Source of the DNA: Thiogranum sp. | GTDB taxonomy: Bacteria > Pseudomonadota > Gammaproteobacteria > DSM-19610 | Direction: 5' to 3' | DNA length: 34,594 nt | Assembly (NCBI GenBank): GCA_022340245.1 | Contig: JAJDOI010000142.1 | Location: 1-34,594 of the forward strand | Shown here: positions 1 through 34,594 of the stretch, piece by piece | Position numbering within the stretch: the stretch's first letter is position 1 | How the letters are laid out: every line of letters starts with the position of its first letter | The notes under the pieces: generated by a model | Told to the model about the DNA's origin: nothing | What the model saw: only the letters and a program-made list of their open reading frames with translations | Database searches by the model: none | Program-made: the position numbers and the translations under genes

Positions 1-42
1 CTTGCAGGTGCCGGCGAAGTCCGCCAGTTCAGGTGGGTTCAT
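1..42 (-). CDS. ispA: Start of farnesyl diphosphate synthase (partial, runs off the left edge)
   Basis: Only 14 codons are visible, reading [14 protein letters not shown] from an ATG at 42-40. The frame overlaps the end of xseB by 14 nt, which is typical of translational coupling. Identification rests mainly on the very common order xseB-ispA-dxs in gammaproteobacteria; the short N-terminus itself contains no diagnostic motif (the Asp-rich prenyltransferase motifs would lie outside the window). IspA would condense IPP with DMAPP and GPP to make farnesyl diphosphate in the cytoplasm. Confidence 0.55.
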
Positions 43-274
43 CGTTTTCGAAGGGCTCGAGCGAGGCCTGTCCGTCCTTTTCCAGCAGGACCTGGACTTT
101 CTGTTCGGCGTCTTTCAGTGCCTGCTGACAGGAACGCGTCAACTGCACACCGCGCTCGAAGTGTTTCAGCGAGTCGTCAAGGCTGAGTTCGCCCTGTTCC
201 ATTTTCTCGACCAGGGCCTCGAGTTCCGCCAGCGCGGCTTCGAAATCGGGTGTTTTGGTGCTGCGTTTTGCCAA
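29..274 (-). CDS. xseB: Exodeoxyribonuclease VII small subunit
   Basis: This 81-residue acidic helical protein matches the XseB family in length and sequence: it begins [19 protein letters not shown] and carries the typical stretch [20 protein letters not shown] at about residues 21-40, followed by a [11 protein letters not shown] helix. XseB binds the large subunit XseA to form a nuclease that degrades single-stranded DNA to acid-soluble oligonucleotides. The start is a TTG at 274-272; no in-frame ATG or clear Shine-Dalgarno was found upstream, so the start is a little uncertain. The next gene, probably ispA, overlaps it. It diverges from the ArsR-type gene at 408. Confidence 0.93.
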
Positions 275-407
275 GGGATCAATGTCCGGGGTGTTTTTTG
301 ACGGGGCCTAACGTTACCCGCCCGCCGCGGAAGGGTCAACGCGTGTTGCATGATCGCCTCGCGCGGGACTACCATCGGGCCCTGCGGTTGCCGCTCGACG
401 CTTCTTA

Positions 408-755
408 ATGGAACCCGAATCTTACTTCAAGGCCCTCGCCGACCTGACGCGACTGCGTATCCTGCGCCTGCTGATCCTGGAAGGCGAGCTGTGCGTGTGC
501 GAGCTGACCCACGCGCTGGGTGAAATCCAGCCGAAGATTTCGCGTCACCTGGCCCTTTTGAAGGAGGTCGCACTGGTGCTCGACGAGCGTCGCGGACAGT
601 GGGTCTACTACCGGCTCAACCCGGCGCTGCCGGGCTGGGTAGGGGAAGTGCTGGCTGCGGCGGCACAGGGGCTGGGCGCGCATAAGCGGTTTGCCGCCGA
701 CCACCGTGCGCTCAAGGCGATGCCCGACCGACCCGGCGGCGTGCGTTGCGCCTGA
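408..755 (+). CDS. ArsR/SmtB-family metalloregulatory repressor
   Basis: The 115-residue protein has the winged helix-turn-helix fold signature of ArsR repressors: FKALADLTRLRILRLL at 7-22, the helix ELCVCELTHAL at 27-37, and the recognition helix QPKISRHLALLKEVALV at 41-57, followed by a wing ending in VYYRL. The ELCVC motif (C29, C31) matches the arsenite-binding motif of E. coli ArsR, but the third ligand (Cys37 there) is a Thr here; another Cys (C114) sits at the tail. Such proteins bind operators as dimers and release DNA when thiols bind As(III), Sb(III) or other metals, or become oxidised. No ars transporter or reductase is nearby; the next gene is rubrerythrin, whose promoter carries an inverted repeat that this protein might bind (inference). 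No clear Shine-Dalgarno is seen. Confidence 0.88.
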   Translation: MEPESYFKALADLTRLRILRLLILEGELCVCELTHALGEIQPKISRHLALLKEVALVLDERRGQWVYYRLNPALPGWVGEVLAAAAQGLGAHKRFAADHRALKAMPDRPGGVRCA

Positions 756-795
756 TATCCGCACCGGGGCGGACCGGGTGCCGGTAAACCGGCGA

Positions 796-824
796 TTGAC
801 AGTCCGTCCGGGCTGAGCTAGATT
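796..824 (+). promoter_or_regulatory. Sigma70-type promoter for the rubrerythrin operon
   Basis: A perfect -35 hexamer TTGACA (796-801) is followed after 17 nt by TAGATT (819-824), a 4/6 match to TATAAT. Transcription would begin near 831, about 70 nt before the rubrerythrin start codon. The inverted repeat at 835-853 then lies across the first transcribed bases, a usual position for a repressor. Confidence 0.6.
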
Positions 825-834
825 TCAGTTTCTA

Positions 835-853
835 ATTTAGACCCAGTCTAAAT
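835..853. promoter_or_regulatory. 8-bp inverted repeat, candidate operator of the rubrerythrin operon
   Basis: The arms ATTTAGAC (835-842) and GTCTAAAT (846-853) are exact reverse complements separated by CCA. The repeat lies just downstream of the TTGACA/TAGATT promoter, where a bound dimer would block initiation or escape. The AT-rich arms stand out against the GC-rich surroundings. The upstream ArsR-family protein is the obvious candidate binder, but this is inference. It does not match the IscR type 1 consensus. Confidence 0.5.
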
Positions 854-899
854 CCTCGGGCGAAGGCCCGTTACTCGATCGATTCTGGAGGTAAAAACC

Positions 900-1319
900 A
901 TGGATTTGAAAGGCAGCAAAACCGAAGACAACCTGAAAGCCGCGTTTTCCGGTGAATCCCAGGCCAACCGCCGCTACCTGTATTTCGCGGGTAAGGCTGA
1001 CGTTGAAGGCTACAACGACGTCGCCGCCGTGTTCCGCTCCACCGCGGAAGGTGAAACCGGCCATGCCCACGGCCACCTGGAGTACCTCGAAGCTGTCGGC
1101 GACCCCGCTACCGGGCTGCCGATCGGTGGTACTTCGGACAACCTGAAGGCCGCCATCGCCGGTGAGACCCACGAGTACACCGACATGTATCCCGGCATGG
1201 CCAAGACGGCGCGCGACGAGAATTTCGACGAAATCGCCGACTGGTTCGAGACTCTGGCCAAGGCCGAGCGTTCCCACGCCAACCGCTTCCAGAAAGCCCT
1301 GGACAACCTGGACAGCTGA
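900..1319 (+). CDS. Rubrerythrin-like diiron protein lacking the rubredoxin domain
   Basis: The 139-residue protein is a four-helix ferritin-like domain with two repeated halves: [20 protein letters not shown] at 11-30 and [17 protein letters not shown] at 81-97. Likely iron ligands are E19, E52, H55, E89, E92, E123 and H126 ([32 protein letters not shown]). Classical rubrerythrin has a C-terminal rubredoxin FeCys4 domain; this protein contains no cysteine, so it resembles the short sulerythrin-like forms and must receive electrons from a separate partner. Family members reduce hydrogen peroxide at the diiron site in the cytoplasm. The start is fixed by a strong GGAGGT 7 nt upstream. The Fe-S oxidoreductase and DUF3501 genes downstream are probable operon partners. 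Confidence 0.92.
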
Positions 1320-1334
1320 GTCCGGCCTTCACGC

Positions 1335-1397
1335 CCTCTCTTCCCCCAGGCGCCCGAGCCTGTCGGGAGAGAGGACCGGGGGTGACGGTGTCCCCGG
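1335..1397 (+). other. Two tandem hairpins between rubrerythrin and the Fe-S oxidoreductase gene
   Basis: The first hairpin pairs 1335-1345 with 1365-1374 (CCTCTCT-t-CCC against GGGAGAGAGG, one bulged base); its loop contains a smaller AGGC/GCCT pairing. The second pairs CCGGGG (1376-1381) with CCCCGG (1392-1397). Neither is followed by a T-run, so they are not standard intrinsic terminators. They may act as partial terminators or as 3' stabilisers that let rubrerythrin be made in excess over the downstream genes. Confidence 0.45.
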
Positions 1398-1487
1398 CGC
1401 GACAGGGGACATCCCGCGCTGAACGACCTGGCTCCCTGCGTCACGTGGGGGCTCACCCACTTAAGCCGAACAGTACGGAGGAGTCAC

Positions 1488-2822
1488 ATGCCTGTCCGTG
1501 AAGGTAGCCTGGAAGCACCCACTCGCCATCCCCTCGACTGGCAGAACCCGGATTTCTATAACGAAGGGTCGCTGCTGCAGGAACTCGAGCGGGTTTTCGA
1601 CATCTGCCACGGTTGCCGGCGCTGCTTCAGCCTGTGCAATTCTTTCCCCACCTTGTTCGACGCCATCGACGAGTCCGATACCATGGAGCTCGACGGTGTC
1701 GACAAGCGCGTGTTCTGGGACGTGGTTGAAAACTGCTATCTCTGCGATATGTGCTACATGACCAAGTGTCCGTACGTGCCGCCGCACGAGTGGAACGTCG
1801 ATTTCCCGCACCTGATGCTGCGTGCGAAGGCGGTCAAGCACCAGCAGGGCAAGAGCGGCATGCGCGATCGCATTCTGACCTCCACCGACAGGGTCGGTAC
1901 GCTAGCGGGCATTCCGGTGGTGTCGGCGCTGGTCAATGCCGTCAATCACAACAGGGCCGGCCGTCGCGTGCTGGAGGAACTGCTGGAGGTGCACCCGGAT
2001 GCGGTGCTGCCGAACTATCATTCCAGGACCCTGCGCAGACGCGTGTCGCCGCAGCGCAACGACAGCGCGCAGGCCGGGCCCGAGGCCGGCCCCACGCGCG
2101 GCAAGGTCGCGTTGTTTGCCACCTGCTACGGCAACTACAACGAACCCGAGCTCGGCGAGGACCTGATCGCGGTGTTCGAACACAACGGCATACCCGTGCG
2201 CCTGACCGACACCGAGCGGTGCTGCGGCATGCCGAAACTGGAGCTGGGCGACCTGGAGGCCGTCGCCAAGGCCAAGGATGTCAATATCCCGCAACTGGTC
2301 AAGCTGATCGACCAGGGCTGGGATATCGTGGCGCCGGTACCTTCCTGCGTGTTGATGTTCAAGCAGGAGCTGCCGCTGATGTTCCCCGACGATGCCGACG
2401 TGGCAAAAGTGCGCGACAACATTTTCGATCCGTTTGAATACCTGATGCTGCGCCACAAGCACGGGCAGCTGAAGACCGATTTCAAGAACAGCCTGGGCAA
2501 GATCGCCTACCACGTGGCCTGTCACCTGCGGGTGCAGAACATCGGCATGAAAACCCGCGACCTGCTGCAACTGGTGCCGGATACGCAGGTGGAGGCCATC
2601 GAGCGCTGTTCGGGACACGATGGTACCTATGCGGTGAAAAAGGAGTTTCACGAAGTGTCGATGAAAATCTGCAAGCCAGTGGTCAACCGTGTTGAAAAGG
2701 CCGAGGCGGCCCACTACTGCAGTGACTGCCCGATGGCCGGCCACCAGATCGAGAACGGCCTGAGCGACGCGCGAGCGCCTGAACACCCCTTGAAACTGTT
2801 GCGCCAGGCTTACGGTATTTGA
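1488..2822 (+). CDS. Heterodisulfide-reductase/GlpC-type Fe-S oxidoreductase
   Basis: The 444-residue cytoplasmic protein has an N-terminal bacterial ferredoxin module with two CxxCxxCxxxC-type clusters (C40, C43, C46, C50 and C83, C86, C89, C94), predicting two [4Fe-4S] centres. The C-terminal part carries CCG-type cysteine motifs: C213, ERCCGMPK with C245-C246, PVPSC (C287), HVACH (C345), ERCSGHDGTY (C374) and CSDCP (C411, C414). This is the layout of GlpC, HdrD and related oxidoreductases, which pass electrons between clusters and a thiol or quinone-linked substrate. The HDGTY and CSDCPMAGHQ segments look specific for the subfamily. It has a strong GGAGGAG ribosome site and lies between rubrerythrin and DUF3501. 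A reasonable inference is that it feeds electrons to the rubredoxin-less rubrerythrin. The true substrate is unknown. Confidence 0.85.
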   Translation: MPVREGSLEAPTRHPLDWQNPDFYNEGSLLQELERVFDICHGCRRCFSLCNSFPTLFDAIDESDTMELDGVDKRVFWDVVENCYLCDMCYMTKCPYVPPHEWNVDFPHLMLRAKAVKHQQGKSGMRDRILTSTDRVGTLAGIPVVSALVNAVNHNRAGRRVLEELLEVHPDAVLPNYHSRTLRRRVSPQRNDSAQAGPEAGPTRGKVALFATCYGNYNEPELGEDLIAVFEHNGIPVRLTDTERCCGMPKLELGDLEAVAKAKDVNIPQLVKLIDQGWDIVAPVPSCVLMFKQELPLMFPDDADVAKVRDNIFDPFEYLMLRHKHGQLKTDFKNSLGKIAYHVACHLRVQNIGMKTRDLLQLVPDTQVEAIERCSGHDGTYAVKKEFHEVSMKICKPVVNRVEKAEAAHYCSDCPMAGHQIENGLSDARAPEHPLKLLRQAYGI

Positions 2823-2835
2823 GGAGACACAGACA

Positions 2836-3435
2836 ATGGACACGACAATGGCAAAGCTGACACGAAGCGATCTGTATTCCCTGGAACAGTATTCCGAGGC
2901 GCGCTCCGACTTCCGTGCCCGGGTGATGGCGCACAAAAAGGACCGACGTGTGCCGCTTGGCGATATCGCAGCGCTGTATTTCGAAGACCGCCTGACCATG
3001 CAATACCAGGTTCAGGAAATGCTGCGCGCGGAACGGATTTTCGAAGCGGAGGGCATCCAGGAAGAACTGGACGCCTACAATCCGCTGATCCCCGACGGTA
3101 ACAATCTCAAGGCCACCTTCATGATCGAGGTGGCCGATGAAGACGAGCGTCGCAAGGCGCTGGCGAAACTGCGTGGTATCGAAGACGAGGTGTGGATGCG
3201 CGTCGCCGGCTTCGACCCGGTGTTCGCCGTTGCCGATGAGGATATGGAACGAGAAAACGAGGACAAGACGTCATCGGTCCATTTCATGCGTTTCGAGTTC
3301 TCGCAAGAGATGATCGCCGCGGCCCGGCAGGGTGCCGCACTGGGCATCGGCATCAGCCACGCCGACTACACCCGGCAACTCGAACCGTTGCCGGACAATA
3401 TCCGCGCTTCGCTGATGCAGGACTTCGCCGCATAG
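2836..3435 (+). CDS. DUF3501 family protein
   Basis: The 199-residue soluble protein matches the DUF3501 family as I know it: start MAKLTRSDLYSLEQY, then RVMAHKKDRRVPLGD and LTMQYQVQEMLRAERIFE at about residues 55-72, and PLIPDGNNLKATFMIE. No cysteines, signal peptide or membrane segment are visible. The biochemical role is not established. The family is typically found beside rubrerythrin and the GlpC-like Fe-S protein, as here, where it begins 13 nt after that gene's stop. A GGAG at 2823-2826 supports the ATG at 2836; a second ATG at 2848 (MAKLTR) fits the usual family N-terminus but is farther from the ribosome site. Function with the two redox partners is inferred from context only. Confidence 0.82.
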   Translation: MDTTMAKLTRSDLYSLEQYSEARSDFRARVMAHKKDRRVPLGDIAALYFEDRLTMQYQVQEMLRAERIFEAEGIQEELDAYNPLIPDGNNLKATFMIEVADEDERRKALAKLRGIEDEVWMRVAGFDPVFAVADEDMERENEDKTSSVHFMRFEFSQEMIAAARQGAALGIGISHADYTRQLEPLPDNIRASLMQDFAA

Positions 3436-3486
3436 CGCCGTGTCGCGGCAAAAACTTCTCGAATTCAAGCGCTTGGTGCTGCCTGC

Positions 3487-3508
3487 CGATAACTGAAATC
3501 AGTTATCG
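3487..3508. promoter_or_regulatory. 10-bp-arm palindrome upstream of lemA, candidate operator
   Basis: CGATAACTGA (3487-3496) and TCAGTTATCG (3499-3508) are perfect reverse complements separated by AA. The element ends 8 nt before the GAGGGAG ribosome site of the LemA gene. There is no T-run on either side, so a transcription-factor site is likelier than a terminator, although it could also fold in RNA. A weak -35 (TTGGTG, 3473-3478) lies just upstream. Confidence 0.5.
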
Positions 3509-3529
3509 CATATCCGAGGGAGTCTCTTG

Positions 3530-4114
3530 ATGGAAACGGCCACGATCTTCTGGACCGTCATCGGCGTGCTGGCCGCGGCGCTGCTGGTCTATGTCATCCA
3601 GATCTACAACCGGCTGGTGGCGCTCAAACACGCTGTCTCCAAGGCCTGGTCGAATATCGACGTGCTGCTCAAGCAGCGCCACGACGAATTGCCCAAGCTT
3701 GTAGACGTGTGCAAACAGTACATGGGTTACGAGCAGGAGACTCTCATCAAGGTCATGGAGGCCCGCTCGCAGGTCGCCAGTGCGCGTGAAGGCGGCGATG
3801 TCGGCGCGCTGGGCGCGGCCGAAAGCCGTTTGCGCCTGGGCCTCGGCAATCTGTTTGCAGTGGCCGAGGCATATCCCGAGCTGAAGGCCGACAGCACTTT
3901 CCGGCATTTGCAGGATCGCATCACCGGCCTGGAAAACAGCATCGCCGACCGTCGCGAGTACTACAACGAAAGCGTCAACCTGAACAACGTGCGCATCGAG
4001 CAGTTCCCGGATGTCATTATCGCCGGCAGGTTCGGTTTCAAGCCTTTCGATCTGCTCGAATTCAGCGAGGCGGAAAAGGCGGACGTGAGTATCGACGCGT
4101 TGTTCGCCGGTTAG
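3530..4114 (+). CDS. LemA family membrane-anchored protein
   Basis: The 194-residue protein has one N-terminal membrane helix (about residues 5-24, TIFWTVIGVLAAALLVYVI) followed by the long helical LemA domain with its typical signatures: YNRLVALKHAVSKAWSNIDV, LLKQRHDELPKLV, LFAVAEAYPELKA, and YNESVNLNNVRIEQFPD leading to F-x-PFDL. LemA proteins are anchored in the cytoplasmic membrane with the helical domain mostly outside; their function is poorly defined. The ATG at 3530 sits 7 nt after GAGGGAG and is preferred over an in-frame TTG three bases earlier. The next gene, a GIDE-like protein, follows after 16 nt, and LemA-GIDE pairs recur in bacteria, so they probably work together. Confidence 0.92.
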   Translation: METATIFWTVIGVLAAALLVYVIQIYNRLVALKHAVSKAWSNIDVLLKQRHDELPKLVDVCKQYMGYEQETLIKVMEARSQVASAREGGDVGALGAAESRLRLGLGNLFAVAEAYPELKADSTFRHLQDRITGLENSIADRREYYNESVNLNNVRIEQFPDVIIAGRFGFKPFDLLEFSEAEKADVSIDALFAG

Positions 4115-4130
4115 GCGAAGGTGCTGCGCC

Positions 4131-5054
4131 GTGCCGGGCTTTGCTCGAGACCTGCAGAATATGGCATTGCTGCACTTTTCGATATTCGTGCTTGTGACTG
4201 CAGCCTTCGCTGTTTATTTCTTCTATCTCATCTGGCGTAACTTTCACCGCGCAAACCTGATCGATGACACCCCCAGCGCGCGGGTGCGTTCCGCGCCGCA
4301 AGGCTATGTCGAGCTGCAGGGACGGGCGCGCCCACTGCCCGAGCAGCCGGTGGTCGCGCCGCTGACGCATACCGCCTGTGTCTGGTATCGCTTCAAGATC
4401 GAGCGCGAAAAGCACAACAGTCGATCGGGTTCCACCTGGTCGGAAGTCGAGTCCGGCGCGAGCGAGACGCCGTTTGTGTTTTTCGACGATACCGGTGATT
4501 GCCTCGTCGATCCGCGCCAGGCCGAAGTAACGCCAGTGATAAAGAAAGTCTGGTACGGCAGCAGTAAATGGCCGGGCGGTGCCGACCAGCGCGGGTTTTT
4601 CGGCGCATTGATCGGCACCCGTTACCGCTACACCGAGGAACGCATCGACGGTGGGGACGTTTATGTGCTGGGCTGGTTCGACACGCTGCGCAGCACCGAC
4701 CACTCAGTCAGCGAAGAGCTTTCCGGGGTGCTGAAGGCCTGGAAGCGCGACCAGGCCGCGCTGCTGCGCCGCTTCGATGAAAACAGCGACGGCCGCATCG
4801 ATGCCGACGAGTGGCAGGCGGCCCGGCAGGCGGCCCACCGCGAGGTCCTCGTGGACCGCGCGGCACGTTCATCGGAGCCGGCTACCAACGTGCTGCGCGC
4901 CAGCGGTCAGGACGGTTACCCCTTCCTGATTTCCGCGCGGCCGGGGTTTCTGCTCAGCGACCGTTACCGGCGCCGCGGCTGGCTTGCCCTGCTCGGGTCG
5001 CTGGCCGCGGCGGGCTTGCTCGCCTGGATGATCGCGGTGCGCAACTCGGGCTAG
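4131..5054 (+). CDS. GIDE-domain membrane protein (MULAN-like) with an EF-hand
   Basis: The 307-residue protein has membrane segments near residues 13-36 and 284-302. The middle part (about 58-190) resembles the GIDE domain of mitochondrial E3 ligase MULAN: GYVELQGRARPL, CVWYRFKIERE, PFVFFDDTGDCLVDP and YTEERIDGGDVYVLGWFD. No RING finger is present, so ubiquitin-ligase activity is not expected. Residues 216-227 form a canonical EF-hand loop (D216, N218, D220, G221, I223, D224, E227), predicting Ca2+ binding, an unusual addition. The GTG at 4131 is the longest start; an ATG at 4161 (MALLHFSIF) would trim ten residues before the first helix. It follows lemA closely. Its stop overlaps that of the convergent acetyltransferase gene. 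Confidence 0.8.
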   Translation: MPGFARDLQNMALLHFSIFVLVTAAFAVYFFYLIWRNFHRANLIDDTPSARVRSAPQGYVELQGRARPLPEQPVVAPLTHTACVWYRFKIEREKHNSRSGSTWSEVESGASETPFVFFDDTGDCLVDPRQAEVTPVIKKVWYGSSKWPGGADQRGFFGALIGTRYRYTEERIDGGDVYVLGWFDTLRSTDHSVSEELSGVLKAWKRDQAALLRRFDENSDGRIDADEWQAARQAAHREVLVDRAARSSEPATNVLRASGQDGYPFLISARPGFLLSDRYRRRGWLALLGSLAAAGLLAWMIAVRNSG

Positions 5055-5530
5055 TCAGACGGCTGAAGGCACTTGTGCCAGAAGTGCATAACCGGATCCG
5101 ATTCGCGGAAGCCAACGCCGCGGTAGAGGTGCTGCGCGGCCCCATTGTCAGCACGCACCTCCAGTGTAATCCTGCAGCAATCGCGTTCCCGCGCGGCCGC
5201 TTCCACGGCCGCGAGCAGTGCTCGACCGACGCCGAGATTGCGGTGTGCGGGGTCCACCACGAGGTCGTGAATGTTGAGCAGGGGTTTGGCCTGGAAGGTG
5301 GAAAATCCCTCGAAACAGATACACAGGCCCACACACCGTTGGGCCTGCCAGGCCAGCAGTACCAGGGATGCGGGGTGGCGACGCAAGCCGCTGATCAGCG
5401 CCGCGCGCGTGGCCTCCGGCAGGGGTTCGCCGTTGCCCATGGCGTCACGGCTGTAGAGGTCGAGCAGCGCGACCACCTGCCCCTGGTGGCGACGGTTGTC
5501 GAGGTCTGCGGCTTCGATGCGTACAGACAT
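5051..5530 (-). CDS. GNAT-family N-acetyltransferase
   Basis: The 159-residue protein shows the GNAT fold: VGLCICFEGFSTF (beta 4), LLNIHDLVVDPAHRNLGVGRALLAAVE with the acetyl-CoA pyrophosphate loop RNLGVGRA, and ITLEVRADNGAAQHLYRGVGF near the C-terminus. These proteins transfer acetyl from acetyl-CoA to an amine; the substrate here cannot be predicted. The ATG at 5530 (MSVRIEAADL) is preferred over longer upstream frames because it has GGAG about 10 nt upstream and matches the usual domain boundary. The stop codon shares the CTAG tetranucleotide with the stop of the convergent GIDE gene, and no terminator separates them. Confidence 0.88.
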   Translation of the reverse strand: MSVRIEAADLDNRRHQGQVVALLDLYSRDAMGNGEPLPEATRAALISGLRRHPASLVLLAWQAQRCVGLCICFEGFSTFQAKPLLNIHDLVVDPAHRNLGVGRALLAAVEAAARERDCCRITLEVRADNGAAQHLYRGVGFRESDPVMHFWHKCLQPSD

Positions 5531-5782
5531 GGATAAGCGTCTCCGGCAACGTTCAATGGTTGATGCGTCGTTCAGTCGCACCCCGGTGGCCAAAGGGTAA
5601 CGCATAAGCCACGGATTCCCCAGAACTATAGAGAAAACCAACGCCGGGCGGCAGCGGTGACAGCCGGCGCGATCGAGGTGTTAACAAATGTGAAAATCAG
5701 CTAGGCTGTAAGATCAGAATAAGGAGTCTCAAAACCGTCGTCGTCCCTGTCAGGAAGCTTCGGGCGGCAGGCTGTCGGCAGT

Positions 5783-7363
5783 ATGCAGAAACCTTCTATT
5801 TATCCCCTCTTGCGGGCTGACAAACTCGACCGCTGGCGCCATCGCCTGAGCAACGATCTGAAGCTCGACAGCGATGCCGCGCAACGCTGCGAGGTAACGT
5901 ATTACGACAGCTTCGACTGGCGTCTCTACGCGGCCGGCAAAAGCCTGCAGTGCCTGCGCGGGCCCCATGGCGCGGAGACCAGACTGGTTGATATCTCCGA
6001 CCAGTCAGTTACGGCCAGCCTGGCGGTTGACGTGGCCGATGCGCGCTTCGCCTCCAGCCTGCCCGACAGCGCGCTGAGAGCCCGGCTCGAACGCTTGCTG
6101 GAAATGCGCACGTTGCTGCCACTGGTGACGCTGAAGGTTGTGCGCTATTGCCTGCGCCAGGAGGATGCCGAGGGCAAGACCCGGGCGCGTCTTTACCTGG
6201 AGTCTTTCAGTCGCGTGGACGGCACGGGCAAACGCAGACTGTTGCAGAAACGTTTGAGATTGCAGCCGCTACGCGGTTATCAAAAGGCCGCGGACGGTCT
6301 GCGGCGAAAACTCGCGCAGCGCCACCAGCTGGAAGCGATTGACGATCAGCTGTTTGCGCAGGCATTGACGGCGGCGGGTAAACAGGCCGGCGACTACTCA
6401 TCCAGTCTGGCAATCGATCTGCAGCCGGGTATGCGCGCCGACGCTGCTGTACGCCGCGTTCTGTCGGAACTGTTTGCCACCATGAAGGCCAATGAGGCGG
6501 GTGTCATCGCCGATCTGGACAGTGAGTTTCTGCACGACTTTCGGGTCGCCGTGCGCCGTACACGCTCCGCGCTGGGTGAGCTGAAACGGGTTTTCCCGCC
6601 GGCCACACTGCAGCGCTTCCGGCGGGAGTTCGCCTGGCTGGGTTCGCTCACCGGTAATGTCCGCGACCTGGACGTCTACCTGCTGAAATTCGACATCTAC
6701 AAGAACGCAATCCCTGCCGGTCTGCGCGAAGACCTGGAACCGCTGCGGGCCTTCCTGCACTACAAGCAACACGCCGAACACACGCAGCAACTGGCGCCGC
6801 AACTGCGGGGCAGCCGTTACCGCAAGCTCAAGCAACAGTGGCAACGCTTCCTGGATGCGCCGCTGGCGAAGCGGCCCACGGCCCGTGACGCCGCCAAACC
6901 CGTTGGGCTGGTCGCTCACCATCGGACCTGGCGCGTATACAAACGCGTTCTTAAGGAAGGTGCGGCAATCACGCCGGACTCGCCGCACCCCGAGCTGCAC
7001 GAGCTGCGCAAGTCCTGCAAGAGGTTGCGCTACCTGATGGAGTTCTTCCAGTCGCTGTATCCTCCCAGGGGTATCCGCGCCGCGATCAAGGAGTTGAAAC
7101 AGTTGCAGGACAATCTCGGTGATTTTCAGGACGCGGATGTGCAGATTGGCGCACTCAAGGGCTTTGCCATGGAAATGCGCCGGCGCGGCGAATACACGGC
7201 TGCGACGGGAAAGGCCATGGACGCCCTGCTTGCGGTGCTGGAATCACGGCTGCACCGGGTGCGCGCCGAGTTTGAATCACGCTTCGAGCTGTTTGCCAGC
7301 GACACCAATCGAGCCAGGTTCAAACACCTGTTTCACCCCCGGGAGGAGGCGGACATCGCATGA
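5783..7363 (+). CDS. CHAD-domain protein with a degenerate CYTH-like N-terminus
   Basis: The 526-residue basic protein carries a CHAD domain (about residues 219-515) with conserved histidines in helices HDFRVAVRRTRSALGELKRVFP (H251) and HELRKSCKRLRYLMEFF (about residue 400), plus LGSLTGNVRDLDVYL. CHAD domains bind inorganic polyphosphate through these His/Arg/Lys-rich helices and target proteins to polyphosphate granules. The N-terminal part (about 35-160; YYDSFDWRLYAAGKSLQCLRG) recalls a CYTH triphosphatase fold but lacks the ExExK motif, so it is probably inactive. The stop overlaps the start of the ParA gene (ATGA), implying tight co-translation. No strong ribosome site was found. A role in anchoring or positioning polyphosphate granules is inferred. 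Confidence 0.88.
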   Translation: MQKPSIYPLLRADKLDRWRHRLSNDLKLDSDAAQRCEVTYYDSFDWRLYAAGKSLQCLRGPHGAETRLVDISDQSVTASLAVDVADARFASSLPDSALRARLERLLEMRTLLPLVTLKVVRYCLRQEDAEGKTRARLYLESFSRVDGTGKRRLLQKRLRLQPLRGYQKAADGLRRKLAQRHQLEAIDDQLFAQALTAAGKQAGDYSSSLAIDLQPGMRADAAVRRVLSELFATMKANEAGVIADLDSEFLHDFRVAVRRTRSALGELKRVFPPATLQRFRREFAWLGSLTGNVRDLDVYLLKFDIYKNAIPAGLREDLEPLRAFLHYKQHAEHTQQLAPQLRGSRYRKLKQQWQRFLDAPLAKRPTARDAAKPVGLVAHHRTWRVYKRVLKEGAAITPDSPHPELHELRKSCKRLRYLMEFFQSLYPPRGIRAAIKELKQLQDNLGDFQDADVQIGALKGFAMEMRRRGEYTAATGKAMDALLAVLESRLHRVRAEFESRFELFASDTNRARFKHLFHPREEADIA

Positions 7364-8121
7364 TCACTGTCGCCTGTTACAACATCAAGGGCGGTGTCGG
7401 AAAGACCGCGGCCGCAGTCAACCTGGCTTACCTGGCCGCCCAGGGTGGCGCCAATACGCTGGTCTGGGATCTGGATCCGCAGGGTGCGGCAAGCTTCTAC
7501 TTTCGTATCAAGCCGCGCATCAAGGGGGGCTCGTTCAGCCTGTTTCAGCGCAAACGCCAGCTGGATGACGTCATCAAGGCTACCGATTACCCGCGCCTTG
7601 ACCTGGTGCCCGCCGATTTTTCCTATCGCAATATGGATCTGCTGCTGGAGCAGCAGCGCAAGCCCGGTACACGACTGAAGAAACTCATCAAGCCGCTGAG
7701 ATCCGAATACCATTTTCTGTTCCTGGACTGTGCGCCCAGTATCTCGCTGGTATCGGAGAATATATTCGCCGCCGCTGACGTATTGCTGGTGCCGACGATC
7801 CCCACCACGCTGTCGCTGCGCACCCTGAAGCAACTTCACGATTTCTGCGCAGCCGGCGACTATGCACACCTCACGGTGATCCCGTTTTTCTCCATGGTCG
7901 ACCGGCGCAAGAGTCTGCACCGCGAGATCGTTGACAACCGTGGCGGGATCCTTGAGGCGGCGCCGCGCACCTATATTCCCTATGCCAGCGAGGTGGAGCA
8001 GATGGGGATGCGGCGCGCGCCCCTGGATACCTATGCACACGCGAGCTGGGCGGCCCGTGCCTACCGCGACATGTGGCAGGAACTGCAGCCGCGCCTGCTC
8101 GCCCGCAGGCGCGCGGGCTAG
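7360..8121 (+). CDS. ParA/MinD-type positioning ATPase paired with the CHAD protein
   Basis: The 253-residue ATPase has the deviant Walker A motif KGGVGKT (residues 10-16, signature lysine K10), Walker A' WDLDPQGAAS (D37, D39) and a Walker B LFLDCAPS (D123). There is no N-terminal helix-turn-helix, so it resembles the small chromosome- or cargo-positioning ParAs rather than plasmid P1-type ones. No parB follows. Its start codon overlaps the stop of the CHAD gene (ATGA), so the CHAD protein is the likely cargo adaptor. ParA proteins form ATP-dependent dimers on the nucleoid and space chromosomes, carboxysomes, PHB granules or chemoreceptors; here polyphosphate granules are the inferred cargo. 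Other CHAD-linked roles are possible. Confidence 0.9.
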   Translation: MITVACYNIKGGVGKTAAAVNLAYLAAQGGANTLVWDLDPQGAASFYFRIKPRIKGGSFSLFQRKRQLDDVIKATDYPRLDLVPADFSYRNMDLLLEQQRKPGTRLKKLIKPLRSEYHFLFLDCAPSISLVSENIFAAADVLLVPTIPTTLSLRTLKQLHDFCAAGDYAHLTVIPFFSMVDRRKSLHREIVDNRGGILEAAPRTYIPYASEVEQMGMRRAPLDTYAHASWAARAYRDMWQELQPRLLARRRAG

Positions 8122-8184
8122 CCGCGAGCGCCGCGCCCAGGTCCGCGGTGGCGCCGCCCGGGCAAAAAAAGTCTTTTCCGAGTA

Positions 8185-8213
8185 CTTGAAAAACGCCTCC
8201 CCCGCACCCATTT
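8185..8213 (+). promoter_or_regulatory. Sigma32 (RpoH) heat-shock promoter of hsp20
   Basis: The -35 element CTTGAAA (8185-8191) is a perfect match to the sigma32 consensus. After 14 nt comes ACCCATTT (8206-8213), one mismatch from CCCCATNT. The spacing lies in the accepted range, and the next gene is a small heat-shock protein starting at 8271. Confidence 0.8.
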
Positions 8214-8270
8214 TACAGACATCGAAGGGTACCCGTCGGTGCCCACTGTTTGAATTCAAGGAGGTACGCA

Positions 8271-8717
8271 ATGTCTCTCGTACGTTATGAACCCTGGGGT
8301 CTGCTCAACCAGCTGCATGGCGAAATCGATCGCCTGTTCGACAACCGCCTGCCGACATACGGTGACGATCGCGATCAGCTCGCCACCAGCGACTGGGTGC
8401 CCGCGGTGGATATCCGCGAAGAAGACAGCCGCTATGTCATCCACGCCGACGTGCCCGGTGTAAAGCCGGAGGATATCGAAGTGCAGATGGAAGACGGGGT
8501 GCTTTCGGTCACCGGTCACCGTGAAAGCGAAGCTGCGCAACAGCGCGAAGACTACAGGCGCGTCGAACGGGTACGCGGCAGCTTCTTCCGGCGCTTTGCC
8601 CTGCCGGATACGGCGGACGCGGAGGCGATCAGCGCCAAGTGCAAGGACGGCGTGCTCGAGATCGTCATCCCCAAGCAGGTCAAGGTCCAGCCCAAGCGCA
8701 TCAAAGTCGCGGTCTGA
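8271..8717 (+). CDS. Small heat-shock protein, Hsp20/alpha-crystallin family
   Basis: The 148-residue protein has the alpha-crystallin domain (about 42-140): PAVDIREEDSRYVIHADVPGVKPEDIEVQ, then VLSVTGHRESE, RRVERVRGSFFRRFALPDTAD and the closing KDGVLEIVIPK, followed by a short basic tail with the VQPKRIKVAV end. Such proteins form large oligomers that hold unfolding proteins for refolding by DnaK. The ATG at 8271 is fixed by AAGGAGGT at 8258-8265; an in-frame upstream start at 8250 is not supported by a ribosome site. It has a sigma32-like promoter and is followed by the J-domain protein CbpA, separated by a strong hairpin. Confidence 0.95.
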   Translation: MSLVRYEPWGLLNQLHGEIDRLFDNRLPTYGDDRDQLATSDWVPAVDIREEDSRYVIHADVPGVKPEDIEVQMEDGVLSVTGHRESEAAQQREDYRRVERVRGSFFRRFALPDTADAEAISAKCKDGVLEIVIPKQVKVQPKRIKVAV

Positions 8718-8736
8718 TATCTGCGTGGACAGTCAC

Positions 8737-8772
8737 CACCGGTCCGGGCGCCCCACGGCGCCCGGACCGGTG
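8737..8772 (+). terminator. Perfect 16-bp hairpin between hsp20 and cbpA
   Basis: CACCGGTCCGGGCGCC (8737-8752) pairs exactly with 8757-8772 around a CCAC loop. The stem is very GC-rich and begins 20 nt after the hsp20 stop. There is no T-run, so it may act as a factor-assisted or partial terminator, as a 3' stabiliser of the hsp20 message, or as a block to translation of cbpA: it ends 2 nt before an ATG at 8775 and covers the only ribosome-site-like bases there. Confidence 0.6.
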
Positions 8773-8792
8773 AGATGATTGCGGTCACAGTT

Positions 8793-9749
8793 ATGCAGTT
8801 CAAAGACTATTACCAGATACTCGGGGTAGGACGGGACGCAGCCCGGGACGACATCAAGCGCGCCTACCGGAAACTGGCGCGCAAGTATCACCCGGACGTC
8901 AGCAGCGAGCCGGACGCCGAGGCGCGCTTCAAGGAGCTCGGCGAAGCCTACGAGGTACTCAGGGACCCGGAGAAGCGTGCGGCCTACGATCAGTTTGGCC
9001 AGAACTGGCAGGCGGGTCAGGATTTCCGCCCGCCACCCGACTGGGACGCGGGGTTTGAGTTCCACGGCGCCGGCGCGGGATCCACCGCGGGCTTCAGCGA
9101 GTTCTTTGAAACCCTGTTCGGCGGCGCGGGCCCGTTTGCCGGTGCCGGGCGAGCCCACCGTGCGTCCCGCCCGGATGTTCGCGGCAGGGGAGAGGACCAT
9201 CACGCCAAGATCGTGATTTCCGTGGAAGACGCCTGTCGCGGCGGGCCGCGCAGCGTGCAGCTGCAAATGCCGGAGGTGGATGCCGACGGGCACATGGTGT
9301 TCAAACGTCGCAAGCTCAACGTCACCATTCCGCGCGGCATCGTCGCCGGGCAGCAACTGCGCTTGCCCCGGCAGGGCGGGCCGGGTATGGGTGGGGGCGC
9401 CAACGGCGACTTGTTCCTGGAAATCGAATTCGAGCCGCACGCACAATACCGCGTCGAGGGTCGGGATATACACAGCCGGCTGAAAATCACCCCCTGGGAG
9501 GCCGCCCTGGGCGCGCGCGTGCCGGTAAAGACGCCCGGCGGGCAGGTCAATCTGACCGTGCCGGCGGGTGCGCAATCCGGTCAGAAGCTGCGTCTGAAGG
9601 GACGCGGCATGCCTGCGAAGCCGGCCGGTGATCTGTATGTCGAGCTGCGCATCGTCACGCCGCCCGCCGCCGACGAAGCCGGTCGCAGACTGTACCGCCT
9701 GATGGCCGAGCACTTCGGCTACGATCCGCGCAGCGAGTCGGTGGCCTGA
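8793..9749 (+). CDS. cbpA: DnaJ-like co-chaperone CbpA
   Basis: The 318-residue protein begins MQFKDYYQILGV, closely like E. coli CbpA, with a J domain at about 1-70 containing the HPD motif (YHPDVSSEPDAEARFKE), a Gly/Phe-rich linker (DFRPPPDWDAGFEF to ETLFGGAGPF), and two C-terminal beta domains (NVTIPRGIVAGQQLRLP, GDLFLEIEFEPHAQYRVEGRD, PWEAALGARVPVKTPGG, GQKLRLKGRGMP, GDLYVELRIVTPP). It lacks the zinc-finger CxxCxGxG repeats, which separates it from DnaJ. It would stimulate DnaK and may bind curved DNA. I chose the ATG at 8793 for homology; an in-frame ATG at 8775 adds MIAVTV but lies against the hairpin base. No cbpM follows; the next gene is unrelated. Confidence 0.9.
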   Translation: MQFKDYYQILGVGRDAARDDIKRAYRKLARKYHPDVSSEPDAEARFKELGEAYEVLRDPEKRAAYDQFGQNWQAGQDFRPPPDWDAGFEFHGAGAGSTAGFSEFFETLFGGAGPFAGAGRAHRASRPDVRGRGEDHHAKIVISVEDACRGGPRSVQLQMPEVDADGHMVFKRRKLNVTIPRGIVAGQQLRLPRQGGPGMGGGANGDLFLEIEFEPHAQYRVEGRDIHSRLKITPWEAALGARVPVKTPGGQVNLTVPAGAQSGQKLRLKGRGMPAKPAGDLYVELRIVTPPAADEAGRRLYRLMAEHFGYDPRSESVA

Positions 9750-9827
9750 CGTGGCGGACAGGGGAACAGCGATGGTGAGCAGCGATAACATTTGCGCTTG
9801 GTCGTCGTCCCCTTTTATGCTTGGCGG

Positions 9828-10394
9828 ATGAGAAAGATCAACGCTGTTATGGTTTGTGTGCTGTTGTTGTCGGCGGGGTCGCCGTGGGCAGCATCCGGTG
9901 ATGACGATGTCTACGGCGAAGATGCCATCAAGGCCTACAAGGACAGGTTGCCGGATAAGCCCAAGTGGGAAGAGCAGGGCCTGGTCATGCCGCCGTACCC
10001 GCAGGACGACAACCTTATCGAGGTGGATATCGACCGCCACGACTACCCCTACCGGGTGTTTGTCGATAGTGGCTCACTGTCTGTCGGCGAGGATCGGGTG
10101 GTGCGTTACACCGTGGTGCTGCGTTCGAAATCCGGGGTCGACAACGTAAGCTTTGAAGGTCTGCGTTGTATCAGCCACGAGTACAAACGCTATGCCTACG
10201 GCAGTGCTGGCAAGTTCCACGCGGTCCCCCGCGCCGACTGGAAGTATTTGCGTCACGACCACCAGGATATTTATCGCAACGTACTGGCCAACAACTACTT
10301 GTGTCCAGTGCCCACCGGGGATCCGGTGCCTCAGTTCATCACAAAACTGAAGGGCACTATCGACCGCTTCATCTTCCAGGGAGACCTGGAATAG
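9828..10394 (+). CDS. CNP1-like family exported protein
   Basis: The 188-residue protein starts with a signal peptide (MRKINAVMVCVLLLSAGSPWAAS, about residues 1-22), so it is probably periplasmic. The mature part matches the CNP1-like family, known in proteobacteria but without a firm function: KWEEQGLVMPPYPQDDNLIEVDI, YRVFVDSGSLSVGEDRVVRYTVVLRS, NVSFEGLRCISHEYKRYAYG, and a final NNYLCPVP...GTIDRFI. Two cysteines (in LRCISHEYK and YLCPVP) could form a disulfide. The ATG at 9828 is preferred over an in-frame TTG at 9792 because the signal peptide then starts properly; the ribosome site is weak. It stands alone between cbpA and parE. Confidence 0.78.
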   Translation: MRKINAVMVCVLLLSAGSPWAASGDDDVYGEDAIKAYKDRLPDKPKWEEQGLVMPPYPQDDNLIEVDIDRHDYPYRVFVDSGSLSVGEDRVVRYTVVLRSKSGVDNVSFEGLRCISHEYKRYAYGSAGKFHAVPRADWKYLRHDHQDIYRNVLANNYLCPVPTGDPVPQFITKLKGTIDRFIFQGDLE

Positions 10395-10468
10395 ATCCGC
10401 GCCGCCGGTTTCTGTACCATCGCACGTTTTGGCAGGCTGCGCTCCGACAGCCGACGATGAACTGATAA

Positions 10469-12391
<1,923 letters not shown>

Positions 12392-12409
12392 ACTGATCGC
12401 CCAGGCACT

Positions 12410-12438
12410 TTGCTGGACGGTTTTAAGCTATTGATAAT
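12410..12438 (+). promoter_or_regulatory. Candidate sigma70 promoter of the double-PilZ gene
   Basis: TTGCTG (12410-12415) and GATAAT (12433-12438) are separated by 17 nt, just after the parE stop. The -10 is a 5/6 match and the -35 a 3/6 match. The start of transcription would be near 12445, 50 nt before the PilZ protein start. Confidence 0.4.
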
Positions 12439-12494
12439 AGGACAGTTTGCCACCACCGCCGAAGGTGTGCGGTGGCCGCATCGCTGCAGGGACT

Positions 12495-15032
12495 ATGGGC
12501 GAAATCGTCGTCAAACATTTCAAGCGCGCGGGGACCAGTTCCGACAGCAAGGAGCTGGTCACCGAAGTCGTGGTCGAGAACTCGGATACCGGCCGCTTTC
12601 TCGAGCGGATGGAAGAATCGCGCCTGACGCGCCCCTGTTTTCAGACCATCGACATGCGCGGGCGGGTGGCCGGCGAGTGCCGGCGCTACGCCTTCAACGA
12701 CCGTATCCACTACCTCGACGATGTGTCCTTCCAACTGTTCGAGCGGGGCCTGCAGAACAATAACGGCGTTTATACCGTGGGCACCTTCGAGGCCATCATG
12801 GGCGGGACCCACACTCTCCAGGCGCAGGCGGCCGCGCGGGCCGCGGAGGAACGCCGCCGCGAGGAAATCGAGCGGCGCCGCCTGGAGCGCATACGCGCTG
12901 CGGCGCTTGAATTGGCCGCCGGCGGTGAGGGGCAGGCGGCCGCCGTTGCGACTGCGCTCGCGCCGGTGGACAACCCCGAGCAACTGCCCCTGGGTTACTT
13001 TCGCAAACGCACCCACCCGCGCCTGCTGTATGCCTGTTCGGTGACCCTGGAGCGCGGCAATATCCGCACACACGGCGTTACGCGTGATCTTTCCGTCAAT
13101 GGTATCCGTCTGCACGTCAAGGGTCTGACGGGCTTCCGTGTCGGCCAGGATGTGCAGGCGCGCTTTCGCGGACTGGTGCCGGGCGATCCCCAGGCGACCA
13201 GCGAGCGCGTTGTCTACCGAGTCGCTAAAATCGAGCCGCGTGAAACCGAAACCGTGTTGTGTCTTAAACGGCCGGATCTGGAAAAACCGGCCGGGTTCTC
13301 GCAGCTGGTCGAAGGCCTGGTCGAACAGCATCAACGCAAGTACAAACTGGACGTGGAAGACGAATACCAGTCGATACTCAGCTGGGTGTACGAGCGCGGT
13401 TATGCGCAGAGTGCGACGCAGATCCCGTTGTTCGTTGAACAGACGGACAACGGGGATCTGCGCGTGCAGGCGGTGGCCATGAGTGAGGGCAACGCGCACC
13501 TCGCGCGCTTTTTCTGTACCGATGAGGATAACTACAATTTCACGCCTTTGTGCCTGCCGCAGCGGCTGCAGCAGCTGGACGGCGGCGGGGCCTGTGTGCT
13601 GGCGATGTACCGCCAGCGCGGAGAGCAGGATCAGTGCATGCGCATTCACTCCATGGCGGATATCGAGGCCGGGTCGGCGCAGCAATTCCATAGCTTTGTC
13701 GCGCATGTTCTGCAGCAGTCCGACTACTGTATTGTCAAGGTCTATGTCGGTGCGGTACCGGCACTGGCGGTTGCGGAGAAGAAAATCGAAGAAGTGTCGC
13801 AGCGACTGCAGTACAAATCCGAGACACAGATGGTCGAGTTGCGCGCGCGGCTCAAACGTCTGCGTCTGGTCGGCCACATGGTCGATGTCACTCAGGATTT
13901 CAGGCGATACCTGGGCGCTGCTGTGCAGGCTGACAGCGACGGCGCCGTTTGGGTCGGCGGCGAGCGGCGCAGTCTTGCCGGCGACAAAGTCCTGGAGAAG
14001 CTGTCGCTGCCCGCGGAGTACCTGCAACCGGAGTTGATCCGCTTCGGTTATGTTGAGCGGCGCCGCGAGGACCGCTACCTGGCCGAGACCCGGGTCGACG
14101 TGCGGATCGGCGAACAAACGCTTCAGGGGATGAGCCGGGATATCTCCACGCGCGGCATGCGTATCCTGCTGGACGAAAAAACCGACGTCAGAAAAGGCGT
14201 GACCGTCAAGGTCGGCCTGGTGTCGCTGCAGCAGAAGAAGTCATCGACGAATCTCATGGACATTCCCTACCGCGTGGTCGCGACCCGCGATCAGGACAAA
14301 GCCACCGAGCTGATGCTGGAGCGCGTGCTGGGTGGCAAGCGCGAAGGACTCAAGGAGTTCTTCGTCGAACTGATCACCAAAAACGAGCACAAGCTGGGTG
14401 TGGACATCGGTGATATCTGGGGTGCCACGGCCTCACGGGTCTACGAGGCGCTGCTGGCGACCAACCTTCCGGGCGTGCCGTTTTTTATCGGGCGCAGCGA
14501 CGAGGGTGGCGCTCACCTGCAGTTCGTGGGTGTGCCTGAAGCCGGTGGTCCCCTACCGCAGTTTTTCACCACCGGCGAGGGACTGGACTTCCGCTGTCTC
14601 AACGAGCCGCGTGTGGTGGCGGCACTCTACGACGCGGTACAGATCCTGCTGCGGCAAAACCGCGACGCGGCGGACACTCCCTCGCCCTTCGAACTGGAGT
14701 TGTACGTCTACCGCGAGCTCGACGAGGTCACCGGCGAGACCTTCATTCATGCCGCGAGCGAGCTGGATTTCACCACGGCTGAGCGTCGCGAAGCCTTTCT
14801 CGCACGCCTGCCCGGGTATGCAGACTGGCGTTGCATCAAACTCATGGCGACATTCGCCCAGCCGCTCGACGACAAGGCGCTGGACAAGATGATCGAGTCG
14901 GTGCGCGGTCAGTCCAAGCACCGCGCCATCAAGCTTTCGGACCTGGTGCATTCGCTGGTGGCCTGCGCGGAGATGGTGGACATCACCCCGGAGTGGCTGG
15001 CGCTGCGTACGGCGAGCGACGGCGTCGGTTGA
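12495..15032 (+). CDS. Large protein with two PilZ c-di-GMP-binding domains
   Basis: The 845-residue protein has no signal peptide or clear membrane helix. A charged coiled coil lies at about 112-142 (AARAAEERRREEIERRRLE). The first PilZ domain (about 170-260) contains RKRTHPR and DLSVNG (199-203 region); the second (about 519-612) contains ERRREDR and DISTRG. Both have the RxxxR and [D/N]xSxxG motifs needed to bind c-di-GMP. The regions 270-515 and 615-845 look related in outline (paired IGV/FVEL...VY...LPxF segments), suggesting an internal duplication, though I did not align them. The ATG at 12495 has AGGGA 5 nt upstream and is preferred over 12447. It lies between parE and parC, although nothing in it suggests a topoisomerase role. 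It is likely a cytoplasmic c-di-GMP effector whose output is unknown. Confidence 0.88.
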   Translation: MGEIVVKHFKRAGTSSDSKELVTEVVVENSDTGRFLERMEESRLTRPCFQTIDMRGRVAGECRRYAFNDRIHYLDDVSFQLFERGLQNNNGVYTVGTFEAIMGGTHTLQAQAAARAAEERRREEIERRRLERIRAAALELAAGGEGQAAAVATALAPVDNPEQLPLGYFRKRTHPRLLYACSVTLERGNIRTHGVTRDLSVNGIRLHVKGLTGFRVGQDVQARFRGLVPGDPQATSERVVYRVAKIEPRETETVLCLKRPDLEKPAGFSQLVEGLVEQHQRKYKLDVEDEYQSILSWVYERGYAQSATQIPLFVEQTDNGDLRVQAVAMSEGNAHLARFFCTDEDNYNFTPLCLPQRLQQLDGGGACVLAMYRQRGEQDQCMRIHSMADIEAGSAQQFHSFVAHVLQQSDYCIVKVYVGAVPALAVAEKKIEEVSQRLQYKSETQMVELRARLKRLRLVGHMVDVTQDFRRYLGAAVQADSDGAVWVGGERRSLAGDKVLEKLSLPAEYLQPELIRFGYVERRREDRYLAETRVDVRIGEQTLQGMSRDISTRGMRILLDEKTDVRKGVTVKVGLVSLQQKKSSTNLMDIPYRVVATRDQDKATELMLERVLGGKREGLKEFFVELITKNEHKLGVDIGDIWGATASRVYEALLATNLPGVPFFIGRSDEGGAHLQFVGVPEAGGPLPQFFTTGEGLDFRCLNEPRVVAALYDAVQILLRQNRDAADTPSPFELELYVYRELDEVTGETFIHAASELDFTTAERREAFLARLPGYADWRCIKLMATFAQPLDDKALDKMIESVRGQSKHRAIKLSDLVHSLVACAEMVDITPEWLALRTASDGVG

Positions 15033-15219
15033 CGCGGTTTCTGCCGGCCCGCTGTTAAAGCAGACGGGGCAGGCTCGAGCTCCGCGGGCGCCTGGCGTCA
15101 GGGGTCCGGCAGGCCGGGGTCAAGCGCCGCTGAATACCCGCCGATGAAGAAAACCGTGTTCCCCGTCCGGCGTTTGCCGCTAGAATGGCCCCCGTTACAG
15201 CCATCGCAACGGACCCGGC

Positions 15220-17463
15220 ATGAGCACCGACACGACCCTGGAAAATATCGAACAACTCCCACTGCACGCGTTTACCGAGAAAGCCTACCTGGACTACTCC
15301 ATGTACGTCATTCTCGATCGCGCCCTGCCGCACATCGGCGATGGTTTAAAGCCGGTCCAGCGGCGCATCGTTTACGCCATGTCGGAACTGGGCCTGTCGG
15401 CCCGGGCCAAGTTCAAGAAGTCGGCGCGTACCGTCGGCGACGTACTGGGCAAGTTTCACCCGCACGGCGATTCGGCCTGCTACGAAGCCATGGTGCACAT
15501 GGCCCAGGGATTCTCCTTCCGTTATCCGCTGATCGACGGCCAGGGCAACTGGGGTTCGCCGGACGACCCCAAGTCGTTCGCCGCCATGCGCTATACGGAG
15601 GCGCGGCTGGCGCCGTTTTCCGAGGTGCTGCTTGCCGAGCTGGGCGCGGGCACGGTCGACTGGACTGCGAACTTCGACGGCACGCTGAAAGAGCCGACCC
15701 TGTTGCCTGCACGCCTGCCGGCGGTGTTGCTCAATGGCGCCACCGGCATCGCGGTGGGCATGGCTACCGATATCCCGCCGCACAACCTCAAGGAGGTATC
15801 CGCCGCTGCGGTGCACCTGCTGGAAAATCCCAAGGCCGATGTTGAAGCGCTGTGCGAGCACATCCAGGGCCCCGATTTTCCCACTGGCGGGGAGATCATC
15901 ACGCCGCGCAGCGATCTGCTGGCCGCCTACCGCACGGGCGGCGGCAGCGTGCGCATCCGCGCCCGTTACGAGAAGGAAAACGGCGATATCATCGTGACGG
16001 AGCTGCCGTACCAGGTCTCGGGCAACAAGGTGCTGGAGCAGATCGCCGGCCAGATGGCGGCCAAAAAACTGCCGATGGTCGCCGACCTGCGCGACGAGTC
16101 CGATCACGAAAACCCTACCCGACTGGTGATCGTGCCGCGTTCCGGGCGCATCGATGCAGAGGCGCTGATGTCGCACCTGTTTGCCACCACCGACCTGGAA
16201 CGCAGCTACCGTATCAACATGAACATGATCGGCCTGGACGGCCGGCCCGCGGTCAAGGACCTGCGCAGTCTGCTCAAGGAATGGCTGGAGTTCCGTATCG
16301 GTACGGTGACGCGACGCCTGCAATACCGGCTCGACAAGGTGCTGGAGCGTCTGCACATACTCGACGGGCTGCTGATCGCCTACCTGAATATCGACGAGGT
16401 GATCGCCATCATCCGCCGCGAGGACGAACCCAAGCCGGTGTTGATGAAGCGCTTCAAGCTCAGCGACCGGCAGGCCGATGCCATCCTCGACCTGAAGTTG
16501 CGCCACCTCGCCAGGCTCGAGGAAATGAAAATCCGTGGCGAGCAGGAAGACCTCAGCGAAGAGCGCGATGCCCTGCAGAAGACACTGTCGTCGAAGCAGC
16601 GCCTGCGCACCCTGGTCAAACAGGAAATCAAGACCGATACCGAGACTTACGGTGACGACCGCCGTTCGCTGCTGGTGGAGCGCGAGGCGGCGCAGGCGCT
16701 CGACGAAACCGCCCTGATCCCGAGCGAGCCGGTGACCATTGTGTTGTCCGAACAGGGCTGGGTGCGCGCCGCCCGCGGGCACGACGTCGATCCCGCCAGC
16801 CTGAGCTACAAGGCGGGTGACGGTTTCCACGCTGCGGCCTTTGGGCGCAGCAACCAGCAGGTGGTGTTCCTCGACTCGACCGGGCGTGCCTACACCCTGT
16901 CGGCGCACAGCCTGCCGTCAGCCCGCGGCCAGGGCGAGCCGTTGACCGGTCGTTTCAACCCGCCGGACGGCGCCCGCTTCGTGGGGGTGATGGCGGGCGA
17001 CCCCGAACGCCTCTACCTGCTGGCGAGCGACGCGGGCTACGGTTTCATCGCGCGGCTGGGTGACATGATGGCGCGCACGCGCAGCGGCAAGTCGGTGCTG
17101 TCGCTGCCCAAACACGCCCAGGTGCTGCCGCCCGCGCCGGTGAGCGACGCGCAAAGCGACCAGGTGGCCGCAGTCAATCTGCAGGGTCAGATGCTGGTCA
17201 TCCCGGCCGCCGAGGTGCCGCGCCTGAACCGTGGCAAAGGCATCAAGATCCAGAATGTCAGCAGCAAGAAGCTCGCAAGTCGCGAAGAATACCTGGTGGG
17301 CATCGCCAGCGTCCCCGCGGGCGGCAGCCTGGTGATACACGCGGGTAAACGCCACCTGACATTGAAGCCATCGGATCTTGAAACCTATACCGGCGACCGC
17401 GGTCGTAAAGGCAGTAAGTTACCGCGCGGCCTGCAACGGGTTGACCGTTTGTCTACCGAGTAG
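15220..17463 (+). CDS. parC: DNA topoisomerase IV subunit A
   Basis: The 747-residue protein is a complete ParC. The winged-helix domain has the catalytic tyrosine Y125 (AMRYTEARL), and the quinolone region reads [12 protein letters not shown] with S85 and E89, equivalent to the wild-type S80 and E84 of E. coli. The tower and coiled-coil ([28 protein letters not shown]) and a short C-terminal beta-pinwheel ([39 protein letters not shown]) follow; the short pinwheel distinguishes ParC from GyrA. It joins ParE to decatenate chromosomes. The 187-nt upstream gap holds a TAGAAT (15181-15186) that may be a -10 element with a weak -35; nothing else was recognised in it. Confidence 0.97.
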
Positions 17464-17465
17464 AC

Positions 17466-17494
17466 CTTGAAAGCCGGCGTGCAGGCCGCCACAT
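17466..17494 (+). promoter_or_regulatory. Sigma32-type promoter of htpX
   Basis: A perfect CTTGAAA (17466-17472) is followed after 14 nt by CGCCACAT (17487-17494), which matches CCCCATNT at all but two fixed positions. It begins immediately after the parC stop and lies 36 nt before the htpX ATG. The spacing is the same as in the hsp20 promoter. htpX is a heat-shock gene in E. coli. Confidence 0.62.
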
Positions 17495-17529
17495 AGGGAA
17501 ACGGTGGCCCGAGTGGAGTGCATTTACCG

Positions 17530-18411
17530 ATGAAACGTGTGTTTTTATTTCTCGCGACCAACATCGCCATCCTGGTGGTGTTGAGTATCACGCTCAGCAT
17601 ACTGGGCGTCGATCGCATTCTCGATCAGCAGGGTGTGAACCTGGATCTGCGTGCGCTGCTGATCTTCTCGGCGGTGTTCGGTATGGGCGGCTCATTCATT
17701 TCCCTGGCGATTTCCAAGTGGACCGCCAAGCGCATGACCGGCGCCGAGGTAATCACCAAGCCGCGCAACGAGGCCGAAGCCTGGCTGGTCGATCTGGTTT
17801 CCAGGCAGGCGCAGGCGGCAGGGATCGGCATGCCGGAAGTCGCCATCTACGATTCGCCCGATATGAACGCCTTTGCCACCGGCATGAGCCGTAACAATGC
17901 CCTCGTGGCGGTTAGCACCGGATTGTTGCGCAGCATGCAGCGCGACGAGGTGGAGGCGGTGCTGGGGCACGAAATCACCCACGTCGCCAACGGTGACATG
18001 GTCACGCTGGCCCTGATACAGGGTGTGGTGAACACCTTTGTCATTTTCCTTTCGCGCGTGATCGGTCACGTGGTTGACCGCGCGGTGTTCAAAGTCGAAC
18101 GCGGCCACGGGCCGGCGTTCTGGATCACCACCATCATTGCCCAGGTGGTGCTGGGTATTCTCGCCAGCATGATCGTCATGTGGTTCTCGCGCCAGCGCGA
18201 GTTTCGCGCCGACGCCGGTGGCGCCAGCCTGGCGGGTCGCGAGAAGATGATCGGCGCGCTCAGGCGCCTGCAGACGGGCAGCCAGGCGGCACTGCCCGAT
18301 CAGCTGGCCGCTTTCGGTATATCCGGCGGCGCTGACGGCATCAAGCGCCTGTTTATGTCACACCCGCCGCTGCAAGAGCGCATCGCCGCGCTTCAGCAGG
18401 CCGGGGCCTGA
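17530..18411 (+). CDS. htpX: Membrane zinc metalloprotease HtpX
   Basis: The 293-residue protein has two N-terminal membrane helices (about 4-26 and 42-63), the zinc motif HEITH (H147, E148, H151) in [13 protein letters not shown], two further hydrophobic helices (about 157-178 and 196-218), and the third zinc ligand in [10 protein letters not shown]. It ends with [14 protein letters not shown]. It is a cytoplasmic-membrane M48 protease that degrades damaged membrane proteins together with FtsH. The ATG at 17530 gives [11 protein letters not shown], the normal family start; a GTG at 17518 would add four residues. A sigma32-like promoter precedes it. It converges on the DsrC-like gene with only 20 nt between stops and no visible terminator. 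Confidence 0.97.
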
Positions 18412-18431
18412 AGCCGGGCCTGCCGCTCGGC

Positions 18432-18755
18432 TCACTCGGCCGACAGGTAGGCCTTGGCCTCTTCACCGGGGTCGGGAAGGCCCGCAATACGCCATGCTGT
18501 CAGGCAGGTTGTGAACAGATCGGAGCCGGCGTGATCGGGCAACTGCAGGTCGCGGCAGATTTTGTGTGACGGTGGCGGGGCGTGGAACTTCCCGTAGTAC
18601 TCTCGCAGTGCCCGCAGGAACGCCCAGTGGCGTTCGGTCAGCGGCCCGACGCCGGCGTGCTCGGCCAGATCCTGCGCCAGTTCCGGGGTCCAGTCGGCCG
18701 GGTTGATCAGCAGCCCGTATTCGTCGACTTGCAGCTGTGTGGCTGATTCAGCCAT
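18432..18755 (-). CDS. DsrC/TusE-family protein lacking the functional cysteines
   Basis: The 107-residue protein has the family pattern VDEYGLLINPADWTPELAQ (10-28), LTERHWAFLRALREYYGKF (39-57) and IAGLPDP (90-96). DsrC ends ...QACxxAGLPKPTGCV with two redox cysteines, and TusE keeps the last one. Here the first position is a tryptophan (W88 in TAWRIAGLP) and the tail reads GEEAKAYLSAE with no cysteine. Remaining cysteines are C67 and C84, at other positions. So it cannot be a persulfide carrier like DsrC or TusE and probably binds a partner or DNA, like the cysteine-less relatives known in this family. The start ATG at 18755 has AGGAGG 8 nt upstream; TATACT at 18793-18788 may be its -10. Confidence 0.85.
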   Translation of the reverse strand: MAESATQLQVDEYGLLINPADWTPELAQDLAEHAGVGPLTERHWAFLRALREYYGKFHAPPPSHKICRDLQLPDHAGSDLFTTCLTAWRIAGLPDPGEEAKAYLSAE

Positions 18756-18859
18756 AGGCTTGCCTCCTGCTCACAGTCCTCAGCCAAAGTATAGACAGTG
18801 CAGGTGTCTGCGTCGGCGGTTAGAATACCGCCTCTCGAATTTTGCCCAGGAATTGCATT

Positions 18860-20083
18860 ATGTCCCTGATACGTCCTTTTGCCGGTCTGCGGCCGGTTCC
18901 CGTGCACGCCGAAGACGTGGTTGCACCCCCTTACGATGTGCTCAACAGCGAGGAAGCCCGTCAGCGCGCCGCCGGCCGGCCGTGGAGTTTTCTGCATATC
19001 TCCAAGGCCGAGATCGACCTGCCCGAAGGCACCGACCCGTACGCCGCCCCGGTGTATGCGAAGGCGGCCGAGAACCTGCAGAAGATGCTGGACGCGGGCG
19101 TACTCAAGCGCAACCCGCAACCCGCTTACTACGTGTATCGCCTGAGGATGGGAGAGCATGTCCAGACCGGTCTGGTGGCGGTCGCATCGGTGGCTGCGTA
19201 TGACGCCAACCGTATCCGCAAACACGAGTTTACGCGCCCCGCCAAGGAAGACGACAGGGTGCGTCAGATCGAGGCGCTCAATGCGCAGACGGGGCCGGTG
19301 TTGCTGGCGTACAAGTCACAGCCGGATGTCGACCGGCTGATCGCATCGGCGACTTCGGCGCCTCCGGAATACGACCTCATGGCCGACGATGGCATCGGTC
19401 ACACCTTCTGGGTCGTCGACGATGCTGCGGTCATCGACCGGCTGACAGCGGCGTTCGACGCCATGCCGGCAATCTACATTGCCGACGGGCACCACCGCTC
19501 GGCAGCGGCATCGCGAGTCGCCGCGGCGCTGAACCGCGGACCGGAGGCCATGAGCAGTTACTTCCTGTCGGTCATCTTTCCGCACAACCAGATGAAGATT
19601 CTCGACTACAACCGGGTGGTCAAGGATCTCAACGGCCTGTCGAAACAGGCGCTGCTGGAAAAGCTCGGAGCCGACTTCGATGTCAGCGAACAGGACAGTG
19701 CGGTGTCACCGGCCGGGCCCGGCGAATTCGGTATGTACCTGGGCGGGCATTGGTACCACCTGAAGATTCACGCCGGGCGTATTCCGGCCGACCCGGTCGG
19801 TCGTCTCGACGTCAGCCTGCTGGCCAGCAGCCTGCTGGAACCGCTGCTGGGCATCCACGACCCGCGCAGCGACCCGCGCATCGACTTTGTCGGCGGTATC
19901 CGTGGTCTGGGTGAGCTGGAAAAGCGCGTCGACAGCGGCGAGATGGCCGTGGCCTTTTCGATGTTTCCCACCAGCATGGAAGATCTGATGGCGGTGGCCG
20001 ACGCCAATGAAGTCATGCCGCCCAAGTCGACCTGGTTCGAGCCCAAGCTCGCCGACGGCCTGATTTCCCACGTGCTCGACTGA
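18860..20083 (+). CDS. DUF1015 family protein
   Basis: The 407-residue protein matches DUF1015 throughout: MSLIRPFAGLRPVP at the N-terminus, VVAPPYDVLNSEEAR (about 20-34), HISKAEIDLPEG, the signature IADGHHRSAAA (about 206-216), YFLSVIFPHNQMKILDYNRVVKDL, LGIHDPRSDPRIDFVGG and a final MPPKSTWFEPKLADGLISH. It is cytoplasmic, with no membrane segment. The family is widespread in bacteria and has no proven activity; the conserved DGHHR suggests a catalytic or nucleotide site. The ATG at 18860 is chosen because AGGAA precedes it and the family starts this way; an upstream in-frame start at 18842 is not needed. It diverges from the DsrC-like gene and converges on fimX. Confidence 0.93.
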   Translation: MSLIRPFAGLRPVPVHAEDVVAPPYDVLNSEEARQRAAGRPWSFLHISKAEIDLPEGTDPYAAPVYAKAAENLQKMLDAGVLKRNPQPAYYVYRLRMGEHVQTGLVAVASVAAYDANRIRKHEFTRPAKEDDRVRQIEALNAQTGPVLLAYKSQPDVDRLIASATSAPPEYDLMADDGIGHTFWVVDDAAVIDRLTAAFDAMPAIYIADGHHRSAAASRVAAALNRGPEAMSSYFLSVIFPHNQMKILDYNRVVKDLNGLSKQALLEKLGADFDVSEQDSAVSPAGPGEFGMYLGGHWYHLKIHAGRIPADPVGRLDVSLLASSLLEPLLGIHDPRSDPRIDFVGGIRGLGELEKRVDSGEMAVAFSMFPTSMEDLMAVADANEVMPPKSTWFEPKLADGLISHVLD

Positions 20084-20090
20084 GGTCTGG

Positions 20091-22178
20091 TCAGGCGATT
20101 TCGCCGGAGAAATCGTATTCGAGTGCTTCGCTGGGCTCCTGCAGAAAATTGCCCTGGATGAAGTGAATACCGCTCTGCCAGAGCACCGCCAGGCTGTGCG
20201 CGTCCTGCACGTATTCGGCGATACATTTCTTGTTCATCGAGCTGGCGGTGTCGAGAATGGACCTGACCATGGCCTGGTTGTCGTTGTCGCTGGCGAGGTT
20301 ATGGACGAACGAGCCGTCGATCTTCAAAAAGTCCACTGGCAGGTGTTTCAGCAGCTGGAAGGAATTGGGTCCGGCGCCGAAGTGCTCCAGGGCTGTCTTG
20401 CAATGCAGTTCCTGAAGGTTCTTGACCAGCGTCTTGGCGTGTTTCAGGTGCTGCGAGGCATGTTTTTCCGCGATCTCGAAGGTGAGCGCGTCGCCCGGCA
20501 GGCGCGCCGCCTTGATGCAGTCATTGATGAACTGCGCCAGTTCGGCGTCGAGCAGGGTCGCTGCCGATAGCTTGATGAAGAATTGTGTGTTGGCGCCCCC
20601 CGCACGGTGTTCGGCCAGCCGGCTGATGGCGTGACTGATAATCCAGCGGTCGATTTCGCCGAGCTGACCGGTCTGTTCGGCAATCGGCAGGAACTGGCTC
20701 GGCAGTATGTATTCGTTTTCTTCATTCAGCATGCGCAGCAGCACTTCGTATTTTTCCGCCGCATCACCCTGCAGGCTGACAATAGGCTGGTAGAGCAGCT
20801 GCAGCTGATCCTGCTCCAGTGCCTCCTTGATGAGCGCGTGGACCTGCTGGTCGCGTTCCTTGCCGATTTTTTCGTCCACGACCGGATTGTGCAGGTGGCA
20901 GCGGTTGCCGCCTGAAGAACGCGCTACTTCGCAGGCCAGGTCGGCGCGGGATATCACTTCGTGCGCCGACGGCGTGCTTTCTGCGACAATGCTCATGCCG
21001 ATACTGCAGGTGGTGGTCAGCGACTGGTCATCGATATTGGCGATATGCTCCTCGACCGCCTTGCGCAGCTGCTCGCCGAGCGCCTCGATGCCGTCGGCGT
21101 CGCAGTCCTTGCGCAGCACCGTAAACGAGTGGTCGCCAAAGCGCGCGACGATGTCTTTTTCGTCGGTGTGCTTGCGCACCAGTTCGGCAATGTCGCTGGT
21201 GACCAGGTCGGCCGCGGCGATACCTACGCTGTCCTTGATGTCCTTGAAGTTATCCAGCAGCAGATACATGACGGCCGCGCTTTCCGTGCCGCTGATGGCG
21301 TTTGTCACCGCCAGTTCCAGTTCTTCCATGTAATACTGGCGATTGAACAGGCCGGTGAGCACATCCTGCTTGCTGAGGAATTTGAGCTTCTGTTCCAGCT
21401 CCTTGTTGTTGGTGAGCTGGTTGCGGATGATGATCTGGGTACAGGGTTCGCCATCGATGCTTGCCGAGGTCAGTTCCATGACCGCATCGAAGATCTTGCC
21501 GTCAGGGAGCATGCCGTGGGTTTCCAGTTTGCCCTCGCCGGCGCCGTCCTTGCCGAAGTTGCGCAGGAAATCCTTGAACTCCGCATGGTCATCGGGGCCC
21601 ACCATGTCGAGTATGGGGGTACCCTCGATTTCGTCCAGCGCGTCGAAGCCGAACATTTCCAGGTAGGAGGAGTTGGCGAAGATGTGCATGCCTTCGTGCA
21701 CGTAGGCGATGGCGTCGCGCGAGCTCTCCATGAGCATGCGCGCACGCTTTTCGCTCTCGTGGAATTTCAGTTCGAAGTTCTGTGCGCTCTCGCTGGTCTT
21801 CAGTTGCGACAGTTCGCGCCTGACCACCAGTTGCAGGTGTTCCGGCTGGTCATAGGAGCACAGGTCATTGGCGCCCTGGCGCATCGCTTCGATGATGTCG
21901 GCCTCGTCGCCGGACTCGCCGATGGCGATCAGCGGGATCTGCAGCCCGCGCTGGGCAAGTACCTGGACGACGTCGGGCAGGCTGATCGGCTCAAGGCCCA
22001 TCGCACACAGGATAAGGTCCGGCTTTTGCTGGTCGAGTGCCTTGTCCAGGCTCGGCGCATCCTGTGCGTAGCTCAGGCGCGAGGCCTGGCCCGCGTTGCG
22101 CAGGATATTCGCCAGTGCTTCGGCGTCATTGCGTGATTCTTCGACAACCAGCAGGCGCAGCGTGTGATCCTGTTCCAT
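20091..22178 (-). CDS. fimX: FimX-like REC-PAS-GGDEF-EAL c-di-GMP receptor
   Basis: The 695-residue protein has the length and domain order of P. aeruginosa FimX. REC (8-125) lacks the phospho-acceptor: C58 in LILCAMGLEP stands where Asp is expected. PAS covers about 145-255. GGDEF (275-432) has RFGDHSF (346-352) in place of GGDEF, so no cyclase activity is expected. EAL (445-690) has YEVLLRM (EVL at 478-480, as in FimX), EHFGAGPNSF in place of DDFGTGYSS, and AEYVQ in place of AEGVE, while LKIDGSFV (618-625) is kept. So it should bind c-di-GMP without cleaving it. FimX drives type IV pilus assembly through PilB and a PilZ protein. The ATG at 22178 has GGAG upstream. Its 3' end converges on DUF1015 after 7 nt. 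Confidence 0.88.
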   Translation of the reverse strand: MEQDHTLRLLVVEESRNDAEALANILRNAGQASRLSYAQDAPSLDKALDQQKPDLILCAMGLEPISLPDVVQVLAQRGLQIPLIAIGESGDEADIIEAMRQGANDLCSYDQPEHLQLVVRRELSQLKTSESAQNFELKFHESEKRARMLMESSRDAIAYVHEGMHIFANSSYLEMFGFDALDEIEGTPILDMVGPDDHAEFKDFLRNFGKDGAGEGKLETHGMLPDGKIFDAVMELTSASIDGEPCTQIIIRNQLTNNKELEQKLKFLSKQDVLTGLFNRQYYMEELELAVTNAISGTESAAVMYLLLDNFKDIKDSVGIAAADLVTSDIAELVRKHTDEKDIVARFGDHSFTVLRKDCDADGIEALGEQLRKAVEEHIANIDDQSLTTTCSIGMSIVAESTPSAHEVISRADLACEVARSSGGNRCHLHNPVVDEKIGKERDQQVHALIKEALEQDQLQLLYQPIVSLQGDAAEKYEVLLRMLNEENEYILPSQFLPIAEQTGQLGEIDRWIISHAISRLAEHRAGGANTQFFIKLSAATLLDAELAQFINDCIKAARLPGDALTFEIAEKHASQHLKHAKTLVKNLQELHCKTALEHFGAGPNSFQLLKHLPVDFLKIDGSFVHNLASDNDNQAMVRSILDTASSMNKKCIAEYVQDAHSLAVLWQSGIHFIQGNFLQEPSEALEYDFSGEIA

Positions 22179-22385
22179 TTACGGTGTATCTCCAGAGTAA
22201 TTTCCATTCGCCGAATCCGGGTTCGGCAGCGCGCTCTAAGTATGTCGGCCGGCGAAGTTCAGATCTTTACCCCCGGGACGGCTTGCCTCATATCGGTACC
22301 GGCAGCGCTAACTGCTTTTCCCTGCAAAAATTTCTTGTTAGCATGCAGCCCATCAGCAGGGTTCAGCCAACAGCCGGGGAAGGGT

Positions 22386-22907
22386 ATGCAGCAAATCAAG
22401 GTTCGCGCCGAGGTGGGCGACGATTTCAATGCTATTGACGTGGTTAACCTGAGCGCTTTTCAGGGCGAAGCCGAGGCGCAACTGGTCGGCGATTTGAGGA
22501 AATCGGCGGGATTCATTCCCGACCTGTCCCTGGTGGCGGAACTGAACGGACGTATAGTCGGGCACGTGGTGTTGTCCAGGGTACAGCTCAAATCGGGCGA
22601 CAAAAAGAAGGAAATACTGGCGCTGGGGCCTATGTCGGTGGTGCCGTCGCAGTCGCACCGCGGTATCGGTTCCGAACTGATTGACGCAGCCGTGGCGCGC
22701 GCCAAGCCCCTGTGCTACGAGGCCATCGTGGTGGCCGGGCACCCCGAGTACTACCAGCGTTTCGGCTTTAAACCTGCGGCCGACTGGGGTGTCAGCTGCA
22801 ACCTGGCGATTCCGGACGATGCGCTGCTGGCCATGGAGCTGGTCGACGGTGCCCTGGCCGGCGGCGGCGAAGTCGAATACCCGGATATCTTCAAGGCCCT
22901 GTTCTGA
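22386..22907 (+). CDS. GNAT-family acetyltransferase (YhbS-like)
   Basis: The 174-residue protein shows GNAT motifs: NLSAFQGEAEAQLVGDLRKS near the N-terminus, LVAELNGRIVGHVVLSRVQL, then LALGPMSVVPSQSHRGIGSELIDAAVARA with the acetyl-CoA loop SHRGIGS, and VVAGHPEYYQRFGFKPA. This order and the GHPEYY-RFGF segment resemble YhbS-like predicted acetyltransferases; the substrate is unknown. The ATG at 22386 is supported by GGGGAAGGG immediately upstream, and longer in-frame upstream starts are rejected as they run through the fimX promoter region. It is transcribed away from fimX and ends at a strong bidirectional terminator. It is the only plus-strand gene between fimX and the PilZ gene. Confidence 0.9.
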   Translation: MQQIKVRAEVGDDFNAIDVVNLSAFQGEAEAQLVGDLRKSAGFIPDLSLVAELNGRIVGHVVLSRVQLKSGDKKKEILALGPMSVVPSQSHRGIGSELIDAAVARAKPLCYEAIVVAGHPEYYQRFGFKPAADWGVSCNLAIPDDALLAMELVDGALAGGGEVEYPDIFKALF

Positions 22908-22924
22908 GCCTCGCGCGCAGGAAA

Positions 22925-22950
22925 AAAATCCCCGCGGTCGCGGGGATTTT
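22925..22950. terminator. Bidirectional intrinsic terminator
   Basis: AAAATCCCCGC (22925-22935) pairs perfectly with GCGGGGATTTT (22940-22950) around a GGTC loop. With an A-run on the left and T-run on the right it can terminate the GNAT gene on the plus strand and the PilZ gene (stop at 22966) on the minus strand. Confidence 0.85.
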
Positions 22951-22965
22951 CCGGGTACCGGTTAG

Positions 22966-24771
22966 CTAGAGCAGATCCCAGACATCGTCGAAGTCTTTGG
23001 GCCTGGGTTTGCCGCCCGGCTTGACGGGGTGGCGCGGCGAGGCGATTTCACCCAGCGACTCGAACTGGAACTGGGCAAAAGAACCGGTGTTCTCGACCAG
23101 TTCGGTCAGCTTCACGCGCACCTCCTTGCCGTGACAGTTCGCGACTGCAGTGTCGCCCACCTTGAATGGCGGACACGGCAGCAGCAGGCTGGCGCGCTGT
23201 TGAATGGAGGCGATCTCGGGCAACAGCAGGCCGCGCGTATAATCCTCGTCGCGGTTGCGGCCCTTGTCCGGCCGCGCGGCGATGGCGACCGCGCCCGGCG
23301 ACAGCATCTGCACACCCAGTTCCAGGCCGCGCTTTTGCTCGTATTTCAGCCAGCGGATAACGCCCAGGCGCCAGTGGAAGGTGTCCGGGTCGGCTTCCTC
23401 GCGCAGGCCCAGCAGTTCTCCCACCTGCGCGCGGGTCGTGTCCGGGTTATCCCACAGCATGCAGTAGCCGCCGGCGCTGACATTGACCATTTTCCAGTTT
23501 TGCGCGCAATGAGAGGTGTCGATACTCACACCTGCGGCCGCGCGCGCCACAGCGACTTCGGTATTAGACGGTTCCGGGTCGCCCTCGATGCGGTAGTTCA
23601 TATCCCACATATCGGGGACCTTGCCGGCCTCGTCGCGGGTCATGCGGGCGCCGAAGCGGGCCGGTTCGCGGTAGTGCAACTCCGGTATGGCTCCCAACTC
23701 CGAGTAGCACTCCTGGTCCACCGAGGCGCCGTTGAATGCGACTTCGCCACTGACGAAATAGTGGATCGAGCTCAGGCCCATCGCCACGACCACCTGCGAG
23801 TGATCCTTGACCCGCGAGAAGCGCCGCTTGGGCATCACGCCCCAGGTCAGCATCAGGCGTCGCAGGGTGCTCTTGCGCAGTGAGCCCGGCATGATTTTCG
23901 GATCGGCGTCGGCTTTTTCGGCGAGCGCCTGGCGCACGCGCTGTGCCAGACGGCGCGTGTGCAGCACCCGGCTGCTATTGCAGTTCTCGTTGGCGTCGCG
24001 CATCACCAGGTAGCTCGGCGGCAGGTCGCTGTCCAGGTTGACGGAAAACAGTGCATCCGACGAACCCTCGAAGGCCTGCAACTCGCTGAGCGGCGCCCAC
24101 TCCTTGAGTGCGGTATAAACGCTCTCGGCTTCCCCGTGACGCATACGGTGGGGGCAGGCCAGCGCCAGCAGGAGGATCTGCTTGTAGACATCGGTGACAG
24201 TTGAAGGTCCGCGCTCGCCGTGCTCGTCCTTGTAGACCCTGGTGCGGTGAAGGTTGTTGTTTTCCGCATAGCGGTACAGCGAATGCAATTCCAGCCAGAC
24301 CGAATCCGGGTAGGGTTCGTAGACCTGGTAGGCTTTCAGCAGTACCAGGCTAAGCTGGGTCAGTGCGCGGTGAATGGCCGTTATCAGCAGTTTCTTGTCC
24401 TTGCGGCCAATACCGGCGATCTGCTCCATGACCAGCACCTTGTAGCCGGTGGCCAGCCCGTGATTCATTTCCCGCGACAGGTGGGCGATTTTCAGGTTCT
24501 TCACGGCCAGCGGCAGCGCCTGTCCAACGAAATGCTTTTTCATGCGCTCGGTTACGTAGACAACCGGTTTGTAAAGCATTTCCAGCGTCTTGAAGCGCTG
24601 CTGTGCAGGTATATCCTGGTGGTTAAGTTCGTTGATCGCGGCAAACAGCAGCCGGGTGGTTTCACCGAGGTTGGCCATCGGCAGAGCTTCGATCCAGGTT
24701 TTGACACTGGCCGGTCTGCTGTCGAATGAACCGTTCCTGGGGGGAGTCCGATTGGGTACCGAAAGTTGCAT
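22966..24771 (-). CDS. PilZ-domain c-di-GMP effector with a long inserted segment
   Basis: The 601-residue cytoplasmic protein begins with about 300 mostly helical residues (WIEALPMANLGETTRLLFAA, LEMLYKPVVYVTERMKKHF) of no family I can name. A PilZ-like domain follows: KRRFSR (315-320) gives the RRxxR c-di-GMP arginine motif, NVSAGG (430-435) gives NxSxxG, and WRLGVIRWLKYEQKRGLELGVQML (about 467-490) fits the closing strands. About 90 residues separate the first two motifs, an unusual insertion. The gene lies near fimX. In P. aeruginosa an uncharacterised-type protein of similar kind (I recall FimW, next to fimX) promotes type IV pili; orthology is a guess. The ATG at 24771 is preferred to a GTG at 24786. 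TATAAC at 24941-24936 may be its -10. Confidence 0.72.
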   Translation of the reverse strand: MQLSVPNRTPPRNGSFDSRPASVKTWIEALPMANLGETTRLLFAAINELNHQDIPAQQRFKTLEMLYKPVVYVTERMKKHFVGQALPLAVKNLKIAHLSREMNHGLATGYKVLVMEQIAGIGRKDKKLLITAIHRALTQLSLVLLKAYQVYEPYPDSVWLELHSLYRYAENNNLHRTRVYKDEHGERGPSTVTDVYKQILLLALACPHRMRHGEAESVYTALKEWAPLSELQAFEGSSDALFSVNLDSDLPPSYLVMRDANENCNSSRVLHTRRLAQRVRQALAEKADADPKIMPGSLRKSTLRRLMLTWGVMPKRRFSRVKDHSQVVVAMGLSSIHYFVSGEVAFNGASVDQECYSELGAIPELHYREPARFGARMTRDEAGKVPDMWDMNYRIEGDPEPSNTEVAVARAAAGVSIDTSHCAQNWKMVNVSAGGYCMLWDNPDTTRAQVGELLGLREEADPDTFHWRLGVIRWLKYEQKRGLELGVQMLSPGAVAIAARPDKGRNRDEDYTRGLLLPEIASIQQRASLLLPCPPFKVGDTAVANCHGKEVRVKLTELVENTGSFAQFQFESLGEIASPRHPVKPGGKPRPKDFDDVWDLL

Positions 24772-24967
24772 GGGTGTCTCGTCCACTGGTTATCGCTTTG
24801 GCAGGGCGGTTCCCGGCCGTGGTCAAGCCTTCCCTGCATCCCGATGGGGCTATCGTCCTGTGAGGCGAATACTGAATGGCAGAGGGACGTTAGCGTCTTC
24901 TTATTATCGGGTGACCAGGCTGCCTCGCATTGTTAGTTATAGGGGCCTGTCCAGTAGACAATAGCAT

Positions 24968-24991
24968 AAAAAAGCACCAGTTAAACCGGTG
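24968..24991 (-). terminator. Intrinsic terminator of epmB
   Basis: Read on the minus strand, CACCGG (24991-24986) pairs with CTGGTG (24980-24975), including one G-T pair, around a 5-nt loop, and is followed by C and six Ts (24973-24968). The epmB stop codon (24983-24981) lies in the loop, so the hairpin and gene end overlap. Confidence 0.75.
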
Positions 24992-25988
24992 TCTTGGATT
25001 TATGCCCTGCCTCCTCTCTCACCAGTGTCGGGCAGAGATAGCCGGGAACCATCTCAAGTAGTTGAGCAATAATAGTTTTTGCTGTTGTGTCAGGGACGGC
25101 GAAGTGCGCCGCCCCCTGTACCGGGTCGAGCTGGTGGAGGTAATAGGGCAGGACCCCGGCGGCGAACAGGTGCTCGCTCAGCGCCGCGAGGCTTTCAGCC
25201 CGGTCGTTGACACCTCGCAGCAGCACGGACTGATTCAGCAGGGTGATCCCGCAGGTTCGCAGTCGCTGCATCGCCGCCGCGACGGTTGCGTCGATCTCGT
25301 TGGCGTGATTGCTGTGGATTACCAGCACCACCTGCAACCGGGTGGCCTGCAGCCACGCCAGCAGGCCACTGTCGACGCGCTCGGGCAGCACAACCGGTAC
25401 CCGGCTGTGGATTCGCAGCCGGTGGAGGTGGGGTATCGTCTGCAGCGCCTCTACCAGCTGTTTGAGCTTGCTGTCCCCAAGTGTCAGCGGATCGCCGCCG
25501 CTGAGGATGACCTCGCTGATTTCGGTTCGGCGACGCAGGTAATCCAGTGTCTGCAACGGTTCCCGGTGGGGGTTGGCGTCATGGTAGGGGTAGTGGCGGC
25601 GAAAGCAGTAGCGGCAGTGCACCGCGCAGGCACCGGTGCTGGTGAGCAACACCCGGCCCTGGTATTTGTGCAGCACACCGGGCACCGGCATGGCCTCGAG
25701 CTCGTCGAGCGGGTCGCGGCTGAAGCCTGCGACCTCGTCCAGTTCGGCGCCGAGCGGCAACACCTGGCGCAGCAACGGGTCGAGCGGGTCGCCGTGGCGC
25801 ATGCGTGCGACGAAGCCGCGCGGCACCCGCATGCGGAACGCCCGGCCGGCTTTGAGGCTGCCCGGCAGCAGGTCGAGCGGCAGGCCGAGTTCGCGCAGCA
25901 GCTCTTCGGGTTCGGTAATCGCTTGTGATAACAGGGTTTGCCACAGGGGCGGCTGTTGCAGACCTTCGGTTCCCGGTATGATGCGCAT
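24981..25988 (-). CDS. epmB: EF-P (R)-beta-lysylation enzyme, lysine 2,3-aminomutase EpmB
   Basis: The 335-residue radical SAM enzyme carries the cluster motif CAVHCRYC (C121, C125, C128) in LLTSTGACAVHCRYCFRRHYPY, SAM-binding SEVILSGGDPLTLGD, and RIHSRVPVVLPERV. The last residues SKTPV probably include the PLP lysine (K332), as in lysine 2,3-aminomutases. It converts lysine to (R)-beta-lysine, which EpmA attaches to EF-P. The ATG at 25988 (MRIIPG) is chosen as it fits family length; an ATG at 26012 is also in frame. It diverges from efp, and its 3' end runs into its own terminator. With efp and epmA just across the promoter the complete beta-lysylation core is present. No epmC hydroxylase gene is visible in the window. 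Confidence 0.95.
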   Translation of the reverse strand: MRIIPGTEGLQQPPLWQTLLSQAITEPEELLRELGLPLDLLPGSLKAGRAFRMRVPRGFVARMRHGDPLDPLLRQVLPLGAELDEVAGFSRDPLDELEAMPVPGVLHKYQGRVLLTSTGACAVHCRYCFRRHYPYHDANPHREPLQTLDYLRRRTEISEVILSGGDPLTLGDSKLKQLVEALQTIPHLHRLRIHSRVPVVLPERVDSGLLAWLQATRLQVVLVIHSNHANEIDATVAAAMQRLRTCGITLLNQSVLLRGVNDRAESLAALSEHLFAAGVLPYYLHQLDPVQGAAHFAVPDTTAKTIIAQLLEMVPGYLCPTLVREEAGHKSKTPV

Positions 25989-26042
25989 CTTTATCCAGCG
26001 TGCATGCTGCACATCTGTCCAGTCAGTTAGTAAGGGTGCTCA

Positions 26043-26612
26043 ATGGCGACCTACAGTACAAGTGAATTCAAGGGCGGTCTCAAGATCATGCTCGACGGCG
26101 ACCCTTGTTCCATCATTGAAAACGAGTTTGTGAAGCCCGGCAAGGGGCAGGCGTTCAATCGCGTCAAAATCCGCAACCTCAAGACCGGTCGCGTTATCGA
26201 GCGGACCTTCAAGTCGGGCGACTCGGTCGAAGGCGCCGACGTTATGGAAACCGACATGCAGTATCTTTACAACGACGGCGAATTCTGGCATTTCATGCAC
26301 CCCGACACCTACGAGCAGGTGGGCGCCGATGCCAATGCCGTGGCCGATGCGGCCAAGTGGCTGAAGGAGCAGGACACCTGCCTGGTCACCTTGTGGAATG
26401 GCTCGCCGATCAGCGTGACGCCGCCCAATTTCGTCATGCTGACCGTGAGCGAAACCGACCCGGGTGTGCGCGGTGACACCTCCGGCGGCGGTGGCAAGCC
26501 TGCCACGCTGGAAACCGGCGCGGTGGTGCGCGTGCCGCTGTTCATCGACGTCGGCGAGGTGCTCAAGGTCGACACGCGCACCGGCGAATACGTCGGCCGT
26601 GCCAAGGACTGA
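26043..26612 (+). CDS. efp: Elongation factor P
   Basis: The 189-residue protein has the three beta-barrel domains of EF-P. The domain I loop KPGKGQAF places the modified lysine at K34, the site of beta-lysylation in gammaproteobacteria. Domain III ends with the standard [26 protein letters not shown] enters the ribosomal E site to help form peptide bonds at polyproline stretches. The ATG follows AAGGG about 8 nt upstream. The first 14 nt of the probable epmA frame overlap its end. epmB lies divergently upstream, so modifying enzymes and substrate are clustered. Confidence 0.98.
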
Positions 26613-27603
26613 CACGCTCGCCGAGTGCGACTGGCGGCCCGGCGCCGACCTCGAAACACTGAAGCTGCGCGCCAGCCTGATGGCGCGGGCGCGTACGTTC
26701 TTCGCCGCGCGCAATGTGCTGGAGGTGGATACACCGATCCTCAGCTGCGCCGCCGCTACAGACCCTGCCATCGATTCCTTCGCCACCGCTTACCAGGGCG
26801 CAGGGGGCGCGGCGGGACAACCGCTGTACCTGCACAGCTCGCCGGAATTCTGCATGAAACGCCTGCTGGCGACGGGCTGCGGGCCAATTTTCCAGTTGTC
26901 GCACGTGTTTCGCAATGGCGAGTCCGGACGTCGTCACAACCCGGAATTCATGCTTCTGGAGTGGTACCGGCCGGGCTTCGGCCCGGACGCGTTGATGGAC
27001 GAGGTCGACGAGTTACTGGCGCAGCTGCTCGCGGGCTATCTCGACTACCGGCGGGCCAAACGCGTGACCTACCGGCAATGGTTTATTGACGAAACCGGGC
27101 TGGACCCCTGGCGGGACACGCCGGCCGCGTTCCGGTCGTTCGCCGCTGCCAACCTGGCGTCGGTACCGGAAAACATGCCGGACCACGAACGCGATCCCTG
27201 GCTTTACCTGCTGCTGACGCACTGGCTGGAACCGCGCCTCGACGCAGACGCGCTGTTCGTGCACGACTATCCCGCGAGCCAGGCCTCGCTGGCGCGCATT
27301 CGCCACCAGCCGTTGCCGGTTGCGGAGCGTTTCGAGTTGTATCTGCGGGGTGTGGAGCTCGCCAACGGTTTCCATGAGCTCGGGGACAGCCGCGAACAGG
27401 CGCAGCGTTTCGCCCACGATAACAGCCTCAGACAGGCTGCCGGCCAGGCGCCGATGCCGCCCGATCAGCGCCTGATCGCCGCGCTCGGCCACGGGCTTCC
27501 GGACAGCTCCGGTGTGGCGCTCGGATTCGACCGGCTGGTCATGCTCGCCGCGGGGCTGACCGACATCGACAGCGCCATGCCTTTCAGCGTGCAGAGGAGT
27601 TAG
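26599..27603 (+). CDS. epmA: EF-P beta-lysine ligase EpmA (PoxA/GenX)
   Basis: The protein of about 334 residues is a lysyl-tRNA-synthetase-like class II enzyme without the anticodon-binding domain. Motif 1 is [15 protein letters not shown], motif 2 is [24 protein letters not shown], and motif 3 is [27 protein letters not shown] and [16 protein letters not shown] are EpmA signatures. It activates (R)-beta-lysine and joins it to K34 of EF-P. No ATG lies at the expected place, and a GTG at 26599 ([15 protein letters not shown]), overlapping efp by 14 nt, gives a length near the 325 of E. coli. No clear ribosome site is seen, so expression is probably coupled to efp. Starting farther upstream would run a false N-terminus inside efp. 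Confidence 0.93.
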
Positions 27604-27610
27604 CTCGAGC

Positions 27611-28321
27611 GTGCGGCCGGTGCGTATCGTGCTCGTCAATACCAGTCACCCCGGCAACATCGGGGCGGCGGCGCGTGCCATGAAAAACATGGGGCTCACT
27701 GAACTCAGCCTGGTCGATCCGCAGTTGTTCCCCAGTGCCGAGGCGACGGCGCGGGCCTCCGGTGCCGACGACCTGCTGGCGGCGGCGGACTGCACGGCTA
27801 CGCTTGAACAGGCGCTGGAAGGCTGCTCGCTGGTGATAGGGGCAAGCGCACGTAACCGCACCCTGCCGCTGCCCACGCTGGACCCGCGCGACTGTGCGGC
27901 GCTGGTGGGGCGGCAGCCGCCGGACACTCGCACCGCTATCCTGTTCGGCCGTGAGCGCACCGGCCTGAGCAACGACGAACTGGACCGCTGTCACTACCTC
28001 GTACAGATCCCGACCAACCCGGACTATCCCTCCCTGAACCTGGCCGCGGCCGTACAGGTGGTTGCCTATGAGCTGAGAATGGCCGCGGGGCTGTCGCTCA
28101 GTCAGCCGGAAAACAAACACCGCTATGCGACAGCCGAGGAAATGGAGCTGTTCTACCGGCACCTGGAAGAGACGCTGATCGCGATCGACTTTCTGGATGC
28201 GGACAACCCACGCCAGCTCATGCGCCGCCTGCGGCGGTTGTTTGCGCGCGCGCGGCCCAACGATAACGAAATCAATATACTGCGCGGAGTGTTGACCGCA
28301 ATTGGCCAACGACGCGCCTAG
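27611..28321 (+). CDS. trmJ: tRNA (cytidine/uridine-2'-O-) methyltransferase TrmJ
   Basis: The 236-residue SPOUT methyltransferase shows VRIVLVNTSHPGNIGAAARAMKNMG (about 4-28), SLVIGASARNRTLPLPTLDPR, AILFGRERTGLSNDELDRCHY and the knot-forming IPTNPDYPSLNLAAAVQVVAYELRM. It would 2'-O-methylate position 32 in the anticodon loop of certain tRNAs with SAM. A C-terminal helical extension (about 165-236) is normal for the family. The start is a GTG at 27611, 7 nt after the epmA stop; the ribosome site is weak. The order trmJ-cysE-iscR is common in gammaproteobacteria. Confidence 0.96.
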   Translation: MRPVRIVLVNTSHPGNIGAAARAMKNMGLTELSLVDPQLFPSAEATARASGADDLLAAADCTATLEQALEGCSLVIGASARNRTLPLPTLDPRDCAALVGRQPPDTRTAILFGRERTGLSNDELDRCHYLVQIPTNPDYPSLNLAAAVQVVAYELRMAAGLSLSQPENKHRYATAEEMELFYRHLEETLIAIDFLDADNPRQLMRRLRRLFARARPNDNEINILRGVLTAIGQRRA

Positions 28322-28415
28322 CCGGCCCGTCCGCGGCTATATCCTCACAGCCGGACTGCGAATTTTCCCGGCAGTCGCGGTATAGTACCGGCTTTAGATT
28401 TGAGCGGATGCACCT

Positions 28416-29246
28416 ATGTGGGAACGACTGCGCGAAGACCTTGATTGTGTGTTCGAACGCGACCCGGCGGCGCGCACGCGCTTCGAAGTGATCACCACCT
28501 ATCCCGGCTTTCATGCGGTGCTGGCGCACCGCCTCAGTCACCGTCTCGCGGCCAACGGGCTGCCCTGGCTGGCGCGCATTATCTCCAATATCGCCCGCTG
28601 GTTTACCGGCATTGAAATCCACCCCGGGGCGAAAATCGGCCGGCGTTTCTTTATCGATCACGGTATGGGTGTGGTGATCGGGGAAACGGCTGAAATCGGC
28701 GACGACTGCACCTTGTATCACGGCGTCACGCTGGGTGGCACAACCTGGGAAAAGGGCAAACGCCACCCGACACTGGGCAACGACGTGGTGATCGGTGCCG
28801 GTGCCAAGGTGCTGGGCCCCATTCATATCGGCGACGATGTGCGCATCGGTTCGAACGCAGTGGTGGTCAAGGACGTGCCCCCGGGGGCTACCGTCGTAGG
28901 GGTGCCGGGGCGCGTGGTGACGGGCGGCGCGGACGAACAGCAGCTGCGGCGCGACGCCATTGCCCGGAAAATGGGTTTCGACGCCTACGGCAGCACCAGG
29001 GACGCCCCGGACCCGGTTGCCAATGCGATCAACAACATGCTCGATCACATTCACGTGATGGACAAACGCCTGGACGATATGTGCCGCGGGTTGAAGAGCC
29101 TGGGCGCGGAAGTGGGCGACCTGAAGATGCCTGATCTCGACGCCTGCGAGCTGGACAGCGCCTGTACCACGGAAGCCATTGAAACCGGCGAGGAAACCGA
29201 CGACGAGGCGGGAAAACCCCTGACATCCGATCCGGATAATTCTTGA
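28416..29246 (+). CDS. cysE: Serine O-acetyltransferase
   Basis: The 276-residue protein has an N-terminal helical domain and the left-handed beta-helix of hexapeptide repeats: [69 protein letters not shown] and [23 protein letters not shown] motifs of the active site ([14 protein letters not shown]) are present. It makes O-acetylserine for cysteine synthesis and so supplies the cysteine used by IscS. The C-terminal part (about 190-276) is longer than in short plant-like forms and ends in an acidic tail. The ATG at 28416 lies 30 nt after a TATAGT (28381-28386) that may be a -10. The stop codon overlaps the IscR operator. Confidence 0.95.
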
Positions 29247-29263
29247 CTAATTTAGTAGGGTAT
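29239..29263 (+). promoter_or_regulatory. IscR type 1 box and -35 region of the isc operon
   Basis: These 25 bases match the E. coli type 1 IscR consensus (ATASYYGACTRwwwYAGTCRRSTAT) at all but two positions, 29241 and 29257. The TTGACT at 29243-29248 is a good -35. The -10 is less clear. A second TTAGTCA (29270-29276) mirrors the TGACTAA at 29244-29250. Holo-IscR would repress the operon here. The site overlaps the cysE stop codon. Confidence 0.82.
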
Positions 29264-29309
29264 GGCACTTTAGTCACGATTTTAATGGCTTGAGTCAGGG
29301 CAGGTTGGG

Positions 29310-29807
29310 ATGAGATTGACCAGCAAGGGTCGCTACGCGGTTACCGCGATGTTGGATCTCGCATTACACGTTCATGAGGGGCCCGTCACGCTGGCGGGTA
29401 TCTCGGAGCGTCAGGGGATTTCCCTGTCTTATCTGGAGCAGTTGTTCACGCGGCTGCGCAAGCACGGGCTGGTCACCAGTACCCGCGGACCGGGCGGGGG
29501 CTATTCGCTCAGTCGTGCCGCGCAGGACATCGCCGTGTCCGAGGTGGTGAGTGCGGTAGACGAGAGCGTTGATGCGACCCGCTGTGGGGGTCGTGGAGAC
29601 TGCCATGACGGCCGGCGTTGCCTGACGCACGAACTCTGGGCCGAATTGAGCGAGCAGATCCACAGCTTTTTGAGCGATATCAGTCTGGGTGATCTGGTCG
29701 AGCACGGCAAGGCCGGACAGGCTCCCCCGGAGGCAGGCCGCAGCCGCGGGACAGACGTCGACGTGGTGTTGAAGGGATCCGCCAACCGGCGTATCGACGC
29801 TGTCTGA
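29310..29807 (+). CDS. iscR: Fe-S cluster-sensing transcriptional regulator IscR
   Basis: The 165-residue Rrf2-family protein has the winged helix-turn-helix [20 protein letters not shown] and [19 protein letters not shown], and the wing [11 protein letters not shown]. The [2Fe-2S] ligands are C92, C98 and C104 with H107 ([21 protein letters not shown]), identical in spacing to E. coli IscR. It represses isc when it holds a cluster and adopts an apo form that regulates type 2 sites. It has a near-consensus type 1 box at its own promoter. It is followed after 105 nt by iscS; that gap contains several short GC palindromes such as CCCCGGGG but no other gene. Confidence 0.98.
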
Positions 29808-29912
29808 AGTGGCGGGGCCGGGCGCCTCGATGCGGGACCCCGGGGTTTAACTGCGCCGGCGCGCCAGGCGGGCCGGTCATGGCTGACGATAATACATGCA
29901 GGTGTAGAGAAC

Positions 29913-31133
29913 ATGACTGTGAGAACTCCGATTTACCTTGATTATTCAGCGACCACGCCGGTCGATCCGCGGGTTGCGGAAAAGATGTGCAGCTACCTGA
30001 CGCCGGCCGGTGAGTTCGGCAACCCGGCGTCGCGTTCGCACGTGTTCGGCTGGCACGCCGATGCGGCCGTCGAGCAGGCCCGTGCCGACGTCGCGGCGCT
30101 GGTCAACGCCGATCCAAAGGAAATCATCTGGACCAGCGGTGCCACCGAATCGGACAACCTCGCTATCAAGGGCGCGGCTCACTTTTATCAGAAGCAGGGC
30201 AAGCACATTGTCACGGTCAAGACCGAACACAAGGCGGTGCTGGACTCCTGTCGCCAGCTCGAGCGCGAAGGTTACGAGGTCACCTACCTGGAACCGGAGC
30301 CCACCGGCCTGCTCGACCTGGACAAGTTCCAACAGGCGCTGCGCGCCGACACCGTTCTGGTAAGTGTCATGCATGTCAATAATGAGGTGGGTGTCATCCA
30401 GGACATCGCCGCAATCGGCGAGATCTGCCGCGACCGCAAAATCATTTTTCACGTCGACGCCGCGCAGAGCGCCGGCAAAGTGGAAATCGACCTGCAGAAG
30501 ATGAAAGTCGACCTGATGTCGTTTTCCGCGCACAAGGTTTACGGACCCAAGGGCATCGGCGCCCTGTACGTGCGCCGCAAACCGCGTGTACGCCTGGAAG
30601 CGCAGATGCACGGCGGCGGCCACGAGCGCGGCCTGCGTTCGGGCACGCTGGCGACCCACCAGATCGTTGGCATGGGCGAAGCCTTTCGTCTTGCCAGGGA
30701 GGAGATGGCTGCGGACAACGCGCGTCTTCTCAAGCTGCGTAACCGCCTGGTGGAAGGCTTCAAGGATGTCGAGGAAGTCTATATCAACGGCGATCTCGAT
30801 CACCGTATTGCCGGCAACCTGAACATAAGTTTCAATTTCGTCGAGGGTGAAAGCCTGATCATGGCACTGAAAGACCTGGCGGTTTCATCAGGTTCGGCCT
30901 GCACCAGTGCGAGTCTGGAGCCTTCCTACGTGCTGCGCGCGCTGGGACGCAATGACGAACTGGCGCACAGTTCCATCCGCTTCACGATCGGCCGCTTTAC
31001 CACCGAAGAGGAAATCGACTACACCATTGAACTGGTGAAAAGCAAGATCGGCAAACTGCGCGATCTTTCGCCCTTGTGGGAAATGTACAAGGATGGCATC
31101 GACCTCAACAGCGTCCAGTGGGCGGCGCACTAG
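29913..31133 (+). CDS. iscS: Cysteine desulfurase IscS
   Basis: The 406-residue class I cysteine desulfurase is complete: [15 protein letters not shown] at the N-terminus, [17 protein letters not shown] lysine K208 in [13 protein letters not shown], and the persulfide cysteine C330 in [14 protein letters not shown]. It ends in NSVQWAAH, like the E. coli protein. It removes sulfur from cysteine and hands it to scaffold IscU, ThiI, TusA and others. The start ATG is preceded by AGG-rich bases. The next gene is iscA after 9 nt, whereas iscU is expected here. Confidence 0.98.
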
Positions 31134-31142
31134 GGGGCAGGC

Positions 31143-31466
31143 ATGGCGATTACCATGACAGACGCCGCGGCCGAACGCGTCAGGGATTTTCTGCAAAAGC
31201 GTGGCAGGGGCATCGGCCTGCGACTCGGCGTACGCACCTCGGGCTGCTCCGGTATGGCCTATGTGCTGGAGTTTGTCGATGACGTCGAAGACACCGACCT
31301 GGTGTTCGAAGACCACGGTGTGAAGGTCATCGTCGATCAGAAAAGCATGGTGTACATCGATGGAACCGAGCTGGATTTCGCCAAAGACGGGTTGAACGAG
31401 GGCTTCAAGTTCAACAACCCGAACGTCAAGGACGAGTGTGGTTGCGGCGAAAGCTTCAATGTCTGA
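31143..31466 (+). CDS. iscA: A-type Fe-S carrier IscA
   Basis: The 107-residue protein is nearly collinear with E. coli Isc[39 protein letters not shown], and [24 protein letters not shown]. Cysteines C35, C99 and C101 are the cluster or iron ligands. A-type carriers receive clusters from scaffolds and pass them to [4Fe-4S] apoproteins. It directly follows iscS with a GGGGCAGG ribosome site. A short GC hairpin and a 90-nt gap separate it from hscB. It is not IscU: the IscU cysteine and LPPVK signatures are absent. Confidence 0.98.
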
Positions 31467-31507
31467 GCGCTGATTGCGGCGCACTTCAGGGTGGATGTGG
31501 TTCCGAC

Positions 31508-31527
31508 ATCCCCGCGCAAGCGGGGAT
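31508..31527. repeat. REP-like palindrome between iscA and hscB
   Basis: ATCCCCGC (31508-31515) pairs with GCGGGGAT (31520-31527) around GCAA, followed by TCTTCG. Such CCCCGC-GCAA-GCGGGG palindromes are frequent as dispersed repeats in proteobacterial genomes. The core is similar to the terminator at 22925-22950. It may trim or stabilise the isc transcript between iscA and hscB. Confidence 0.55.
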
Positions 31528-31556
31528 CTTCGTTAAGTCCAGAGCGTAGCCGACCG

Positions 31557-32102
31557 ATGCCGTCGATACTGACGCAGAATTATTTTCAGCTGTTTTCGTT
31601 GCCCGAGCGCTACCACCTCGAGCGTGCCGAGCTGGACGCCCGCTATCGGGATTTGCAGCGGCGCGTGCACCCGGACCGGTTTGCCAGTGCGGGTGACCAG
31701 GAGCGGCGTGTGTCCATGCAGCAGGCCGCGCAGATCAACGAGGCTTTCGAGACCTTGAAGGATCCGCTGCGGCGTGGGCGTTACCTGCTCGAGCTGCGTG
31801 GTGCGCCCGCCGAAGAGCAGCAGGGCAGTCACCAGGACCCGGAGTTTCTCATGCAGCAGATCGAGCTGCGCGAGGCGCTGGTCGAGGTGCGCGGCCAGCC
31901 CGACCCGCTGGCTGCGCTGGACCGCTTGTCGCGGGATATCCGCGCGCAGTACCAGGCGCTGGAATCGGCTCTGGAGACCGCCCTGGATGACAGCGCCGAT
32001 ATACAGGCAGCGCTTACATTTGTACTGAGAATGCAGTACTTTACGCGCCTGCAAAATGAAGTGCAGGAACTGGAAGCTGACCTCGAAGACGAGATGTTCT
32101 GA
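31557..32102 (+). CDS. hscB: Fe-S assembly J-protein HscB
   Basis: The 181-residue protein has an N-terminal J domain with HPD at 38-40 (RRVHPDRFA) and the family pattern NYFQLFSLPERYHLERAELDARYRDLQ. The C-terminal three-helix part (DPEFLMQQIELREAL and LTFVLRMQYFTRLQNEVQELE) binds IscU in E. coli. It delivers IscU to HscA and stimulates its ATPase. The ATG at 31557 (MPSILTQ) is preferred over an earlier in-frame start at 31491 because the family begins at this point. A weak ribosome site is seen. Confidence 0.96.
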   Translation: MPSILTQNYFQLFSLPERYHLERAELDARYRDLQRRVHPDRFASAGDQERRVSMQQAAQINEAFETLKDPLRRGRYLLELRGAPAEEQQGSHQDPEFLMQQIELREALVEVRGQPDPLAALDRLSRDIRAQYQALESALETALDDSADIQAALTFVLRMQYFTRLQNEVQELEADLEDEMF

Positions 32103-32172
32103 ATGAAGCATCGATACGGCCGACGCTGTTGCAGCACCGCCCCGGCCGCGTCGATGGCAATCCGATAGTCAT

Positions 32173-34047
32173 ATGGCACTACTACAGATATCCGAACCCG
32201 GCGAGAGCACCGCGCCGCACGAGCACCGGCTTGCCGCGGGCATAGACCTCGGCACCACCAACTCCCTGGTCGCAAGCGTGCGTAGTGGCGCCGCGCAAAC
32301 CCTGCCAGACGCCGCAGGCGGACACCTGTTGCCCTCGGCGGTGCGCTACCTGGAAAACGGTGACCACATTGTCGGTGCCGAGGCCAGGGCGCAGGCCGCT
32401 GTCGACCCCTCGAATACCATCGTTTCCGTGAAGCGCTTCATGGGCCGTGGTGTTGCGGACGTCAAACGCCTTGGCGCCTCACTGCCCTATGATTTTGTCG
32501 CCGGCGAGTCCGGCATGCCCTTGATTCGCACCGTTGCCGGTGACCGCAGCCCGGTGCAGGTATCGGCCGACATACTGAGCGAACTCAAGCAGCGCGCCGA
32601 ACAAACGCTGGGCGGTGAGCTTGCCGGCGTGGTTATCACCGTGCCCGCTTATTTCGACGATGCCCAGCGCCAGGCTACCAAGGATGCGGCGACGCTGGCG
32701 GGCCTGAAAGTGCTGCGCCTGTTGAACGAGCCCACCGCGGCTGCGGTCGCCTACGGACTGGATCGTGCTTCCGACGGCGTTATTGCTGTCTACGATCTGG
32801 GTGGCGGTACCTTCGACATTTCCATCCTGCGGCTCAATCGCGGCGTGTTTGAGGTCATGGCCACGGCCGGCGACACGGCGCTGGGCGGTGACGACATGGA
32901 TCACCGGGTTGCCGAATGGATCATGGCGCAGGCGGGTATCGGGGAGGATCCGGGCCGCCACCTGCAGCGTCGTTTGATGCATGCGGCCTGTGCGGCCAAG
33001 GAAACGCTGACCGCGCAGGCCTCGGTCGACATCGCCATCGACCTGGACGATGGCAGTCGCTGGCAGGGCGTGCTCACCCGCGAGCTGATGGATAGCCTGA
33101 TCGAGCCGCTGATAAGAAAGACGCTGGCGCCGTGCCGGCGGGTGCTGCGCGATGCCGGTATCTCGGTTGACGACGTGCACGACATCGTCATGGTCGGCGG
33201 TTCCACGCGGGTGCCGAAGGTGCGCGCCATGGTGGGCGAGTTTTTCGGCCGCCAGCCGCTGGTCGACATCGACCCCGACAAGGTAGTGGCGGTCGGCGCC
33301 GCGGTGCAGGCCGACATACTCGCGGGCAACAAGCCGGAAGACGAAATGCTGCTGCTCGATGTGATTCCCCTGTCGCTGGGCATCGAGACCATGGGCGGCC
33401 TGAGCGAAAAGATTATCCCGCGCAACACCACCATTCCGGTGGCGCGCGCCCAGGAGTTCACCACCTTCAAGGACGGACAGACCGCGATGGCACTGCACGT
33501 GGTGCAGGGCGAACGCGAACTGGTCGAGGCCTGTCGGTCGCTGGCGCGTTTCGAACTGCGCGATATTCCTCCCATGGCGGCGGGAGCGGCGCGCATCCGG
33601 GTGACTTGCCAGGTGGATGCCGACGGCCTGCTGAGCGTGACGGCCGAAGAGCGCACCAGCGGCGTACAGGCACACATAGTAGTCAAACCGTCTTATGGCC
33701 TGACGGACAACGAAATCGAATCGATGCTGCAGGCCTCCATGGAGCACGCCCAGGGTGACATGCAGGCGCGGCGTCTGCGCGAGCAGCAGGTGGAGGCCGA
33801 CCGCGTGCTGGAGGCACTGCAGGCGGCGCTGCAACAGGATGCCGATCAGTTTCTCGATGCCCAAGAGCGCGGAGCCATCGATGCGGCGGCCGGGACACTG
33901 GCGCGCGCGCGCGCCGGCGATGACCACAAGGCCATCAAGGCGGCGATCGAGCAACTGGAAGCGGCCAGCGCCGTCTACGTTGACCGGCGCATGAATGCCA
34001 ATATCCAGAAAGCCATGACCGGCCACGCCGTGGATGAATTCAAATAG
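32173..34047 (+). CDS. hscA: Fe-S assembly Hsp70-type chaperone HscA
   Basis: The 624-residue protein begins [20 protein letters not shown], just like E. coli HscA, and has the Hsp70 nucleotide-binding motifs [47 protein letters not shown] and [15 protein letters not shown]. The substrate domain starts near [19 protein letters not shown]. It binds the LPPVK motif of IscU and drives cluster release together with HscB. The start is 70 nt downstream of the hscB stop. Its substrate gene, iscU, is not in this operon. Confidence 0.98.
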
Positions 34048-34058
34048 GTTAAAGCAGC

Positions 34059-34397
34059 ATGCCGCAGATTATTTTCCTGCCCCACGAAGAAATCTGTCCC
34101 GAAGGGGCAGTGATACAGGCCGAGCCCGGTACCACAATCTGTGATGCCGCGCTGGCCAACGGTATCGAGATCGAACACGCCTGCGAGAAGTCCTGTGCCT
34201 GTACTACCTGCCATGTCTACGTGCGCGAAGGACTCGAGTCACTCGAGGAATCCGACGAGGGCGAAGACGATATGCTCGACAAGGCCTGGGGGCTGGAGCC
34301 CGATTCGCGCCTGAGCTGCCAGGCGAAGGTCACCGAACGGGACCTGGTGGTCGAGATTCCGAAATACACCATCAACATGGTCAGTGAAAATCATTAG
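34059..34397 (+). CDS. fdx: ISC-type [2Fe-2S] ferredoxin
   Basis: The 112-residue protein matches E. coli Fdx: HEEICPEGAVIQAEPGTTICDAAL, then the cluster loop HACEKSCACTTCHV with C42, C48 and C51, and the distant C87 in SRLSCQAK. C46 is also present, as in Fdx. It ends IPKYTINMVSENH. It donates electrons for cluster assembly by the ISC system. It starts 11 nt after the hscA stop and ends 11 nt before the iscX start. Confidence 0.98.
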   Translation: MPQIIFLPHEEICPEGAVIQAEPGTTICDAALANGIEIEHACEKSCACTTCHVYVREGLESLEESDEGEDDMLDKAWGLEPDSRLSCQAKVTERDLVVEIPKYTINMVSENH

Positions 34398-34408
34398 GAG
34401 GTGCGGCC

Positions 34409-34594
34409 GTGGGACTGAAGTGGGTGGATTCGCTGGACATCGCCATCGAACTCGACGAGGCGCATCCGGACGTCGATCCGACGCAGGTGCGTTTTACCGA
34501 GTTGCGTGACTGGGTGCTGGCGCTCGACGAATTTGACGACGACCCGGAGCATAGCGGCGAAAAAATACTCGAAGCCATCCAGATGGCGTGGATC
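34409..34594 (+). CDS. iscX: Fe-S assembly protein IscX (partial, C-terminus cut by the window edge)
   Basis: Sixty-two codons are visible from a GTG at 34409, preceded by AGGAGGT. The sequence MGLKWVDSLDIAIELDEAHP, VRFTELRDWVLALDEFDDDP and EKILEAIQMAWI matches IscX of E. coli (66 residues), so only a few residues are missing. IscX binds IscS and iron and modulates sulfur transfer. It closes the isc operon. Confidence 0.95.
   Translation, partial: MGLKWVDSLDIAIELDEAHPDVDPTQVRFTELRDWVLALDEFDDDPEHSGEKILEAIQMAWI

What the first reader, a model, noticed from the sequence alone, without database searches (positions are those of the whole stretch)
31134..31142. isc operon without iscU
iscR, iscS, iscA, hscB, hscA, fdx and iscX are all present in the standard order, but only nine bases separate the iscS stop from the iscA start, so the scaffold gene iscU is missing exactly where it normally lies. 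HscA and HscB exist to act on IscU, and IscS and IscX also bind to it. Either iscU moved elsewhere in the genome, or another scaffold replaces it, or the assembly lost it. The junction is clean: both flanking proteins have intact ends (SVQWAAH; MAITMTD).
Basis: partly seen in the sequence, partly recalled or inferred. Interest (0 to 1): 0.75.

Follow-up and report, generated by a model that had tools for sequence, protein, structure and literature searches.

The report
Scaffold gene iscU moved operons
In this bacterium the gene for the protein on which iron-sulfur clusters are built has left its usual operon and sits elsewhere in the genome, behind a second regulator that has lost its cluster-sensing part; the same split was seen in some other bacterial families, so cells may control scaffold supply separately from the rest of the machine.

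Summary
In detail: iscR-iscS-(9 bp)-iscA-hscB-hscA-fdx-iscX has no iscU. It is neither artefact nor loss. The one IscU-type scaffold found in the genome is intact on contig C92, directly behind an IscR paralog ('IscR2') without the [2Fe-2S] ligands. The own genome and the 15 of 16 congeners in which iscU was found share this layout; the iscS-iscA junction is closed in all 16 genus operons examined. Both loci lie on one contig in two genomes.

In a census of 281 gammaproteobacterial genomes 132 have iscU; in 24 no copy is beside iscS. In 16 of the 24 iscU follows an IscR-type gene: cysteine-less in 13 (six families), three cysteines in 2, unreadable in 1. The SUF core was not found in 16 of 21 genomes retested. 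In the home genome one type-1-like IscR pattern matches exactly only before iscR, iscR2 and sufB.

Best reading: holo-IscR controls these operons together, while IscR2, made with IscU, acts like permanently apo IscR. Relocation is shown; IscR2's action is inferred. My ten paper searches listed no description of it.

The parts
29239..29263 (+). IscR type-1-like site upstream of iscR (ATTCTTGACTAATTTAGTAGGGTAT, 23 of 25 to the E. coli consensus)
   Evidence: consensus printed in PMC3899308 (passages)
29310..29807 (+). iscR (IscR1), cluster ligands present ([16 protein letters not shown])
   Evidence: TIGR02010 211.4 bits, cut-off 207.55; alignment
29913..31133 (+). iscS, complete
   Evidence: TIGR02006 756 bits, cut-off 643.2
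31134..31142 (+). iscS-iscA junction where iscU normally lies; in this genome iscU is at G000:C92:6056-6454, behind iscR2 at C92:5549-6001
31143..31466 (+). iscA
   Evidence: TIGR02011 192.3 bits, cut-off 150.6
31557..32102 (+). hscB
   Evidence: TIGR00714 110 bits, cut-off 46.75; under the cut-off of three narrower HscB models
32173..34047 (+). hscA
   Evidence: TIGR01991 899.3 bits, cut-off 708.55
34059..34397 (+). fdx (isc ferredoxin)
   Evidence: TIGR02007 187.2 bits, cut-off 132.1
34409..34594 (+). start of iscX, cut by the window end
   Evidence: open frame; name recalled, no family search made

Best explanation
iscU left the isc operon and is the second gene of a separate iscR2-iscU locus (HDOD gene - iscR2 - iscU - RibD_C gene). 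SHOWN by sequence: the relocated IscU is a standard, intact, conserved scaffold; the isc operon has closed up behind it; IscR2 is an IscR paralog that keeps the DNA-reading residues, has lost the four cluster ligands and is under strong purifying selection; both operons carry an IscR type-1-like site, and so does sufB; the same architecture occurs in other families. INFERRED: [2Fe-2S]-IscR represses isc, iscR2-iscU and suf through these sites when clusters are plentiful and releases them together when clusters run short, so IscU stays matched to IscS, HscA/HscB and Fdx although its gene is elsewhere. INFERRED, and rated alone at about 0.5: IscR2, made together with IscU, cannot carry a cluster and so behaves like the E. 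coli apo-locked IscR (C92A/C98A/C104A), regulating type-2-like targets or its own operon in step with derepression and not with cluster loading. The split would thus put scaffold supply under a second, cluster-blind layer of control.
For: One IscU in the own genome (PF01592); curated and PDB matches; LPPVK in 60 of 60 IscU compared, with APACGD, YGCGSA and HCS invariant. iscR2 directly upstream of iscU in the own genome, in the 15 of 16 congeners where iscU was found, and in sister-genus G017. iscS-iscA closed in 16 of 16 genus operons examined. Census: 24 of 132 genomes with iscU have no copy within 1 kb of iscS; 16 of the 24 have an IscR-type gene directly upstream of iscU. The three cluster cysteines are absent in 24 of 28 IscR2-type genes (the His too in 23 of these 24; G055 keeps it) and present in 25 of 25 IscR1. 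S40, E43 and Q44 kept in 28 of 28. pN/pS within the genus: IscR2 0.041 and IscU 0.087 (15 genomes each), IscR1 0.132 (6 genomes, a different set). Type-1-like site of at least 19/25 in 25 of 28 IscR2-type upstream regions, with at most 5 of 300 shuffles as good. Own genome: exact pattern hits only before iscR, iscR2 and sufB. SUF core not found in 16 of 21 genomes. Holo/apo behaviour of IscR: passages of PMC12594620, PMC8593673, PMC3899308, PMC5411485.
Against: No expression or binding data for these organisms. The site scores only 16-17/25, no better than shuffles, before the IscR-iscU pair of G145, G110 and G307 (sites reported for P. aeruginosa are 68% and 76% identical to the consensus, so low scores do not exclude a site). 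Two of the 16 dislocated pairs (G229, G307) have an IscR with all three cysteines, and since no IscR1 was seen in the stretches fetched of their isc operons this may be the ordinary IscR that moved with iscU. In 8 of the 24 dislocated genomes iscU has no IscR beside it. Many carriers lack the SUF core, so suf activation cannot be the general role of IscR2. The loop replacing the ligands is invariant in the genus, which suggests more than a dead cluster site. The iscR and iscR2 sites fit the genome-wide pattern by construction; only the sufB hit is independent, and it lies between sufB and a divergent gene.
Confidence: 0.78

Rival explanations
1. Neutral gene shuffling: iscU moved by chance, the moves persist because position hardly matters, and the neighbouring Rrf2 gene has no special role.
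For: Of 24 dislocated cases, 4 have iscU alone and 4 have iscU-iscA (with hscB-hscA where seen) as a block away from iscS. Extra iscU copies without an IscR exist (G102, G129, G199). The IscU tree does not unite the IscR-adjacent copies.
Against: 16 of 24 dislocated iscU follow an IscR-type gene, cysteine-less in six families. The type-1-like site is kept and IscR2 is more constrained than IscU within the genus. The pair is kept in 1.0-1.1 Mb genomes without a SUF core match (family f119).
Confidence: 0.15
2. IscR2 is a holo-mimic: its conserved loop holds the recognition helix in the cluster-bound position without a cluster, so it is a constitutive type-1 repressor that caps isc and its own operon.
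For: The loop AMPARRERIPGEEWPQS is invariant in the own genome, 15 congeners and G017 at about 0.63 synonymous differences per site. iscR2 promoters have type-1-like sites even where no iscU follows (G058, G059, G061, G062). PMC5411485 (passages) proposes that the C92-C98 turn shifts the helix to allow type-1 binding.
Against: E43, which bars apo-IscR from type-1 sites in E. coli, is kept in 28 of 28. The loop is not conserved between families. No structure could be predicted.
Confidence: 0.25
3. Misassembly or binning artefact: iscU was lost at the junction, or contig C92 is a contaminant.
For: The home genome is a 238-contig assembly, 92.42% complete with 3.02% contamination.
Against: Both loci are seen in 14 of 16 congeners and in G017; in G003 and G008 both lie on one contig. 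Protein trees put the C92 IscR2 and IscU inside the genus.
Confidence: 0.01
4. Another scaffold (SUF, NfuA or a NifU) has replaced IscU in the ISC machine.
For: The own genome has two SUF core matches, one of them SufB. Two congeners carry a 51-54% NifU-like match near a NifS-like one (G002, G015).
Against: A standard IscU is present. The SUF core was not found in 5 of 11 genus genomes tested. HscA, HscB and the LPPVK motif are kept.
Confidence: 0.01

Closest known systems
Canonical isc operon iscRSUA-hscBA-fdx-iscX (E. coli, P. aeruginosa)
   Same: All other genes in the usual order; IscR type-1-like site at the promoter.
   Different: iscU is absent and lies in a second, IscR-type operon; iscS and iscA are directly joined.
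E. coli apo-locked IscR (C92A/C98A/C104A, PDB 4HF1)
   Same: Best PDB match of IscR2; recognition-helix residues S40, E43 and Q44 kept; no cluster cysteines.
   Different: A natural, selected paralog with its own conserved loop, encoded with IscU; not a laboratory mutant.
CymR (Rrf2 regulator of cysteine metabolism; clusterless nature recalled)
   Same: Rrf2 protein matched by IscR2 (96.3 bits).
   Different: Far under the CymR cut-off (195 bits); the IscR model scores higher (143.5 bits); sits with iscU.

Membership tests
IscU (ISC scaffold) | Curated IscU model over cut-off | tested here: met
   TIGR01999 225.6 bits, cut-off 192.4
IscU (ISC scaffold) | Three cluster Cys plus His, and the LPPVK site for HscA | tested here: met
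   APACGD, YGCGSA, HCS invariant; LPPVK in 60 of 60; the roles of these residues are recalled
Canonical isc operon | iscU between iscS and iscA | tested here: not met
Canonical isc operon | iscR, iscS, iscA, hscB, hscA, fdx in order under an IscR type-1 site | tested here: met
   the site by consensus match only, binding not tested
IscR (for IscR2) | [2Fe-2S] ligands C92, C98, C104, H107 | tested here: not met
   All four absent in IscR2 of the own genome; cysteines absent in 24 of 28 IscR2-type genes; ligand list from PMC8593673 passages
IscR (for IscR2) | Curated IscR model over cut-off | tested here: not met
   TIGR02010 143.5 bits, cut-off 207.55
IscR (for IscR2) | DNA-reading residues S40, E43, Q44 | tested here: met
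   SY[LIV]EQLF in 28 of 28; residues from PMC5411485 passages
Rrf2 superfamily (for IscR2) | Superfamily model over cut-off | tested here: met
   TIGR00738 104.5 bits, cut-off 73.3; PF02082 101.2 bits, cut-off 30
Apo-IscR-type regulator (works like) | Binds type-2 but not type-1 sites | not testable with these tools
   Needs gel shifts or reporters

The most novel reading that the evidence does not exclude
IscR2-IscU is a dedicated scaffold-control module, old in Gammaproteobacteria: a clusterless IscR paralog whose former ligand loop has become a new input surface (for example for apo-IscU or another Isc protein) reads scaffold supply directly instead of cluster content. Lineages have repeatedly handed iscU over to this module and deleted it from the isc operon, through a two-copy stage still seen in sister genus g3 (two iscU copies sharing a core in G018; a truncated canonical iscU in G019).
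Probability: 0.25. Interest if true: 0.8.

Novelty: new variant of a known kind. Interest (0 to 1): 0.6.

Why it matters
The isc operon is usually treated as one regulatory unit in which IscR senses clusters made on IscU. Here the scaffold, the part on which IscR itself depends for its cluster, is encoded with an IscR-type protein that lacks cluster ligands, and this is found again in other families, including small genomes without a SUF core match. It offers a natural counterpart of the apo-locked IscR mutants and a test of whether scaffold dosage is controlled apart from desulfurase and chaperones. It also warns that reading operons alone will call IscU missing in such genomes.

Tried and rejected
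Assembly or binning artefact: rejected by congeners and single-contig genomes. Replacement by SUF or NifU: rejected. Recent duplication of the host's own iscR: not supported, since 22 of 25 IscR1 form one clade (97/87) without any IscR2; three IscR1 rows (G057, G156, G028) fall outside it, and with the cluster columns left out all 25 as one clade are not rejected (AU p 0.119). One origin of the cysteine-less proteins is neither shown nor rejected (AU p 0.289). The IscU tree does not unite the IscR-adjacent copies (8 changes, at least 2 forced by starred branches); gene conversion may hide the history. suf activation as the general role of IscR2: rejected because 16 of 21 genomes tested had no SUF core match. 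A leader peptide upstream of iscR2: the frame is not kept across the genus. A first class survey with a joined query had a cut match list and was used for leads only. Structure prediction of IscR2 was never run.

Literature: ten answered searches listed no paper that by title or abstract start describes an isc operon whose iscU sits with a clusterless IscR. I saw listings, and passages only of six papers: PMC12594620, PMC8593673, PMC11559095, PMC3899308, PMC4169559, PMC5411485. Subscription papers are mostly not in the library.

Full report
OBSERVATION. The window (contig C149 of a 238-contig, 3.41 Mb genome) carries a trmJ-like gene, cysE, iscR, iscS, iscA, hscB, hscA, fdx and the start of iscX on the + strand (trmJ, cysE and iscX named from memory). 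iscS ends at 31133 and iscA starts at 31143; there is no iscU between them. Both flanking proteins are complete.

WHERE IscU WENT. A search of the whole genome with PF01592 gives one match, on contig C92: a 133-aa IscU over the curated cut-off, closest in the PDB to bacterial IscU/NifU-like scaffolds, with LPPVK and the Cys/His motifs. Directly upstream lies a 151-aa Rrf2 protein, here IscR2, preceded by an HDOD-domain gene; a RibD_C-domain gene follows iscU.

GENUS. Titles of records with close IscR2 matches name Thiogranum sp., Thiohalobacter sp. or only Gammaproteobacteria; I call the genus Thiogranum on that ground. Of 16 congeners, 15 have a close IscU match (the exception, G005, is 79% complete). 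In these 15 and in sister genus G017 iscU follows IscR2. The iscS-iscA junction was seen in 15 of the 16 congeners plus the own genome; G006 has iscS split over two contigs. So both loci were seen in 14 congeners. Gaps are -1 to 19 nt; in three genomes the iscS stop overlaps the iscA start by one base. G003 (71% complete) and G008 (100% complete) are single contigs and show both loci.

INTERMEDIATES. In sister genus g3, G018 has iscU pieces at three places: iscS-iscU-speE-like-RibD on C57, iscR2-iscU cut after residue 53 at the end of C2, and iscU from residue 87 followed by iscA at the start of C37. This is best read as two copies that share a core and tangle the assembly. In G019 the iscU after iscS loses homology after about residue 108 and iscA begins inside the residual frame, while an intact iscU 3' end lies on another contig, before a speE-like gene and a RibD gene. 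Either assembly could be in error. G057 has iscR2-iscU-RibD and iscS-iscA 42 nt apart. Further out, G058, G059 and G062 keep iscS-iscU-iscA and have iscR2 without iscU. Thiohalobacter thiocyanaticus (G061) has iscR2 but no IscU match and only a 41% IscS-like match, and has SUF.

CENSUS. IscU was sought in 281 genomes of the class, drawn evenly, at least 95% complete except the own one (E up to 1e-44): 144 places in 132 genomes. IscS was sought in the same set. iscU lies within 1 kb of iscS in 108 genomes; in 24 no copy does (for one, G281, no IscS row was listed). Contexts of the 24: 16 have an IscR-type gene directly upstream, of which 13 lack the cluster cysteines (families f1, f130, f50, f119, f84, f54), 2 have all three (f114, f155; possibly the ordinary IscR moved along, since none was seen in the fetched part of their isc operons) and 1 (G304) is unreadable there; 4 have iscU without an IscR (f58, f85); 4 have iscU-iscA, with hscB-hscA where seen, away from iscS (f90, f82, f7). 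In 15 of the 16, iscS-iscA is closed (2 to 103 nt outside the genus); in G156 the contig ends inside iscS. Eight further genomes have a far second iscU besides an adjacent one: two follow a cysteine-less IscR (G224, G055), two an IscR with two or one of the cysteines (G309, G233), three none (G102, G129, G199), one is a second isc block (G276).

IscR2. The cysteines C92, C98 and C104 are absent in 24 of 28 IscR2-type genes (the His too in 23 of the 24; G055 keeps it) and present in 25 of 25 IscR1. The 28 include 4 genes without iscU behind them and 4 second-copy loci. The recognition-helix residues S40, E43 and Q44 are kept in all 28. The best PDB match is the E. coli apo-locked triple-alanine IscR (PMC8593673 passages). 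In the tree 22 of 25 IscR1 form one clade and the IscR2 of f1, f130, G057 and the Thiohalobacter group another (15 rows, 99/96), so IscR2 looks like an old paralog, though AU tests leave room. Within the genus pN/pS is 0.041 for IscR2 and 0.087 for IscU (105 pairs each) and 0.132 for IscR1 (15 pairs from 6 genomes). The loop that replaces the ligands, AMPARRERIPGEEWPQS, is invariant in the own genome, 15 congeners and G017.

SITES. The best match to the type-1 consensus (printed in PMC3899308, passages) scores 23/25 before iscR in the window and 23/25 before iscR2; 1000 random 250-bp window stretches gave at most 18 apart from the site itself. At least 19/25 is reached in 25 of 28 IscR2-type upstream regions, with at most 5 of 300 shuffles as good; G145, G110 and G307 score 16-17. 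A relaxed 21-bp pattern, which fits iscR and iscR2 by construction, matches the whole home genome exactly at three places, iscR, iscR2 and about 126 bp before sufB (between sufB and a divergent gene), and with one mismatch before queD-folE2; the backwards control gave none.

MECHANISM. [quoted passage not shown] apo-IscR acts at type-2 sites, and E43 bars it from type-1 (PMC12594620, PMC8593673, PMC3899308, PMC5411485; passages). IscU depletion in P. aeruginosa raises IscS, as expected through IscR (PMC11559095, passages). From this I infer that isc, iscR2-iscU and, where present, suf are released together when clusters are short, and that IscR2 then adds an apo-IscR-like activity independent of cluster supply. 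The SUF core was not found in 5 of 11 genus genomes tested (G004, G006, G009, G011, G016), nor in 16 of the 21 genomes, so IscU is probably the only scaffold there and suf cannot be the only target of IscR2.

ORIGIN. A speE-like gene follows iscU in G076 (Pfam match) and, by eye, in G018, G019 and G224, and follows iscR2 in G058 and G061. This hints at one old iscR2-iscU-speE locus with later losses on either side. The IscU tree is too weak to decide.

LIMITS. No expression, binding or structure data; most genomes are drafts without names; counts depend on the even draw over families; family codes are those of the tool.

Noticed in passing
L109:4919-6337 (G051:C129): IscU of an unrelated gammaproteobacterium is a 473-aa frame interrupted by an intein-like insert (starts CLVSNSQI, ends SHN) directly before the Cys of the YGCGSA motif; weak Hint-domain matches under the Pfam cut-offs. 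A search for iscU plus intein listed six papers, none about it by title.
   Followed up: partly
L069:5001-5453 and alignment A2: The loop replacing the cluster ligands in IscR2 is invariant in the genus, and many IscR2 end in -SAA or -AA, resembling a ClpX-type tail (recalled).
   Followed up: partly
L110:5480-5548: A small hairpin in the 5' leader of iscR2 is kept in the genus (16 of 17 available leaders folded; 9 pairs, one with changes on both sides; covariation term about zero).
   Followed up: partly
L193:1501-1521 (G000:C175:13106-13126): Exact type-1-like IscR site about 126 bp upstream of sufB, whereas the E. coli suf site is described as type 2.
   Followed up: partly
L194:1501-1521 (G000:C163:7676-7696): One-mismatch type-1-like site between the end of dxs and queD-folE2.
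   Followed up: partly
window 31508-31527: Inverted repeat ATCCCCGCGCAAGCGGGGAT between iscA and hscB, read by eye.
   Followed up: no
L033-L045 and L048 (genus and sister-genus isc operons): 11 of 16 genus operons, and G017, carry a second, 37-41% identical cysteine desulfurase between iscR and iscS; the window does not.
   Followed up: no
L082 (Thiohalobacter thiocyanaticus Hrh1, G061): Cultured relative with IscR2 but no IscU match and no close IscS; SUF is present, so IscR2 can outlive ISC.
   Followed up: partly
L107:4652-5020 (G019:C271): iscU after iscS loses homology after about residue 108 and iscA starts inside the residual frame, while an intact iscU 3' end lies on another contig.
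   Followed up: partly
G002:C111 and G015:C95: NifU-like proteins (51-54% to IscU) near NifS-like desulfurases in two congeners, besides the relocated iscU.
   Followed up: no
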